Assembly: GCF_003330725.1 (NCBI RefSeq)
Contig: NZ_CP030840.1
Location: 2,418,001 to 2,482,000 of the forward strand
Source: Acidisarcina polymorpha
GTDB lineage: Bacteria > Acidobacteriota > Terriglobia > Terriglobales > Acidobacteriaceae
Direction: 5' to 3'
Length of the DNA: 64,000 nucleotides
Both the position numbers and the translations under genes were made by a program. Below the pieces are notes generated by a model that saw only the letters and a list, made by a program, of their open reading frames with translations, was not told the DNA's origin and searched no databases. Positions 1-64,000 of the stretch are shown here, one piece after another; within the stretch, counting starts at the first letter, position 1; each line of letters opens with the position of its first letter.

Positions 1-449
1 GCAAAATCCACGCCGCCGCTCAAGTCAAGAGCGACGCCGATCTCCAAAGAGCGGACTTCTTCACCCTGATCACGCTGGCTTTCGCCTCGGCCTGGTCTCC
101 CAATCCCGGCAATCCACCCTTCTATCTCGACCTGCCCACCGCGGACGGCAAGCCCCGCCTTGACGTCGTCGCCAAATGGCTAGCCAACGCGCCGCTCGTG
201 ATCTTGGACCAATATGCAATCGGTCTGAAGCATCTCCACGCCATCGCCTTCGATGCCGGGACCAATGACGAATTCAAGCAGATTCCCCGCGATCTCATCA
301 CCCTCGACCGCGATCTCACCCTGAATAAAATTCCTCACACCTACGAAACCTACGCCGGCTCCCACATCGATCACATCCCCCAGCGCCTCGAAGAGAAAGT
401 GCTACCTTTCTTCGCCCGGAATCTCTCCTTCACCCAACCAACTCCATAG
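1..449 (+). CDS. alpha/beta hydrolase, esterase family (3' end only)
   Basis: The gene enters from the left edge, so only the last ~148 codons (frame starting at base 3) are visible, ending in TAG at 447-449. The C-terminal part has the layout of the putative esterase (esterase D / enterochelin esterase-like) alpha/beta hydrolases: a segment resembling IAFDAGTNDEF, an aspartate-rich strand, then a YAGSHIDHI motif carrying the likely catalytic histidine, and a helix ending FFARNLSF. The nucleophile elbow lies outside the window. The family assignment rests on the tail alone, so the substrate cannot be stated. Confidence 0.6.
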   Translation, partial: KIHAAAQVKSDADLQRADFFTLITLAFASAWSPNPGNPPFYLDLPTADGKPRLDVVAKWLANAPLVILDQYAIGLKHLHAIAFDAGTNDEFKQIPRDLITLDRDLTLNKIPHTYETYAGSHIDHIPQRLEEKVLPFFARNLSFTQPTP

Positions 450-807
450 CCAATCCGATCCAGCTATGCAACTTTTCTTAGGGATTTAAGGAGCGCTTGT
501 CACTTCCTACAACGAGTGGGACAGAAATGATCTATTCAGGGAGTAACGGTGTGTCGAATGCCGCTGCGGGAGGTATCTGTTGCATCGGATCCGACCGAAC
601 GGCAAAGCCTGGTTCATCTCAGCTTCGAAGGCTTCGATGCTGAAGGCAGTAAGACAAGAGTTATATGCATCACCTGTGTCAATCTAGCGGTGAACATAAG
701 CGCCAGTCCGATCCTGGTAAACTTCGAGCCGTTAATCCTGCGAAGGCACACAGCAACAAGCTCTAAAACAAACGAGAAGCGCGGGCGACCAGCAGGGGTG
801 CTCTCGG
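450..807. other. gap without a convincing gene; contains a 25-bp palindrome
   Basis: Short open frames cross this stretch on both strands, but none has a recognisable domain, a good ribosome binding site or conserved-looking composition. The notable element is a near-perfect 25-bp inverted repeat at 619-643, listed separately. Confidence 0.5.
619..643. repeat. 25-bp near-perfect palindrome
   Basis: Arms TCAGC (619-623) and GCTGA (639-643) enclose TCGAAG (625-630), a single G, and CTTCGA (632-637); the only mismatch is T624 opposite T638. A one-base centre is too tight for a hairpin loop, so a dimeric-protein binding site is likelier than an RNA structure. No gene can be tied to it with confidence. 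Confidence 0.5.
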
Positions 808-1686
808 TCAGTTGCGAAATGCTCCTCGCTTCCGCGCTCTCCATGCAAACAGGCATCCCAGGAACATGGCGCCGGAGACAGCGGTACTCAGCGGAAGACC
901 GAGGTTCAGCCCGTTGTGCAGCCCTGGATCTTCCCGAAAGGCAAGCCAATCACCAGCCGTAGTTCCCGCCGCCCGCAATGCGATGACGGCCGTCCAGTAC
1001 GCCGCTTTGGTGGTCCATCCATCGCGCCTTCCCAGGGCAAGAACAAGCCCGAAGATCGCGGTCAGCAGCAGCGTCCCATAGCCCGTGCTGAGATGAAGTT
1101 CATCGGCTACCCAGTCGCCGATCGCCGTGCCCAAAGTTCCCGCCGTCAACAAGGAAAGCCAGTACCAGCCACCGGTCGCTGGCCGCCCCTTGCTGTCTGA
1201 AGCCGCTGCAAGCAGCCGGGGTGCAACCGGCCAGACGACCAGAGCCTGAAGAACTGCCAGTCCCCGGATCACCTGAAGATATGGCAAAGCAAAGGTGTGC
1301 GTGGCGAGGTCTGCAAGGTTGGTGGCCGCAGTGCGCAACACGATCACGGCGCCCCAGTACCATACCTGGCTTCGAACCGAGGAACGGCGCTCGCCAAATA
1401 GCACCGCAAAAAAGATCAACGCCAGTGGACCCAGACCTATCCAGTGATTCCACCCGAAATAGTATGAGCAGTCGTCGCCGGTATTGCAGCCCAGGACGCT
1501 GGCCATTGCCATCACCGCCCAATACCGCGCGTCGACATCTGGCACGCTTCCATAATGCATGGGCCGGATAAAGTCAGGCCATTTCACCGCGACCCCTTGA
1601 TGGTTAAGACCTTGATGCTCAATACCTTGGTGCTTAATACCTTGATGCTTGATACTCTGTTCGCTCACGCTTGCCTCCACTCTCAT
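808..1686 (-). CDS. COG4705-like multi-TM membrane protein with repetitive N-terminus
   Basis: This polytopic membrane protein of about 292 residues has 7-8 hydrophobic segments. It contains repeated modules of the type R-x-A-x-T-x-x-D-x-L/W (RTAATNLADL, RAAGTTAGDWL), the pattern of the uncharacterised COG4705 membrane-anchored family. I chose the ATG at 1686 because an AGAGG sits nine bases upstream; an ATG at 1695 is the alternative. Before the first membrane segment the protein has four copies of a pentapeptide, (I/L)-(K/E/N)-H-Q-G, encoded by a 15-bp tandem repeat (1595-1654). This is not expected for the family and may mean translation really starts further in. Function unknown. Confidence 0.6.
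   Translation of the reverse strand: MRVEASVSEQSIKHQGIKHQGIEHQGLNHQGVAVKWPDFIRPMHYGSVPDVDARYWAVMAMASVLGCNTGDDCSYYFGWNHWIGLGPLALIFFAVLFGERRSSVRSQVWYWGAVIVLRTAATNLADLATHTFALPYLQVIRGLAVLQALVVWPVAPRLLAAASDSKGRPATGGWYWLSLLTAGTLGTAIGDWVADELHLSTGYGTLLLTAIFGLVLALGRRDGWTTKAAYWTAVIALRAAGTTAGDWLAFREDPGLHNGLNLGLPLSTAVSGAMFLGCLFAWRARKRGAFRN
1595..1654. repeat. 15-bp tandem repeat, four units
   Basis: Four head-to-tail units of 15 bp (1595-1609, 1610-1624, 1625-1639, 1640-1654), each of the form CCTTGRTGSTYRAKA on the plus strand and differing at a few positions. Because the unit is a multiple of three, it stays in frame in the minus-strand gene and encodes four (I/L)xHQG pentapeptides. Copy number could vary between strains without breaking the frame. 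Confidence 0.85.
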
Positions 1687-1789
1687 GGTTCGCATCCTCT
1701 ACCTGCGTGCTTCTGCGTACTCCTTGCGCCCGGACTTTCTGTCGGTGGAGTTCAGCAGTCGCTGAGATTTCATCGCGGCAGTGTCGCCG

Positions 1790-2122
1790 CTAGCGAAACA
1801 CGACCGTGCTGTGGTTCAGCTCCCATCCAGAGACCACGACTACCGTGCCCGCGGGATGGCCCGGAGAATCTTCAACCATAACTACTTTTTCGCCGATCGC
1901 AAGCTTCACCGGAACTGCTTTGCCCGGTTCTAGCGTGATCTCGCTCTCACCAGCCTTGACCTTCATCTCCACCTTGGAATCGTTCCGCAGGTTGAAGCTC
2001 ACGGTCTTTATCTTCGTGACCATTTCATAAGTCGCATTCGCCGAGGGCGCCGCGTACGCTGCCCTGCTCGAATGGAGTGCAGCCGATATCATCATGCCTC
2101 CCAAGATAAGACGGTTTCTCAT
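1790..2122 (-). CDS. small secreted protein of unknown function
   Basis: A 110-residue product with a clear Sec signal peptide (about residues 1-26, ending AAYAAP). The mature part of ~84 residues is strand-rich and hydrophilic, with no cysteines and no motif I recognise. The start is supported by AGGAGA seven bases before the ATG at 2122. It lies divergently upstream of the DUF3500 gene and its leader, so the two could share regulatory DNA. A periplasmic or surface beta-sandwich is a guess from the strand pattern only. Confidence 0.6.
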   Translation of the reverse strand: MRNRLILGGMMISAALHSSRAAYAAPSANATYEMVTKIKTVSFNLRNDSKVEMKVKAGESEITLEPGKAVPVKLAIGEKVVMVEDSPGHPAGTVVVVSGWELNHSTVVFR

Positions 2123-2205
2123 GGAGTCTCCTTTTCACTTCCGAATGAACTGCGTCCCTGTTCAGGCGCTTACTTGCCGAGCCCGGTATGCGATAGGTCT
2201 GCTGA

Positions 2206-2238
2206 TCGAAATCGTTTGAGACTTCGAAATCGTTTGAG
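2206..2238. promoter_or_regulatory. 15-bp direct repeat upstream of the DUF3500 gene
   Basis: The 15-mer TCGAAATCGTTTGAG occurs at 2206-2220 and again at 2224-2238, an 18-bp period. OmpR-type regulators bind direct repeats, and an OmpR-type regulator is encoded 1.4 kb downstream. That link is inference; the repeat itself is plain in the sequence. Confidence 0.5.
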
Positions 2239-2257
2239 CAAACCCTAGCGCAGCATC

Positions 2258-2308
2258 CTGAAGATCTCCTGTATTGGAGCGCCTCGCGGCTCTACAGGGA
2301 ATCTTCAG
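2258..2308 (+). promoter_or_regulatory. 51-nt structured leader (long hairpin) before the DUF3500 gene
   Basis: Nested complementary arms: CTGAAGAT (2258-2265) with ATCTTCAG (2301-2308), CCTGTA (2268-2273) with TACAGG (2293-2298), and GAGC (2277-2280) with GCTC (2289-2292). In total there are 18 base pairs with small internal loops. It ends 54 bases before the start codon and has no U-tract, so it looks like a 5'-UTR regulatory or stabilising element, or a protein-binding palindrome, and not a terminator. Confidence 0.6.
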
Positions 2309-2362
2309 TAAATGCGGCTAGCCTTCTCGTCGAAGCAATCGATTTCTCACGGAGATACGCAC

Positions 2363-3625
2363 ATGGAACTCGTTCATCCCGCCGGCCATCACGCTCACGC
2401 GCACGATCATGCCGAAACATCGACCACACGACGGCAATTTATTACCTCTCTCTTGGCCGCCAGCATCGTCGCACCTTACGCCTTTGGTGAGGTCGATAAG
2501 GGCGACCTGGCGGCAGGCTATCGTCGCGACTCCGAAGTCATGGAGCGAGTCGGGCTCGCTGATCCATTCAAAGGAATCACCACAAATGGAACGATTATTC
2601 CCGGCCTGTATAAGATCGCGCCGACCCAATGCCCGACGGACGCCGTGCGCAACGCCGCAGCCCACTACATGGCCACGCTGAGTGATCAGCAACTGGTGCG
2701 CACCGTGTTTCCGGTCGATGACCCGCAATGGCGAAAGTGGGCAAATCAGGGGTACTACGTACGGAGCGGCGTCAGCATGCGCGACATGACAACCCCCCAG
2801 CGCGAGGCTGCAATGGCTCTTATGCGCGCTTCGCTCAGCGCTAAGGGCTTCGACCTGGCGCGCAACATCATGCGCCTCAACGAAACACTGGCCGAGATGA
2901 TCGACGATCACCTCGTCACCGGCGAGTGGGCATACTACTTCACGATCATGGGTAAGCCGTCGGCGATGGAACCTTGGGGATGGCAGTTCCAGGGCCCGCA
3001 CGCCATCCTCAATTACTTCGTGCTTGGCGATCAGGTTGTCGCCACCCCGCTGTTCTTTGGTTCAGAGCCGACTCATGCCACATCCGGAAAATACAAGGGA
3101 CTATCTGTCCTCCAGAAGGAACAAAATGATGGCTTGGCCCTGGTGCGATCGTTGCCGCAACTACAGCAGCAGCGAGCGGTCTTGAAGTTCTCGAAGACCG
3201 GCAACGATAACCTTACCGAAGCATTCAAAGATAACATCGTTTTGGATTACGCGGGTCTCCGGGCGAACGAACTGCCGCCGCCCGCTCGTCAGAGCCTGCG
3301 TGATTTGGTTCAGCTTTATGTCAGTAACATGGATGAAGACCATGCCCGCATGAAGATGAACGAGGTGGACCAACACCTGGACAACACCTGGTTCTCCTGG
3401 ATTGGCGGAATCGAACCCGGCAGCGTTTACTACTATCGCATCCAGAGCCCTGTCGTCGTCATTGAATTCGACCACCAGACGCCGGCCAACCTTGCGCGAT
3501 TCGCAGCGGATCCGGACGCTCCCACCCGCCAGCATATTCACACCGTGCTGCGTACTCCCAACGGAAATGATTACGGCAAGGATCTCCTAAGACAGCACTA
3601 CCTGACGCATCCACACACGACTTAG
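2363..3625 (+). CDS. DUF3500 family protein, Tat-exported
   Basis: A 420-residue protein matching the DUF3500 family along its length; the C-terminal block (YVSNMDEDHARMKM, DNTWFSWIGG, VVVIEFDHQ, HIHTVLRTPNGNDYGKDLL) is the most characteristic part. The start at 2363 is chosen for GGAG eight bases upstream; an in-frame ATG at 2312 lies in the leader and lacks a site. The N-terminus is a His-rich stretch (HHAHAHDH, about residues 9-16) before a twin-arginine signal (TRRQFITSLLAAS). The family has no firmly established role that I know of. It is followed by a two-component system, which may control it. Confidence 0.8.
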   Translation: MELVHPAGHHAHAHDHAETSTTRRQFITSLLAASIVAPYAFGEVDKGDLAAGYRRDSEVMERVGLADPFKGITTNGTIIPGLYKIAPTQCPTDAVRNAAAHYMATLSDQQLVRTVFPVDDPQWRKWANQGYYVRSGVSMRDMTTPQREAAMALMRASLSAKGFDLARNIMRLNETLAEMIDDHLVTGEWAYYFTIMGKPSAMEPWGWQFQGPHAILNYFVLGDQVVATPLFFGSEPTHATSGKYKGLSVLQKEQNDGLALVRSLPQLQQQRAVLKFSKTGNDNLTEAFKDNIVLDYAGLRANELPPPARQSLRDLVQLYVSNMDEDHARMKMNEVDQHLDNTWFSWIGGIEPGSVYYYRIQSPVVVIEFDHQTPANLARFAADPDAPTRQHIHTVLRTPNGNDYGKDLLRQHYLTHPHTT

Positions 3626-3698
3626 AAGTTCCTAGCATCTCTTGAGACCCGGCTAAGCGTCTCTCACTAATAATGAAGATAGAGGAGGCGTCTCGCCC

Positions 3699-4379
3699 GT
3701 GCACATCCTGATTGTGGAGGACAAGCATAGTCTCGCTAACATGCTTAGGACCAGCCTTGAAGAGAAAGGCAATACCGTCGTTCTTGCCTTCGAGGGGGAA
3801 GAAGGATTGGCTCACGCCGAGTCGGGTCTCTTCGACGTCATGGTCCTGGATATTATGTTGCCGCGCATGGATGGCCTTGAGGTCATACGGCGTCTTCGCC
3901 ACAAAGGCCATCTGCTGCCAGTTCTGGCGCTGACCGCCCGCGACACGGTCGCTGACATCGTGGCCGCGCTTGACCTCGGCATCGACGACTATCTTACCAA
4001 GCCGTTTGCCATGGCTGAATTTCTGGCGCGGCTTCGCGCCGTCGCACGCAAGGGGCCCGCGGTGAAACACGTCGACCTTCAGGTAGGAGATCTTGTTCTC
4101 GATCCCAGGAGCGGTCAGGTCAGGCGCGGAGACGTACTCTTGATGCTTACGCGCAGACAGTTCGCCTTACTCGAGTACCTCATGCGGCGCGCAGGTCATG
4201 TGCTCACGCGAGAAGCCCTCCTCGAGCGGATCTGGAGCGATAATCCGGATGTCGCCGCGAACACGCTGGAGGTTTTCATTCGCGCTCTACGTACCAAGAT
4301 CGACGTCGATCGTGAGAAGAGTTTGATTGAAACAGTTCGTGGTGTCGGTTATCGCATGGATAGCGGTGTCCAACCATGA
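3699..4379 (+). CDS. OmpR/PhoB-family response regulator
   Basis: A 226-residue two-domain regulator. The receiver (1-118) has the acidic pocket E7/D8, phospho-acceptor D51 in VLDIMLP, T79 and K101 in YLTKPF. The winged-helix DNA-binding domain (125-222) has LTRRQFALLEYLMR and VRGVGYRM. It starts at a GTG (3699) with GAGGAGG ten bases upstream. Its last four bases overlap the start of the kinase gene (ATGA), so the pair is co-translated. Closest functional types are metal- or envelope-stress regulators of the CusR/TctD sort, but the ligand cannot be read from sequence. Likely targets are its own operon and the DUF3500 gene upstream. Confidence 0.92.
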   Translation: MHILIVEDKHSLANMLRTSLEEKGNTVVLAFEGEEGLAHAESGLFDVMVLDIMLPRMDGLEVIRRLRHKGHLLPVLALTARDTVADIVAALDLGIDDYLTKPFAMAEFLARLRAVARKGPAVKHVDLQVGDLVLDPRSGQVRRGDVLLMLTRRQFALLEYLMRRAGHVLTREALLERIWSDNPDVAANTLEVFIRALRTKIDVDREKSLIETVRGVGYRMDSGVQP

Positions 4380-5791
4380 AACCGCCTCCCATTCGTGTTC
4401 GACTTACGGCCTGGTACCTGGTCGTGATATCGACCGCCCTCACAGTCTCCTTCTTCGCAGTGTACTTCGGTATACAGAGGGCCATTGAAGACACCGTAGA
4501 CACGCAGCTCGAAGCGCGGAGCGACACACTGATACGCTTCCTGGAACATTACAATCCACCCCGGGTCGCCGCAGGGTCGCAGCCGCTTCCAGCAGAGGCT
4601 GCACTGGGCCCAGGCGACCAGCTCTATCAGATCAGTGATGTCTCCGGAGCCATGCTCTTCCAGTCACCCGCTATGCGCGAACTTCAGGTGCCGCTCGACG
4701 TAAACCAGCTCTATCATCACTACCGTCACCACCGCGACCAGGGAAATTTCACCACCTACTATCGCCGCAGCAGCGACGTTCGCGTACTGGCATCTCTTGT
4801 TCAACTGCAAGGCAACGCATATCGCATTCAAGTCGCCACCGACGTAAACCCGTTTTACGAAATTCTGGAAACATTTAGAAAGTGGTCATGGGCCGGCTTG
4901 CCGCTCATCGTCTGTCTGGCCGGCCTTGGTGGCTATTGGCTCACCGGGCGAGCGATGAAGCCCGTCCATGACCTCGTCCATTCCACGCGCGACATCTCGG
5001 AACACAGCCTATCCAGGCGTATCCCAGTCCCAGCCGCGCAGGATGAACTGCGCCAGCTCGCTGAGACCATCAACGCAATGCTCGCCAGGCTGGAGTCGGC
5101 CTTCACAAGAGTCACGCGCTTTACCGCAGACGCTTCGCACGAGCTGCGCACTCCCATCACCGTCATCCGGACCACAGCCGAGGTCATCCTCGAACGAGAG
5201 CGCTCGAGTGCGGAGTTGAGGGAGATGGTTGGATTGATCCTGCGTGAGTCGGAGTCCACGTCAACCCTGATCGAACAACTGTTGACTCTCGCCCGGACTG
5301 ATGCTGACACCGAGCAGCTGAATCTGGAGGAGTTGGAGCTGCGATCCTTATTAGCGGAGCTGGACGCAAGCAGCAGAGTGCTTGCCGAAAGCCGCAGTCT
5401 GCAATGGACAATGGAAGTCCCCGATCAGCCCGTCGTCATCCATGCAGATCAGGCAAATCTGCGACGCATGCTCCTCATTCTGATTGAGAACGCCTGCCGC
5501 TACACCGAGCCCAATGGATCGGTCCGGCTCAGCCTGCGTGTACAGAAACCCGAAGCCCTGATCGAAGTGACCGATACCGGCATCGGGATTCCTCCCGAGG
5601 AATTAACGCATATCTTCGACCGCTTCTATCGCGCCTCAAACGCGCGCTTCTTTGATCCCGAGGGAACAGGTCTGGGCCTGCCAATCGCTAGATGGATCGC
5701 AACCTCGCACGGCGGCACTCTGACCGCGCAGAGCACCCTCGGCAGGGGAACCTGCATGGCAGTTCGCCTTCGCCTAAGCGGGAACGAGTGA
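4376..5791 (+). CDS. HAMP-containing sensor histidine kinase
   Basis: A 471-residue membrane kinase partnered with the preceding regulator. Order: TM1 (about 13-33), a ~135-residue periplasmic sensor region with no recognised fold, TM2 (171-190), HAMP (191-245), the dimerisation/phosphoacceptor helix with H255 in ADASHELRTP, and an ATPase domain with N372 (ENACRY), DTGIGIP (400-406) and GTGLGLPIA. All catalytic residues are present. It begins inside the regulator's stop codon. The periplasmic part contains several His/Tyr clusters (YHHYRHHRD, about 113-121), which would suit a metal or small-ligand sensor, but this is only suggestive. Confidence 0.92.
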   Translation: MKPPPIRVRLTAWYLVVISTALTVSFFAVYFGIQRAIEDTVDTQLEARSDTLIRFLEHYNPPRVAAGSQPLPAEAALGPGDQLYQISDVSGAMLFQSPAMRELQVPLDVNQLYHHYRHHRDQGNFTTYYRRSSDVRVLASLVQLQGNAYRIQVATDVNPFYEILETFRKWSWAGLPLIVCLAGLGGYWLTGRAMKPVHDLVHSTRDISEHSLSRRIPVPAAQDELRQLAETINAMLARLESAFTRVTRFTADASHELRTPITVIRTTAEVILERERSSAELREMVGLILRESESTSTLIEQLLTLARTDADTEQLNLEELELRSLLAELDASSRVLAESRSLQWTMEVPDQPVVIHADQANLRRMLLILIENACRYTEPNGSVRLSLRVQKPEALIEVTDTGIGIPPEELTHIFDRFYRASNARFFDPEGTGLGLPIARWIATSHGGTLTAQSTLGRGTCMAVRLRLSGNE

Positions 5792-5820
5792 GCTCAGCGG
5801 CTCCCTCCGTCTAAGATGCC

Positions 5821-5851
5821 ACACCGTGTTAAAGAGATAACATGCCGGTGT
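5821..5851. terminator. hairpin between convergent genes
   Basis: ACACCG-TGTTA (5821-5831) pairs with TAACA (5838-5842) and CGGTGT (5846-5851), with a three-base bulge and a six-base loop. It sits between the ends of the kinase gene and the DUF4267 gene, so it may protect both 3' ends. There is no U-tract on either strand, so intrinsic termination is not certain. Confidence 0.4.
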
Positions 5852-5864
5852 CCAAGGCTTGGGT

Positions 5865-6245
5865 TCAAAAGACTTGAATTAGGAACAGGCCCGTGATGAC
5901 CATGACAGTGAAGGTCACGCCATGAATGGAGAAGGCTGCCTGCTTTGAGCCGCCCGAACCAAGTACGTTCGACATATCGCCGAACGCGGTGAGGGACTCG
6001 ACGAGAAACGCAATGCCCACGGTCCGCGAATTCGTTGTAAGCATCAGCGTAAGGGCGACCAGGCCGGATACGATGTCCCGGATACCTTTGAGGCGCAGCC
6101 ACGCGCGAGTGTCCGGATCCGGTGAGGGAAGCTTGAGGCCGAAGGACCCCGTCATCTTTTCGGGCGAAGCGATGTAGAAGCTGCCGATGATGATGATCCC
6201 GGCGGCGAGCAGAACTGCGACAGCGAGAGGGACGGTGGTGTGCAT
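5865..6245 (-). CDS. DUF4267 domain membrane protein
   Basis: A 126-residue integral membrane protein with about four hydrophobic segments. The block LRLKGIRDIVSGLVAL, followed by SLTAFGDM, is typical of DUF4267. The start is backed by AGGAG seven bases upstream of the ATG at 6245. It stands alone between a convergent kinase gene and a hydrolase gene. Family function is unknown. Members are usually single small membrane proteins near oxidoreductases or regulators. Confidence 0.75.
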   Translation of the reverse strand: MHTTVPLAVAVLLAAGIIIIGSFYIASPEKMTGSFGLKLPSPDPDTRAWLRLKGIRDIVSGLVALTLMLTTNSRTVGIAFLVESLTAFGDMSNVLGSGGSKQAAFSIHGVTFTVMVITGLFLIQVF

Positions 6246-6519
6246 GAAATAGCTCCTTTAGTAAATCTAGCAACGCTACATAAGATTCGGCGCAAATGCT
6301 GGAAGATTCAGGACGACGAAAGGTTTTCTAGCGGCGCTATCCTTTACCTGGATGGAGTGAGGGGCGCTGATAACGGCGCCCGTTAATATCCGCTCCAGAT
6401 CAATTCAGGACGAGTGAATGGCAATTCGTCCGAATTTCTCAATCTTTCCCGCTACGCACGCTTCCTAGCGACGCTGAGTTCCTGGCTCGTCAGGCGTTGT
6501 CTATGTTCGCGCTGCACCT

Positions 6520-7524
6520 TCAGTGGGTCATGCCGATACTACTGAGCCACTTGTCCACTAGCTCAGGCCAGTCCGTTATGGGCAAGTTAGTGCGACGAAG
6601 TCCAAATGCATGTCCGCCTTGCGCATACAGATGCATCTCGACCGGAACGCCTGCGTTCTTCAGAGCAATATAGTACGCAAGCGCATCGTCGACATTGTCA
6701 ACATGGTCGTCTTCGCTCTGGAGCAAAAACGTGGGCGGTGTCTGGCTTGTAACCGGAATCTCGGGGTTAAGGCAGAGTTCATGATTCTGGCAGGATTTCA
6801 GAATAGATTGCGGTATGGAATACTTGGTCCTGCCTTGATGAGTGTCCCATTCTGCTGCCGATAATGAGAGATGACCAGGGTAGATGGGAATCGCGAAGTC
6901 GGGTCTGCAGCTCACCTTATCAGCCGCATCGACAAGTGGGTAAATACGCTGAGTGTGTGTGCTTACCGCCGCCACCAGATGACCGCCTGACGAGAACCCG
7001 AGAACCCCGATCTTATGGGGGTCAACATGAAGTCCTGCAGCGTGAAAGCGTACAAGACCAATCGTTCTTTGAGCGTCTTCCAGAGCCATCGGGGACTCGG
7101 GATATGGTCCCGACTTCGGGTACGGTCCCACGTCAGTGACTCGGTACTTTAAGAGGACGCACGTAATGCCCCGCGGCGTTAACCAATCACAGACCTCCGT
7201 TCCTTCGAGGTCGATCGCCAAGCCCTGGTACCCTCCGCCGGGAAACACCACCACAGCCACGCCCGTGTTGCTGCCGGTTGGTCCGTACACCGTCATTGTG
7301 GGACGGGTGACGTTGCTGATCCCAGTCACGGGCCTGCCGGTACCTTGCCACGCCTTTGGCGTGGTCTCTTCGAACTCGGGACCAGAAGTGAGTTGAGGAT
7401 CCGGCACGGCTCCAGGCCAAATCGGAACCTGAGGATGACCTGCGGAGGGTTGCCAAACTGGCCTTTGCCCAAAAAGTGCGCCGCAAATGAAAAAGGCGTA
7501 CAGCCCTGCAACAAAACGCTTCAT
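6520..7524 (-). CDS. secreted alpha/beta hydrolase, acetyl-xylan-esterase-like
   Basis: A 334-residue hydrolase with an N-terminal signal peptide (about 1-20, ending LFGQ). The fold elements are in order: oxyanion-hole loop FPGGGY (94-99), nucleophile elbow GFSSGG with Ser178, acidic residue in SEDDHVD (about D272/D273), and catalytic His305 in GGHAFG. This set, together with VPIWPG near the N-terminus, matches the BD-FAE / AXE-like esterases associated with plant polysaccharide deacetylation. A role in removing acetyl groups from xylan fits a soil acidobacterium but is inferred. No other carbohydrate-active gene is beside it. Confidence 0.8.
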   Translation of the reverse strand: MKRFVAGLYAFFICGALFGQRPVWQPSAGHPQVPIWPGAVPDPQLTSGPEFEETTPKAWQGTGRPVTGISNVTRPTMTVYGPTGSNTGVAVVVFPGGGYQGLAIDLEGTEVCDWLTPRGITCVLLKYRVTDVGPYPKSGPYPESPMALEDAQRTIGLVRFHAAGLHVDPHKIGVLGFSSGGHLVAAVSTHTQRIYPLVDAADKVSCRPDFAIPIYPGHLSLSAAEWDTHQGRTKYSIPQSILKSCQNHELCLNPEIPVTSQTPPTFLLQSEDDHVDNVDDALAYYIALKNAGVPVEMHLYAQGGHAFGLRRTNLPITDWPELVDKWLSSIGMTH

Positions 7525-7662
7525 TTGAACATTAGAATTAACGACCGAGGATCCGGGCCGGCCATCGCTAGTAGCAAAGTGGGTTCACCTGGCGGATGGG
7601 ACTCGGGAAGCTGTTGTAGGCCTAGCCCGCGACGAATCGAGCAAGTCCCTTTCCGCAAGTTG

Positions 7663-7700
7663 TGTCATCCTGAGCGACTAAAGGAAGCGAAGGACCCGGG
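7663..7700. repeat. copy of a dispersed GTCATCCTGAGCG-type repeat
   Basis: The segment contains GTCATCCTGAGCG followed closely by GAAGCGAAGGACC. From memory, this combination recurs as intergenic repeats in acidobacterial and several other soil-bacterial genomes. Here the two halves are separated by a few extra bases, so it looks like a diverged copy. It lies in the 286-bp gap between the hydrolase and the ABC ATPase genes, where I see no gene. Confidence 0.4.
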
Positions 7701-7810
7701 AAGCCACAATCCCAGAGGAGGTCAACCCATTCCAGCGGCGATGCCCACCTGTCAGGAAGAACCCCGATTAGTGACTGTGACAGCTACAAATGTAGCGCCA
7801 ATATCCCCCG

Positions 7811-8593
7811 TCAAGCCATCGCCGGCGTGGCCGCCAGCAAAGACTTTGTATATTCGTCACTGGGATGGTTACAAATATCCTCGCATCTTCCAATCTCCAC
7901 CAACTTTCCGTTGCGCATCACGGCAATATTGGTCGAGAGATACCGCACCAGCGGCATCGAGTGCGAGATGAACAGATAGGTCAGGTGAAACTCCCGCTGC
8001 AAATCGCGGAGCAAATTCACCACCTGCGCCCCCACGCTTACATCGAGCGCCGACACCGGTTCATCCAGAATCAACAGCTCCGGCCTTAGCGCCAGGGCTC
8101 GAGCGATATTGATGCGTTGCCGCTGGCCGCCAGAAAATTCATGCGGGTACCGCCCCAACGCGGATTCATCCAGGCCCACCGCTCGCATCAACTCCGAGGC
8201 CTGCCGTCGTAGACCTGTCCGGCTTCCATCCACCCCCGCTTCCCGACGGTAAATGGTGAGCGGTTCCGTGACGATCTCCGCGACTCGCATCCTTGGATTC
8301 AAAGCAGCAAACGGGTCCTGAAAGACTGGCTGCATACGCCGCCGAAGACGACGCATTTCCGCGCCCGACGCTCCAGTAACCGCAAGCCCATCGAAGAACA
8401 CTTTCCCCGCATCAGGCTCAATCAGGCCCAAGAGGATCCGCGCCACCGTGCTCTTTCCCGAACCCGACTCTCCTACGAGGCCAAGCGTCTCGCCCCGCTC
8501 GATCGAAAAAGTAACAGCATCGGTTACAAATATGCGCTTGCCGCCAGCCCCGGCATAGCTCTTCGAAATCGCCGCCACGTCGACCAGTACCAT
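7811..8593 (-). CDS. ABC transporter ATP-binding protein, OppF/DppF type
   Basis: A 260-residue ATPase with Walker A GESGSGKST (41-49), Q-loop Q92 in FQDPFAALNP, signature FSGGQRQR (153-160), Walker B LLILDEP (173-179) and switch H211. The FQDPFAALNPRM segment is characteristic of peptide/nickel importers of the OppF class. It is shorter than full OppF (~320 residues) and lacks the C-terminal oligopeptide-transporter extension. No permease, binding protein or OppD partner is encoded in the window, so it is either an orphan subunit or works with a distant locus. It follows parB on the same strand after a 112-bp gap. Confidence 0.85.
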   Translation of the reverse strand: MVLVDVAAISKSYAGAGGKRIFVTDAVTFSIERGETLGLVGESGSGKSTVARILLGLIEPDAGKVFFDGLAVTGASGAEMRRLRRRMQPVFQDPFAALNPRMRVAEIVTEPLTIYRREAGVDGSRTGLRRQASELMRAVGLDESALGRYPHEFSGGQRQRINIARALALRPELLILDEPVSALDVSVGAQVVNLLRDLQREFHLTYLFISHSMPLVRYLSTNIAVMRNGKLVEIGRCEDICNHPSDEYTKSLLAATPAMA

Positions 8594-8646
8594 CCACCCT
8601 CCGCAGCCAGCGCCAAGCCCAGAAGCACCACGTTGATCCGGCTATC

Positions 8647-8677
8647 CCCATTCAAGCCATTCTCTGGCTTGAGTGGG
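8647..8677. terminator. hairpin after parB
   Basis: CCCATTCAAGCCA (8647-8659) and TGGCTTGAGTGGG (8665-8677) form a 13-bp stem with one mismatch around a five-base loop. It lies between the end of parB and the start of the ABC ATPase on the minus strand. It lacks a U-tract, so it may be a 3'-end structure and not a strong intrinsic terminator. Confidence 0.4.
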
Positions 8678-8705
8678 ACAATCTTCACCAACAGGAGCAA
8701 ACCAC

Positions 8706-9644
8706 CTAGCCAGCAATCGCCTCGAGTAGCGCATCAAAGTCCTCCAGCCGCGCATACTCAATCACCACTTGCCCCCGCCCCTGCTTGTCGTGGATCCTCA
8801 CCTTCAAACCTAAGGCCCGCTGTAAGCGCTCCTGCGCCTCCCGGACATTGGGATCCACCGCCTCAGCTTTGTTCTTCTCCTCGTCCTTCGCCTTTAGCTC
8901 CGGATAGAGCAGCCCCTGCACAAAAGTCTCCGTCTGCCGTACCGACATCGACAGCGCCCCCACCTTCTGAGCGGCCTTGATCAACATGGCCGGATCTTCA
9001 ATCGCCAACAGGGCCCGCGCATGGCCAAAACTCAACTCGCCGGCCTCGACCCGGCCCTGTATCTCAACCGGCAAACGAAGCAGGCGCAGAAAGTTGGAGA
9101 TCGATGCCCGGTTCTTTCCGGTGCGTTGCGCCATCTGCTCCTGCGTCATTTTGAACTCGCGCGTCAGCCGCTCGAATGCCCGGGCTTGCTCCATGGGATT
9201 CAAATCGGTCCGCTGCAGGTTCTCGACGATCGTCATTTCCATCGCCTGCTCATCAGACACAGCCCGGATCATCGCAGGAATGGTAGTCTTCCCCGCCTTC
9301 TGCGAAGCCAGCCAGCGCCGCTCCCCCGCAATCAACTGGAACCGGTCGCCGCCCAGGGGCCGTACCAGGATCGGCTGTACCACGCCGGTCGCCGCGATCG
9401 ACGCTGCCAGCTCATCCAGTTGCTGTTCGTCAAAGCGCGTCCGCGTCTGGAACGGATTGCGTTCGATCAACCCAACAGCAATCTCTCTCGGCCTGCCAGT
9501 CTCAACCGGCTCAGCTGCTTCAACCGCCGGCGGCGTAGCCTCTGCCGGCCGCGGCCGAAGAGGAAGCAAAGATTCAAGACCCTTTCCAAGCGCTCGCCGT
9601 TTTGGGCTTTCCGCATTGCCAGCCGCCGTCGTGCCGCTGCTCAT
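8706..9644 (-). CDS. parB: chromosome-partitioning protein ParB (Spo0J)
   Basis: A 312-residue ParB, the CTP-dependent DNA clamp that loads at parS and spreads. Visible elements: an N-terminal RRALGKGLESLLP motif (16-27) that contacts ParA, the CTPase motif GERR (107-110) followed by ENLQR (141-145), the helix-turn-helix region around 166-190 (MTQEQMAQRTGKNRASISNFLRL), and the C-terminal dimerisation part. The ATG at 9644 is preferred because AGGAG lies six bases upstream; the frame is open further but that would overlap parA. Two candidate parS sites lie just upstream of parA. The gene follows parA in the usual parAB order. Confidence 0.93.
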   Translation of the reverse strand: MSSGTTAAGNAESPKRRALGKGLESLLPLRPRPAEATPPAVEAAEPVETGRPREIAVGLIERNPFQTRTRFDEQQLDELAASIAATGVVQPILVRPLGGDRFQLIAGERRWLASQKAGKTTIPAMIRAVSDEQAMEMTIVENLQRTDLNPMEQARAFERLTREFKMTQEQMAQRTGKNRASISNFLRLLRLPVEIQGRVEAGELSFGHARALLAIEDPAMLIKAAQKVGALSMSVRQTETFVQGLLYPELKAKDEEKNKAEAVDPNVREAQERLQRALGLKVRIHDKQGRGQVVIEYARLEDFDALLEAIAG

Positions 9645-9712
9645 ATCTGTCTCCTGTACTTCTGAAGTCCTATGCATTAGTCGTTGAGGAGAAATAGAGA
9701 ATGCACTCTGCG

Positions 9713-10561
9713 TCATCCATAGGGCCAGAACTTCACCTTGACCGAGTTTCGCGCCTTCTCCGCGGCGGCCTTGCGCTCTTTCGCTCGCGGACTTTCGACA
9801 TCGTTTCTCGCCAGAATCTCGGTCGCGAGGTCCCGGTAACTCTCCGCTCCTCGGGACTTCGCGTCATACAGAAGTACCGGCTTCCCGTAGCTCGGGGCTT
9901 CCGCGAGCCGGACATTCCTCGGAATCGCCGTCTTTAACAGCTTTTCCTTGAAGAATTCTCGGAGATTCTCAGTGACCTGCTGGGCCAAATTCGTTCGGTC
10001 GTCATACATCGTTAGCAGCACGCCTTCAATCTGGAGATCTGCATTAAATGTGCTCTGCACTCGCTCCAACGTGTTCATGAGCTCACTAATGCCTTCGAGC
10101 GCGAAATATTCTGCCTGCATGGGAACCAGCAACCGGTCCGCCGCCACCAGCGAGTTCAGGGTGAGCAAATCCAGCGCCGGCGGACAGTCGAGCAAAATAT
10201 AGTCATAATCCTTTCGGACCGCATCGACGGCCTCTTTGAGCCGGTAGGCACGCCGTTCTACCTGGATCAGTTCCACATTGGCGCCGATCAGGTTCTTGCT
10301 GGAAGGCACGAGCCTGAGCGTCTCGATCTCCGTCTGCAGCGAAGTCGAAGCTAACGAGGCGTTGCCAACAAGCACGTCATACACGGACTCCCGCTCATCG
10401 TCCCGGGCAAATCCAAACCCCCCCGTCGAATTAGCTTGAGGGTCGCAATCGATAATCAAGCATCGAAGGCCCTCCAACGCCAGGGCTGCCGATAAGTTAA
10501 TTGCCGTAGTGGTCTTACCCACGCCACCTTTTTGGTTGACTACTGCTAACACTCGAGCCAT
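9713..10561 (-). CDS. parA: chromosome-partitioning ATPase ParA (Soj)
   Basis: A 282-residue deviant Walker ATPase. The N-terminus MARVLAVVNQKGGVGKTTTA carries the KGGVGKTT motif (11-18). Later come the Walker-A' aspartate in IDCDPQANST and LLDCPPALDLLTLNSL. It drives segregation of parS-bound ParB complexes over the nucleoid. The frame is open for 67 more codons upstream, but the family starts two or three residues before this strand, so 10561 is chosen despite a weak ribosome binding site. It is followed by parB after 68 bp. Confidence 0.93.
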   Translation of the reverse strand: MARVLAVVNQKGGVGKTTTAINLSAALALEGLRCLIIDCDPQANSTGGFGFARDDERESVYDVLVGNASLASTSLQTEIETLRLVPSSKNLIGANVELIQVERRAYRLKEAVDAVRKDYDYILLDCPPALDLLTLNSLVAADRLLVPMQAEYFALEGISELMNTLERVQSTFNADLQIEGVLLTMYDDRTNLAQQVTENLREFFKEKLLKTAIPRNVRLAEAPSYGKPVLLYDAKSRGAESYRDLATEILARNDVESPRAKERKAAAEKARNSVKVKFWPYG

Positions 10562-10915
10562 GTCCTGCAAGACTACCGGGCACGCACTTCTGAAAGCAAT
10601 CGAGAGCGCCTGTGAAGAACTCGTCCCTTGCTGTGGAGAACTTCCTTCGCGACTTCGCCAATACCGCCGCAAGACACATAGAACGTGGAGGTTGCGGCAA
10701 TTCTCGATGTTCCGCCCGACGTGTGCTGGAAAAGGATAAGCGGTGGAAAACTTCCCTCGCAAAGGGCCAGTGACTCAAGAAGCCCGCCCAGAGGGAGGCT
10801 AACTTTTGTCTCCCACAAAAGATAGAGAAGGCCGACTCGAGACTAGATCTTCTTTGTTCTATATGGAAGGTGTTCCACGTGGAACGTTGTGCGCACTCCT
10901 AAATAGAGAAATAGG
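10562..10915. other. rsmG-parA intergenic region with a parS-like site
   Basis: This 354-bp gap must hold the parAB promoter (minus strand). It contains the palindrome at 10871-10886 (listed separately) and a small AT-rich hairpin, CTTTTGT (10803-10809) with ACAAAAG (10815-10821). No coding frame here looks real; the open frame continuing upstream from parA is unlikely to be translated. Confidence 0.6.
10871..10886. promoter_or_regulatory. parS-like site 1
   Basis: TGTTCCACGTGGAACG matches the bacterial parS consensus (TGTTNCACGTGNAACA) at all but the last base. It lies between rsmG and parA, the usual place for parS. ParB encoded next door should bind it. Confidence 0.85.
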
Positions 10916-11593
10916 CTACTTGGATGGATCGCGGTCCAGCTCTACCGAATGATCTAGATCTGCGGGTAGCTGTTCCACGTGGAACATTCGTCGTCCAGTC
11001 AAGACAACCCCATGCTCGAGCCACGGTATCCGCACTTCAGAGCCGTCAAACTCATCGGGAAGCCGAGAGGACGAGCTTGCTAAAACAACCAGCCAACCAG
11101 CATCACCAACCCTCTCGGCCGCGGTTGAAATCGCAGACTCCATCTTGTCGACTGCCCGCAGAGTCACCACCCCAAATCTTCTCTCCGGCGCCATCTCCTC
11201 GACGCGCCTCCCGAAGACCTCTGCAGAAAGTCCCAAGACCCGAACAGCTTCCCGAAGAAAACTCGCTTTCTTCCCCTGCGACTCAGCCAACGTCACCTGA
11301 ATCTCAGGTCGGCATAGCGCAACCGGAATCCCGGGGAAACCCGCACCCGAGCCGAAATCGAGAAGCGTTCCAACCCCTTCAGGAAGGCCCTGTGCGCAAA
11401 AGATGCTTTCTAGGAAGTGTCTGCGGAGGATTTCTTCGTTAGACCGGATCGCAGTGAGGTTCAGCTTTGCATTCCAACGCTGCAGTAATTCAAAGTACTT
11501 CGAGAAACCCTCTGCAGCCGCCCGGCTGAGAGGCAGCAGCCCGGCGCCCGCTACCATTTCCCTGATTGTCTCCGCCGTCACAGCACCCTGCAT
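10916..11593 (-). CDS. rsmG: 16S rRNA m7G527 methyltransferase RsmG (GidB)
   Basis: A 225-residue Rossmann methyltransferase that makes N7-methylguanosine at position 527 of 16S rRNA using S-adenosylmethionine. Motifs: NLTAI (45-49), HFLES (59-63), the SAM-binding DFGSGAGFPGIP (79-90), and QGKKASFLRE. It sits immediately before parA on the same strand, the classic rsmG-parA-parB order near many bacterial origins. Its C-terminal codons for FHVE (204-207) are formed by a parS palindrome, so one stretch serves both as coding sequence and as a partition site. Confidence 0.93.
   Translation of the reverse strand: MQGAVTAETIREMVAGAGLLPLSRAAAEGFSKYFELLQRWNAKLNLTAIRSNEEILRRHFLESIFCAQGLPEGVGTLLDFGSGAGFPGIPVALCRPEIQVTLAESQGKKASFLREAVRVLGLSAEVFGRRVEEMAPERRFGVVTLRAVDKMESAISTAAERVGDAGWLVVLASSSSRLPDEFDGSEVRIPWLEHGVVLTGRRMFHVEQLPADLDHSVELDRDPSK
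10971..10986. promoter_or_regulatory. parS-like site 2, inside rsmG
   Basis: TGTTCCACGTGGAACA is a perfect 16-bp palindrome and a full consensus parS. It lies within the rsmG reading frame, where it encodes M-F-H-V-E-Q. It is 100 bp from site 1. Confidence 0.9.
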
Positions 11594-11602
11594 CGCCGAG
11601 AC

Positions 11603-12427
11603 TCATCCAGCCATCGAAGCAGCCGATACCCGCGAGCGATATTGGACCGCCGCATCGACGAACGCCTTAAACAAATGCCGCGACGCCTCGCTCGAGTCAA
11701 AGCTCCGCTCCGGATGCCACTGCACAGCCACCAGGAACTGGTCCGCAGTCCCGGACGACTCCGCCTCGAGCGCCTCAATGGTTCCATCCTCGACACAACG
11801 GGCGCTAACGATGAGACCTTCGCCCGGCAAGTCCACTCCTTGATGATGGCTCGAGTTCACCACCGTTGCCGACGGTACACTCGGCTCGACGATCGAGACC
11901 AGATCGGTCGACGCTCCAAGAATCGTCTCCAGTCTAGACCCCGCGGTCAACCGCACAGAATGTGCGCTCAGCACCTCGGGTCCAGGGTCGTGATCCACCT
12001 TCGTCACTGCCGGAAGGTGCTGGACCAGCGTACCGCCGCGCCATGTATTCAGCGCCTGCAATCCATAGCAGATGCCTAGAAGAGGAATTCCCTCGCGATA
12101 AGCAGTCTCCAGCAGAAACTCATCCACTTCCTGCCGCGCCACATCGGGCTTGGCGCACTCCGCAGCCGGAACCGCCCCATACTTCCGCGGATCCACATCG
12201 GCCGGGCTGCCCGGTAAGAGAACCCCCACGCATGATGCCATCAGCTTCTCGATCGTCGCCCGCGTTCCATCCAAAGGAATTGGCACTCCCACCGCGCCCG
12301 ATGACATCAGCGAATGAAAGTAAGGCGCCCAAGCACGCTGGTTGTACGCTGCGTCGGTTGAGGTCGGCTCAGGCAACGCAATCCGCACCTCAGAGCTGCT
12401 AAGTCGAGAATGTAAAGCATCGTTCAT
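11603..12427 (-). CDS. class-I glutamine-amidotransferase-like hydrolase (peptidase C26, PuuD-like)
   Basis: A 274-residue protein with the catalytic triad of gamma-glutamyl hydrolases: nucleophile C120 in LLGICYGLQ, and H238/E240 in VAVQWHPER. The family removes gamma-glutamyl groups, for example from gamma-glutamyl-GABA in putrescine breakdown, but the substrate cannot be fixed here. It ends 9 bp before rsmG starts on the same strand, so the two are probably co-transcribed. Because folC lies two genes upstream, a folyl-gamma-polyglutamate hydrolase role is conceivable; that is speculation from context. Confidence 0.82.
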   Translation of the reverse strand: MNDALHSRLSSSEVRIALPEPTSTDAAYNQRAWAPYFHSLMSSGAVGVPIPLDGTRATIEKLMASCVGVLLPGSPADVDPRKYGAVPAAECAKPDVARQEVDEFLLETAYREGIPLLGICYGLQALNTWRGGTLVQHLPAVTKVDHDPGPEVLSAHSVRLTAGSRLETILGASTDLVSIVEPSVPSATVVNSSHHQGVDLPGEGLIVSARCVEDGTIEALEAESSGTADQFLVAVQWHPERSFDSSEASRHLFKAFVDAAVQYRSRVSAASMAG

Positions 12428-12466
12428 GATCTTCCTCCATAGAACTGTCCACTTCTCCGGTACTTC

Positions 12467-13285
12467 TCAACTTTGCCGCGCTCTACCGTTAGCAGTATCC
12501 AGGTCTACACCACCGGAGCTGGCGGGAATCCTCTCCGCATGCGCGGAATACAGTCGGGTAATCGCCTCCTTGAGCCGCTCCGTCAGCTCCTCCACCTGTC
12601 GAATCGTGCAATTTGAGGTGTCTAAAGGGTCACCGACAACTAGCTTGATCGATTGCGGGAAGAAGTGCCGCGTGTGCATCGGCAGCAATTCATAGGTCCC
12701 GACGATCGCGAGCGGAATCAGCGGTACCTGGGCGCGGATCGCCATGTATGCAGGACCACTCATGAATGTGGAAAGCCGCCCATCCCGGCTTCGGCCGCCC
12801 TCAGGAAAAACAATCAGCGGCATTCCCGCCTTCAGCGCCTTGACTCCGCCGCTCAAGCTGCTGATGGAGGGACTTTCCGTATTAACAGCGATCTGCCCCG
12901 ACCGGTTCAGATGCCAGCCAATAAACGGTACCTTCCACAGGGAGTGACGCGCCAGGATGCGAAACTGAAAAGGAATGGCGCTGAACAGCACCGGCGTATC
13001 CATGTAAGACAAATGGTTGGCCGCGTAAACTGCCGCCCGATGTACCCGCAGCTTCTCTTCACCAATTATTGTGACGGGTGAAAGCGCGATCTGCATCGAG
13101 GTCGCTGCCCAAATACGCGCAATCTGGTGCTGAAGCTTCCCATCCCTCTCAAATAGCGACGCCGTAAGCGAAAGCGTCCCGAAGAAAGCAGTTGCAGCGA
13201 AAAAAAGCGGAGCCTGTACCAGGTTTCCCAGCATCCGCGTACCGAACGGGAGCGGATCCGGCCGCGGTGTAGGGGCGTCCACCAT
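12467..13285 (-). CDS. plsC: 1-acyl-sn-glycerol-3-phosphate acyltransferase
   Basis: A 272-residue membrane-associated acyltransferase that converts lysophosphatidate to phosphatidate. The catalytic HX4D motif is NHLSYMD (H91, D96) and the substrate motif is FPEGGRS (160-166). A hydrophobic segment at about 20-45 anchors it. Its ATG overlaps the folC stop by one base (TGATG), so it is translationally coupled to folC. The gene context (accD and folC upstream) is that of a lipid/cofactor housekeeping operon. Confidence 0.9.
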   Translation of the reverse strand: MVDAPTPRPDPLPFGTRMLGNLVQAPLFFAATAFFGTLSLTASLFERDGKLQHQIARIWAATSMQIALSPVTIIGEEKLRVHRAAVYAANHLSYMDTPVLFSAIPFQFRILARHSLWKVPFIGWHLNRSGQIAVNTESPSISSLSGGVKALKAGMPLIVFPEGGRSRDGRLSTFMSGPAYMAIRAQVPLIPLAIVGTYELLPMHTRHFFPQSIKLVVGDPLDTSNCTIRQVEELTERLKEAITRLYSAHAERIPASSGGVDLDTANGRARQS

Positions 13286-14673
13286 CAGGTGCGCACTCCC
13301 GCCAACTCGCCACGCAACTGCCCGACCAGGTAAACCGATCCGGCCACCACAATCAAACCCGCCGACGGTGTTATCTCATAGGCCCGCTGCAAGGCAGTCT
13401 CGGCATTCGGCATTGCCTCTGCCAAAGAACCCGTCAGTGCGGCTGCCCTCATCATCTGCTCAAGCGAAGCCGTCCTCGGAGAATTCACTTCCGTCACCAG
13501 CACCCGGTCGAACAGCGGAAAGAGAATCTGCGCCATCTCCTCGAGCGCCTTGTCCTTCAGGCAGCCAAATATAAGCGTCTTGGATGCCCGATCTTCGAGG
13601 CTGGGCATCTCGGAAATTCCCGAACGGAGCGCCCATGCACCCGCCGGATTGTGCGCCACGTCGAGCACCACATCCGCGCGTTCGCCTCCACCCGGGAACA
13701 ACTCGAGCCGCCCAGGCCAGCGCGCCGTATGGACCCCCTGGGAAATAGCAGAAGCATCTAATTTGTAACCATGGCTGTTACGTAACTCGACCGCCGCGGC
13801 AATCGCCAGCGCTAAGTTGCGCTGCTGGTGCTGCCCGGGCAGCGGCGAATCAATCTCGACCGTCTCCCCCAGCACGCTCACCGGATAGCGATTATGCCCA
13901 TCTCTGCCGAACGTCCCCGGCGCCGGAACATACTCCGCCGCACTCACTCCCCTTGCACCAAGTGCGACTGCAATCTCTCCCAGGGCCTCGTTCGCCTCTT
14001 GGTGCTGCGGCAGCGTCACCATGGTCCCGCCGGCCCGCAATATCCCCGCCTTCTCTCGCGCGATCGCACGGATGGTCGAGCCCAGCCACTCCGTATGATC
14101 GAGCGAAATATCGGTAATCACCGAAACCAGCGGCTCGACCACATTGGTAGCATCCAGCCGCCCTCCCATCCCGACCTCGAGAATAGCAATATCAACCGCC
14201 GCCTCGGCAAAGTGAAGGAAGGCCAGCGCCGTCACCGTCTCAAAGAAGCTCGAATGCTCGGAAAGCCGCCCCTGACGAACCAGCCGCGCCGCCGCCTCAT
14301 CGACCCGGAAGTAAAGCGCCGCGAAGTCGTTATCTGGGATCTCTCCCGCCGTCTGCGTCCCCTTTGCTCTGTCTCCCGGCTCTTCTCCCGCCAGGATCCG
14401 CACCCGCTCATTCACTCGCGACAGATGCGGCGAGGTAAACAGTCCAGTCTTGTACCCTGCCGCCGCCAGGATGCTCGCCAGCGTCGCCGCCGTCGAACCC
14501 TTCCCATTTGTGCCCGCAATCAATACCGAAGGAAACTTCAGCTGAGGGTCTCCCAACTCCGCCAGAAGAATCCGCATGTCTTCCAGGCGAAACTCCCGCC
14601 GTGCCGCCCCAGGAGTCGTCACCAACTCCCCGGCCAGCGCCTGCAGCCCCTGGATCGCTGCTTCATAAGACAT
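13285..14673 (-). CDS. folC: bifunctional folylpolyglutamate synthase / dihydrofolate synthase
   Basis: A 462-residue Mur-ligase-like enzyme that adds glutamate to dihydropteroate and to folates. The ATP loop is AGTNGKGS (53-60); later come the family signatures IDIAILEVGMGGRLDATNVV and LDVAHNPAGA. I chose the ATG at 14673 (MSYEAAIQ) because GAGG lies eight bases upstream and homologues begin there. An upstream GTG-class extension to 14736 has no support. It overlaps plsC by one base. Confidence 0.93.
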   Translation of the reverse strand: MSYEAAIQGLQALAGELVTTPGAARREFRLEDMRILLAELGDPQLKFPSVLIAGTNGKGSTAATLASILAAAGYKTGLFTSPHLSRVNERVRILAGEEPGDRAKGTQTAGEIPDNDFAALYFRVDEAAARLVRQGRLSEHSSFFETVTALAFLHFAEAAVDIAILEVGMGGRLDATNVVEPLVSVITDISLDHTEWLGSTIRAIAREKAGILRAGGTMVTLPQHQEANEALGEIAVALGARGVSAAEYVPAPGTFGRDGHNRYPVSVLGETVEIDSPLPGQHQQRNLALAIAAAVELRNSHGYKLDASAISQGVHTARWPGRLELFPGGGERADVVLDVAHNPAGAWALRSGISEMPSLEDRASKTLIFGCLKDKALEEMAQILFPLFDRVLVTEVNSPRTASLEQMMRAAALTGSLAEAMPNAETALQRAYEITPSAGLIVVAGSVYLVGQLRGELAGVRT

Positions 14674-15096
14674 AAATCGTGCCTCTAAGTTCCGATTCTG
14701 AGTACCTGCAGCATCTTGGAATCGCTGCAGAACCAAGTAGCGTGCGCCGTCATCCTTGATTCAGCCCCACCGGCCGCACCTACCGGCAGAAGCATCGTTT
14801 TTCAAGCCACTAGCCGAGCATTGCGAGGCGAAACGCAAAGGAAGGCACGCTTTCCAGCTCCGCCCAATCCTCAAATCCCCTCAATCTCTGCTATCCTCCC
14901 ACCCATTCTTTAAGGGACACCAACGAAGTCTCGTAGGAGCCCCAACGAAGTCCACCGACTGAAGCGGTACGGTCTTCAGCCGTGCCATACCGACACCAAA
15001 GACAATGGCGGCTTTAGCTGCGGAGGGAAGCGCTTCGATCAAACCCTATCCTCATATATAGGAGAACGATTCCAAAGTAGGAGGACGAACCGAACG
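14674..15096. other. folC-accD gap with REP-like repeats
   Basis: No credible gene lies in this 423-bp gap. It contains an 11-bp direct repeat, CCAACGAAGTC, at 14920-14930 and 14942-14952, then a dense inverted-repeat cluster: CTGAAG (14959-14964) with CTTCAG (14974-14979), and GGTACGG (14966-14972) with CCGTGCC (14980-14986). The two pairings overlap and cannot both form fully. The look is of a repetitive extragenic element. Confidence 0.5.
14920..14986. repeat. REP-like extragenic element
   Basis: An 11-bp direct repeat with 22-bp spacing precedes two interleaved inverted repeats. I recall similar CGAAGTC/CTTCAGCCGTGCC strings between genes in other acidobacteria, but I cannot verify copies here; no second full copy was noticed in this window. 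Confidence 0.4.
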
Positions 15097-16029
15097 CTAC
15101 TCCGTCTTCCGCGTATCCCCACCCATGAAATCCAGTACCCGGCTCAAATATCCCTTCAACTCCCGGCGGTCGACCACCGCGTCCAGCATCCCATGCTCGA
15201 GCAAAAACTCCGACCTCTGAAATCCGTCGGGCAGCTTCTGCCGGATCGTCTGCTCCACCACCCTCGGTCCCGCAAACGCAATCAACGCGCCTGGCTCGGC
15301 AATATTCAAGTCGCCCAGCATCCCAAAGCTCGCTGTCACTCCGCCGGTCGTCGGGTCGGTGAGGACCGACAAGTAGGGTATCCCCGCATCGTCCAACAAG
15401 CCCAGCCGAGCCGACACCTTGGCCAGCTGCATCAGGCTCACAATACCCTCCATCATCCGCGCTCCGCCTGATGCCGCTACGATAATTAAAGGATGCCGGG
15501 TCGCGAGCGATCGATCGGCCGCTCGGGCGATCGTCTCCCCGACCACCGCGCCCATGCTTCCGCCAATGAATGCATATTCCATCACGCTCAGCACCACCGC
15601 GTGATGCCTGAGATGGCCGGTCGCATTGAGAATCGCGTCATTCAGCCCGGTCTCATCCTGGGCCTTGCGCAGCCGTGCCCGATACGGCTTCAAATCCACA
15701 AAATTCAGTGGATCCGTTGACTTTAACTCCAGATCGACCAACTCATATCCCGGCTCTAGCAGGCTCTCGATCCGCTCCCGAGCCCCGAACCGGAAGTGCT
15801 TTCCGCACCGCGGGCAAACCTGCATGTTCGCATCCAGGTCCGCCTTCCATAGCACCGAACGGCAGCCATCGCACTTTGTCCAAAGGCCCTCGGTGCGGAC
15901 GCGCTTTTCGCTGCCATTGACGCTCGGCTCCGGCAAACCAGAAGAGGCATCAGAGAAGCCACTCTCCACATTCTCTCCCGGCAACTCGCCATCGGCGCCG
16001 TTCTCTCCCTGCCGCTTAAACCATGCCAT
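15097..16029 (-). CDS. accD: acetyl-CoA carboxylase carboxyltransferase subunit beta
   Basis: A 310-residue subunit that, with AccA, moves the carboxyl group from biotin to acetyl-CoA, the first step of fatty-acid synthesis. A C4 zinc ribbon is present (C53, C56, C72, C75), followed by the crotonase-type core with IVAASGGARMMEGIVSLMQ and TDPTTGGVTASF. The N-terminus has an acidic linker (about 8-45) longer than usual before the zinc ribbon. The ATG at 16029 (MAWFKR) is chosen because GAGG is six bases upstream; MxWF is the common start in this family. Confidence 0.93.
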   Translation of the reverse strand: MAWFKRQGENGADGELPGENVESGFSDASSGLPEPSVNGSEKRVRTEGLWTKCDGCRSVLWKADLDANMQVCPRCGKHFRFGARERIESLLEPGYELVDLELKSTDPLNFVDLKPYRARLRKAQDETGLNDAILNATGHLRHHAVVLSVMEYAFIGGSMGAVVGETIARAADRSLATRHPLIIVAASGGARMMEGIVSLMQLAKVSARLGLLDDAGIPYLSVLTDPTTGGVTASFGMLGDLNIAEPGALIAFAGPRVVEQTIRQKLPDGFQRSEFLLEHGMLDAVVDRRELKGYLSRVLDFMGGDTRKTE

Positions 16030-16319
16030 CTGTGCCTCGACTTCCCATGCCCCGCCTTCCCCTGTCCTCGACTGTGTCCAGACCAGGAAACCTCCGGAGC
16101 CGCCAGTCCTGGACCGGCTCTGCACCTAACAAAAAGTTCGCGCTACAATCTCCAGCCATCCGCGGAATTCGACGTTTTTCGCTCTCGACATCATGCCATC
16201 CGGCGATCTCCTGCGCTCTGGGCCACGATTCGCTCGCAAGCTTTCAGTGTAATGGATTCGAAGCAGCAAACATCCATCACCGTCTCTCCACCGCCATGCC
16301 TCCGGCCCAAGTACTCCGT

Positions 16320-16781
16320 TCAGTGCCCTCCATGATAGGGATGGTTAGCCAGGATCGTGAAAGCCCGATACACCTGCTCCACCAGCACCACGCGCGCCAG
16401 CTCATGCGGCAGCGTCATCGCCCCCAGCGACAACACCAACCCTCCGGCCCGGCCGCCGGCGGAGTCCACGGCCACCTGCGACCATCCGTCCGCCGGTCCC
16501 ACCGCGAAGATCAGGTTCTGCGCTCCGCCATCCCGCTGTCCCCCGATAAAACCGGCGAACTCCGCCGACGACAGCATCTTTCCCCTCCCATCCAGCAGCA
16601 CGACGCGAGGAGCCGTCCTCGTCCGCCCTCCCGCGACCGCCTCCAGAAAGGCCTCTTCGGAGCGAAAGGTCTTCGCCTCGACCGGTGTATAGACGGCCAG
16701 TCGACTCAAATAAACGTCCGCCAGGGCGTCGAAGGCCGTCGCACGTCCCCGGCCTGCGATTGCCGCAATCATCACCTTCAC
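16320..16781 (-). CDS. rlmH: 23S rRNA pseudouridine-1915 N3-methyltransferase RlmH
   Basis: A 153-residue SPOUT methyltransferase that finishes m3-pseudouridine 1915 in 23S rRNA. The SPOUT knot signatures are [50 protein letters not shown] and the terminal NHPYHGGH. The length matches the family (about 155). It is the most upstream member of the minus-strand housekeeping block. The product ends in His rather than the usual basic residue, which is minor. Confidence 0.92.
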
Positions 16782-17099
16782 CTCAAAAGTCTAAATCCCG
16801 CCTTAACACGCCTGTCCGGACAAGGATCAATGAAAATTCAGATAAATCATCTACACAATCTCATAGGCAATCCAGAAAACTGGAGATTCCCTTTATGGAT
16901 CTCTACAGCCGATTCACAAAGTGCGGCAAAAACAAACAACTTCCTCGCGTCGCAAGCTTTGGTGCACAACGTGCAACACCGACCCCTACACGCCCTACCG
17001 CTACATTCATAAACAGCAGTCCCAGTAACTTTTGCTTGGAAGAAGCTGGAGTGCACCCCAGCATAAGAGAAAAGATCACAAAGCACTCGAGAGGGATCA
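16782..17099. other. divergent rlmH / receptor leader region
   Basis: This 318-bp gap should hold promoters for rlmH (minus) and for receptor 1 (plus). Its last ~70 bases resemble the leader of receptor 2 (see the shared leader feature). No gene is seen. Confidence 0.5.
17032..17042 (+). promoter_or_regulatory. shared leader element of receptor 1
   Basis: TTGCTTGGAAG begins 68 bases before the start codon. The same 11-mer begins 65 bases before the start of receptor 2 (20949-20959), and both are followed by a GCTGGA...CACCCC...AGC pattern. The conservation outside the coding region suggests a common promoter or control site kept after duplication. Confidence 0.45.
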
Positions 17100-20000
17100 A
17101 TGCTACGTTTCTGCAAAACAGTATTCGCCGCTGCAATGCTCCTCGGATTTGCCCTCAGCTCCACCGCCATCGCCCAAGTCAACACCGGCCAAATAGAGGG
17201 AACGGTCACCGATCCATCCGGAGCGCTCGTCGCCAACGCCACCGTAACCGTCAAAAATCTGGGCACAGATGCCACCCGAGTTGAACACAGCAGCGTTAAC
17301 GGAACTTATTTGCTTTCAGATCTTTCCCCCGCCAACTACGAACTCACCATCACGGCGGAAAATTTCAAAAGCTTTGTCTCCCGAGTGACCGTGACGGTTG
17401 GTGGCCACACCACCATCGATGCAAAACTCACCCTCGGTCAAGGAACCACCGAAGTAGAGGTCGTTGGCGAGGGCGGAGCCCAGGTCAACACCCAGACCCA
17501 GGAACTCTCCCAGGTCGTCGATCAGCAGCAGATTTCGCAGCTCCCCAGCCTCACCCGCAATCCCTATGACTTCGTCGCCCTTTCCGGCAACATCTCCGGC
17601 GGCGACAACTCCGCTGCTGGCAACTCTCAAAACGCCACCCTCCGCGGAGTGAACTTCAATATCAATGGTCAGCGCTCGACCGGCACTGAAATCCTCTTGG
17701 ATGGCGTTGAAAATATCACCGTCTTCGGCGACGGCGTCGGCATTAAGGTGCCCATCGATGGCGTCCAGGAATTCCGCATCGTCACCAGCAACTTCGAGCC
17801 CCAATATGGCCGGGCCTCCGGCGGCGTCGTCAACGTGACCACCAAGGCCGGAACCAACGCATTTCACGGCAGCGCCTGGGAATTCAACCGGCTCGCGGCG
17901 TACACCTCGAACACTGTGACCAACTCTCAGGAAGGCATTCCCAAAGGTCAGTACACCCGCAATCAATTCGGCTTCGCCGTCGGCGGCCCTATCCTGAAGG
18001 ACAAGCTCTTCTTCTTCGGCAGCACCGAATGGACCCGTGTACGGAGCGCCGCCGTCTCGACCGCTGCTGTTCCGACGCCGCAATACCTGGCCGTCGCTCC
18101 GGCCAACATCCAGGCCTACTTCGCCGCCTACGGCGCCAACACCTTCAATCTCAACACCACCTACAGCGCCGCTGATCTGGGCATCGCTACCCTGCCCGCA
18201 GCGACTCCCGTTCTCGGCACGACGACCTTCACCGCTCCAGGGGACGCAGGCGGCGGCTTACCACAGAACACCTACAACATCCTCGGAAGGTTCGACTACA
18301 ACCTCAGCGACAAGACCCAGGTCTTCTTCCGCTATGTCGACTACAACGAGGCCGACCAGGCCGGAAGCGTCTTCTCTTCTCCTTATTCTCAATACAACGT
18401 CAGCCAGACCGTCCAAAACCAGGCCTATCTGCTCAGCGCCTCCCATGTCTTCAATCCCAGCCTGGTCTCGAACACTAAGCTCAGCTTCAGCCGTTTCAAT
18501 ACGGCCTACGCCTACGACACCGCCCTGCAAAACACCCCCACGCTGATCGTTTCGCCAAACGCCCAGATTCCGGGAACCTCGACCTTCATCCAGTTGCCCG
18601 GCTTCTACGACACCAATCCCGCCAACGGAGGTCTCCCCTACGGCGGCCCGCAGAACACCGTCCAGATCAATCACGACCTCGATGTCATCAAGGGAAAACA
18701 CTCCATGCAGTACGGAGCCCAGATCCTTTACATTCAGGACAACAACGCCTACGGAGCCTACGCTCAAGCCAACGAACAGCTAGGCCAGGGACTCACCAAG
18801 GGGTTGGCCGCTCTCGGCACCGGCAATCTTTTCGAATTTGAAGCCGCCGTCAATCCAGCGGGAGCCCTGCCCTGCGTCCGAGACCCATACACTGGCGACT
18901 TGACCCAGACTCCAGGTTGCTCCATCAATCTCCCCGCCTCGGCTCCCTCCTTCGCTCGCAGCGAACGCTTTCACGACTGGGCCGTCTACGGCCAGGATGC
19001 CTGGAAGGTCTCTCCGCGCTTCACCTTTAACTACGGCGTTCGCTACGAATATTACGGTGTTCAGCACAACAACCATAAAGACCTCGATTCGAACTTCTAC
19101 TACGGCGACGGCAACCTCGATCCCGAGGGCATTCGCACCGGCCAGGTCTTCACCACCCCGACCAGTCCCATTCACTCCCTCTGGAATCCCTCCTACGGGA
19201 CCGTCTCGCCCCGCATCGGCTTCGCCTACGACATCTTCGGCGATGGCAAGACCTCTGTCCGCGGCGGTTACGGCATCAGCTATGAGCGCAACTTTGGCAA
19301 TGTGACCTTCAACGTCATCCAGAATCCGCCGAATTACGCCGTCATCATCATCAACGGCACGCCCGTCACCAACTCCAATGCCGGCCCACTTGCCGGAGCG
19401 TCTGGAAGCGTTCCGCTGCCCCCCACCAGCCTCCGTAACGTCGACCAGAACATCAAGACCGCACAAACCCAGTTCTACAGCGCCGCCCTCGAACACCAGT
19501 TCGGCGCCGGTACCGTCCTCTCCCTCGAATACGCAGGCGCTCGCGGCCTCCATCTCTACGACATCAAGAACGTCAACGGCCTCGGTAGCGGCAATGCTCT
19601 GCTCGGCGATTCCCTGCTCGACCCTTCTGGGACGATTCCTGCCCTCACCCGGCTAAATTCCCAGTATTCCAACACCAACAACCGCGGTTCAGGCGCCGAT
19701 TCCTACTATCACGCCATGAATATCCAGTTTCAAAGCTCCAACCTCCACCGCACCGGCCTTACCCTCGTTGCTAACTACACTCTCTCTCATGCAACGGACG
19801 ACCTGAGCACCACCTTCTCCGAAACGAATAACGAATTCAGCTTGGGATATACCAATCCCTTTAATCCAGCCCTCGATCATGGCACCAGCGATCTCGACAT
19901 TCGCCATCGGCTCGTGATCGCCCCGATCTATCGCACCCCATGGTTTGCGAATGGACACAGCGCCCTCAAGCAAGCCCTCTTCGGCTGGCAGATCACCGGT

Positions 20001-20612
20001 ATCTACCAGGTTCGCACCGGAACCCCTTTCAGCTACTACGACACCACCTTTAACAACACCGGCTACAATGTCGCGCGATATACTCCGGACGGTGGAGTGG
20101 TTCCCAAGCACACTTTTAAGTCCATCCCGTCGGGCGTGAACGGCGGTGGCACCAACGCCTACAACGTAGGGAACTTACCCGCGTCGTTCTCCTTCCTCAA
20201 TCAGGCGTGGTACGACGCCACCAATACCCCAGCCGTCAACGCGGCAGGAAACGAACCCCTCACGGTTTCAGACTGGGGACCTTATCCCGCTGCCATGACC
20301 TCCCGCAATGCCTTCCGCGGACCAGGGGCGTGGAACGTCGATGCTGCCGTTAGCAAGACCTTCCCCATTCATGAACAGGTCAACTTGGTCTTCCGCGCCG
20401 AAGGCTTCGATATCCTCAACCACCACAATCTCTATATCCAACAAGGCCTGAACGACGTGGCAAACGTTCAAGACTTCACTCAGCCCCTCAGCGTCCAACA
20501 GCGCCCGGGAGTGCCCCTACCCATCACCGCCTCGAAGGGTGGAATCGGAGCAGATGGCGGCGTCAACGACGAACGCCGATTTGGCCAATTCTCCCTCTCC
20601 CTCCAGTTCTAA
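17100..20612 (+). CDS. Oar-like TonB-dependent receptor (receptor 1)
   Basis: A 1170-residue outer-membrane protein. Order: signal peptide (1-25, ending AIAQ), carboxypeptidase-regulatory-like beta-sandwich (about 28-115, GQIEGTVTDPSGALVANATV), plug domain (about 120-255, TEILLDGVENITVFGDG and QYGRASGGVVNVTTKAGTN), then a very large barrel ending in the aromatic FSLSLQF expected by the BAM machinery. This architecture is the family expanded in Acidobacteria and myxobacteria, thought to import large substrates such as oligosaccharides or peptides. The start follows a GAGAGGGAT ribosome site. A hairpin follows at 20626. The substrate is unknown. Confidence 0.9.
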   Translation: MLRFCKTVFAAAMLLGFALSSTAIAQVNTGQIEGTVTDPSGALVANATVTVKNLGTDATRVEHSSVNGTYLLSDLSPANYELTITAENFKSFVSRVTVTVGGHTTIDAKLTLGQGTTEVEVVGEGGAQVNTQTQELSQVVDQQQISQLPSLTRNPYDFVALSGNISGGDNSAAGNSQNATLRGVNFNINGQRSTGTEILLDGVENITVFGDGVGIKVPIDGVQEFRIVTSNFEPQYGRASGGVVNVTTKAGTNAFHGSAWEFNRLAAYTSNTVTNSQEGIPKGQYTRNQFGFAVGGPILKDKLFFFGSTEWTRVRSAAVSTAAVPTPQYLAVAPANIQAYFAAYGANTFNLNTTYSAADLGIATLPAATPVLGTTTFTAPGDAGGGLPQNTYNILGRFDYNLSDKTQVFFRYVDYNEADQAGSVFSSPYSQYNVSQTVQNQAYLLSASHVFNPSLVSNTKLSFSRFNTAYAYDTALQNTPTLIVSPNAQIPGTSTFIQLPGFYDTNPANGGLPYGGPQNTVQINHDLDVIKGKHSMQYGAQILYIQDNNAYGAYAQANEQLGQGLTKGLAALGTGNLFEFEAAVNPAGALPCVRDPYTGDLTQTPGCSINLPASAPSFARSERFHDWAVYGQDAWKVSPRFTFNYGVRYEYYGVQHNNHKDLDSNFYYGDGNLDPEGIRTGQVFTTPTSPIHSLWNPSYGTVSPRIGFAYDIFGDGKTSVRGGYGISYERNFGNVTFNVIQNPPNYAVIIINGTPVTNSNAGPLAGASGSVPLPPTSLRNVDQNIKTAQTQFYSAALEHQFGAGTVLSLEYAGARGLHLYDIKNVNGLGSGNALLGDSLLDPSGTIPALTRLNSQYSNTNNRGSGADSYYHAMNIQFQSSNLHRTGLTLVANYTLSHATDDLSTTFSETNNEFSLGYTNPFNPALDHGTSDLDIRHRLVIAPIYRTPWFANGHSALKQALFGWQITGIYQVRTGTPFSYYDTTFNNTGYNVARYTPDGGVVPKHTFKSIPSGVNGGGTNAYNVGNLPASFSFLNQAWYDATNTPAVNAAGNEPLTVSDWGPYPAAMTSRNAFRGPGAWNVDAAVSKTFPIHEQVNLVFRAEGFDILNHHNLYIQQGLNDVANVQDFTQPLSVQQRPGVPLPITASKGGIGADGGVNDERRFGQFSLSLQF

Positions 20613-20625
20613 CCTGACACACTAG

Positions 20626-20654
20626 AATCGGGCCGCCACCCAGGCGGCCCGATT
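20626..20654 (+). terminator. terminator-like hairpin after receptor 1
   Basis: AATCGGGCCGCC (20626-20637) pairs perfectly with GGCGGCCCGATT (20643-20654) around a five-base loop. The 12-bp stem is strong, but the following bases (AGTTCCC) give only a poor U-tract. Confidence 0.65.
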
Positions 20655-20948
20655 AGTTCCCTAAGAAGCAGCAGGATCCGCTGCTTGCAGCCCCTCATGA
20701 ACCTTCTGCCACCGCCTAACTTAAGCCATCTCCCACCCCCGGGAGTTAATGCGGCCCCTTCCCGCCAACGCAACGAAATTCCTGCTGCCGTTTTTCATAG
20801 CTAATTCAAAAAAGTGGAGACAACCTCGCTCCGCTCTCGAATCCCCGCAGTCGGAACTTCTATCCGAATGAGCAACTTCCAGTCAGGTACATTTTGGAAG
20901 CGCACGTGCTAAGGAAACGCTAAAGCTCTTTTGTCGATTGCGACCCCC

Positions 20949-20959
20949 TTGCTTGGAAG
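20949..20959 (+). promoter_or_regulatory. shared leader element of receptor 2
   Basis: The second copy of TTGCTTGGAAG, placed like the one before receptor 1 and followed by the same GCTGGA...CCCC.AGC pattern. Confidence 0.45.
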
Positions 20960-21013
20960 CGCTGGAATCCACCCCCAGCTCACTGATTCTCAATAGAATT
21001 TGGAGAGGGATTG

Positions 21014-24000
21014 ATGCTACGTCTCTGCAAAGCAGTATTCGCCGCTGCAACGCTCGTCGGATTAGGGCATGGATTGAATGCCTTCGCTCAGGCAGGATAT
21101 GGGGAACTCTCCGGCCTTGTCACCGACCCCACCCACGCCGCCATCGCACATGCCGACGTGAAGCTGCTCGATAATGCCACCGGGCAAGCCCGCGAAACCT
21201 TCACCAACTCCGCCGGCGAGTACCGCTTCACCGCTGTCCCCGTCGCCAGCTACACCCTCAACGTCTCCGCTCCCGGCTTCAAGAGCTTCGAAGCTACCAG
21301 CGTCACCCTCTCCGTCGGCACCACCTCCACCCAGGACGCGGTCCTCAGTATCGGCTCCGCGACCGATGTCGTCGAAGTCACCGGGCAGAGCGTCGAGCAG
21401 GTCCAGACCGATACCTCCGCCGTCTCCCAGTTGATCGACTCCTCTGTCTGGAGAAGCTCCCCGCTCGAGACCAGGACCCAAAACGCCTTCATCGATCTCG
21501 TCGCCGGCGCGACTCCGGATGACCCCAACTCCACCACCTTTCGTGGCGCGGCTGTTGACGGAGCCCGCACCGGTACTGGCAACTATCTGCTCGAAGGCAT
21601 GGATAACAATGAGCAAGGCCAGGGCGGCGTGGCCCTGGTCGGGGTCGGCGGCGCGTCCCTGACCCTCTCCCCCGATGCCATCGAGGAATATCGCGTTATC
21701 ACCCATGACGCCCCCGCCGAATACGGCCGATCTGGAGGCTTCGCCACCGACACCGTCCTCAAAAGCGGAACCAACCAGTGGCACGGCTCCCTCTTCGAAT
21801 ACAATCGCGTCTAGGCCCTCGCCGCCGAACACTGGTTCTCCAATAACGCCGGCGTCAAAGACAGCCTGGTCCGCAATCAGTTCGGCGGCTCCATCGGCGG
21901 CCCTATTCGCAAAGACAAGACCTTCTTCTACGCGACCGTCGAGATCCATCACCTGCGCGATGCCACGCCCATAACCAACACCACCACCACCCAGAATTTC
22001 ATCGATTTCGTAAACTCTGGCGCCTTCCAGACCTTTATGGAAGGAACGACGCAGCAGGATCCCAGCACCCCGCCCCTCTCCAGTGGAGATCCGGCCCCGC
22101 CCCAAATCGGCATCTGCCCCGTCAATCTCGGGACGACCTGCCCCGGCGCTTTCGCTGGCACCGCCAAGGCTGGACCCATCTTCTCTTCTCAAGATGCCGC
22201 TCAGCCAACCTCCTTTCCGCACCCCATGGTCAACGCTGCCGCCACTCCGATTGACAGCTATGTCTCTCAAAATCTAATCACCGGCGGCCTGCTTCGCTAT
22301 CCCGTGCCGGTCTACACCACATCGACTATCCTCAATCACGAAGCGCTCAACCAAAACCGCGGTTCGTTGAAGATCGACCATAAGCTCACGGACAAGGATC
22401 AGCTCAGCTTTACTTACGCCATCGATCAGGTCTCTGACGCCACCAGCTTAGGCGGTGGAGATGGTGTTTTCGGTCCGCCGCTCGACCTGATCGGCGGTGC
22501 TCAATTCTTTACCGGTAACTGGACCCATGTCTTCTCCCCCTCCTTACTGAACATCTTCCGCGGCGGCTACCTCCGCCATGTCTCGGACTTTACCGTGCCT
22601 GCGTCAACATTGGGCGTCCCCTCGATCTTGGCAGTTGACCCCTTGGAGTCCTCGCTCGGCCACAGCGCTGGCTTGCCCCAGTACTTCACTGAAAACCAGT
22701 TCACCTACCAGGATTCACTGAGCAAGAATGTCGGGGCACACGCCGTCACCGTCGGATTCCAGTTCGTGCGCACTCGCAATGGCTCCTCCTTCTTCAACGA
22801 TACCGACGGCACCATCGAGTTTTATGGCGTCGAAGACCTGGTCACCGACGGCAACTTTGGGGAAGAGCTCGATGCCACGCAGCCCACAGCGTCCCCCAAC
22901 GGCTCCATTTACTTGGCTTCCGCCTCGGTAGATCCAACCACGCAAAGTCGCCCCAACGTCTATCGCGGCTACCGCGCCAACGAGTTCTCCGCCTTTGCTC
23001 AGGACGATTGGAAGATCATGCCGCGCCTCACCATTAACGCCGGCCTGCGCTGGGACTATTTTGGGCCGCCGCACAATGCCGAGCCCGGCTTCGATTCGAA
23101 CGTCTACTTCGGCCAGTTCGGCACCCCCACCTCGAATGGCAATCCCTTCTTCCCCACCAATGCACTCTCTGGGGGACTTCAGGGTGCGACGTTCATTCAA
23201 AAGAACAGTAATATCTGGAACAAAGACACCAATAACTTCGGCCCTCGCGTCGGCTTCTCCTACGACGTGACTGGCGAGGGCAAGCTGGTTGTGCGCGGCG
23301 GTTTTGGCATCGGCTTCGACCGTCTCTACAACAATGCCTACGAGAACATCCGCTTCAACCCGCCAAGATTCGCGGACAACTCTGTGGGCGCATTGATCAA
23401 TGGTGTACCTGCAGGTCCCACTGATCTTCCCGGCGTCTACACCATCCCCTTTTCCGCCAATGCTGCCTTCGCCGCCTACGGCGCCAAGCCCGTCCCGCGC
23501 CATATCGATCAGCGGCTCGTTACCGCCTACTACGAGCAGGCAAACTTCGGCTTTGAATATCAGCTCGCTAAAGGCTATCTGCTCGAGACCAACTATGTCG
23601 GCACCTTCGGCCGTAAACTGGTGGGTTTGATCAACATCAACACCTATCCAGGCCGTAACGGTTGCCCGATCGGTGGAGGCTCCAACGATGACGGCTCCTA
23701 TCCGGCCGGCACCCCGTGCGCCAGTGCCGGTTTCCCCAATGGCTTCTCGAGCGGACACGTCAGCACCCTCTTCAATAGCGATAACTTTAGGACCAACGCC
23801 TTCAACTCCAACTACAACGCCCTTCAAGTCAGCGTCCGCAAGGCCTACGCCAACGGACTCCGCCTCTCCGGCAACTACACCTACAGCAAAGCCATGGACG
23901 AGATCAGTGACGTCTTCCGCCAGCGCAACAGCGCCACCGGCATCACCGACTCCCAGAATCCCGCAACCGACTACGGTCCCGCCGACTTCGACCTGACCCA

Positions 24001-24550
24001 TCGCGCCGTCATTACCCTGCTCTATGAGGAGCAGTGGAGAAAGAAGAACCTGCTGCTAGGCGGATGGTCGATCGCCCCCATCCTCACCTTCTCGTCCGGC
24101 TATCCGGTCGCTCTCTCGGACTCCTCCGATGACCCGAACCAGGACGGGACCTTCTCCGATCGTCCTCAATACCTCGGCGTCGGAGGCCAGAGCAACGCCG
24201 TCCAATCTGGCTACTCGAAGACCGAAAACGCCTTTCGCTTCCTGAAGGCGGGCAGCTTCGGTCCGGTCGCCTGCCCGGCCAACCTGAACTTCGGCATCTG
24301 GTGCGATAGCCCCACTTCGCGCAATGCCATCCACGGCCCTCACACCACCAACGTAGACTTTGCCTTGCTGAAGCACTTCAATGTGCTCGAGCATCAGGCC
24401 GTCACCTTCGAAGCCAACTTCTTCAACCTCTTCAACCACGCGAATTTCGGAGACATCGACGGAAACATCGCCGACGGCAGCAACTTCGGCCACGCCCTCT
24501 CCTCGACCGATCCTCGTGTAATTCAGTTCGCCCTGCGCTACGACTTCTAG
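21014..24550 (+). pseudogene. Oar-like TonB-dependent receptor (receptor 2) interrupted by one TAG
   Basis: This is a 1179-codon frame with a single in-frame TAG at 21812-21814 (codon 267). Both sides are intact: before it, signal peptide (ending NAFAQ), carboxypeptidase-regulatory-like domain and plug; after it, in the same frame, ALAAEHWFSNNAG ... RNQFGGSIGGPIRKDKTFF and a full barrel to RVIQFALRYDF. The same join in receptor 1 reads through without a stop, so the reading frame is truly continuous. CAG to TAG is the simplest origin. There is no second defect, so this is a very recent nonsense mutation, a sequencing error or a suppressed stop. If untranslated past the TAG, no barrel is made. 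Confidence 0.85.
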
Positions 24551-24569
24551 CCAGGCAGGCCCAAATAAG

Positions 24570-24605
24570 AAAGGGTGTCGCTCCAACCAGAGCGACACCC
24601 TTTTG
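24570..24605 (+). terminator. rho-independent terminator after receptor 2
   Basis: AAAGGGTGTCGCTC (24570-24583) pairs with GAGCGACACCCTTT (24590-24603) around CAACCA, followed by TT. The 14-bp perfect stem ending in a T-run is a convincing intrinsic terminator. Confidence 0.88.
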
Positions 24606-24747
24606 TTCAAATTCCAGTTCAACCTTCGAAAAAGTACTAAGTAGTTAACAGCTGATCAACGTTGTTATCAGCCGGGTACTAAAAAAAGCCCTTCCAGCAG
24701 CACAAAAAGACGCGAAAAAGCGCCCTTTTTTGACCCGAAAATCACTC

Positions 24748-25308
24748 TCATTTCGTGCTTTTTTTCGCAGTTTTCTTGACCGTTTTTTTGGCCGCAACTG
24801 TTTTCTTGGCGGCGCTCTTCTTCTTCGCGGGGGCCGCGGAATCCGATTTGGACGTGCTCTTTTTTGCCGTAGTCTTGGCCGCGCCAGCTGCCTTTTTTAC
24901 TGCTGACTTCTTTCTGGATTCCTTCACTTTCTCGTTCAACGCCGCCTTCAAATCCCCAATATCTACGCTGGTTGCGGACTTTCTCAGCCGCTCAATGTCG
25001 TAGTAGGCGCGCTTCTCCGCGACGAAGATATGGACCACGAAATCGACGTAATCCATCAGCACCCATTCGCCCTGCCTCCGGCCCTCAACCGAGTTCGGAT
25101 AGGTCCCAAACTCCCGCTTCAGCCGGATCTCGATCTCATCGGAAATCGCCACCACCTGCCGCGTATTCGTCCCGCTCGTAATCAGAAAAAAGTCAGTAAA
25201 CCCCGCATCACTCGGATCTAGCTCCAGGATGCGGGTGTCTTCGGCCTTCTTGTCCGCGCTGGCCGCGGCTGCGGCGGCTACCATCTGTCTTGTCTCGGTC
25301 GATGCCAT
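24748..25308 (-). CDS. rsfS: ribosomal silencing factor RsfS with lysine/alanine-rich tail
   Basis: RsfS (Iojap family) binds ribosomal protein uL14 and blocks subunit joining in starved cells. The domain fills residues 1 to about 125 (DFFLITSGTNTRQVVAISDEIE, VEGRRQGEWVLMDYVDFVVHIF). Family members usually stop near 105-130 residues. Here a 60-residue tail (126-186) made almost wholly of Lys, Ala, Ser and Thr with KKS/AKK repeats follows, like the C-termini of histone H1 or bacterial HU-like proteins. The tail should bind RNA or DNA. It follows nadD on the same strand, the normal order nadD-rsfS. Confidence 0.9.
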   Translation of the reverse strand: MASTETRQMVAAAAAASADKKAEDTRILELDPSDAGFTDFFLITSGTNTRQVVAISDEIEIRLKREFGTYPNSVEGRRQGEWVLMDYVDFVVHIFVAEKRAYYDIERLRKSATSVDIGDLKAALNEKVKESRKKSAVKKAAGAAKTTAKKSTSKSDSAAPAKKKSAAKKTVAAKKTVKKTAKKSTK

Positions 25309-25387
25309 CAGGGATTGTTGCTCTCCTCAAGTGATCTTCCATCGTAGCTCGCATACTCGATAAAGCGCTAATGCCGAGCATTCAGCC

Positions 25388-26062
25388 TCAGCAATAAAGG
25401 CCTCTCTCTTCGATGTAGCGCAACACCGAGGGAGCGAGCACACTCGCTTTCGAATGCTCTCCACAAATGGCGGCCCGGATGTCGGTAGCCGAAATATCTT
25501 CCTGTAGGTCCGGCATCAGGTAGAGCTCCGAATGCAGCCCTGCTTGATTGCGGAGCTCCCACGTCACCAGCTTCTTTGCCGCAGAATCCCGCAGTGTCCG
25601 CATAGCATCGATGCCATCCGGCAGCGCAGCCGTCAAGTCGTCGATCGACGATCCCGGCCTGCCGGCAACGATGAACCGGCAGAGAAATGGCAGCTCCTCC
25701 GCACAGTGCCACTGCTTCAACGAGAGGAACGCATCCGCTCCCAGCAAGAAATACAACTCCACCTCGGCCCCTTGCCCAGCGCGGATGCGCCGCAACAAAT
25801 CAACTGTGTAGTTGGGATGCCCATCGACTAACGGCGCATCGATATCTGAAGCTACAACGTGAGGTTCATCCGCGACGGCAAGCCTCACCATCGCCAATCG
25901 ATCGTCATAGGTGGTTTTTGAGGAGTCGATTTTGAATGGCTGAGTTCCCGCGGGCGTCATCCACACAACATCCAGCGCCAGCCGCTTGACGGCCGCTCTC
26001 GCAATCGCAAGGTGTCCGCGATGCGGAGGGTCGAAGCTTCCACCGAAGATTGCGATGCGCAT
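25388..26062 (-). CDS. nadD: nicotinate-nucleotide adenylyltransferase
   Basis: A 224-residue enzyme joining nicotinate mononucleotide and ATP to deamido-NAD, a late step of NAD synthesis. The nucleotidyltransferase motif is GGSFDPPHRGH (7-17) and the C-terminal ISATDIR motif is intact (DISATDIRAAI). It is followed by rsfS after 79 bp and starts divergently from folK, whose ATG is 71 bp away, so the two genes share a short promoter region. Confidence 0.93.
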   Translation of the reverse strand: MRIAIFGGSFDPPHRGHLAIARAAVKRLALDVVWMTPAGTQPFKIDSSKTTYDDRLAMVRLAVADEPHVVASDIDAPLVDGHPNYTVDLLRRIRAGQGAEVELYFLLGADAFLSLKQWHCAEELPFLCRFIVAGRPGSSIDDLTAALPDGIDAMRTLRDSAAKKLVTWELRNQAGLHSELYLMPDLQEDISATDIRAAICGEHSKASVLAPSVLRYIEERGLYC

Positions 26063-26133
26063 CTACCATCATGGTAACGGACGCGCGCGAATTCCGGCCG
26101 CTGTCTATACTCACGACAGGCAAGCGCAGCGCC

Positions 26134-26649
26134 ATGACAGAAAACATCGCCTACATCGGCCTGGGTTCCAACTTAGACTCGCCCGCAGGCAGCCCCAACG
26201 CCACGTTGTCCGCGGCGATCTCTCGGCTCCGCGTGCTTGGCGAAGTTAAAGCGCAGTCATCAATCTATGTAACTGAGCCGGTCGGCTACACTCAACAACC
26301 AAAGTTCTGCAACGCCGCGGTCGCACTCCAAACCTCGCTAGGTCCCTTGGAACTGCTGCGTCAATTACTTGTTGTCGAACACGAGTTCGGTAGAGATCGC
26401 GGCGCTACCCGGCCCAAGGGCCCGCGTACTCTCGACCTCGATCTTTTAATGTTCGGAGATGAGGTTGTGAATTTGCCTGAGCTTACGGTTCCACATCCGG
26501 CGCTTGCGGAACGGCGATTCGTTCTCAAGCCTCTCGCCGAAATCGCTCCGAACACTATTCATCCAACGTTGAACAAGACGATCGACGCGTTGCTGCAAAG
26601 CCTTCCCGATGAAGACGAAAACCGAGTCTCTGCCGTGAACATTTCCTGA
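26134..26649 (+). CDS. folK: 6-hydroxymethyl-7,8-dihydropterin pyrophosphokinase
   Basis: A 171-residue enzyme that pyrophosphorylates hydroxymethyl-dihydropterin in folate synthesis. Signatures: AYIGLGSNL (6-14), the pterin loop YVTEPVGYTQQPKFCNAAV, and RDRGATRPKGPRTLDLDLLMFG containing the family PROSITE pattern. I take the ATG at 26134 because the conserved strand starts five residues later; two in-frame ATGs further up (26050, 26071) would overlap nadD. Together with folC (13.3 kb) this is the second folate gene in the window. Confidence 0.92.
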   Translation: MTENIAYIGLGSNLDSPAGSPNATLSAAISRLRVLGEVKAQSSIYVTEPVGYTQQPKFCNAAVALQTSLGPLELLRQLLVVEHEFGRDRGATRPKGPRTLDLDLLMFGDEVVNLPELTVPHPALAERRFVLKPLAEIAPNTIHPTLNKTIDALLQSLPDEDENRVSAVNIS

Positions 26650-26683
26650 TCGACTTCCCATGCTGCGGATATCCTAGTAGCAC

Positions 26684-28969
26684 ATGCAACGCCATTGGAC
26701 ACTCGTTCGTGCTTTCGGCTTAATTCTCGTCTTTGTGGCCGTGGGCGCCATCGTCAGCGCGCAAAATATGCAGAAGCCCGCAATTCGCGTACTCGATTCA
26801 CAAAGAGCACCCATTGCTGGCGCACGCATTCTCGACACGAGCGGAAGTGTCCTCGCCGTCACCGATTCATCCGGAGAATTCTTTCTGTCCGCCAGCATTT
26901 CCGAGATCCAAATAACCGCTCCTGGATTTGTCACCGTGTCGGTGACGATCGCAGATCACCCTCAACAGTCGATCATTCTCAAGCCTGCGGCCCAAATCGA
27001 ATCCGTTTCGGTTACTGCCTATCAGTCGCCGCTTGCTGCCCTCGATAGTCCAGCCAGCACGAGAAATCTTGACTCCGCTGCCCTGCGTCAGTCCGCCTCA
27101 CCGGCACTCGACAACAAACTTCGTCTGGTGCCTGGCGCCGAACTTTTTCGCCGCTCCAGCTCGCTCGTCGCTAATCCGACTTCGCAGGGCATCTCGCTGC
27201 GTGGCCTGGGATCGACTGCGGCCAGTAGGACGCTGGTGTTGAGTGACGACATTCCACTTCTCGATCCGTATGGCGGTTGGATCCATTGGGAAGAACTGCC
27301 CGAGCTCAGCATCAAGTCCGTTGAGGTCGTTCGCGGCGGAGCTTCCGATCTCTACGGTTCGAGCGCCATCGGCGGCGTCATCAATTTCCTACCCGTCCGC
27401 GCCGCCAGCAACCGCTTTGAATATCTGAGCAGCTACGGCTCTCTGAATACAACCGACAACACCCTTCTTGGCACTTTGAAATACGGCAAGTGGACCGGAC
27501 TTGGATCTGGCGGCCTGCTCCGCACGGACGGCTACATCTTAACCACTCCAGACGAACGAGGAACCGTGGACGTCCCCTCCAATGTTCACGCACAGAATGG
27601 TCTCGTCGAAGTCGACCGCGACTTCCTCTCCACGGGTCGAATTTTTTCAAGAGGCAGTGGCTTCAACGAAGCGCGCTCCAATGGCACGCCGATTCAAACC
27701 AATGCCACACGACTTTGGCGTTATTCCTCCGGTGCGGACTGGACCGCGGCCTCCGGCGGAACCTTAATCTTCCGCGTCTTTGGCGACAACGAGCACTACC
27801 GGCAAGGCTTTTCTACGATCGCCGCTAATCGCAATTCCGAGACCTTGCTTCGCATCGGCATCACGCCCGCGCAGGAGCTCGGCGCAGCCGCGCATTGGAG
27901 CCAGCCCTTAGGCGCAACCATCGTCGTCCTCGCTGGGGCAGACACTCACGACGTCCGCGCGACTGACTTCGAAACCAGCTACAAACTGAACACGCCCAGC
28001 GGTATCCTCGACACCAGCGCCCGTCAGCGTCAAACCGGCGTGTATGCCGAAGGCCTTTGGACGCCCGCAAAGTGGACCTTTAGCCTCGGCGGCCGCGTCG
28101 ATCACTTCTCGAACTTCGATGCCCTGCAATGGACGAGTCCGCCTCTCTCCCTAACCCATCTTCCCGATTTTTCCGAAACCGTTTTTGATCCGCGCCTGGG
28201 CGTCGCCCGCCGCCTCACCAACTATCTGTCGCTCACTGCTTCAACCTTCCGCGCTTATCGCGCTCCGACGCAAAATGAGCTTTACCGCACCGGCCAAGTC
28301 GGGCAGGAGTTAACCAAGGCAAACCCGAATCTGAGGTCTGAACGCGCAACCGGTTGGGAAGCCGGCTTTGTACTCGCCACTCGCTACAACACCACCGTAC
28401 GTACCAGCTATTTCTGGACACAGGTCAACCGCCCCATCACTGCGCTGACCGTGAGCACCACTCCTACGCAGATCACCGAAGTGCGAGAAAATCTAGGTCA
28501 GATCGAAAGCCGCGGAGTCGCCTTCGACGCCGAGACCGTACCCGTTCGCTGGCTCTCGCTGATCGGCGGTTATCAATACGCGGATGCGACCGTCACCAAG
28601 TTTGCCTCACAACCAGTATTAGTCGCGTGTGGGAAGCCCGAAACAACGCTCGTCGGTTGCCGAATCCCCCAAGTTGCGCGGAACATGGGAACCCTGCAGG
28701 CGCGCTTCACTTACCCAAAGATCGGAATTCTTAGCTTGCAGGGACGCATGAGCGGCAGCCAATATGACAACGATCTGAATACTTATCTGCTGCACAGCTA
28801 CTTCAAGCTCGACGCTTATGCTTCTCACGACTTTGGCAATCGCTTCGAGGTCTTTGCTTCCGGAGAAAACCTCTTCGACCGCACCATTGAAGTCGGTCGC
28901 ACGCCGACACTGACGCTGGGTACGCCGCTCGTTGGCCGCATCGGAATACGCGTCCGCGTAGGAGAATAG
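26684..28969 (+). CDS. TonB-dependent receptor, vitamin/siderophore-transporter-sized
   Basis: A 761-residue outer-membrane receptor: signal peptide (1-26, ending IVSAQ), a short carboxypeptidase-regulatory-like domain (about 30-100), plug (about 105-230, SQGISLRGLGSTAASRTLVLSDDIPL, VVRGGASDLYGSSAIGGVI) and a 22-strand-sized barrel. The plug resembles BtuB/CirA-type receptors much more than the Oar-like pair upstream. The C-terminus ends RIRVRVGE and lacks the usual terminal aromatic, which is odd. It follows folK after 34 bp and may be co-transcribed with it. No riboswitch was seen ahead of it, so the ligand is open. Confidence 0.88.
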   Translation: MQRHWTLVRAFGLILVFVAVGAIVSAQNMQKPAIRVLDSQRAPIAGARILDTSGSVLAVTDSSGEFFLSASISEIQITAPGFVTVSVTIADHPQQSIILKPAAQIESVSVTAYQSPLAALDSPASTRNLDSAALRQSASPALDNKLRLVPGAELFRRSSSLVANPTSQGISLRGLGSTAASRTLVLSDDIPLLDPYGGWIHWEELPELSIKSVEVVRGGASDLYGSSAIGGVINFLPVRAASNRFEYLSSYGSLNTTDNTLLGTLKYGKWTGLGSGGLLRTDGYILTTPDERGTVDVPSNVHAQNGLVEVDRDFLSTGRIFSRGSGFNEARSNGTPIQTNATRLWRYSSGADWTAASGGTLIFRVFGDNEHYRQGFSTIAANRNSETLLRIGITPAQELGAAAHWSQPLGATIVVLAGADTHDVRATDFETSYKLNTPSGILDTSARQRQTGVYAEGLWTPAKWTFSLGGRVDHFSNFDALQWTSPPLSLTHLPDFSETVFDPRLGVARRLTNYLSLTASTFRAYRAPTQNELYRTGQVGQELTKANPNLRSERATGWEAGFVLATRYNTTVRTSYFWTQVNRPITALTVSTTPTQITEVRENLGQIESRGVAFDAETVPVRWLSLIGGYQYADATVTKFASQPVLVACGKPETTLVGCRIPQVARNMGTLQARFTYPKIGILSLQGRMSGSQYDNDLNTYLLHSYFKLDAYASHDFGNRFEVFASGENLFDRTIEVGRTPTLTLGTPLVGRIGIRVRVGE

Positions 28970-29006
28970 CTGGTCTTCGTCCTCGAGCAGCTATCCTTGA
29001 AGTACA

Positions 29007-30179
29007 TTGAACTTCGAAATCAAATCAACATTCGGCCCCGCCCGGCGCGCGTCCATGTACCTTCCGCATGCAGCGGTGCAAACGCCAGTCTTCATGCCCG
29101 TCGGCACCCAGGCGACGGTGAAGGCGATTCCGCAGCATCTTCTTGAGGAACTCGGCGCGCAAATCATCCTTGGCAATACGTACCACCTCTACCTGCGTCC
29201 CGGCCACGAAGTGATCCGTCGACTCGGCGGGCTTCACCAATTCATGAGCTGGCCGCGCGCTCTGCTCACCGATTCCGGCGGCTTCCAGGTCTTCAGCTTG
29301 AGCGAACTACGCAAGGTCACGGAAGAAGGTGTGCGTTTTCGATCCCATCTCGACGGCTCCTCGCATTTCTTCTCGCCGGAACACTCGATGGATGTCCAGA
29401 TCGCTTTGGGCGCGGACATCGTCATGGCCTTCGACGAGTGTACCGAATACCCGGCTGACTTCGGGAGAGCCAGGAAATCGCTCGATCTGACCCTTTGCTG
29501 GGCGCAGCGCAGTAAAGACCACTTCCATGCGCATCAGCACGAGCGTCCCTGGGCAGAGAATTTTGCTGGCCAGAATCAGAGTCTCTTCGGCATAGTCCAG
29601 GGCGGCATGTTTCCGGAACTTCGCCGCGAGGCCGCGGAGCGTCTCGTCGAGATGGACTTTCCTGGCTATGCCATCGGCGGCTTGAGCGTTGGCGAGCCTC
29701 GCACCCTGACTCGCGAAATCATTGAAGCAACGCTGCCGTTCTTGCCCGCCACAAAGCCGCGCTATGTCATGGGAGTCGGCTACCCCGAAGAGATTGTCGA
29801 GTATGCCGCCATGGGCGTTGACATGATGGATTGTGTCTTGCCGACTCGCGCGGCGCGTCACGGGCTTCTTTTTACATCAGAAGGACGGCTCAACATCAAG
29901 AACCGGCGTTTCGCCGAGGACCAGGGTCCGCTCGATCCGGAATGCGGCTGTATGGTTTGCTCCCGCTATAGCCGCGCTTACTTGCGTCACCTCTTTGTCG
30001 CTCAGGAAGTACTCGGTTCGGTGTTGAACACTGTCCATAACCTGGCCTATTACCTTGACACGATGGAATCGGTACGCGATGCTATTGAGTTAGGAACCCT
30101 TCCGGCTCTTGTCGCACGGGTGCGCGCACGCTCTACAGGTGGCGCCAGTAGTGAGACTGAGCGGCCGGGTTCTCAGTAG
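29007..30179 (+). CDS. tgt: tRNA-guanine transglycosylase
   Basis: A 390-residue enzyme that swaps guanine 34 for preQ1 in GUN-anticodon tRNAs on the way to queuosine. Key elements: TDSGGFQVFSL, the nucleophile aspartate in MGVDMMDCVLPTRAARHG, and the zinc site C-x-C-x2-C-x25-H (CGCMVCSRY ... HNLAYY). The start is TTG at 29007 (MNFEIKSTFG); there is no ATG near the conserved N-terminus. It is followed 230 bp later by yajC-secD-secF, a linkage (tgt-yajC-secDF) seen across bacteria. Confidence 0.94.
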   Translation: MNFEIKSTFGPARRASMYLPHAAVQTPVFMPVGTQATVKAIPQHLLEELGAQIILGNTYHLYLRPGHEVIRRLGGLHQFMSWPRALLTDSGGFQVFSLSELRKVTEEGVRFRSHLDGSSHFFSPEHSMDVQIALGADIVMAFDECTEYPADFGRARKSLDLTLCWAQRSKDHFHAHQHERPWAENFAGQNQSLFGIVQGGMFPELRREAAERLVEMDFPGYAIGGLSVGEPRTLTREIIEATLPFLPATKPRYVMGVGYPEEIVEYAAMGVDMMDCVLPTRAARHGLLFTSEGRLNIKNRRFAEDQGPLDPECGCMVCSRYSRAYLRHLFVAQEVLGSVLNTVHNLAYYLDTMESVRDAIELGTLPALVARVRARSTGGASSETERPGSQ

Positions 30180-30416
30180 GAAGCAGCAGGCAGACGGGTT
30201 GATCGAGCTCTCCCGGCAGCGGCCAGGGGAGTAGGCGCCATCCTCCCAGCCGTGTCGTTCTTCTCAGCCCTCGCACTCCGGTAGAATCAAATGGCCGAAG
30301 AGGTCATGGCACTCATACTGGGTGAAGAAGACTAGGGTTTTCCGGTACGCAAAATCAATATCGAGGGACTTGCCGGACTAGCGGGAGGGACCCGATTAGA
30401 AAGAACGTGTGTGTTG

Positions 30417-30725
30417 ATGTCGCTCCTTGCATTCGCCCTTCCCGCTCTGCCGCCAGGCATTGTCTCGTTTTTGCCGTTCTTGCTCATCATCGTCGTTTTT
30501 TACTTCCTGTTGATCCGCCCCAATCAGAACAAGCAGAAACAATGGCAGGAGATGCTGAACAATCTCAAACCCGGAGATAAGGTGACGACGACCGGTGGCA
30601 TCCGCGGTACCATCCTCGCTCTTCGCGAGGATGTCATCCAACTCCGCCTGCCTCCCGACAACATCAAGGTCGAAATTCTGAAGAGCGCCATTGCCTCGGT
30701 GACCACTCCAGAGGAAGGGAAGTAG
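30417..30725 (+). CDS. yajC: Sec translocon accessory subunit YajC
   Basis: A ~102-residue single-pass membrane protein. One hydrophobic segment (about residues 16-37, SFLPFLLIIVVFYFLLIRP) is followed by the YajC signature QNKQKQWQEMLNNLKPGDKVTTTGGIRG. It joins SecDF in the holotranslocon. Three adjacent in-frame starts exist (GTG 30411, TTG 30414, ATG 30417); no ribosome site clearly decides. secD begins 12 bp after its stop. Confidence 0.93.
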   Translation: MSLLAFALPALPPGIVSFLPFLLIIVVFYFLLIRPNQNKQKQWQEMLNNLKPGDKVTTTGGIRGTILALREDVIQLRLPPDNIKVEILKSAIASVTTPEEGK

Positions 30726-30737
30726 GCCGGGAATTCC

Positions 30738-32354
30738 ATGCGAAAAAACCTCAACACGAAAATCATTGTCATTCTGGCCGCTTTAGCTATTTGCGTCTTT
30801 GGCATCACCGGCATCCCGCATGGCGTGACACCGGCGGCGCTCAAAAATGCATTGGTTAGCCGGATCAATCTGGGCCTCGATCTTCGCGGCGGGACCCATC
30901 TGGTGTTGCAGGTCCACGTCGAAGAGGCGGTCGGCGCCACCGCCGATTCAGACGCGGCTCGCATCCAGACCGAGCTTCAGCAGGCTGGTATCACCGTAGG
31001 GTCGGTGGTTCGAGACCCGCAGCGCACCGACGCCATTCAGATTCAGGGTGCCCCGGCCGACCGGGTGGGCGACATCCGGACGACGTTGAACAATCGATAC
31101 AGCTCCCAATACGACATCACCTCGAGTAGCGGAACCTCCTGGACCTTGACCATGAAGCCGACTGCGGTGAGGGACCTCGAACAGCGCACGTTGGAGCAGG
31201 CAATCGAAACCATCCGCACCCGTATCGATTCGTTGGGTGTCAGCGAACCGGTCATTCAGGAGTACAACCTCGGCAGCAACCAGATCCTCGTTGAGCTCCC
31301 CGGCGTGGATGACCTGGCGCGGGTGCATGACATTATTCAGTCAACTGCCCGGCTTGAAATACATGAAGTCCAAGGCGGACCATGGCCCGACGAGGCCGCC
31401 GCACTCCAGGCGCTTGGCGGCAATCTTCCTTACGACTCGGTGCTGCTCCATGAGCCCGCCGGGACCGCGAGTCCGAATAGTCCTGACCAGGTCTACCAGG
31501 TCAAGAAAGCGCCGGAGGTTGCAGGCACGGATATTCGCGATGCCCAGACCGGCCGCAATCCGAACACCAATGAGCCGCAGGTTGTCTTTTACTTGACCCA
31601 TGCTGCCGGCGACCACTTCGCGGACTTTACCGGCGCGAATAAAGGCAAGAGTCTCGGCATCGTGCTCGATAACAAGCTCCGCGAAGTCGCAACCATTCGC
31701 GATCAGATTCGCGATACCGGCACAATCTCCGGCGGGGCGATGGGCGAGCAGCAGGCCAAAGATCTCTCCATGCTGCTGCGCACTGGCGCGCTGCCGGCCT
31801 CGATCAGTTATCTGCAGGAAAGCACCATCGGTCCCTCGCTGGGCGCTGATTCAATCCGCGAAGGCGTCATGGCTTCAGTTGTCGGCATGCTGGTCGTCAT
31901 GGTCTTCATGCTCGTCTACTACCGCGGCGCCGGCATCAATGCCGACCTTGCTCTCTTTTTGAACCTCGTCATTCTGCTGGGCTTCATGGGCTACTCGGGA
32001 TCGACGCTGACGCTTCCGGGCATTGCTGGAGTCATCCTGACGATCGGTATGGGCGTTGATTCGAACGTGCTGATCTTCGAGCGCATCCGGGAGGAGTTGC
32101 ACGCTGGCAAGTCTCCTGCAGCGGCCGTCGACCAGGGCTTTGCTCATGCCTGGACGACGATCATCGATACTCACGTGACCACGATCGTTTCGGCTGCCAT
32201 CCTGTTCATCTTTGGTACCGGCCCGGTGCGCGGTTTCGCTGTGACACTGACCATCGGTCTGCTCGCTAACTTGTTCACCGCGGTATTTGTCTCCCGGGTG
32301 ATCTTCGACTCTAACCTCAACCGCAAGCAGCGCGGAGAGGCGCTTTCCATATGA
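30738..32354 (+). CDS. secD: protein translocase subunit SecD
   Basis: A 538-residue proton-driven helper of Sec export. It has TM1 (about 9-27), the SecD motif NLGLDLRGGTHLVLQV (44-59), the periplasmic P1 head, then five TM segments in the last ~170 residues with TIGMGVDSNVLIFERIREE. The length is usual for the family. Its stop overlaps the ATG of a 53-codon gene (ATGA at 32351-32354) that separates it from secF. Confidence 0.95.
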   Translation: MRKNLNTKIIVILAALAICVFGITGIPHGVTPAALKNALVSRINLGLDLRGGTHLVLQVHVEEAVGATADSDAARIQTELQQAGITVGSVVRDPQRTDAIQIQGAPADRVGDIRTTLNNRYSSQYDITSSSGTSWTLTMKPTAVRDLEQRTLEQAIETIRTRIDSLGVSEPVIQEYNLGSNQILVELPGVDDLARVHDIIQSTARLEIHEVQGGPWPDEAAALQALGGNLPYDSVLLHEPAGTASPNSPDQVYQVKKAPEVAGTDIRDAQTGRNPNTNEPQVVFYLTHAAGDHFADFTGANKGKSLGIVLDNKLREVATIRDQIRDTGTISGGAMGEQQAKDLSMLLRTGALPASISYLQESTIGPSLGADSIREGVMASVVGMLVVMVFMLVYYRGAGINADLALFLNLVILLGFMGYSGSTLTLPGIAGVILTIGMGVDSNVLIFERIREELHAGKSPAAAVDQGFAHAWTTIIDTHVTTIVSAAILFIFGTGPVRGFAVTLTIGLLANLFTAVFVSRVIFDSNLNRKQRGEALSI

Positions 32355-32512
32355 GTGATCTTGAATCTAATCCGGCTCCCACCAACTCACCAGCGAGCAT
32401 GAGTCTCCTTCAGGGCTGCATCTGGTTTCTCGGCGGTCTGCTGGTATCGGGAGCGGCGCTGTTGGCTCAAGCGGCCGTGCTGCACGCCATTGCCGAAAAC
32501 AAGGCGAAGTAG
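32351..32512 (+). CDS. 53-residue single-TM protein between secD and secF
   Basis: The ATG at 32351 overlaps the secD stop by four bases (ATGA), so translation is coupled. The product has a hydrophilic N-terminus rich in Pro/Ser/Asn (1-17), one membrane helix (about 20-45, LLQGCIWFLGGLLVSGAALL) and a short charged end AENKAK. I recognise no family. Its place inside the secD-secF pair, its coupling and its topology suggest a small accessory subunit of the SecDF complex. secF starts 68 bp later. Confidence 0.6.
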   Translation: MSDLESNPAPTNSPASMSLLQGCIWFLGGLLVSGAALLAQAAVLHAIAENKAK

Positions 32513-32580
32513 CGATTTCGAATGATTACCAGCGAGGGTGCGGCAAGATGCGCCCCCAATTCAAGTAAGTAGGCGGATTC

Positions 32581-33540
32581 GTGGAACTGTTTCGTGGCGT
32601 TAATATCGACTGGCTGGGGAAGAAGTGGTACTTCCTCGCCTTTTCGCTGATCTTTAGCGTGGCAGGCGTCTTCAGCCTGCTCTTCTGGCATCATCTTCCC
32701 CTCGACGTGGACTTCCATGGCGGCACTCTGGTGCGGGTGAAGTTCGATCACCAGCCGGATGCCGACCGCATTCGCCAGGCGGTTGACCGCGCCGGCATTC
32801 ACGATGCGCGCATCACTACCTATGGCCCCGCTCAGAACAACGAAGTCATCATCGCTCTGGCCCAGCGAGATACTCACGAGACCTCACTCGATGCAGGCCG
32901 TGCCGCGATCGTGAACGCGCTCAAGGCAAACTACCCTCAGAACAACCCTGAAGTGCGCAGCGTTGAAATCGTCGGCCCGCAGGTGGGTTCTGCGCTTCGT
33001 AACCAGGCGTTGTTGGCTACGGGCTATTCGCTTGCTGGCATGCTGGTCTACCTGTGGTTCCGTTTCGAGCTGATCTATGGCGTCGCCGCGGTTGTCGCGG
33101 TCTTCCATGACACGCTGATCACGGTAGGCTTCTTCAGTCTCTTCAATATGGAGATTTCGCTCACGGTCATTGCCGCGATCCTGACCCTTATCGGCTACTC
33201 GATGAACGATACGATCGTCGTCTTTGACCGCATCCGAGAAAACCTCGCGGTCTCGCGCCGGGAAAGCCTGGCTGACGTTGTGAACCGGAGCATCAACCAG
33301 ACTTTGAGCCGGACGGTCTTGACCTCCGGCCTCACTTTCCTCACCGTCCTCTCGCTGTTCTTCCTCGGTGGCGAGGTCCTGCATCCATTCTCCTTTGCAT
33401 TGGTGGTTGGCATTCTTATTGGCACCTACTCGTCGATTGCAGTAGCCGCCCCCATGCTGGTCGCCTACCAACAATGGCGAACCTCTAAGGGGAAGGGCCG
33501 GGTAGCTGCTCTTCCTGCAGCAAAAAGAAGCAGGGCCTGA
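32581..33540 (+). CDS. secF: protein translocase subunit SecF
   Basis: A 319-residue partner of SecD: TM1 (about 18-38), motif VDFHGGTLVRVKF, periplasmic P4-type loop, then five TM segments including GYSMNDTIVVFDRIRENL. It starts at GTG 32581. After the stop there is a sigma-70-like promoter for tonB (33563-33590), so transcription of the energy-transduction genes can be separate. Confidence 0.95.
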   Translation: MELFRGVNIDWLGKKWYFLAFSLIFSVAGVFSLLFWHHLPLDVDFHGGTLVRVKFDHQPDADRIRQAVDRAGIHDARITTYGPAQNNEVIIALAQRDTHETSLDAGRAAIVNALKANYPQNNPEVRSVEIVGPQVGSALRNQALLATGYSLAGMLVYLWFRFELIYGVAAVVAVFHDTLITVGFFSLFNMEISLTVIAAILTLIGYSMNDTIVVFDRIRENLAVSRRESLADVVNRSINQTLSRTVLTSGLTFLTVLSLFFLGGEVLHPFSFALVVGILIGTYSSIAVAAPMLVAYQQWRTSKGKGRVAALPAAKRSRA

Positions 33541-33562
33541 ACGAAGATCCAACTATTCTCGT

Positions 33563-33590
33563 TTGACAACTCGCGTCGGTAATATAAAAT
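33563..33590 (+). promoter_or_regulatory. predicted sigma-70 promoter for tonB-exbB-exbD
   Basis: TTGACA (33563-33568), 16-bp spacer, TAAAAT (33585-33590). Transcription would start near 33597, about 95 bases before the tonB ATG. It is the best -35/-10 match I noticed in the window. Confidence 0.6.
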
Positions 33591-33690
33591 CCACTTTCTG
33601 CAACTTCTGTGGGATTCCCGTCCCGGGATCAAAATGAACGATCACGGTGTCTACACAATTCAGAACGAGTTGCACTCTGCGAGGTAGGCC

Positions 33691-34428
33691 ATGTTTGAAG
33701 ACAGCTTGGTGGAATCAGGCGGCAGGTTGAAGACTAAGAGCAAATGGTGGGCGATTGGCGCGTTCATCTTTAATGGCAGTATCCTGGTCGTTCTTATTCT
33801 CCTTCCGCTCTTGAATCCCGAAGCATTACCCACGCAGGCCCAGGCGATGTTGCTTGCGGCGCCTCCACCACCCCCACCCCCTCCGCCTCCTCCGCCTCCG
33901 ACCCCTCCCGTGAAGGTTGTCAAGATACAGTCGGAAATGATGAATAACCAGCTGACTGCTCCCAGCAAGATCCCAAAGGTCATTAAGCAAATCACTGAGT
34001 CTGCCGCGCCTCCTCCGTCTGCGGGCGGCGTGGCCGGCATGGGCGGTGAATCCGGCGGGGCCGCCGGTGGCGTAATGGGTGGGATTCTCGGTGGTATCGG
34101 CACAGGAGCCCCGCCCGTCGTTAAGGCGGCAGCACCGAAGAAGATTGCCGTCTCGTCAGGCGTGATGGCGGGCAACATCCTGAATAAGACCCAACCCCAA
34201 TACCCAGCCATCGCCAAGGCTGCTCGTATTCAGGGTACAGTCGTCCTCCAGGCCACCATTTCGAAGACGGGCACCATCGAAAACCTTACGGTCGTCAGTG
34301 GTCCTCCAATGCTCCAGCAGGCGGCCATGGATGCGGTGCGGTCCTGGCGCTATAAGCCTTATTTGCTGAATGGCGAACCAGTTGAGGTTGGAACTCAAGT
34401 CAACGTAGTCTTCAGCCTCGGCGGCTGA
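33691..34428 (+). CDS. tonB: energy transducer TonB
   Basis: A 245-residue inner-membrane protein spanning the periplasm. TM helix at about 21-41, then 13 consecutive prolines (58-70) and a Gly-rich stretch (about 105-140) in place of the usual Pro-Lys/Pro-Glu rod, then the TonB C-terminal domain (about 165-245: PQYPAIAKAARIQGTVVLQ, MDAVRSWRYKPYLLNGEPV). It transmits proton-motive force from ExbBD to the TonB receptors, three of which are encoded at 17-29 kb. exbB starts 94 bp later. Confidence 0.92.
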   Translation: MFEDSLVESGGRLKTKSKWWAIGAFIFNGSILVVLILLPLLNPEALPTQAQAMLLAAPPPPPPPPPPPPPTPPVKVVKIQSEMMNNQLTAPSKIPKVIKQITESAAPPPSAGGVAGMGGESGGAAGGVMGGILGGIGTGAPPVVKAAAPKKIAVSSGVMAGNILNKTQPQYPAIAKAARIQGTVVLQATISKTGTIENLTVVSGPPMLQQAAMDAVRSWRYKPYLLNGEPVEVGTQVNVVFSLGG

Positions 34429-34521
34429 TTCCCTGCCGCTGAGGTGTATTTCACCGCAACGGTCAATTTTCCGCAGTTCTTCTAGCTGTGTTAGTAGTTA
34501 CTCCTTAGGAGGAAAGATTCA

Positions 34522-35262
34522 GTGATTCTCGCTCACCTCACTCAAGTCGCAGTTCACTCGGCAACCCTCAGCTTCTTCCAGGAGGCGCCGGCCGTTGGCT
34601 TCAGCCCTCTCGACCTCTGGCATAACATGGGTAACCTTGCCAAGGGCGTGGTTATCATCCTGTTCATCATGTCGATCTGGTCTTTGGCCGTCATCATTGA
34701 CCGGGCCCTCTACTTCAGTGCCGCCAAGAAGCAGTCGCGTGAATTTGCTCCCCGCGTGGCTGGTGCGCTCAAGGAAGGCAAGCTTGACGAAGCCATCAAA
34801 GTCGCGGACCGCAACAAGAAATCTCATCTTGCCGAAGTCGTTACCGCCGGCCTCCAGGAGTTTCGCAACTACGGCAGCGGCGGCGCCATCAGCGAGGAGC
34901 AGATTGAGTCAAGTCAGCGTGCGCTTGAGCGGTCCGAGGCGATCGTTCATGCCAAGCTGAAGCGCGGCCTGGGCGGCTTGGCCACCATTGGTTCCACGGC
35001 TCCCTTCATCGGCCTCTTCGGAACCGTCGTCGGTATCTTGAACGCCTTCCAGCAGATCGCGACTCAAAAGACCTCCGGCATCGGCGCAGTAGCCGGTGGT
35101 ATTTCGGAAGCACTAGTCACCACCGCTTTCGGCTTGCTAGTGGCGATCCCGGCAGTTATGACCTTCAACTATTTCACCGGTAAAGTGGAAGCTTTCGACG
35201 TCGAGATGGATAACTCATCGAGCGAACTGATCGACTACTTTATTAAGCAGTCGAAGCGGTAG
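34522..35262 (+). CDS. exbB: MotA/TolQ/ExbB proton-channel protein
   Basis: A 246-residue protein with three TM segments: about 40-60, 150-172 (TIGSTAPFIGLFGTVVGILNAF, the family signature) and 190-212. It forms the pentameric channel in which ExbD sits. It starts at GTG 34522 with an excellent TAGGAGGA ribosome site, which suggests high expression. It could equally be called TolQ by sequence; the adjoining tonB supports ExbB. Confidence 0.9.
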   Translation: MILAHLTQVAVHSATLSFFQEAPAVGFSPLDLWHNMGNLAKGVVIILFIMSIWSLAVIIDRALYFSAAKKQSREFAPRVAGALKEGKLDEAIKVADRNKKSHLAEVVTAGLQEFRNYGSGGAISEEQIESSQRALERSEAIVHAKLKRGLGGLATIGSTAPFIGLFGTVVGILNAFQQIATQKTSGIGAVAGGISEALVTTAFGLLVAIPAVMTFNYFTGKVEAFDVEMDNSSSELIDYFIKQSKR

Positions 35263-35310
35263 TCGAAGAGCTTAAAGCTAGCTTCGGGCGAGATCACCGT
35301 TTATCGTGGG

Positions 35311-35338
35311 AGTGAAGAGCCGCCGATGCTTCTTCACT
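35311..35338 (+). promoter_or_regulatory. hairpin between exbB and the first exbD
   Basis: AGTGAAGA (35311-35318) pairs with TCTTCACT (35331-35338) around a 12-base loop; outside it more pairs form with one mismatch. There is no U-tract. Such an intercistronic stem could stabilise the exbB part of the transcript and so help set the 5:2 ExbB:ExbD ratio; this role is inferred. Confidence 0.45.
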
Positions 35339-35430
35339 CTCCGATCTTCCGGTCGCTAGGCTTAAGCGCTCGCTTTTAAGTTCAATCGGGATCTGGGCTG
35401 GAATCAAAGATCAAGTATGGGGCGCAGTTA

Positions 35431-35886
35431 ATGGCAATCAATAAGCGGGACGAAGGCAAGAAAGTTAATTCGAACATCAACGTGACGCCGATGGTTGACG
35501 TCATGCTGGTGCTGCTCATCATCTTCATGGTCATCACGCCGATGTTGCAGAACAAGGTCAACGTCGACCTGGCGAAGACGGATAATCCCACTGCCATGCC
35601 GGATGCCGACAAGGAAGATTCGGTCGTGGTTGCCATCACCCGGGATAGTCGGATTTTCCTCGGACAGAACCAGGTCTCCCAGGCAGATCTCTCATCTAAG
35701 GTGCGAGATGCGCTGGAAAATAAGACCAGCAAGCAGATTTTTATCCGCGCGGATACTCGCGCGAAGTACGGTACCGTCACCGATGCAATCGATGAAGTGC
35801 GTACCGCCGGGGTTGACGAGGTCGGTCTGTTGACTGAGCAGCGCCAGACCCTAACCAAGCCTCCCGCGGCAGCTGGCGGCCAGTGA
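35431..35886 (+). CDS. exbD: ExbD/TolR biopolymer transporter (first copy)
   Basis: A 151-residue single-pass protein: cytoplasmic N-tail, TM helix with NVTPMVDVMLVLLIIFMV carrying the essential proton-path aspartate D23, and a periplasmic domain. The C-terminal part (FIRADTRAKYGTVTDAIDEVRTAGVDEVGLLTE) is the standard ExbD/TolR fold. It is the first of two adjacent exbD genes, 41 bp apart. Confidence 0.9.
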   Translation: MAINKRDEGKKVNSNINVTPMVDVMLVLLIIFMVITPMLQNKVNVDLAKTDNPTAMPDADKEDSVVVAITRDSRIFLGQNQVSQADLSSKVRDALENKTSKQIFIRADTRAKYGTVTDAIDEVRTAGVDEVGLLTEQRQTLTKPPAAAGGQ

Positions 35887-35927
35887 TCCAGTAAACGGCT
35901 TAATCTGTAGAATCGAGGATTTGACTT

Positions 35928-36368
35928 ATGGCAATGGGTGGTGGTGCTGGACCGGGCGGTCTCTCATCGGATATCAATGTCACTCCGCTAATCGACGTTC
36001 TGCTGGTGCTCCTTATCATCTTCATGGTAATCGTGCCGGTGACTCCGAAAGGTCTCGATGCGCTGGTTCCGCAGCCTCCGAAGAACCACGACCAGCAGCA
36101 GGACAATGATCGTACGATCGTGATCCAGGTGACCTCCAGACCAGGCGGTGGAGAACCCGGATACAAGATCAACGATACGGACGTCTCCAAGAGCGATCTG
36201 CTGAGCAAATTGACTGGAATCTTTGCGACTCGCGCTGAACGTGTCATGTTTGTTAAGGGGGACGATAAATTGAACTTTGGCGATGTCGCTGAAGTCATCG
36301 ATATCGGTCACGCGGCCGGTGTTGATCACATAGGTCTCATTACCCCAAAAATAGCTGAGGGACAATAA
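35928..36368 (+). CDS. exbD: ExbD/TolR biopolymer transporter (second copy)
   Basis: A 146-residue paralogue of the preceding gene. The TM helix NVTPLIDVLLVLLIIFMVIVPV keeps D23. The periplasmic part has a different middle (NHDQQQDNDRTIVIQVTSRPGGGEPGYKI) but the same C-terminal FVKGDDKLNFGDVAEVIDIGHAAGVDHIGLI. Tandem divergent ExbD copies are known in other phyla and may form a heterodimer in the ExbB pore; here both keep the functional aspartate. Confidence 0.9.
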   Translation: MAMGGGAGPGGLSSDINVTPLIDVLLVLLIIFMVIVPVTPKGLDALVPQPPKNHDQQQDNDRTIVIQVTSRPGGGEPGYKINDTDVSKSDLLSKLTGIFATRAERVMFVKGDDKLNFGDVAEVIDIGHAAGVDHIGLITPKIAEGQ

Positions 36369-36373
36369 TCTCC

Positions 36374-36410
36374 CCCGGTCGAAATCAGGTATGATCCGAC
36401 TTCGACCGGG
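36374..36410 (+). terminator. hairpin after the second exbD
   Basis: CCCGGTCGAA (36374-36383) pairs perfectly with TTCGACCGGG (36401-36410) around a 17-base loop, starting six bases after the exbD stop. Bases after it (TGTCCGGGTTTCT) are only moderately U-rich, so it may be an attenuator between exbD and the lipoprotein gene. Confidence 0.5.
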
Positions 36411-36580
36411 TGTCCGGGTTTCTCTACGACGAATGTCGTGACGGTGCGTCCCTCGAAGGCAAAAACCGATTACAATCGCATCGCGGATGCTTTCGCCGGC
36501 AAAGGTTCCGCAATCATTTAGGAAGGCCAGCCCGGATAAGCCAGAAACAATCAGGGCGATCGAAGGAGATGACAAGCAGA

Positions 36581-37414
36581 ATGAATCGAATCGCACGTTT
36601 TCCGGTGTTGGCAGCAGCCGTCGCTCTTTCGCTCCTGCCCCTCATAACCGGGTGCCAGAAATTGCAGGCTCGCGACCAGCTGAACAAGGGTGTACAGGCT
36701 TACAAGAGCGCACGCTACGAGGACGCCATCAATCACTTTCAAAAGGCCGTCCAACTAGATCCCACCTATCCATCCGCCGAGCTCTATCTCGCGACCGCCT
36801 ACGCTCAATCAGTAGTCCCTGATCTACAAACCCCGGATAATCTTTCCCGGGCGCAGATGGCGATCGATGGATTTAAGAAAGTCTATGATCGGAACAACAA
36901 GGACATAGGCAGCATCAAGGGAATTGCGGCGCTCTACCTGAATATCGGGAAGTATGATGATGCCAAAAGCTGGCAGCTCAAAGCGATCGCAGTTGACCCC
37001 AACGATGCCGAAGCCTACTACACAGTTGGCTATATCGATTGGCGCCAGGCCTACCGCAACGCGGTCGCTCAGCTAGCGACGATCAGCATGACCGATTCCG
37101 GAGATGGCAACCCAAAGATGTCCAAGCCTGTTTGCCAGAAGCTGCAGGAATTGAACACGCCTCTGGTCACAGAAGGCCTCCAATACATGCAGAAGGCCCT
37201 GGACGTTCGCCCGAATTATGATGACGCGATGTCTTACATGAACCTGCTGAATCGGCGAAAGGCCGATCTGGAGTGCGGCAACGATGCTGCTCGAAAAGCG
37301 GACGTGCAAGCGGCGATCGATTGGAACAGCAAAGCCATGGGCACGCGTAAGGCGAACGAAGAGAAAAAGGCGGCAGCTACACCTGGCGGGGTTGTGATGG
37401 ACGATTCCAAGTAA
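36581..37414 (+). CDS. TPR-repeat lipoprotein
   Basis: A 277-residue protein with a lipoprotein signal (lipobox LITGC, C25) and tetratricopeptide repeats: KGVQAYKSARYEDAINHFQKAVQLDPTYPSAELYLATAYAQ, GIAALYLNIGKYDDAKSWQLKAIAVDPNDAEAYYTVGYIDW and a third degenerate one. I use the ATG at 36581 because AAGGAG lies 12 bases upstream and the signal starts there; another ATG at 36569 overlaps that site. It closes the tonB-exbB-exbD-exbD cluster and is followed by a strong terminator. TPR lipoproteins often act as envelope scaffolds; a link to the ExbBD complex is inferred from position. Confidence 0.8.
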   Translation: MNRIARFPVLAAAVALSLLPLITGCQKLQARDQLNKGVQAYKSARYEDAINHFQKAVQLDPTYPSAELYLATAYAQSVVPDLQTPDNLSRAQMAIDGFKKVYDRNNKDIGSIKGIAALYLNIGKYDDAKSWQLKAIAVDPNDAEAYYTVGYIDWRQAYRNAVAQLATISMTDSGDGNPKMSKPVCQKLQELNTPLVTEGLQYMQKALDVRPNYDDAMSYMNLLNRRKADLECGNDAARKADVQAAIDWNSKAMGTRKANEEKKAAATPGGVVMDDSK

Positions 37415-37434
37415 GCAATCAGCGAGTGTTGATG

Positions 37435-37472
37435 AAAACGAGAGCCGCCGCTGCGGGGCTCTCGTTTTCGTT
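37435..37472 (+). terminator. rho-independent terminator closing the tonB/exb cluster
   Basis: AAAACGAGAGCC (37435-37446) pairs perfectly with GGCTCTCGTTTT (37457-37468) around a ten-base loop and runs into CGTT. It is a classic A-stem-T terminator that could work on both strands. Confidence 0.85.
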
Positions 37473-37619
37473 CTAGCAGAAGTTTGGCTCCTGTCATGCG
37501 AAGAACCACTAAGGCAGATCCCTTGACTTCCGCTCGGACTGCAAGCCTAATCTCCGGCGCATGAAACCAAATCTCTGCTTCTGCTCTAACGTGCCCTCCA
37601 TTTACAATCCTCGCTGGCT

Positions 37620-39179
37620 GTGGCAAACATTGGCAAAGTTCTGGTAGCAAACCGCGGCGAGATTGCCTTGCGGATCATTCGCGCCTGTAGGGAATTAGAT
37701 ATTCGGACGGTTGCGCTCTACTCGGACGCGGATCGCGCCGCACCTCATGTTCTAGCTGCTCATGAAGCCTACCGGCTCGGCCCGGCGCCTGCGATCGACT
37801 CCTACCTGCGGGGAGACTTGATCCTCGACATAGCTCGCCGAAGCTCCGCTGATGCCATTCATCCCGGCTATGGTTTCCTTTCAGAAAATGCTGATTTTGC
37901 AGAGTCATGCGAAGCGGCGGGTGTCAAGTTCATCGGGCCGGGCGCCGCAGCGATGCGCGCTCTCGGATCGAAGACCCTAGCTCGCCAGGCGGCGGATGCT
38001 ATTGGGATTCCTCGCGTCCCCGGCTCGACGACCGGCTTAAGGAGCCAGGAAGAAGCCCTGAAGGTCGCCCTCCAGATCGGCTATCCGGTCATGCTCAAGG
38101 CCGCGGCCGGCGGCGGGGGAAAGGGGATGCGGGCTGTCCGCAATGCTGACGAAATGGAGAGCGCCTACGCAGGAGCGAGCAGTGAGGCGGAGCGCGCCTT
38201 CGGGTCTGCAGAGGTATATCTGGAAAAGCTCATTGACCGGCCCCGGCACATAGAGATCCAGATTCTTGCCGACCAACAGGGAAACTGCATTCATTTGGGA
38301 GAGCGCGACTGTTCCATCCAGCGCCGCCACCAAAAAGTCATAGAAGAGGCGCCCTCCGCGATCATGGACGACCAAACCCGGCAAAGCATGGGAAAAGCAG
38401 CCGTCCGCCTCGCACAGTCTGCTGGCTATTGCAATGCGGGGACCGTCGAGTTTCTTCTCGAACGCCAGGCCAACGGCCGCCCTGGTAACTTCTATTTTCT
38501 CGAGATGAATACCCGCCTTCAGGTTGAACATCCGGTCACCGAACTTGTGACCGGCCTCGACCTTGTTCACCTGCAGATTGCCATTGCCGAAGGGAAGCCG
38601 CTGCCCCTCTCTCAGCAGGAGGTTGAGCACCGCGGCCATGCCATCGAATGTCGAATCTATGCCGAGGACCACGAAAATGGCTTTATGCCATCGCCCGGCA
38701 CGATCACTCGTCTTCTTCAGCCATCCGGCCCTGGCATTCGCGAGGATTCGGGCATCTACGAGGGCTGGAGTGTGCCCCTGGACTATGATCCCATGCTCTC
38801 GAAGCTCATTGCCTATGCCCCGACCCGGGCGATGGCAATCGCCCGCATGCTGCGCGCTCTAGAGGAGTATGCGATTGGCGGAATTCGCACGAATCTCGGC
38901 CTCTTTGCCCGGATCCTCAGAGAACCCGACTTCCAGGCCGGGGAGATCGATACCGGCTACCTGGATCGGCTTCTTTCTCAAGAGCCTCCTGAAATCGTGA
39001 GATCACCTATTTCGCTGCCAGACAAAGTGCCCGCTTTCCCGAATTTGGACGTGGCGACGCTAGCGGCAGGCTTCTTCTCCTCAAGAAGCAGAGCAGATCG
39101 GCAGGATGGGGAAAGTCACCCAGCAAATAACTCGTCTCAGTGGAAACAAACCGCACGCCGCGAGGGATTGAGATCATGA
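37620..39179 (+). CDS. biotin carboxylase subunit of an acyl-CoA carboxylase
   Basis: A 519-residue ATP-grasp enzyme that carboxylates protein-bound biotin with bicarbonate and ATP. Signatures: VLVANRGEIALRIIRA (about 7-22), KAAAGGGGKGM, the catalytic HLGERDCSIQRRHQKVIEEAPS and EMNTRLQVEHPVTE. It is ~70 residues longer than AccC of acetyl-CoA carboxylase (about 450); the extra C-terminal tail is low-complexity. It starts at GTG 37620. Its stop overlaps the start of a biotin-carrier gene. The pair looks like a split propionyl/methylcrotonyl-type alpha subunit, but the carboxyltransferase is not nearby. Confidence 0.9.
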   Translation: MANIGKVLVANRGEIALRIIRACRELDIRTVALYSDADRAAPHVLAAHEAYRLGPAPAIDSYLRGDLILDIARRSSADAIHPGYGFLSENADFAESCEAAGVKFIGPGAAAMRALGSKTLARQAADAIGIPRVPGSTTGLRSQEEALKVALQIGYPVMLKAAAGGGGKGMRAVRNADEMESAYAGASSEAERAFGSAEVYLEKLIDRPRHIEIQILADQQGNCIHLGERDCSIQRRHQKVIEEAPSAIMDDQTRQSMGKAAVRLAQSAGYCNAGTVEFLLERQANGRPGNFYFLEMNTRLQVEHPVTELVTGLDLVHLQIAIAEGKPLPLSQQEVEHRGHAIECRIYAEDHENGFMPSPGTITRLLQPSGPGIREDSGIYEGWSVPLDYDPMLSKLIAYAPTRAMAIARMLRALEEYAIGGIRTNLGLFARILREPDFQAGEIDTGYLDRLLSQEPPEIVRSPISLPDKVPAFPNLDVATLAAGFFSSRSRADRQDGESHPANNSSQWKQTARREGLRS

Positions 39180-39742
39180 TGGAACCACTCCCCCTCTCGG
39201 ACGAGAGTTCGTCCACTTCAGGAGCCGGAACCACCACGACTCTCGAAATTGAAATCGAAGGCGCCCAGCGCCTGCTTCAGCTGCGTACGGATCTCGTCGA
39301 TGGCTCCTATGACGTCCTCTTGGATGGCCAACTCATCCATGCCGAGGCGCGAATGATTCGACCCGGCATTCTCAGCTTGCTCGTGAATGGTCATGCTTAC
39401 CGTTGCCTTCTGGATGAATCGGCAGAAGAGACCTCCGTTCAACTCGAGGGAAGGCGCTACCTCTTCCGTGCGGAAGATTTACGCTCTCTCAGCACCCGGC
39501 GTAAGAAGCACAGCCCCACGGGTGGCATTCAGACGATCAAGGCCCCTATGCCAGGACGAATCATTCGGGTGCTTGTCGGCGCCGGGGAGCACGTGGTAGC
39601 TCAGCAAGCCCTCGTCGCTATCGAGGCCATGAAAATGCAGAATGAACTAAAAGCCAGTCGGGCTGGCAAAGTCATTGAAGTCCGCATAGAAGCTGGAGCA
39701 ACCGTCCGCGCTGGAGAAACGCTGGTGAGGATTGAATCGTAG
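39176..39742 (+). CDS. biotin carboxyl carrier protein, coupled to the biotin carboxylase
   Basis: A 188-residue protein. The C-terminal biotinyl domain (about 118-188) has the biotinylated lysine K153 in IEAMKMQ. The N-terminal ~105 residues are a beta-rich region (DGSYDVLLDGQLIHAEARM, ILSLLVNGHAYRCLL) like the BT linker domain of propionyl- and methylcrotonyl-CoA carboxylase alpha chains. The ATG at 39176 overlaps the carboxylase stop (ATGA) and has GAGGG nine bases upstream. So the two genes are one alpha chain split in two. Confidence 0.88.
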   Translation: MMEPLPLSDESSSTSGAGTTTTLEIEIEGAQRLLQLRTDLVDGSYDVLLDGQLIHAEARMIRPGILSLLVNGHAYRCLLDESAEETSVQLEGRRYLFRAEDLRSLSTRRKKHSPTGGIQTIKAPMPGRIIRVLVGAGEHVVAQQALVAIEAMKMQNELKASRAGKVIEVRIEAGATVRAGETLVRIES

Positions 39743-39943
39743 GAAAGCGCCAGCACAACCGGCAGCACACCTCACGTCTTGAAGGTTGGAGATCCCAGGT
39801 GGCTGCTGCATTCAAGCCGTCCGTTCGCTTGAATGGATGGCCACATCAAAGAACCGGCTCGAACTTCAAGCGACTAATACTCGCTGGTCGCTGGCCGTTC
39901 GGCGTCCTTGACGGCAAATAGCACGCCTGAATTTCATCCACAC

Positions 39944-40651
39944 CTAATGCTTTAAGGACGCAGAAGTGGAGTGTGCAGCCGGGGCCGGAGATGCCTTGGT
40001 CGATGCAAGCGCCTGATCGATGATGTCGTAAAGCTTCGTTCTGTCCACGACTTCGACAAACGGCGGCGCCGTTCCGGTTCGGTTGGTCACCACCCAAATG
40101 GTAGGCGTGTGCTCAATCCCGATCCGTTGACCCAGCGCATAATCCGCTTTCACATCGGCGGCGAGCTTTCCCTGAGGATCGACTGCAAACGGGAAAGCGA
40201 CCTTATGATCGTTGGCAAACTTCTCCGTGAACGTCCTCAAATCGTCAACCGTGGCGATGCTCGGCTGATTGCTAAAAACCGCATCCCGATAGTCATCACC
40301 CAGCTTCTTCGACTTGGTATCGAACCAACGCGCATTCACGGCGGCTTGGAAGCTCCAGACGTGAAAGGGCAGCGGGAAGTCATGCTTGACCCACGGAATG
40401 TCGTACTTTGCCGCAGCCTCTTTTAGCAGGGAATTCGCGCGCGCGCAGTCCGGACATTCCAGATCTTCAAACTCAAAGATCGCCACCCGGGCGCCCGCTG
40501 GCGGTTTCAGCTGGGTTTTGTCACCTACGGGCGTCGTGTTTGCCTGGGCACCCGAGAATTGCGCCATTACCTTGCTTTGAGGTGTGAAGACGAGAGCAAT
40601 GCCGAAAGCAGCCGTCGTCAGAACAGTGCGAATCTGTCGGGAAGCCAACAT
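39944..40651 (-). CDS. DsbA-family thioredoxin-like secreted protein
   Basis: A 235-residue protein with a signal peptide (1-30, ending VMAQ) and a thioredoxin fold. The active site is C66-P-D-C69 in FEFEDLECPDCARAN, and the cis-proline loop IEHTPTIWVV is present. The helical insert and length fit the DsbA/DsbG-like thioredoxin_4 family, so it probably forms, repairs or reduces disulfides in the periplasm. The open frame extends 23 codons further up, but the signal begins at the ATG 40651. It is divergent from the small membrane protein at 40712. Confidence 0.82.
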   Translation of the reverse strand: MLASRQIRTVLTTAAFGIALVFTPQSKVMAQFSGAQANTTPVGDKTQLKPPAGARVAIFEFEDLECPDCARANSLLKEAAAKYDIPWVKHDFPLPFHVWSFQAAVNARWFDTKSKKLGDDYRDAVFSNQPSIATVDDLRTFTEKFANDHKVAFPFAVDPQGKLAADVKADYALGQRIGIEHTPTIWVVTNRTGTAPPFVEVVDRTKLYDIIDQALASTKASPAPAAHSTSASLKH

Positions 40652-40711
40652 ATATGGAGTTAGACTCTGACCTCTCAAGAATTGTATCGAATTCCATTGA
40701 ATCTCTAGCAA

Positions 40712-41077
40712 ATGAACCAATCCCGAAGAGATATTCTTAGTGAAAAGCAGCCGGAGCGAAGCGAGATGCGGTACTGGAAGGTTTTGTGTTGGACGGCTGG
40801 AGTAGTGACCCTATTGACGGCGGCGCAGTACGGCAGCGTTCATCTGCTCACTGGGCGTCCATCATCTTGGCTCTTTGAGGCGTCCTTGGATTTGGCCCCG
40901 CCACTCCTTTTCGCAGGGGACGTCATCCAGTTCATCTTCAATCACGCGTCACAAGCGCCACTTCGCGACCAACCAGCTGCGGTAGCTATGGGCTGGCTGA
41001 CGAACCTTTGTCTCTATTGGATCATCGCTTTACTCGTGACCTGGCTCTTCTTCCCGCCTCAACGCAGCGAAGAGTAG
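40712..41077 (+). CDS. small membrane protein of unknown function
   Basis: A product of up to 121 residues with two or three hydrophobic segments (about 26-45, 55-75, 92-114). I recognise no family. The ATG at 40766 (MRYWKVL) is a good alternative start because GGAG lies ~12 bases upstream. It converges on, and overlaps by 19 bp, the 3' end of the next gene on the opposite strand. Confidence 0.45.
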   Translation: MNQSRRDILSEKQPERSEMRYWKVLCWTAGVVTLLTAAQYGSVHLLTGRPSSWLFEASLDLAPPLLFAGDVIQFIFNHASQAPLRDQPAAVAMGWLTNLCLYWIIALLVTWLFFPPQRSEE

Positions 41078-41397
41078 GAAATGATCGCACCGCCAGCCAC
41101 GATGAAGGCGCCACCAAGCCAGATTGCGCCGCTTGGACGCTGATGGAAGATCATCCAGCCGATCAACTGAGCGACGACGAAGAAGAAAACCACGTAGATG
41201 CCGAGTAATCGGCCAAAATCCCATGGCGGACTATTCACCACATATCCATAGCCAAAAAGAACAGCGGCGCCTGCCACAAACAAAAGCACTCGCGTAACCA
41301 GCGATTGGGCGTGAAGGCCGGAGCGAACCAAAGCATCCCCACCGGCCTCCAGAACTGCGGCAAGGAAAAGAATTCCTAGTGCTACTCTCAGACTCAT
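41059..41397 (-). CDS. four-TM small transporter-like protein (SMR/YnfA-like)
   Basis: A 112-residue, four-helix membrane protein. LAAVLEAGGDALVRSGL near the start and AIWLGGAFIVAGGAIISY at the end resemble the small multidrug-resistance / YnfA-like branch of the DMT superfamily, which works as dimers. The glutamate E17 in helix 1 is at the position of the proton-coupled Glu of EmrE. A true substrate is not predictable. The 3' end overlaps the convergent gene. Confidence 0.6.
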   Translation of the reverse strand: MSLRVALGILFLAAVLEAGGDALVRSGLHAQSLVTRVLLFVAGAAVLFGYGYVVNSPPWDFGRLLGIYVVFFFVVAQLIGWMIFHQRPSGAIWLGGAFIVAGGAIISYSSLR

Positions 41398-41447
41398 AGA
41401 GCCGATACTAAATCAGTGATCCGAGAAGAAGGTTCTAGAGAAAACCG

Positions 41448-41579
41448 TCAACGTTGGAATTCGTCTGGCTTGCGCTTACGCGCCTCCCGCTGCTCCGCCA
41501 GCCACCGCTTCCACCGGTAATCGACATAGAAGGAAGCGGCAACCAGCAGTAGTGCGATAGCTAAGAGAAGGAGGCGCAC
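41448..41579 (-). CDS. 43-residue single-TM protein next to the histidine kinase
   Basis: A GTG start at 41579 with GAGG about nine bases upstream, and TGA at 41448-41450. The product is one membrane helix (MRLLLLAIALLLVAASFYV) followed by a strongly basic, amphipathic tail (YRWKRWLAEQREARKRK). It begins 16 bp after the kinase stop on the same strand, so it is likely co-transcribed. No family is recognised. Real-gene evidence: start, site, spacing and the well-formed topology. Confidence 0.5.
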   Translation of the reverse strand: MRLLLLAIALLLVAASFYVDYRWKRWLAEQREARKRKPDEFQR

Positions 41580-41595
41580 TGGTTAGCCTCGGCCT

Positions 41596-42906
41596 TCAGC
41601 TCGCCACTCCTGGTACGGACCTCGCTCTGAAGGAACAAGCTAAGGCTTTCTCGGGTCCGGTCTCATGGATCGCCGAAGTGCTAAGGTCCCGGGCTGCCAG
41701 CCGGTTCTTTTCGAAACGCAGGCCCTCCTCGCCTCGTGGGCTTTCCCCATCACGAAGCACTCGTTGCGGCCGCATGTTGGTGGGCATGAAAATGCTGAAC
41801 ACAGTCCCGTGATGGTCAGGCCGGGTGGAGGAATAAAGTTGAATTTCCCCGCCATATCGCTGAACTATAGCCCGGGTGACCCACAGACCAAGCCCCGTCC
41901 CTCGTTGTCCCTTTGTCGTATAGAAAAGCTGGCCAAGGTGTTGCCGGGTCTCCGCCGCGATGCCGCTCCCATTATCCGCGACAACGATACGCAATCCGTC
42001 GATGCCTTCATCGGACCACTTTCGGGCCCGGCGCGTGCGCAGCGTGATCTTGCCGCCTGCCGGCGTCGCTTCGATCGCGTTCGCTACGAGATTCGACAAC
42101 ACTTGCCGCATCTCGCCGGGGTAAACCAACAGCGTCTCATCAGTCATGTATTCACGAATGACCTGCATCCGGCGCTCCTGGATCCGCCGGGAATAAAGAA
42201 CCAGCACCTCCTCGAGGAGGTCGCTAGGGCGGATGCGGACCGGAGTTCGGGTCTCCCGGTAGAAGTTCAGCGTCTGTTTACTGATCTGAGCGACCCTGTC
42301 CATCTCCTTCTCGGCGAGTTCCACGTAATTTTCAGCCCTCTCAGAGAGGTTCGGCTCGGCGCGAAGCAGGAACAACAGATTTGTAATCGATTCCAACGGA
42401 TTATTGATCTCGTGCGAAATCGAGGCAGCGAGCCTACCAATCGACATCAGCTTCTGATTTTCGAGGAGGGCCTCTTGTGCCTGCCTGACTTCCTCTCGTA
42501 GTTCCTGTTGGCTATGCTCTAAATCTTGTTCATGCCGCAATCTATGGATTACCTGGGAGAGCCGGCCCACCTGCGGAAGCGGAAGATAATCGGTTATCCC
42601 TTCTTCGAAATAGCGAAGGACGTCCCGTCCATCCTCACCGTCTTCTCCAAGCGCGATGACCGCTACCCTCGGGCGAGTCTCGGATACTAATTCAAGGACT
42701 TCTCGAAGCGGTAATCCCGGAATGCCACCGGACTCGACAACTACGGCCTCGGGTGCTCTTTGGGCCATCTGGCTAAGGAATTCCTCCCGCGATCCAACCG
42801 GCAGAATCTCCATGCCAGTGATAGCGTGGCCCTCGTCCAAGGCAATCTGGGCAGAACTAAACTCATTAGCCAGCAAGAGTACCCGGATTTTGCGCTCGGC
42901 CTTCAT
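41596..42906 (-). CDS. histidine kinase with degenerate receiver domain
   Basis: A soluble 436-residue kinase. Residues 1-125 look like a response-regulator receiver, but the phospho-acceptor position is Glu58 (AVVVESGGIPG) and the usual lysine in DYLxKP is Leu110 (DYLPLP), so it cannot be phosphorylated normally. A coiled coil (about 125-150) follows, then HisKA with H165 in ISHEINNPLESI, N-box NLVANAIEATPAGG and ADNGSGI. The C-terminus has ~60 extra residues of low complexity. The ATG at 42906 is chosen as the start of the receiver; the frame is open 50 codons further. No cognate regulator is adjacent. Confidence 0.85.
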   Translation of the reverse strand: MKAERKIRVLLLANEFSSAQIALDEGHAITGMEILPVGSREEFLSQMAQRAPEAVVVESGGIPGLPLREVLELVSETRPRVAVIALGEDGEDGRDVLRYFEEGITDYLPLPQVGRLSQVIHRLRHEQDLEHSQQELREEVRQAQEALLENQKLMSIGRLAASISHEINNPLESITNLLFLLRAEPNLSERAENYVELAEKEMDRVAQISKQTLNFYRETRTPVRIRPSDLLEEVLVLYSRRIQERRMQVIREYMTDETLLVYPGEMRQVLSNLVANAIEATPAGGKITLRTRRARKWSDEGIDGLRIVVADNGSGIAAETRQHLGQLFYTTKGQRGTGLGLWVTRAIVQRYGGEIQLYSSTRPDHHGTVFSIFMPTNMRPQRVLRDGESPRGEEGLRFEKNRLAARDLSTSAIHETGPEKALACSFRARSVPGVAS

Positions 42907-43154
42907 TGCAGATTCAGCACCACCCAACAATGGGATGTGCTGATCCCCACGCCTGTTGCATTCGCCGGTCAAGCTGTATGAACAAAACTTCTCATGTGTT
43001 TTGTAGTTTTCCTCACCTAGGACCAGCGAATTCAGCAACATGGAAGCAATAGCCATGATTTCGCGTATTCGGGAAACTCGCTCCGAATCCTAAATAAATC
43101 GGTCAGCCCGATTGCCGTCTTCGTTTAGAGGCCGTTTTCTTCCAGAAAGTACCT

Positions 43155-45173
43155 TTAAGGAGCGAACCCGACGCTCCGCCAAAGAGGCGCAGGATCATAC
43201 ACCGCACCTGCCGCAATGGTGCGCCAAACCCTTCGTGTGTTGTGTATATCAGCCAGCGGGTCGGCGTCCAGCAGCAGGACATCGCCACGCTTACCTGTTT
43301 CCAGCGAACCCGACTCCTTCTCTAAGCCGAGAGCGCGCGCTGCTTCTATCGTCGCTGCCTGCAGGGCCTCGAGCGGTGTGAAGCCGGCTTCCACGTAAAG
43401 CTCCAGCTCGCGGTGAAGAGAATAGCCTGGGATCGCCTGGTCCGTGCCCGCCACGATCGGAATACCCGCAGCGTGAAGGGCGCGCAGCGTAGCCATCAAG
43501 ACCTGCCAATGTGCATTCGTCAAAGCTGCCTTATCGGCCGGAGCCGGCGGACTATCAAGGGCTTCCCGCAACTGCGGTGCCACATGATTCAGTCCAGGTT
43601 CAATCTCGTTCAGCGGCTTCGTATTCATAAAGGATTCGAAGAGAGCGACGGTGGGATCCAAAACCGTGTGATGCGCCCGGAGCGTTGAGATCAAATCCCT
43701 GGAACGCGGACCATCCAGCTCGAGAACAAGAGCCTTGGTGCGGTCCGGCTTGCCCTGGGAATCCAGTTCGGTGCGCGAAAAATAGGGAACTTCATATTGA
43801 ATATGATTGATCTGATCCATTCCATCATTGATACCTTCGATCGCGGTCATTCCTTCCGGGATGTGACCTGTTACCGTCATACCTCGCGCGTGAGCATAGG
43901 ACGTGATCGCCTTGACGATCTCCGGCTTGACGGAGCTGTAGATCTTGATCTGCCGCGCGCCCGCCGCTTTATACCTTTCCACCCACAGGAGCGCCTGCTC
44001 AGGCGTATCGGCCAGAACTGCACCCACCGCGAGGGGCCCCGTCCCGTCAATGACCCCGGCAAATTCCAGGTGTGGACCGATTGCGGGATCTTGCTTACGA
44101 TCCAGTGCTTCATGCAAGGTCCGGATAAAGTCGAATTCGTTGCCGACATCGCGAACACTGGTCACGCCCGCCGCAAGATAGATCGGGCCCCACTCCACCT
44201 GCTCGTAGTGCGCGTGCATGTCCCAGAGCCCGGGGATGGCGTACTTGCCTGACGCGTCGAGCACGGTCGCGTCAGCCGGTATGCGGACCTGACCGCGCGG
44301 TCCCGCCGCCGCGACCATGCCCTTTTCGATGAGGATCACACTGTCTTTCACCGCAGGCGAGCCGGTGGAGTCCTCCAACGTCGCACCAACAATCGCCAGC
44401 CGCGACGGGGGAGCCATCCTCGCCGATGCCGACAGCTTCACCAACGCAGCAAGGTCTGCCTGCACCCCGGCCGAGATAAAGGCGCCTAAGCTCGCTTCAT
44501 AGGGCTCCCGCACTGCTTCAAAATGATCAAACTCGGCATCGGTGCTCACCAAGGCAACCAGATCCTGTGCGTCGTCCATCCACAACGACTCTTCTCCCCA
44601 GATAAGGCCGCCTACGGTATAGCCGTGCACCACGTGTCCGTTGAGGCTCAGAGTGGCTGCAGGTTCAATACGGACTTTCGAAGCTGAGGGATACACCGTA
44701 AATTCCGCAGGCTTGCTATGCATCGACCACCAGCGCATCATCTGCTCCTGCATGGCGACAGGCGAGTAGCCGTCCGTAATAAACCACGGTCCGGTCGCCT
44801 TTTGCACGTCCTTCCTACCTTTTCGCGTAACGGAGATGAGGTTCCCATCCACCTTCAGGGCGTCATCCATCTCGGACAGCCGTGCCGCCTTCCCCTTCGC
44901 AATATAGGAGAGCGGCGACATACTTGCTGTGCTCGCGATGAAGGTAGTTTCCAGCGGCACCGGCTCACCTCGGTCTGTGAATAGAAAATGCGAGGTTAGG
45001 GTGTAGTCGTTAGCCTTCGTTTCGACGGAGTATGTCTCTTTGCCAATTGCCCTTGCGAATTTGTGGAGCACGAAGGTCCCAGATGTCGCCGCCTGCTGCG
45101 CTGTCGCGGTGCAAGCTGAAGCTGCCATCACGCAGGCAATCGCGCGACCGAAAACGAGATGAAGGGTGGCCAA
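43155..45173 (-). CDS. secreted amidohydrolase-family protein
   Basis: A ~672-residue protein with a signal peptide (ending ATAQ), a ~260-residue N-terminal beta-rich part, then an amidohydrolase domain (from about residue 275) with the metal motif GLWDMHAHY, TVTGHIPEG and GTDQAIPG. This is the imidazolonepropionase-like / prolidase branch common in Acidobacteria, hydrolysing C-N bonds of cyclic or peptide substrates. I prefer a TTG start at 45173: AGGAGA lies eight bases upstream and the signal peptide starts there, while the longer frame to 45269 begins with hydrophilic residues. Exact substrate unknown. Confidence 0.82.
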   Translation of the reverse strand: MATLHLVFGRAIACVMAASACTATAQQAATSGTFVLHKFARAIGKETYSVETKANDYTLTSHFLFTDRGEPVPLETTFIASTASMSPLSYIAKGKAARLSEMDDALKVDGNLISVTRKGRKDVQKATGPWFITDGYSPVAMQEQMMRWWSMHSKPAEFTVYPSASKVRIEPAATLSLNGHVVHGYTVGGLIWGEESLWMDDAQDLVALVSTDAEFDHFEAVREPYEASLGAFISAGVQADLAALVKLSASARMAPPSRLAIVGATLEDSTGSPAVKDSVILIEKGMVAAAGPRGQVRIPADATVLDASGKYAIPGLWDMHAHYEQVEWGPIYLAAGVTSVRDVGNEFDFIRTLHEALDRKQDPAIGPHLEFAGVIDGTGPLAVGAVLADTPEQALLWVERYKAAGARQIKIYSSVKPEIVKAITSYAHARGMTVTGHIPEGMTAIEGINDGMDQINHIQYEVPYFSRTELDSQGKPDRTKALVLELDGPRSRDLISTLRAHHTVLDPTVALFESFMNTKPLNEIEPGLNHVAPQLREALDSPPAPADKAALTNAHWQVLMATLRALHAAGIPIVAGTDQAIPGYSLHRELELYVEAGFTPLEALQAATIEAARALGLEKESGSLETGKRGDVLLLDADPLADIHNTRRVWRTIAAGAVYDPAPLWRSVGFAP

Positions 45174-45281
45174 GGAAAAGTCTCCTGCGTAGTGGTCCGC
45201 TGCCCAACCGGGTTCCCTTGGTATGAGGTCGGTATCAAGTTCGCGGTTTGGAGAAGGGGTCGCACACAATTCTAAGCGAGG

Positions 45282-45385
45282 TCAGTCTCATAGGGACTGA
45301 ACAAACTACCTGCAAATGGCGAGAACAACGATTTGCGTTCTCATGGTGGCGTTGCGGGCCCGGTCGCTGGAGTGACCGGGCCCGC
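45282..45385 (+). promoter_or_regulatory. structured leader of the aminotransferase gene
   Basis: Several stems occur in 104 nt. (1) TCAGTC 45282-45287 with GACTGA 45295-45300. (2a) GCAAAT 45312-45317 with ATTTGC 45331-45336, or (2b) GAGAAC 45321-45326 with GTTCTC 45337-45342. (3) GCGGGCCCGGTC 45354-45365 with GACCGGGCCCGC 45374-45385, a perfect 12-bp GC stem ending 39 bases before the ATG. 2a and 2b interleave and are probably alternatives. There is no U-tract after stem 3. It may be a cis-acting RNA switch or a bidirectional barrier between divergent genes. Confidence 0.55.
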
Positions 45386-45424
45386 AGTTCCGAGCAATCC
45401 AGAGGCAGCTTCATTGTTTAACAT

Positions 45425-46603
45425 ATGTTCATGGGAACCGCGACAACCAGCCTTCGCCTCAGCAAGATAGCCCCGAATCTCGTTCAATCCGAGATCCGCG
45501 CCATGACCATGGAATGCGACCGGGTCGGCGGGGTGAACCTCGCACAGGGAGTCTGCGATACCGATTTGCCTGCTTCTGTCGCGGAAGGGGCTATCGAGGC
45601 CATTCGCGCTGGCCTAAATATTTATACGCGCTTAGACGGGATTGCTCCTCTCCGCGAGGCAATTGCGCGCAAGCTCAAGCGGGACAATCAATTGACGGCC
45701 GATCCCGGCTCCGAAATCCTCGTCACTTCGGGCGCAACTGCAGGCTTTTATGCGGCGTGTATGGCCCTTCTCGACCCTGGCGATGAGGTCATCCTTTTTG
45801 AACCCTTCTACGGATACCACCTGAATACGCTGACTGCGCTCCACATCAATCCGGTGACCGTGCCGCTTGAACTCGCCGACTGGAACCTCGATCTGGACCG
45901 GTTGCGCGCTGCCATCACGCCTCGGACCAGGGCGATTCTGGTGAATTCCCCGTCCAATCCCTGCGGGAAGGTCTTTTCTCCCCAGGACCTCGAAGCAATC
46001 GCAGCAATCGTCGAAGAACACGATCTGTTTCTGTTCACGGATGAGATCTACGAATACTTCGTTTATGACGGAACAAAACACCTAAGTCCGGCTACTCTTC
46101 CCGGAATGGCGGAACGCACCATTTCCATCTCTGGACTTTCGAAGACCTTCAGCATCACCGGCTGGCGAATCGGCTATCTGACTGCAAGTGCCAGGTGGCT
46201 GCCTTCGATCGCCTATTTTCATGACCTCACATACGTTTGCGCCCCGTCTCCCTTCCAATATGGAGCGGCGGCCGGACTGGTGGAGCTCCCAGAGACTTTT
46301 TACACTTCGCTCGCGGAAGAATATCAAAGCAAACGCGACCTGCTCTGCTCCGCGCTTAGTTCGGCTGGATTAAAGCCCTCCGTGCCGGCGGGCGCCTACT
46401 ATGTTCTCGCGGACGTCTCCTCCCTTTCCGGATCGAGCGCCAGGGAGAAGGCAAGAACACTCTTGCAAGAACGAGGCGTCGCCGCCGTGGCCGGCACGGC
46501 TTTCTTTCACGAGGGAAGGGGAGAAAATCTGCTGCGCTTCTGCTTCGCCAAAAGAGATGAAGAACTGAGCAGAGCGTGTGGCTTGCTAAAAGCGGCTTTA
46601 TAG
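45425..46603 (+). CDS. class I/II pyridoxal-phosphate aminotransferase
   Basis: A 392-residue fold-type I aminotransferase. PLP-binding residues are in place: N178 (NSPSNPCG), D206/Y209 (FTDEIYEYF), the Schiff-base lysine K240 in ISGLSKTFSITGWRIGY, and R248. The VNLAQGVCDTDLP start and YTRLDGIAPLREAI resemble the kynurenine/methionine aminotransferase (YbdL) subgroup. Substrate preference cannot be told. A large hairpin-rich leader precedes it, and it is divergent from the amidohydrolase gene. Confidence 0.88.
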   Translation: MFMGTATTSLRLSKIAPNLVQSEIRAMTMECDRVGGVNLAQGVCDTDLPASVAEGAIEAIRAGLNIYTRLDGIAPLREAIARKLKRDNQLTADPGSEILVTSGATAGFYAACMALLDPGDEVILFEPFYGYHLNTLTALHINPVTVPLELADWNLDLDRLRAAITPRTRAILVNSPSNPCGKVFSPQDLEAIAAIVEEHDLFLFTDEIYEYFVYDGTKHLSPATLPGMAERTISISGLSKTFSITGWRIGYLTASARWLPSIAYFHDLTYVCAPSPFQYGAAAGLVELPETFYTSLAEEYQSKRDLLCSALSSAGLKPSVPAGAYYVLADVSSLSGSSAREKARTLLQERGVAAVAGTAFFHEGRGENLLRFCFAKRDEELSRACGLLKAAL

Positions 46604-46705
46604 ACGCCGAGTTCCGATGGCGGGGAATCCCGCGACTGGAATCTTTTGGCAACCTAACCGCTTGAAACCGATCTAACAAGCAAGGATAAGGGTATCTTGA
46701 GATAG

Positions 46706-48196
46706 ATGAAGACTGGCAGACCAGCAGCTTGGCGGTGGCTTATCGCGCTTGTTTTCAGCGCTATTGTTCCGGTCCAGGGGCAACCTGCGAACCAGTCCTC
46801 CGCCGCCAACTCCTACTATGGGAGCGTGACGGCCGTTGCTCCTACCAGCAGTCCTATTCCTCTGACGCTCGATGACGCCATCCGGCTGGGGCTCGAGAAT
46901 AATCTGGGCCTCACGCTTTCTCGCGATCAGCAAGAGACGGCTAGCGGTCAGCGACTTCAGGCGCTGAATGCCTTGCTGCCTAACCTTACTTTGCAAGGCC
47001 AAACCGGAGTACATCAGTACAATCTGGCCGCCGAGGGATTCAACCTGGGTCTGCTCACGCAAATCCCGAACGCTGCTCAATTCGCAGGGTTCCCGCTCAT
47101 CACCAGGGTGGATGTGACTCAGGGACAGGTCAATCTCAATCAAACTGTCTTCAATCTCTCCACCATCGAACAATATCGAGCGGCTAAAACCGGGGAAGCT
47201 GTCGCCTTCTACAACATGCAATCCTCGCGTGGCCTGGTGGTATTGAATGTCGCCACCTCCTACCTGCAGGCGCTCTCCGCCAGCGCCCAGCTCGACTATG
47301 CTCGCGCGTTGCTCACCACCGACGAAGTGACGTTAAACCAGGTCGTCGCTGAGCATGAAGCGGGAACCGTGGCTCGTCTGGATGAGTTGCGGGCTCGAGT
47401 TCAATATCAAACCCAGCAGCAAGCCGTGATCGCCCAGGAAAATAACTTCGAGATCGCTAAAATCAACCTCGAGCGCGAGATCGGGATTCCTGCTGGGCAG
47501 AAAATTCAATTGACAGATACCTCTCCTTATGCGGAGCTCGAAGCGACAACCATCGAAAATGCTAAACAGGAGGCATACGCAAGCCGCCAGGACTATCAAT
47601 CAATGCTTCAGCAGATTCGTCAGTCGCAGCTCTCGCTTGGGGCCGCCAAGCACGAGCGTCTGCCGAGCCTCAATGTGAGTGGGTTTTATGGAGTGCAGGG
47701 AATCTCTGGGAGCGTCTATCACGGAATCTTCTCAGCCCAGGGCGAACTGGATATCCCGGTTTTTCACGAGGCCAAGTTCCGTGGAGATCGCGAAGCAGCC
47801 AGCGCCCGGCTGAACAGCCTGCTGTCGCAAATGGCGGACCTCAAGAGCCGAATCGATCAGCAGCTCCGCGACAGCCTGCTTGACGTGAATACTCAGTCGG
47901 TCCTCGTACAAGTAGCTCGGAGCAACCTCGACCTCGCCACCACGGAACTCGACCAAACCACCCAGCGCTTTCGAGCAGGGATTGAAGACAACCTTCCGCT
48001 GGTCGAAGCCCAGTCCACGTTAGCCGACGCTCAAACCCAGTACGTGAATACGGTCTACAACTACAATCAGGCGAAACTTGGGCTGGCCCGCAACCTGGGA
48101 ATCATCGATGTCCAGTATCAGGCTTATCTGAAGGGATCTCCACCGGCCGGTTCGAAGCAGGGCGACGTCCAGAACATCAAAAAAGCCACTCCCTAG
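46706..48196 (+). CDS. TolC-family outer-membrane efflux protein
   Basis: A 496-residue protein with a signal peptide (about 1-27), then the duplicated TolC/OEP fold: LTLDDAIRLGLENNLGL, long helical hairpins (SGQRLQALNALLPNLTLQGQ, VAEHEAGTVARLDELRARVQYQ) and the second half ending TVYNYNQAKLGLARNLGI. It forms the trimeric outer-membrane conduit of tripartite pumps. No membrane-fusion protein or RND pump is adjacent; the next gene is an MFS exporter, so a partner for it is uncertain. Confidence 0.87.
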   Translation: MKTGRPAAWRWLIALVFSAIVPVQGQPANQSSAANSYYGSVTAVAPTSSPIPLTLDDAIRLGLENNLGLTLSRDQQETASGQRLQALNALLPNLTLQGQTGVHQYNLAAEGFNLGLLTQIPNAAQFAGFPLITRVDVTQGQVNLNQTVFNLSTIEQYRAAKTGEAVAFYNMQSSRGLVVLNVATSYLQALSASAQLDYARALLTTDEVTLNQVVAEHEAGTVARLDELRARVQYQTQQQAVIAQENNFEIAKINLEREIGIPAGQKIQLTDTSPYAELEATTIENAKQEAYASRQDYQSMLQQIRQSQLSLGAAKHERLPSLNVSGFYGVQGISGSVYHGIFSAQGELDIPVFHEAKFRGDREAASARLNSLLSQMADLKSRIDQQLRDSLLDVNTQSVLVQVARSNLDLATTELDQTTQRFRAGIEDNLPLVEAQSTLADAQTQYVNTVYNYNQAKLGLARNLGIIDVQYQAYLKGSPPAGSKQGDVQNIKKATP

Positions 48197-48439
48197 AGGC
48201 GGCGGATGTGCGAATGCTCGGTTGGGTGGCGAGTTCCCGACCACCAAACAGCCAGCTGCGGCAATGGGTCAAGGATTCGACCCTTTGTCAATGAACAATG
48301 AAGAAACTGAATTGGCAAGGATAGAAGCCTACGGGTCGAGGTGTTCGGTAAGCTGCTTTTGCTTACAATAAGAGAAGGTCGTAGATCGGAGATCGGCCGG
48401 GCGGCGTTGACCTTCCCTCTCAACCACGAAACCAAAAGC

Positions 48440-49789
48440 ATGCCCGAAAATCTCCCGACTCCCGGTACGGCAGCCTTCCGCTCTCGCGATTTCCGGCTAT
48501 ATCAGATGGCTCGCGTCTCAGTCATCATTGGCGCAGAGGCGCAATCTCTGGCCGTTGCCTGGCAGGTCTATCAGGTGACTCACCGGGCTCTAGACCTTGG
48601 TTACACGGGCCTAGCCCTGTTCTTACCCGGATTACTCTTTATTTTGCCCTCCGGGCACGTCGCCGACCGGTACGATCGCAGGCGCGTTGTCCTGGTTTGT
48701 TATAGCTTGCAAGTCCTCTGTACCTCGGCGCTCTTCTGGTTTTCCTGGAGCGGACTACACAGTGTCTGGCCTATTTATGCCGTCCTGGCGCTGATTGGTA
48801 CAGGAAGGTCCTTCAGCGGACCGGCGAGTACAGCTCTGGTTCCGCATCTGGTGCCAAAAGAGCACTTTGTCAACGCAGTCACGTGGGGATCAACCATCTT
48901 CCAGATCGCCAACATCGTCGGTCCGGCTATCGGTGGCATCATCTTTACTCTTCCGTTGCGGGGAAGGTTTGCGGGAGCGAGCACGGTTTACCTCTTCACG
49001 CTGCTGACACTCGTCAATTTTCTGACCCTGATTTCCATGCTCTCGGTCCGATCGGGAAGAATGGAAAAGCGCGCAACCTCGATGCAAGTGGTTTTGGCGG
49101 GTTTCCGATACGTCTGGCACAGAAAGATCTTGCTGGGCTCAATTTCCCTTGACCTGTTCGCGGTCCTGCTTGGCGGGTCGGTCGCACTCTTGCCGATCTT
49201 TGCCCAGGATATTCTTCATGCAGGCCCACGCGGACTTGGCATCCTGCGCGCCGCGCCGGCGCTCGGCGCACTGGTGGTTTCGGTGTCCATGGCCTTCCGA
49301 CCCATTCGTCGCCATGCTGGCAGAAAGATGTTCACCTGTGTCGCTCTCTTTGGTTTGGGAACCATAGCCTTCGGCATCTCCCGCAATATTCCTCTCTCCG
49401 TTCTGGCGTTGATGCTGGTCGGTGGAGCGGACATGGTAAGCGTGGTCGTGCGTTCCTCTCTGCTGCAATTGGCGACGCCCCCTGAAATGCGCGGACGGGT
49501 GAGCGCAGTCAACGCTCTCTTCCTGGGCGCATCGAATGAACTGGGCGAATTTGAGAGTGGCCTCACCGCCCAGTGGTGGGGAGCGGTGCGGGCGGTGATC
49601 ATCGGAGGTATTGGATCGGTCGCCGTTACCGGCCTATGGAGCGTCTTCTTCCCGTCGCTCCGGCGGGTAGATACCCTGGCTGCTGAGGCGTTATTAACTG
49701 CTGACGCTGCTGCTGTGGACCCAAACCTGGCGGCCGAACAAGAAAAACGCTCGCAAGAGAAACGCTCGATTGAACAGCCAATCGGCTAA
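48440..49789 (+). CDS. MFS exporter, EntS-like
   Basis: A 449-residue, 12-TM transporter of the EntS-like MFS group. It begins FRLYQMARVSVIIGAEAQSLAVAWQVYQVT and has the cytoplasmic loop motif GHVADRYDRRRV between TM2 and TM3. The family exports siderophores, macrolides and other small molecules. The ATG at 48440 is preferred as it starts just before the conserved region; upstream codons to 48341 are unlike the family. The C-terminus is a hydrophilic acidic/basic tail (about 410-449). Confidence 0.85.
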   Translation: MPENLPTPGTAAFRSRDFRLYQMARVSVIIGAEAQSLAVAWQVYQVTHRALDLGYTGLALFLPGLLFILPSGHVADRYDRRRVVLVCYSLQVLCTSALFWFSWSGLHSVWPIYAVLALIGTGRSFSGPASTALVPHLVPKEHFVNAVTWGSTIFQIANIVGPAIGGIIFTLPLRGRFAGASTVYLFTLLTLVNFLTLISMLSVRSGRMEKRATSMQVVLAGFRYVWHRKILLGSISLDLFAVLLGGSVALLPIFAQDILHAGPRGLGILRAAPALGALVVSVSMAFRPIRRHAGRKMFTCVALFGLGTIAFGISRNIPLSVLALMLVGGADMVSVVVRSSLLQLATPPEMRGRVSAVNALFLGASNELGEFESGLTAQWWGAVRAVIIGGIGSVAVTGLWSVFFPSLRRVDTLAAEALLTADAAAVDPNLAAEQEKRSQEKRSIEQPIG

Positions 49790-49831
49790 ACAGGAGAATA
49801 AGGGAAGTGGTCCACCTGAGGGAGTAATCAT

Positions 49832-50557
49832 TTGAAGCTCTGGCAACGTATCGGATTGTTGACACTGGCGGTGTTGGCGGTCGCGGGCATTCGGATATTT
49901 TTCATCTGGCGCGAACGCAATGCCCCCATGGCGTTGCCGCCACAGCACCAGGAACGACAGCTTACTTCAGACGACATCGTCCAACCGCGAAAACTGCTCA
50001 TCGACGATCTAAAATCAGCCAAGGAGCTCATCGGCAAACCGGTGTGGGTGGCGGCCGGATACCAGCTGGATTATTATCCCTTCGTTAATCAGCATGTCGA
50101 CTATGCCCATCGAACCGGCCTGCTTCCTACCACTACCCAACTGCAGATCGAGGATCTGGTTACACAAAACGCACCAGCGAAGGCAGTGACCCGCATTCCG
50201 CATGGCAATGAGCAAGTTTACGCGGTTTTTACGCTACCCGGCGGTGCCAAGAAGTACGCGACCGCCATCGGCTACCTCGACGGCACGGACTCCAAATTCT
50301 ATTGCGACGACATCTTCTACTACGACGATCCTCACCAGATGTACAAGCATTGGCCTCCGGACGTCTGGCAGGCGATCGATCAACATCAGCCCAAGGTGGG
50401 AATGAACGAGCTACAGGTATCGATGGCCCTCGGCCAGGTGCAGACTTCAGACTCCTCCAACTACGGCAACCGCACAGTGCACTACGACGTGGCCGGGAAG
50501 CAATGGACAGTGAACTTCGACCATAACCATGCGACTCAGGTCAATCAGTCGCAATGA
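49832..50557 (+). CDS. membrane-anchored protein of unknown function
   Basis: A 241-residue product: one N-terminal membrane helix (about 5-27, RIGLLTLAVLAVAGIRIFFIW) followed by a ~210-residue extracytoplasmic domain with DIFYYDDPHQMYKHWPPDVWQAI and a C-terminal strand-rich piece ending HYDVAGKQWTVNFDHN. I recognise no family. It starts at TTG 49832 with GGGAG seven bases upstream. It starts 42 bp after the MFS gene, so probably in one operon. Its end overlaps the convergent gene by 13 bp. Confidence 0.6.
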   Translation: MKLWQRIGLLTLAVLAVAGIRIFFIWRERNAPMALPPQHQERQLTSDDIVQPRKLLIDDLKSAKELIGKPVWVAAGYQLDYYPFVNQHVDYAHRTGLLPTTTQLQIEDLVTQNAPAKAVTRIPHGNEQVYAVFTLPGGAKKYATAIGYLDGTDSKFYCDDIFYYDDPHQMYKHWPPDVWQAIDQHQPKVGMNELQVSMALGQVQTSDSSNYGNRTVHYDVAGKQWTVNFDHNHATQVNQSQ

Positions 50558-51786
50558 GGATTTGTCGGGCGGCTCGTCTCCTGCAGCACCCTCACTCTCC
50601 TTTGTGCCGAATGAAGATGGAAGCCCTGCATGCAGAGCCGGGAGAACCGGCCAAAGATCCCGGAAACGGCTGAAATCCCGGGTCTGGTCGAACTGCCGGG
50701 TGGTTGCTCTTGGTGCTTCGAAAGGGCAGCGTCGAGCCTCTCTCGCAAGTCATCGATTCCGAGCGCACAATACCGCAATCCAGCAGAGATCGACATGCTC
50801 TGCTGGGCCGTATTCGAGCCTGGAAGGGTTACTTCCATTTCCCGCCGGGGATCGGCTAATCCGAGAGCGCTCTTGCGAAGGTAGGCGGATACCGATAGAT
50901 CGGCCCTGGCTGCGCTAGCCTCTATTTGCATTTGCTCAGCATCCGAAACCCGCAAGGTCAACAATGTTGCCCTGGGGCATTCGACGAGAGGCGCCGCACT
51001 CGAGACGACCGAAGCGAGTGCTTCTTGCTCTCTCAGTACATCCTTGAAAACGGCAGGAGCGATGGCCTTCCGCTTCGCGGAAGACGATGCAAACTCGGCC
51101 TTCGACTTGATGAGCGCGGCCAACATGGACGCAGAAGCATCTCCCGAGGTCGCCGTTGTCTTTTGGGAGAGCTGTTTTCTACTTCTATTTGCGGCGGATT
51201 GCGATGCTTGCGGGGCCAACTTTGTTGCGCCTACCGCCGGTGAACTAATTTCCACCCTACTGTCCATCGCAGCAGCCTTAATCCCTTGACTCACGGTTGC
51301 GATCGCGTCTGTCCCTCCCGCTGCCATACGACCGTCGCCTTCTTTCGTCTGGACGGTGAGGGGGTTTCCTTTGAGCGGATCCAGTCGGCGTAGTGGACGG
51401 TTTACCCCCACTTCATCCCACATCGTCGACTCAATGTTGCGATGAGTTGCATGGATCGATGGGTCAGGTTCCGCAGCGCTTCGAACGGGATCGGGAGCCG
51501 CTTCCGTTTGGAGGTTAGGAGCGGCTTTGGGTACTGCCGGCCCGTTGTTCATCTCCGCCGGACGCCGGTACCGGCTTGCCTTGAGTGCCTGCTCATAGGA
51601 AATTTCCCGTGCCTCGCCCGCCAGCTTCGCTTTAGTCGACCCCGGCGGATCCTTCGCGCGGTCACCTGACTTTCCCTGCGCGATCATGGTCCAGTTCTGA
51701 AATCGTCCCAGGACGACATCCAAATCTTCGACACTAGTTCCTGAGCCAGGTTCGCTGGCTCCGTTCTGTGCGCCATTCATGCTCAA
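50545..51786 (-). CDS. ribbon-helix-helix/MobC-like protein with disordered linker
   Basis: A 413-residue protein in three parts: an N-terminal block (about 17-76; VLGRFQNWTMIAQG, EAREISYEQALKASRYRR), a ~190-residue low-complexity linker rich in Ala/Ser/Lys, and a ribbon-helix-helix-like unit (about 273-309, LTLRVSDAEQMQIEASAARADLSVSAYLRKSALG). The end of that unit (297-319) appears again at 331-353 (SISAGLRYCALGIDDLRERLD), a partial internal duplication. RHH units of this form occur in MobC-type mobilisation and antitoxin proteins, but no relaxase or toxin is near. A DNA-binding role is probable; purpose unknown. Confidence 0.6.
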   Translation of the reverse strand: MSMNGAQNGASEPGSGTSVEDLDVVLGRFQNWTMIAQGKSGDRAKDPPGSTKAKLAGEAREISYEQALKASRYRRPAEMNNGPAVPKAAPNLQTEAAPDPVRSAAEPDPSIHATHRNIESTMWDEVGVNRPLRRLDPLKGNPLTVQTKEGDGRMAAGGTDAIATVSQGIKAAAMDSRVEISSPAVGATKLAPQASQSAANRSRKQLSQKTTATSGDASASMLAALIKSKAEFASSSAKRKAIAPAVFKDVLREQEALASVVSSAAPLVECPRATLLTLRVSDAEQMQIEASAARADLSVSAYLRKSALGLADPRREMEVTLPGSNTAQQSMSISAGLRYCALGIDDLRERLDAALSKHQEQPPGSSTRPGISAVSGIFGRFSRLCMQGFHLHSAQRRVRVLQETSRPTNPHCD

Positions 51787-51892
51787 AGCATAAAGCCGGC
51801 AGAGCCAGGGCCAAGCTACTGTCCTAAAGCAAATCGCGCAGTGGTTTCACAACAGAACTGAGGATGGAAGACCAAAGGCCATTTTGGAAAAA

Positions 51893-54703
51893 TCAGCCCG
51901 TATTTCTCAAACCGGCGGCGATGCCATTAATAGTTCCGGCAATCGCGCGATTGACCTCATCGGTATCTTCGCCGGAGCGTTTTCTCCGCAGCAGGTCTAC
52001 CTGGATCAAACTCATCGGATCCACATAGGGGTTTCTAAGCCGTATGGATCTCGCGAGCACCTGGTTGGTCTCCAGCAACTCGCCTTGCCCGGTGATCAGG
52101 AGCACCGCTTCCATTGTGCGATTGAACTCCTGCTCGATCTTGGAAAAAACCCTTTGACGCATTTCCTCATCCTGGACAAGCGCCGCGTACAGCCGGGCGA
52201 TCCCCAGATCCGCTTTGGCCAAGGCCGTCTCAACATTGCGGATCAGATCGATGAAGAGAGGGAATTCCCGCATCATCAGGCGCAGGATCCCTAGACCTTC
52301 GGGCTTCCGCACATACCGCTGGATCGCATAACCTACGCCGAACCAGCCCGGCACCAGCAGGCGGCTTTGCGTCCATCCGAAGACCCAGGGGATTGCCCGT
52401 AGATTACTAAAATCCAAGGCCCCTTTGCGGCGTGCGGGACGCGAACCGATTTTCGCATTCTCCAGTTCCCCGACCGGCGTCGCGGCCTCGAAGTACTGCA
52501 GCACTTCGGGATCGTCGATAATGCTCTCCCGGTAGAACGCAAACGAATCGGCCGAAAGCTCGTTGAAGGCCGCTTCCCACTCCGGCAGCAGAATCCCGGT
52601 ACGATGGCCCTCTGGGTCAAGCGCGTTCGGGCGAGCAAGGGCATCCAGGCAGGCCGCGATCATTAACTCCAAATTTCGCTCAGCGAGGACAACATCGGAG
52701 TATTTCCAGTTCAGCACTTCGCCCTGTTCGGTAATGCGGATTTCCCCTTCAAATGCGCCGAAGGGCTGAGCGAAGATCGCACGGTGGGTCGGACCGCCGC
52801 CACGACCCACGGTACCGCCGCGGCCGTGGAAGAGCCGCAGGTGAACACCGCACTCGCGCGCAACCTCATGCAGGGCGCGATGAGCGCGAAAGATCTCCCA
52901 GGTGCTGGTGAGCATCCCGCCATCCTTATTCGAGTCGGAATAGCCGAGCATCACCTCCTGGTGGCCTTCCCAGGAGGCGAGCAGTCTTTGATATTCAGGG
53001 CCGCTCCATAGCTCGCGGCAAACCGCCGGCGCATTCTGTAGGTCTTCAATCGACTCGAATAAGGGCACCGGCATCAGTCCGGGATCTTCACCCTCGGCCT
53101 CGACCCGAACTCCGGCCAACCGCGCTAGCCAGACGACGTTCACCACGTCACGCACACTGGTTGCGCCGCTAATCACGCAGCAGCGGATCGTCTCCGGGGT
53201 GCCCTGCGCCTTGATCTCTGCTACCGCGCGGAAGGTCTCAATCACATCGGCTGAGGGAGCGCTGAGTGGCGCTGGAAGCCTGCCATCAGCGGCCGCCTCG
53301 CTACTCCAGGCTGCGGCTTCGTCGAGCGCCGCACGCTGCAGCTTGGCGTGCTGGCGAATGTCGAGCGTATGCAGATGAAAGCCGAAGGTCCGGGCGATGA
53401 GCAACAGCGGATCAAGCAGCGTTTGCGCCAAGCGCAGACCCCGATGTTCCACCAGGCTCGAGCGGACGAGATCGAGATCGGCAAGAAATTCGCGAGCCGA
53501 GCCGTAAGCCGGCAGGGCCGCCAAGCTGGAGTTTTCTTCAGCCACCTTGTCTGCTGACAGCGTCTTCTCCAGGCGGGCGAGTATGCACGCCAGGATTCTC
53601 CGATAGGATTCAAATTCGAATTGTGCCCCGAAGACCGCCTCTTCGGTCAGGTTGAGCCGCCCAATGTATTCGGTGAGCCGGTTGCGAAGCGCTTCGCTGA
53701 CGGGCGCCTGTTGGGTCGACGCGGTCAGCAGGTCGATGACCAGTTGAATTTGCCGGCGGTATTCGCCGAGCAGATGGGCGCGCGCCAGCTGAATGGCGTC
53801 TCGCGTAATCTGCGGGGTCACGAACGGATTGCCATCGCGGTCGCCGCCAATCCACGATCCGAACCGAAGCATCAACGGAAGGTCGGCTATCTCAATTTCC
53901 ATCCCGTACTCACTTGCGAGCGCGTCGGCGATTTCCTGGTAAAGAGGCGTTAAGGTCGCGAACAGCGAAGACTCATAGAAATCCAGGCCCATCTGGATCT
54001 CGTCGTAGACCGTCGGCTTTCGGCTTCGGACTTCGTCGGTCTGCCATAACGCGGTTATCTCGGCGGTCAATTGCTGCTGCAGTTGCTCGAGCCCTTCGTC
54101 GGAAATCGGAATTTTGTCCAACTGCTCCAGCAGGTCCGCAATGCGGCGCCGCTTGAACATGACGGAGCGACGCGCGACCTCGGTCGGGTGGGCGGTGAAT
54201 ACGGGGACGACGCAGATCCGGCCCAGCCATTCCATCGCCGCTCCGGCGGAGATCCCTGCCCGTCGCATCGCGCTCAGCGTGCCCCGGAGCGTTCCACGCT
54301 GCGAATGTGTATCGCCAGTGAGCTGGCTGGAGAGCCGGCGGCGTTTCCGATGATTCGTCTCGGCCAGGTTGATGAGCTCAAAGTAGAATCCAAAAGCGCG
54401 TCCCAACTGATAAGCTTGTTCGACCGAAAACCCGCTGATCTTGAACACGGTGCTCTGCATCAGAGTTTCCGCTTCGTCGATGGCGCTGCCGGCCTGCGCC
54501 TCACGCCGCCGGATCGCACTCTGGCGCAGTTCTTCTACCTTGGCATAGAGGTCTTCGCCCGCCTGCTCGCGGAGAACGTCGCCAAGCAGCGTGCCCAAGG
54601 AACGCACGTCCCGGCGCAACGGAGCTTCTTTCAGATCGCCAGAGCGAGCTTCCAATTCGGCCAGGCGAGAAGGCCAGTTTTCCGGTTTCCAGAGGGGAGG
54701 CAT
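51893..54703 (-). CDS. ppc: phosphoenolpyruvate carboxylase
   Basis: A 936-residue enzyme making oxaloacetate from PEP and bicarbonate to refill the TCA cycle. Catalytic signatures: FTAHPTEVARRS (H172), FGSWIGGDRDGNPFVT, VMLGYSDSNKDGGMLTSTWEI, and LRLFHGRGGTVGRGGGP. It ends RLRNPYVDPMSLIQVDLLRR ... INGIAAGLRNTG as in the bacterial family. Complete and uninterrupted. It stands alone, with its own 5' region (54704-54852) shared with a divergent gene. Confidence 0.95.
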   Translation of the reverse strand: MPPLWKPENWPSRLAELEARSGDLKEAPLRRDVRSLGTLLGDVLREQAGEDLYAKVEELRQSAIRRREAQAGSAIDEAETLMQSTVFKISGFSVEQAYQLGRAFGFYFELINLAETNHRKRRRLSSQLTGDTHSQRGTLRGTLSAMRRAGISAGAAMEWLGRICVVPVFTAHPTEVARRSVMFKRRRIADLLEQLDKIPISDEGLEQLQQQLTAEITALWQTDEVRSRKPTVYDEIQMGLDFYESSLFATLTPLYQEIADALASEYGMEIEIADLPLMLRFGSWIGGDRDGNPFVTPQITRDAIQLARAHLLGEYRRQIQLVIDLLTASTQQAPVSEALRNRLTEYIGRLNLTEEAVFGAQFEFESYRRILACILARLEKTLSADKVAEENSSLAALPAYGSAREFLADLDLVRSSLVEHRGLRLAQTLLDPLLLIARTFGFHLHTLDIRQHAKLQRAALDEAAAWSSEAAADGRLPAPLSAPSADVIETFRAVAEIKAQGTPETIRCCVISGATSVRDVVNVVWLARLAGVRVEAEGEDPGLMPVPLFESIEDLQNAPAVCRELWSGPEYQRLLASWEGHQEVMLGYSDSNKDGGMLTSTWEIFRAHRALHEVARECGVHLRLFHGRGGTVGRGGGPTHRAIFAQPFGAFEGEIRITEQGEVLNWKYSDVVLAERNLELMIAACLDALARPNALDPEGHRTGILLPEWEAAFNELSADSFAFYRESIIDDPEVLQYFEAATPVGELENAKIGSRPARRKGALDFSNLRAIPWVFGWTQSRLLVPGWFGVGYAIQRYVRKPEGLGILRLMMREFPLFIDLIRNVETALAKADLGIARLYAALVQDEEMRQRVFSKIEQEFNRTMEAVLLITGQGELLETNQVLARSIRLRNPYVDPMSLIQVDLLRRKRSGEDTDEVNRAIAGTINGIAAGLRNTG

Positions 54704-54852
54704 CCTCTTGATTATGCCTCAGCAGAGGGCCGTGCGGGGTTGATTGGCGCTGCGAAGGGGTAACACGGGGAGCAAAGACCGAAGGCGATCCTATGGTAGT
54801 ATCTGCCCATCACAATTCCGCCCGAATCGTTTCACCCTAATGCGAGGTGAAT

Positions 54853-55359
54853 ATGCACCGTCCGACTTTTTCCTGGTTTTTCCTGGCTGCTTTCTTGGCG
54901 TCATCGGCTATGACGATTGCTCAAACGCAGAGCAAAGAAGACGAGGCGCAGATTCAGGCGATCGTTCAAAGCGAAAGCGATGCGTGGAACCGCGGCGACG
55001 CCGAGGCGTTTGCCTCGCATTATGCCGAGGATGGCAGCTTTACTAACGTCATCGGACAACAACTCTACGGCCGGCAGGCGTTCGTTGCTCAACATGCGCG
55101 CATCTTCAGCACGATCTATAAGGGAAGTCACAATTCCTTTACGATCGGCAAGATCAAATTCCTGCGCCCGGACGTGGCGGTCGTCGACATCGACGGGGTT
55201 TTGAACGGCGCGAATCGACTGCCGCCAGGGCTGAAAGCGGGCGAAGATGGTGCGTTGCGCGTGAAGCTGCAAGAGGTCATGACCAAAGAAAAGGGGAGTT
55301 GGTGGATAGCCGCATTCCACAACGTCGCAGTGTATCCACTGCCGCCTGAAAGTAAGTAG
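54853..55359 (+). CDS. secreted SnoaL/DUF4440-type protein (SgcJ/EcaC family)
   Basis: A 168-residue protein: signal peptide (1-23, ending MTIAQ) and a cystatin-like NTF2-fold domain of the SgcJ/EcaC group (IQAIVQSESDAWNRGDAEAFASHYAEDGSFTNVIG, WWIAAFHNVAVYP). The fold holds small hydrophobic ligands or acts as a scaffold; the exact role is rarely known. The ATG at 54853 has GAGG five bases upstream; an in-frame GTG at 54847 overlaps that site. Confidence 0.75.
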   Translation: MHRPTFSWFFLAAFLASSAMTIAQTQSKEDEAQIQAIVQSESDAWNRGDAEAFASHYAEDGSFTNVIGQQLYGRQAFVAQHARIFSTIYKGSHNSFTIGKIKFLRPDVAVVDIDGVLNGANRLPPGLKAGEDGALRVKLQEVMTKEKGSWWIAAFHNVAVYPLPPESK

Positions 55360-55445
55360 CGGTATTGGCTGTCTGGTAGGAGCCTACAGGGTTCGTTCTG
55401 CTACAGCCGATGGGGATATCACCGGCATCGATTCGCGCAAAGAGG

Positions 55446-56024
55446 CTATTTTCCGCTGGCAAGCTCCCATCCGTTGATCGTGAGTTCGAGTTTGGCGGTG
55501 TCTTCGGGATTCGCGGAAACAGATTTAGCCAAAGCCGGAAAGGCGGCGCGCATGGCATCTGTATTGGCCCACACCGGTACGTCATGCAGAGTATAACGAT
55601 ACGTCACGGTGGTAGTGGGCAAACCGTTCACTACGACCGGTGGGGTGAAGCCGGGGACGCCAGTGATCTCGCGATGGCCATAGCAGAACCTGCCGCCGGC
55701 TCGTTCGCCGGCAGGGGTGAGCGTATAGCGATTCACTCCGATCTGTTTCGCTTCCTGCCGTTTCATGAGGTCTGAAGCGGTAAGCGCATCCATCCCCTTC
55801 GCGCCTGCTCCGGATTGGTCGTTCCTCGCGGTTTCATAAGGAAAGCTGAGCGTATTCGTGAAGAGACATTCGTCGTGATGGGAGTAGTAAGCGTTCAGCG
55901 CGACCATAAAGTTCTTCTCATTCGGCTTCTTGAAAGAGGAGCAGCCAGCGAGCAACGCAAAAATGCTGAACGCCAGTATTCCGGGAACCCCAACCATCAG
56001 ATTTCTATCCCGTCTTGATTCCAC
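55446..56024 (-). CDS. lipoprotein of unknown function
   Basis: A 192-residue protein with a type-II signal (lipobox LLAGC, C28) and a soluble domain of ~165 residues (FPYETARNDQSGAGAKGMDAL, GGRFCYGHREI, TVTYRYTLHDVPVWAN). It starts at GTG 56024 with GGGAGG five bases upstream. I recognise no family. Two further cysteines (about 54 and 114) could pair. It converges with the preceding DUF4440 gene. Confidence 0.62.
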   Translation of the reverse strand: MESRRDRNLMVGVPGILAFSIFALLAGCSSFKKPNEKNFMVALNAYYSHHDECLFTNTLSFPYETARNDQSGAGAKGMDALTASDLMKRQEAKQIGVNRYTLTPAGERAGGRFCYGHREITGVPGFTPPVVVNGLPTTTVTYRYTLHDVPVWANTDAMRAAFPALAKSVSANPEDTAKLELTINGWELASGK

Positions 56025-56633
56025 CGTGCCTCCCAGAAATCGATCGAATGACTTAGAAGCATAACCGACGGAAATAGCAGTCCGATAGTTACAAAATGTT
56101 CGTCCGACCGAACGCTCCGCTCAAGCGAGGCGCCTGGGCAGCGCCCTGCCATCCAGTTGCTCCCACGGAAGCTGAAGTTCCGCTAACCAGCTCCTCGTGA
56201 AACCTCGAGTACCGCCTTGCTGGCGGTATAGACGCTCATTCCTGCGCTAGCCGAGAAGTCTCGGAAGTGACGCGGCCGCCGAAGATATCGCACCCATAAT
56301 AAGCGGGAGTTAGTCGCTTTCAGATGTTGCTATTGCTGGTTCTGTATCGGGGAGCTTCTGACTTCGGTATCGATGCATTTTGCGGTATCGGTCTGGAACT
56401 CCCATCCTTCTTAAAACATCTGATGAGGTGTCGGGAGCAGTGATCGGAGCTGACGATCGAGTTCGCCACTCGACCTCATCCTAGTTGAAGGAATGACTGC
56501 GGTTAGTACTGCGTGTCGCGCCCTGCACGTACCGCGACGCACGTGCCGCTTGCGGGAAAATGTCCGATGGGAAGAAACATGGCAGGCTGCGGTGGGATGC
56601 GATGAGTAGTTTGAGGTCGTCAGCCATCTCGAT
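56025..56633. other. 609-bp decayed intergenic region
   Basis: Only short broken frames occur. A degenerate dehydrogenase fragment lies at 56183-56290 (listed separately), and GTTCG...CGAAC forms a small palindrome near 56098-56113. The rest shows no gene, repeat or strong structure. Confidence 0.5.
56183..56290 (-). pseudogene. remnant of a short-chain dehydrogenase
   Basis: A 35-codon frame on the minus strand, ending in TAG, reads SASAGMSVYTASKAVLEVSR near its centre. The Y-x-x-x-K with the GMSVY-ASKA context is the catalytic stretch of classical short-chain dehydrogenases. Neither the Rossmann N-terminus nor the C-terminal half is found nearby, so it is a fragment of a lost gene. Confidence 0.5.
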
Positions 56634-57650
56634 TTATGGAGTGGCGCCGAGCGCACTGGGCCGCGCGTACTGCCTCGGAGAGCAGCCCATCACCCTGCGG
56701 AAGGCCTTTCCGAAGGCGCTCTCGGACTCGTAGCCGAGCGACTGTGCGATGACGGAGAGGCCGTCTGCCGAGCTGTTCAAACGCTCAGCAGCCAGCAGCA
56801 TGCGCCAGCGGGTAAGATACTCCATTGGCGTCGCACCGACCGTCTCGCGGAAGCGCAGCGCGAATACCGAGCGCGACATGCCGACGCGTACGGCCAGCGA
56901 TTCAAGAGTCCACGGATGCCCTGGCTCATTGTGCATGCTTGCGATGGCCACGCTCATGTGCTTGTCCGTTAGCGCAGAAAGCCATCCTCGGCGAGCGCTC
57001 CCGGCGTCAGCCAGGTGCAGCCTCAGCGCCTGAATCAGCATCATGTAGGCAAGTTGCTGCGCAATCAGCGCACTGCCAGGTTGCGGGTCACGCAGCTCTT
57101 CGCGCATGCGCTCAAGCGACCACCGCATCGCCGCCTTATCTGCCTCGCTGCGAAGATGCACAATCGGCGGCAGCGACTGGAGGAGCAACTCCGCATGACT
57201 TCCCGTGAACCCGAAGAAACCTCCGGCCATAAACCGTGCGCCTTCGCTGATGTCTGGGACGACATTGGTCCGGCCGAGCCGACCCCAGGCGATCGTGTAG
57301 TGGACGGGTTCCAGGGAGAGATCGGTGGTCAGCCGGAACGCCACTCCACGCGGCAAGAGGAAGCAATCCCCGGGCCGGACCAGTACCGGCTCAGACTCGC
57401 CTTCGACTACCAACCAGCACTCGCCAGCCAGCATGGCATAGCACTTGACGCCCTGATGCTTCGGAAACAAAACGGCTAAATCATCCGGCATCATCAAGCC
57501 GCCACAGGACAAGCTCTGAGGCTTCATCAGAGCAAGAACCTCGGAGAGCGGATCCATGTGCTGGCTCGATCCTGGACCGGCCTGCAGCAACGGGGCGATC
57601 GATGTTTGAAATCCGGATCTCTGCTGAGGTAGGACGATTGAGCCGATCAT
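56634..57650 (-). CDS. AraC-family transcriptional regulator
   Basis: A 338-residue regulator with a cupin-like sensor half (about 1-200; CYAMLAGECWLVVEGESEPVLVRPGDCFLLPRG) and the double helix-turn-helix AraC domain (about 235-330; WTLESLAVRVGMSRSVFALRFRETVGATPMEYLTRWRMLLAAERL, VIAQSLGYESESAFGKAFRRVMGCSPRQYAR). It is divergent from the epimerase gene at 57759, a common arrangement in which the regulator controls that neighbour. A palindrome lies between them. Confidence 0.9.
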   Translation of the reverse strand: MIGSIVLPQQRSGFQTSIAPLLQAGPGSSQHMDPLSEVLALMKPQSLSCGGLMMPDDLAVLFPKHQGVKCYAMLAGECWLVVEGESEPVLVRPGDCFLLPRGVAFRLTTDLSLEPVHYTIAWGRLGRTNVVPDISEGARFMAGGFFGFTGSHAELLLQSLPPIVHLRSEADKAAMRWSLERMREELRDPQPGSALIAQQLAYMMLIQALRLHLADAGSARRGWLSALTDKHMSVAIASMHNEPGHPWTLESLAVRVGMSRSVFALRFRETVGATPMEYLTRWRMLLAAERLNSSADGLSVIAQSLGYESESAFGKAFRRVMGCSPRQYARPSALGATP

Positions 57651-57670
57651 TCGGACTTTCAGTATAGATC

Positions 57671-57701
57671 GTCCGTTGCCTAGATCTATCTAGTAATGGA
57701 C
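57671..57701. promoter_or_regulatory. palindrome in the AraC-epimerase intergenic region
   Basis: The core CTAGAT-CT-ATCTAG (57680-57693) is perfect. Outer arms GTCCGTT and AATGGAC extend it to about 31 bp with one mismatch and a one-base offset. It sits 21 bp from the AraC start and 58 bp before the epimerase ATG, so it could regulate both promoters. Confidence 0.55.
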
Positions 57702-57758
57702 GGCTCAGATTGGCTGCCTCCCACGCCGCCTGATTCGTGAGATCTCAAGGAGACACAT

Positions 57759-58649
57759 ATGCGTATTTTTGTAACCGGAGCAACCGGCTTTATTGGATCG
57801 GCTCTTGTTCCGGAATTGATTCAAGCAGGACACCAGGTGCTCGGACTAACCCGCTCGCAGGCCGGCGCCGAGAAGCTGCAGGCAGCAGGAGCAGAGGTGC
57901 TTCACGGCAACCTCGAAGACCTAGATAGTCTGCGTAAGGGGGCGCGTGAAACCGAAGGCGTGATCCACCTCGCCTTCAACCATGACTTCTCACAGTTTGA
58001 AAAGAACGCCGCGGATGAGCGCAACGCCATCGCTGCACTCGGAGAGGTGCTGGTGGGTTCGGACCGGCCATTCGTTGTGACCTCAGGTACGGCAATGGCC
58101 GCCAATGTGGACGGGAAGCCGTCCACGGAAGCTAGCCCTGTCTCTACATGGAACCCACGGACCGGCCTCGAAACGACGGTAAAGGAATTCACCGAGCGCG
58201 GTGTGAAGACCTCCATCGTGCGGCTGGCGCAAATCCACGACACCCGTAAGCAGGGACTGGTGCCCTACGTTCTGTCCGTGACGCGCCAGAAGGGAGTCTC
58301 TGCCTACATCGGCGACGGCAACAATCGCTGGCCGGCGGCCCATATCTCCGATACCGCACGGCTTTACCGCCTGGCGTTCGAGAAGGCCGAGCGTGGAGCG
58401 ATCTACCACGCGGTCGACGAGGAAGGTGTGACAATGAAGGCAATTGCCGAGGCACATGGCCGCGGGCTGAAGGTTCCGGTGGTCAGCATCAAGCCCGAGG
58501 AGGCTGAGGCGCACTTCGGCTGGCTTGCCCGCTTCGCCAACGCGAATATGCCCTCTTCCAGCGTGCTCACCCAACAGAAGCTCAACTGGAAACCGACAGG
58601 GCCGGACTTGATCACCGACCTGGACAACATGGACTATACACAGGCTTGA
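57759..58649 (+). CDS. NAD-dependent epimerase/dehydratase-type SDR
   Basis: A 296-residue extended/atypical short-chain dehydrogenase. The nucleotide motif GATGFIG (7-13) follows the first strand; later come VTSGTAMAAN, RLAQIHDTRKQGLVPYVL and HISDTARLYRLAFEKA. The classical YxxxK is not apparent, as in the atypical SDR/NmrA-like subgroup that includes many AraC-controlled oxidoreductases. The AraC gene is divergent upstream. Enzyme substrate unknown. Confidence 0.85.
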   Translation: MRIFVTGATGFIGSALVPELIQAGHQVLGLTRSQAGAEKLQAAGAEVLHGNLEDLDSLRKGARETEGVIHLAFNHDFSQFEKNAADERNAIAALGEVLVGSDRPFVVTSGTAMAANVDGKPSTEASPVSTWNPRTGLETTVKEFTERGVKTSIVRLAQIHDTRKQGLVPYVLSVTRQKGVSAYIGDGNNRWPAAHISDTARLYRLAFEKAERGAIYHAVDEEGVTMKAIAEAHGRGLKVPVVSIKPEEAEAHFGWLARFANANMPSSSVLTQQKLNWKPTGPDLITDLDNMDYTQA

Positions 58650-58902
58650 TCGCGCCCCCGGCCTCACCGGTGTCCGCTTGCGGCTTACCGGTACGCCGTG
58701 GGCCGGCGACGTCGGGTCAGCGCGCCCGGCTTTCCACGCCGTGGCGATTTCTTCACGTCGAATGCATCCAGAACGGGAAGAAAGCGGGCCGCGCTCGCGG
58801 TGAGCTGGATCGAATCTTCATCAATTCATTCATATAGACAATGGGGGTGGATTTCTTAGCTGGTTGGCGACCGGAGTAAACTTGCCCTGAAGGGGCAGGG
58901 CT

Positions 58903-59333
58903 ATGAGCGTGTTGACGTCTGAAGACAAATCCACCATCGCCTGCCGCCAGGTGCGGCCAGGCGAGCCATTTACCGGTAAACAAGGGCTGCAATACGCTGT
59001 TGGCATCTCGGCCGAGTCAGTTGCGCCCGGGCCATCCATATGCAGCTACTAACCATTCCGCCCGGTGGCCGCGCCTTCGCCCACAAGCATACGACCCACG
59101 AGACGGCAATCTACGCGCTCAGCGGCGTCTCCCACGTCTGGCATGGCGAGCAGCTGGAGCATCATTCCATCGTCCAGCCTGGCGACTTCTTCTACATTCC
59201 CGCAGATGTACCGCACCTGCCTTACAACCCCAGCAGAACCGAGTCGGTGACAGCGATCATCGCCCGCACAGATCCAAATGAACAAGAAAGCGTGGTATTG
59301 CTGCCGGAGTTGGAGGGCCTGCATCCGGCGTGA
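58903..59333 (+). pseudogene. cupin-domain protein with a single frameshift
   Basis: The N-terminal part (58903-59022, MSVLTSEDKS ... GISAESV) and the rest (from ~59024, ARAIHMQLLTIPPGG to the TGA at 59331-59333) are in different frames. One missing base near 59020-59025 would restore a continuous ~143-residue cupin. The metal-binding cupin motif GRAFAHKHTTHETAIYALSG and the second motif PGDFFYIPADVPH are both intact. The first frame ends at 59052. A GGGG-rich site lies before the ATG. It is either a recent frameshift or a sequencing error. Confidence 0.7.
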
Positions 59334-59641
59334 TCGGCGTTGCTCTTGTAGCCTGCGGCGCTCGAGCGGTCGGAGTTCCCAACGAATGAAGCCCAATTAA
59401 GATTCCCAGCTAATTCATCGAATACCAGTTGACGATGGACTCCGTGGGCGCTACTCTGAGCGCATTACGGGAAATATTTGGTGCTCATCGCCAATCCGGC
59501 CCGGCTCTTCCCGACAATCCACGTGGACTGTCAGCCACTTCGCGGGGATTTTCCCGAGTTGGCTTTACCCAGTAGATCTCGCACCACCCACGAAACATCT
59601 AATTCAACGAACTGTTCACTCTCTGGAGGGTATTTCCCCGC
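59334..59641. other. gap upstream of phoH
   Basis: This 308-bp stretch has no convincing gene. It includes TCCACGTGGA (59518-59527), a partial match to the parS core but lacking the flanking GT...AC, and the GGAGGG ribosome site (59625-59630) of phoH. Confidence 0.45.
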
Positions 59642-60661
59642 TTGATGAAAAAAGCGCTGGACATCACGCCGAATCTTGAGCCCCTGTTTGGGACCCGCGA
59701 TGAAAACCTAAGGCTAATGGAAGACAGCCTCAACGTGCGCATCGACCTCAAGTCCGATGCCGTCCACGTCGAGGGTGCTCCGGAAAGCATATCCCAGGTA
59801 CAACAGATTTTTGCTGACTATGAGCAGTTGCGTCGGGCCGGCGTGAACCTGCATAACGGGGAACTCCATGGCATGTTGAGGCTGGTCGTTGCCGATCCAG
59901 CCATCACGCTCCGCAGCCTCGCCGAAACCGGCAAACAGCGCTCGGCGGGCATCAAGCGAATGGTCCAGCCCCGCTCGATCAACCAGCGCCGCTACGTTGA
60001 GGCCATTGAGCAGAATGACATGGTTTTTGGCATTGGACCCGCCGGAACCGGCAAAACCTACCTCGCCGTGGCCATGGCCGCTTCGGCGCTCCTGGCGAAG
60101 AAGATCAGCCGGATTATCCTCGTCCGGCCGGCTGTTGAAGCCGGCGAACGCCTGGGCTTTCTTCCCGGTAGTCTTCAGGAGAAGATCGATCCCTATCTCC
60201 GCCCGCTCTATGACGCGCTCTATGATCTCCTTGACCAGGAACGGGTCGATAAGATGCTTGAGCGAAACGTCATCGAAGTCGCGCCCCTTGCGTTCATGCG
60301 CGGACGCACCCTCAATGACGCCTTCATCATCATGGATGAGGCCCAAAACACCACTAGCGAGCAGATGAAGATGTTCCTCACACGTTTGGGCAACAACGCC
60401 AAGGCAGTCATCACCGGCGACGTCACCCAGATCGATCTGCCAAATGCCAAGAAGTCCGGGCTGATCGAGGCGATGAACATACTCAACGGTGTCGATGGAA
60501 TCAAGTTTGTCGAGTTCGAATCGGGAGACGTAGTTCGTCATCACCTCGTCCAGCGAATCATCGTCGCTTACGACAATTTCGGCAAAGTTCAACGCGAACT
60601 GCCGCTCAACCTCTCCGAGCCGCGGCTGGGCGAAGGACAACCAACGTCAAAGCCGCAGTAA
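59642..60661 (+). CDS. phoH: PhoH-like ATPase
   Basis: A 339-residue protein with a short KH-like/phosphate-domain N-terminus and a P-loop ATPase: GPAGTGKT (132-139), VRPAVEAGERLGFLPGSLQEKIDPYLRPLYDAL, Walker B IIMDEAQNTT and TGDVTQIDLP. It is the YbeZ-type PhoH associated with ribosome/RNA quality control; ybeY and the CNNM gene follow as in many bacteria. TTG at 59642 and ATG at 59645 are adjacent starts; GGAGGG is 11 or 14 bases upstream. A strong terminator follows. Confidence 0.92.
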   Translation: MMKKALDITPNLEPLFGTRDENLRLMEDSLNVRIDLKSDAVHVEGAPESISQVQQIFADYEQLRRAGVNLHNGELHGMLRLVVADPAITLRSLAETGKQRSAGIKRMVQPRSINQRRYVEAIEQNDMVFGIGPAGTGKTYLAVAMAASALLAKKISRIILVRPAVEAGERLGFLPGSLQEKIDPYLRPLYDALYDLLDQERVDKMLERNVIEVAPLAFMRGRTLNDAFIIMDEAQNTTSEQMKMFLTRLGNNAKAVITGDVTQIDLPNAKKSGLIEAMNILNGVDGIKFVEFESGDVVRHHLVQRIIVAYDNFGKVQRELPLNLSEPRLGEGQPTSKPQ

Positions 60662-60977
60662 AAGCGGGCAAAGTCTATGCGGTACCATTGAAGCAGGAGG
60701 GCAAAAGCCCTCCTGTCGTTTTTGGAGCATCTCGCAAACTGTGTCCTTTGTCGTAGAGGTCATGAGGCTTTTCGGAAGAAAGGAACGTCAGGCGTCTTCC
60801 GTCGCTTGATCCTGGTGGCGGAAATTCGCTCGGCCTGGCATCTATCTGGCATCGATATGCCTCATCCGGCACAAAAGCGTTCTTTTATTGAAAACAACGA
60901 TGCGTTGGTGGACCCAAACAGACGCTTCCAAGGATTGCCTTTTCACCTGGCGTATTTTCTCTGCAGACCCTTTTAAG
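60662..60977. other. phoH-ybeY gap
   Basis: 316 bp with the phoH terminator (60695-60724) at its start. No convincing gene in the remainder, though one ~84-codon open frame crosses it; its composition is unlike the neighbours and no domain is seen. The ybeY promoter is expected here. Confidence 0.45.
60695..60724 (+). terminator. rho-independent terminator after phoH
   Basis: CAGGAGGGC (60695-60703), AAAA loop, GCCCTCCTG (60708-60716), then TCGTTTTT. A perfect 9-bp GC-rich stem with a tetraloop and U-tract. Confidence 0.92.
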
Positions 60978-61508
60978 ATGATCCTTATCGAACCTCCTCG
61001 ATCCCTTACCGCCGCTCGTCGAAGCCCGATCAACAAGCGGGAACTCGCGCAGTTTGCCGCCCGAGCGAGCAAGGCTGCTGGGGCCGCCGGCGCCGTCTCG
61101 GTCCTGCTGACCAATGACGAACGGATTCGCGAACTCAACCGGAGATTCCGCAAGAAGAACGCCGCTACAGATGTACTCTCATTCCCGTCATTTGACGGTC
61201 AGCGAAGCCGGAGCGCGGGCGACCTCGCCATCTCCCTCGATACCGCTGCTCGCCAGGCCGAGATTTTCCAGCATTCCCTCGACACCGAAGTTAGAGTACT
61301 AATCCTTCACGGAATCCTGCACCTCGCCGGCTTCGACCATGAAACCGACGACGGAGAGATGGCGAAGATCGAGAGACGCCTGCGCAAAGAGTTTGGCCTG
61401 CCCTCGGGACTGATCCAGCGCTCCACCAAAGAACCAGCCAAGGTCAAGCCACCCGACCGGCGATCGCTGCGAACCCCATTACCAGTCATCAGCGAGCGCC
61501 ATCCATGA
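60978..61508 (+). CDS. ybeY: endoribonuclease YbeY
   Basis: A 176-residue single-strand RNase for 16S rRNA maturation and ribosome quality control. The zinc motif is HGILHLAGFDH; before it RRFRKKNAATDVLSFP is the family hallmark. The ATG at 60978 begins the conserved region; the frame continues upstream for 30 codons without support. The C-terminal ~40 residues after the motif are basic and longer than in E. coli YbeY. Its stop overlaps the next ATG (ATGA). Confidence 0.92.
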   Translation: MILIEPPRSLTAARRSPINKRELAQFAARASKAAGAAGAVSVLLTNDERIRELNRRFRKKNAATDVLSFPSFDGQRSRSAGDLAISLDTAARQAEIFQHSLDTEVRVLILHGILHLAGFDHETDDGEMAKIERRLRKEFGLPSGLIQRSTKEPAKVKPPDRRSLRTPLPVISERHP

Positions 61509-62785
61509 GCATTGTCCTGGCTCTCGTGATTGTCGCGCTGCTGTTCACTTTGACGCTTGCCTCTTATGTCGATCGCCTCTACTCCGAGATGGGTAAATTC
61601 CTCGCCCGCGAATTCCAGGAAAATATCGACGCCTGGGAGCAGCGGGTAGAGCCTCGCCTCGGTTTCAATCGCGAACGTATTGCCCTCTCCGCCGCCGTTC
61701 TCACCCAACTCTCGCTCGCCTGCTTGACGCTGCTTTTCGGCGCCATGCTCTTCGATCGCTCCTCCATCACCGACCGTCCCACGATCGGGGAAATCGGCCA
61801 GGTCGTGCTTGGCGTGGTGATGGTGATCGTGCTCTTTAACCGATTGCTGCCTTTCGTCTTCTTCACCCGGACGCGTGGTCTCTGGATGATCCGTTTCCGG
61901 TTCATTCTGCGGCTGCTGTTTCTCATCGTCGCCCCAGTCACTTTCCTGCTCAGCTTTTTGCTCTCCATCGCCGCTCTCGCCGAGACCCCCCAGGCCCAGG
62001 AAGCCGATGACAGCTCCGAAGCCGTCGACGCCCTCATCGAAGCAGGTGAGGAAGAGGGCATTATCGAGAAGGGCGACCGTGATCTGGTTCGTTCCGCTGT
62101 GGAGTTCGGCGACAAAGTAGTGAGCGAAGTGATGACCCCGCGGCCGCAGCTCTTTGCTGTCCCGGATACGTTGACCATTGAAGAGTTTCTTCAGGAGCTG
62201 AACCAGCACCCTTACTCGCGAGTCCCGGTCTATCACGAAACCATCGACCAGGTCACCGGCATCGCATTTTCGCACGACCTGCTCCAGATCCCTGACACGG
62301 TCGCCGGCACCCGCACTGTCGCCAGCATTCAACGCCCGGCCGCCTTCGTTCCCGAGACCAAGAAGGTCAACGAGCTTCTCCGCGAAATGCAGCGGGCTAA
62401 ACAGCACATGCGCATCGTCATCGACGAATACGGCAGCGTCGCCGGCGTCGTCACCATCGAAGACCTGCTCGAGGAGCTCGTTGGCAACATCACCGACGAG
62501 CACGAAGAAGATGCGGAGAAAGATGAACCGGTCCATGAGCAGGACGGTTCCTGGACGGTTCCCGGAAGCCTCAATGTCGAACGTCTCGAAGAACTCTTCG
62601 GAGAAACCTGGCAGATGCCCGAGGATTACGAAGCGACCACGGTGGCCGGCCTGGTCAGCGAGACCGCAGGCCGCATCCCCTCTGCGGGCGAGGTCGTCGA
62701 AGACGACCATCTACGGTTTGAGGTGCTAGCCTCTACCGACCGGCGGATCGAACGAGTGCGGGTATCGCGGCGTACTGTAGGATGA
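61505..62785 (+). CDS. CNNM/CorC-type transporter with CBS pair
   Basis: A 426-residue membrane protein of the HlyC/CorC (TlyC) group. TM segments lie in the first ~160 residues (DUF21/CNNM region), then two CBS domains (about 195-330; VMTPRPQLFAVPDTLTIEEFLQ, MRIVIDEYGSVAGVVTIEDLLEELVGNI) and a C-terminal CorC/HlyC domain (about 345-426). The family is linked to Mg2+/Co2+ efflux. It is translationally coupled to ybeY. The ybeY-CNNM-era order is widely conserved. Confidence 0.9.
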   Translation: MSIVLALVIVALLFTLTLASYVDRLYSEMGKFLAREFQENIDAWEQRVEPRLGFNRERIALSAAVLTQLSLACLTLLFGAMLFDRSSITDRPTIGEIGQVVLGVVMVIVLFNRLLPFVFFTRTRGLWMIRFRFILRLLFLIVAPVTFLLSFLLSIAALAETPQAQEADDSSEAVDALIEAGEEEGIIEKGDRDLVRSAVEFGDKVVSEVMTPRPQLFAVPDTLTIEEFLQELNQHPYSRVPVYHETIDQVTGIAFSHDLLQIPDTVAGTRTVASIQRPAAFVPETKKVNELLREMQRAKQHMRIVIDEYGSVAGVVTIEDLLEELVGNITDEHEEDAEKDEPVHEQDGSWTVPGSLNVERLEELFGETWQMPEDYEATTVAGLVSETAGRIPSAGEVVEDDHLRFEVLASTDRRIERVRVSRRTVG

Positions 62786-62863
62786 GCCTCCGGCAGAAGC
62801 GACTTTCGCCGAAATGCTCTAATACTGTAGGCGTATCTCCCAAACGCCAAAGAGGCGCTTGCT

Positions 62864-63976
62864 TTGAAATCCGGATTTGTATCTATCCTCGGCCGTCCGA
62901 ACGCCGGCAAATCGACGCTGCTCAACGCCCTCATTGGCGAAAAAGTGGCCATTGTCACCCCCAAGGCGCAGACCACGCGCACCCGCATCCACGGCATCTA
63001 CGACGTACCAGCGAAGAAGGGTAAGCACCAGGCGGCGCAAATCGTCTTTGTCGACACCCCTGGAGTTCATACTCCCGGCACACTTCTCGACAAGCGCATG
63101 ATGCAGGAGGTCTACGATGCGCTCGAGACCCGCGACATTGTCGTGCTCATCGTCGATGCCACCCGCAACTACAATCTCGCTGCGCCCGGAGAGAAGCCTG
63201 CCGAGACTGAAAATGAAGCCAACAAAAGCCAGTTCACCAAGTCGCAAAAGGAGCGCGAAGAAGACGAGTTCGTCTTTCGGCTCGTGCGCAAGCTTGACTG
63301 CCCTGTCTTTCTGCTGATCAATAAGATCGATCTTATCAACGCCGAGAAGCTCGCCCCGCTCATCGCGCAGCTAAGTGCTCAGCATCGCTTCACCGAAGTG
63401 ATCCCAATCTCGGCGACCAAGAAAAAGGGACTCGACATCCTGGTCGAGAAGCTCATTGAGCACCTGCCGGTAGGCGAGCGTTACTTCCCGAAAGATCAAT
63501 TTACGGATCAGCCGGAGCGCTTTATGGTCGCTGAGTTGATCCGGGAAAAAATCCTCTTAGAGACCGGGGAAGAAGTCCCTTACGCCTCGGCTGTCGTTGT
63601 GGAGAGGTTCGAAGAACCACCGCCGCCGCCCAAGAACCCAAAGCCGTTGAAAGCGGGTCAGCTCCCACCCAAGCTGCCCGTAACCAGGATCGCCGCCGCC
63701 ATCTATTGTGAACGCGAAGGGCAGAAGGCCATCCTCATCGGCAAAGGGGGGATCAAGCTGAAAGCCATCGGCACGGCCGCCCGCAAGGAGATCGAGTCCC
63801 TCTTGGGAACCAGGGTCTTTCTCGAGCTCTTTGTCGTTGTTCAGGAAAACTGGCGTGAGTCAAAAGGTTTTCTCGCCACCCTTGACTGGCGCAACCAGTT
63901 AGAGGAACTCGCCAAGCAGGACGATGAAGCCAGTCCGCCGAAGCTGCTGAAGTCCGAGGTCTCCGGCAGCGAGTAG
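62864..63976 (+). CDS. era: GTPase Era with two lineage-type insertions
   Basis: A 370-residue Era, the 16S rRNA-binding GTPase for 30S assembly. G1 GRPNAGKS (10-17), G3 DTPG (64-67), G4 NKID (153-156), G5 SAT (183-185), and a C-terminal KH domain with the GKGG loop (293-296). Family members are ~300 residues; the extra length is in a charged loop at about 103-137 and a proline-rich insert at 251-272 (EPPPPPKNPKPLK) between GTPase and KH parts. It starts at TTG 62864 with AGAGG upstream. Confidence 0.94.
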   Translation: MKSGFVSILGRPNAGKSTLLNALIGEKVAIVTPKAQTTRTRIHGIYDVPAKKGKHQAAQIVFVDTPGVHTPGTLLDKRMMQEVYDALETRDIVVLIVDATRNYNLAAPGEKPAETENEANKSQFTKSQKEREEDEFVFRLVRKLDCPVFLLINKIDLINAEKLAPLIAQLSAQHRFTEVIPISATKKKGLDILVEKLIEHLPVGERYFPKDQFTDQPERFMVAELIREKILLETGEEVPYASAVVVERFEEPPPPPKNPKPLKAGQLPPKLPVTRIAAAIYCEREGQKAILIGKGGIKLKAIGTAARKEIESLLGTRVFLELFVVVQENWRESKGFLATLDWRNQLEELAKQDDEASPPKLLKSEVSGSE

Positions 63977-64000
63977 GTCTCCACTCCCGACTGCTTGCCG

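Follow-up and report, generated by a model that had tools for sequence, protein, structure and literature searches.

The question raised by this locus is whether a short open reading frame (ORF) between secD and secF of Acidisarcina polymorpha is a gene and, if so, whether its product works with SecDF, which is a member of the RND superfamily. The window, meaning the whole stretch of 64,000 nucleotides that was analysed, is from the chromosome of A. polymorpha SBC82. A first-pass annotation had described a 53-residue gene with a single transmembrane (TM) segment, coupled to secD by an ATGA overlap, and both features are there to be seen. The ORF runs from an ATG to a TAG inside a secD–secF gap of 226 nt and encodes one hydrophobic stretch, and the TGA that ends secD (32352–32354) lies within the ATGA at which the small ORF begins (Table 1). 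The final codons of secD contain a putative ribosome-binding site, 10 nt 5' of the ATG. The ORF cannot be a C-terminal extension of SecD, since it is in a different reading frame. Downstream, 3' of secF (33691–36368), there is a tonB gene with a long proline run, followed by one exbB-like and two exbD-like genes, named by similarity; the tonB/exbB part of this gene order is maintained in several of the genomes that carry the small ORF.

Table 1. Features of the secD–secF region, in positions of the window
Feature	Position	Strand	Evidence
yajC, same operon, upstream of secD	30411..30725	+	TIGR00739, E 2.5e-25
secD	30738..32354	+	TIGR01129, E 2e-130
GGAGAGG, putative ribosome-binding site of small gene	32334..32340	+	sequence; GGR-GAG codon bias
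ATGA, small-gene start codon overlapping secD stop codon	32351..32354	+	sequence; overlap in 6/7 carriers
Small single-TM protein gene, 53 aa + stop	32351..32512	+	sequence, same-locus homologues, codon-position and dN/dS tests on homologue pairs
Approximate transmembrane segment, residues 22-40, including G22, F26 and G29 of the common core	32414..32470	+	
secF, GTG start	32581..33540	+	TIGR00966, E 2.7e-92

The predicted protein of the window has a maximum 19-residue Kyte-Doolittle mean of 1.97, and an AlphaFold2 model built from two sequences consists of one helix over residues 14–52 (mean pLDDT 77.7). In keeping with its claimed lack of a known family, searches of Pfam, NCBIfam and the sequences in PDB turned up no relative. 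Pfam contains an AcrZ model, and no Pfam match to AcrZ was obtained at E values up to 1; the YajC models (PF02699/TIGR00739) matched neither the window ORF nor its six relatives described below. A search of 61 genomes with the single window protein was also unproductive (best non-self match E 0.02), and therefore the secD–secF junctions were read directly. Of 150 genomes of the family, 143 yielded a SecF. Both secD and secF were present at 162 of the loci read, but not at five others; the 162 include 25 named records, of which a few come from beyond the family. Between the two genes lies a gap of 8 to 390 nt, with a median of 87.5, and most gaps have no such ORF. Many gaps of non-carriers (e.g. 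L070, L246 and L259) look by eye like imperfect repeats rather than ORFs. The SecF proteins themselves also differ in length: in the window and in 29 other genomes SecF gives a single full-length match, whereas in most others of the family the match is split in two, with ~70 extra residues near residue 110–120 (in G019, about 210 nt of secF lie between the two matching pieces).

At this spot, seven genomes, which represent five genera of the family, carry an ORF of 42–53 codons, each encoding one hydrophobic stretch and all seven lying between secD and secF. The protein is 53 aa long in the window genome (G000), 51 in G112, 49 or 48 in G064, 48 in G122, 46 in G124 (Acidipila sp. EB88, also recorded as L072), 45 in G067 and 42 in G063. 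In six of the seven the start overlaps the secD stop, although not always in the same form: ATGA in G000, G124 and G067, ATGATG in G064, TGATG in G122, and TTGA in G112, where the start is TTG and the contig ends within secD. In G063 the ORF begins 57 nt downstream of the secD stop. The charges flanking the helix suggest that most members are probably oriented N-out/C-in, with G112 and G067 ambiguous, and conservation was not significantly concentrated on one helix face (P 0.06). Outside the family, none of the 48 junctions that could be read at other loci has a copy; a further 16 could not be read. Two kinds of candidate were set aside. L269 (G130) was dropped, as its ORF is the end of a secD whose frame is broken near the end, perhaps through a mistake in sequencing or assembly, the genome being fragmented. 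Remnants of the gene are not claimed for G142, G165 and G094, which have AAAGAAATTTAG by the secF ribosome-binding site, because words like it also turn up in non-carriers, for instance L236.

Dinucleotide shuffling gives an idea of how often such ORFs are to be expected. With the ATGA held fixed, 34 of 20000 shuffles of the window gap retained an equally hydrophobic frame of 53 codons or more. Over the 162 gaps, 0.4 such ORFs were expected and 8 were counted, which came to 6 genomes after removal of the artefact L269 and of one duplicate record (L072, the same organism as L169 and given one count only).

Sequence similarity ties most of the carriers together. A profile of five members, run against 398 genomes of the family, recovered two genomes that were not in it, G112 (E 3.7e-9) and G122 (E 2e-7), and both of these blind matches are located between secD and secF; further weak matches (E 4e-4 to 0.05) were treated as noise. 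When the profile was built from G063 and G112 and run on the same 398 genomes, the window ORF came third after the profile's own two rows (E 5.1e-4), and of two weaker matches (E 0.0016 and 0.0024) one has internal stops and one lies in a 272-codon frame. A four-member model without the window gave the window ORF an E value of 2.9e-4, with the next ORF at 38. The profile of all six other carriers scored it at E 0.026 (0.163 in its own whole genome), a weaker result that we would put down to the divergence of G064 and G122, whose rows dilute the model. A search across the class, in 399 genomes, added one weak match, within a 319-aa frame. Over 30 residues, five of the proteins (G000, G063, G112, G124 and G067) can be aligned with no gaps around a core, [QR]G-x3-F-x2-G. 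With its invariant F taken as position 0, the glycines at −4 and +3 are invariant as well and −5 is Q or R; in addition, +14 is polar and +19 basic. Against these five, G064 and G122 have no significant score. When they are aligned by eye to the core frame, an acidic residue at +14 and the basic residue at +19 are kept, and their homology to the other five would follow from position and from this hand-seen pattern (polar +14, basic +19), at a non-significant score.

It had been suggested that synonymous and nonsynonymous changes be compared among relatives that keep the ORF, and the comparison favours a gene. The proteins of G064 and G122 align end to end without gaps, and their genes differ at 12, 7 and 29 sites in codon positions 1, 2 and 3 (29 of 48 at the third), with dS 1.37, dN 0.23 and a ratio of 0.17; in 0 of 2000 column shuffles was the nonsynonymous share so low. 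For G124 and G067 the differences are 17, 10 and 35 (35 of 62 at the third), again with 0 of 2000 shuffles, and here dS is saturated. Purifying selection thus acts on the small protein in these two within-genus pairs. More distant pairs give weaker signals (G063–G112, P 0.049; G000–G112, P 0.045; G000–G063, P 0.0105), and all pairs except G064–G122 used protein-guided gapped alignments, which somewhat favour synonymous counts. Selection on the window copy was measured only against distant relatives, as no second species of its genus was found.

In the overlapping carriers the secD codons 5' of the small-gene start are GGA or GGG followed by GAG. This GGR-GAG pair occurs in 6 of 6 such carriers, whereas of the 128 other junctions 11 have it (Fisher P 1.7e-6); the six rows are not independent, coming from four genera. 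The isoleucine codon ATA, which makes ATGA possible, is found in 4 of the 6 and in 4 of the 128 (P 8e-5). secD ends in TGA in all 6 and in 16 of the 128, but in the former the overlap by itself almost requires this stop. Of 137 junctions, three did not conform to the codon pattern and 134 did; L269 was kept out of this test, and G063, with its later start and the codons GGC-GAA, was counted among the 128. The small ORF is almost certainly a real, translated gene.

The gene is found in only 7 of the 143 secF-bearing genomes of the family. A quick SecD+SecF tree with 139 rows puts every carrier within one group of 27 rows representing 26 genomes (G112 appears twice). A careful tree of 41 rows, in which the base of this 26-genome group has weak support (30/16), places the carriers on separate branches (G064/G122; G112; G000; G063; G124/G067); a single clade of carriers is rejected (p-AU 4.6e-24), and at least five changes are required. 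Because the proteins are homologous in at least five genomes, one origin followed by several losses fits best, and the gene probably arose once, in the ancestor of one subclade of the family. A decaying copy can be seen in G019 (L144), the sister of G112, where a homologous stretch has frame-breaking indels and has lost the helix while its flanks and stop region are still alignable; the gene is therefore dispensable in that lineage. Absence or frame disruption in close relatives had been put forward as grounds for giving up the ORF, and this is what most of the family and this one sister species have. Together with the many genomes without the gene, the frameshift in G019 means that SecDF works without the small protein. 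The first-pass annotation had guessed at an unrecognised SecDF subunit of the lineage; what stands of this is a real gene, under selection and not filed before, that its position links to secD, and what falls is a standard or universal acidobacterial subunit.

What, then, could the protein do? The best explanation, to which we give a probability of roughly 0.5, is that it is a real 53-aa inner-membrane protein with a single helix that serves as an optional partner of SecDF. SecDF is the most likely partner in view of the position in the operon and the start-stop overlap. Ribosomes that finish secD would re-initiate at the small gene, so that the protein would be made in step with SecD; its helix may pack on the membrane domain of SecD or of SecF, or between the two, and may tune the stability or activity of SecDF in the way that AcrZ and YajC act on AcrB. 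The protein would be an accessory one, being absent in most of the family. The chances that it acts by binding SecD or SecF seem to us about even. A bolder version, in which it would be a third, lineage-specific subunit of SecDF, made in step with SecD and binding the membrane domain as AcrZ does so as to alter substrates or conditions, having arisen in one family and been repeatedly discarded, is less likely than not.

There are precedents for small proteins that act on RND pumps, among them AcrZ (49 aa), YajC and WatS1 (55 aa) (PMC10710835). AcrZ occupies a groove of AcrB (PMC7267776), and YajC binds AcrB near the AcrZ site (PMC10710835). In all seven genomes the protein resembles such AcrZ-like partners in having a single helix and about 50 aa, and its proposed partner, like that of AcrZ, is a membrane protein of the RND superfamily; however, the two share no sequence match, and AcrZ partners a drug pump whereas the small gene lies within the secDF operon. 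YajC is likewise a small single-helix protein of the secDF operon, and according to PMC7897499 this SecDF accessory protein has no known physiological function; it has its own gene here and the small protein lacks a YajC domain. WatS1 is a small protein that tunes an RND transporter, WatABO (PMC10710835), as is proposed here, although host and pump are unrelated.

It is also possible, though less probable than the partnership, that the small membrane protein is real but has no more than the operon in common with SecDF and serves an unrelated function, for example in membrane stress or in another complex. Operons mix functions, as the tonB/exbB/exbD-like genes 3' of secF illustrate, and operon position alone could mislead; the patchy distribution and the decay in a sister species also agree with an unrelated role. 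On the other hand, six of the seven carriers have the start placed exactly on the secD stop, and all seven copies stay between secD and secF, with the other profile matches in the 398 genomes being weak.

A regulatory role would be different again: the ORF could be a nascent-chain monitor, or a leader that controls secF through its own translation. A short ORF with a membrane signal directly 5' of a sec gene invites this comparison, as SecM, MifM, VemP, ApdA and ApdP are such monitors (PMC7897499), and ApdA, ApdP and VemP are encoded next to secDF, yet upstream of secD and not between secD and secF. For Sec monitoring substrates, the criteria of PMC7897499 call for a length of 80–200 aa, >40 residues between the localisation signal and the arrest site, and a conserved C-terminus. 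By these criteria the small ORFs do not belong with SecM, VemP, ApdA and ApdP: they encode 42–53 aa with <20 residues after the helix, in short and variable tails, and their C-termini are not conserved. The stretch from the small-gene stop to secF also varies widely in length and sequence, and selection is seen on the helix, which makes a leader improbable. Even though the gaps reach 390 nt, mostly hold no such ORF and lack it in most relatives, a chance, untranslated ORF in a long spacer is the least credible reading of all, given the homologues at the same junction, the third-position excess, the selection on ribosome-binding codons and the 0.4 ORFs expected over 162 gaps.

Among the open-access papers listed on SecDF, YajC, small membrane proteins and acidobacteria, no report of the gene was found, and none of any kind came up on SecDF in Acidobacteriaceae; the gene is a genuine, narrowly distributed and previously unnamed one. 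Its product is a testable candidate partner for the SecDF export motor, and the family offers a convenient natural experiment, since the gene is intact in some near relatives, lost in others and decaying in one. If the partnership is true, the tuning of RND-superfamily proteins by single-helix partners would extend from drug pumps to protein translocation.
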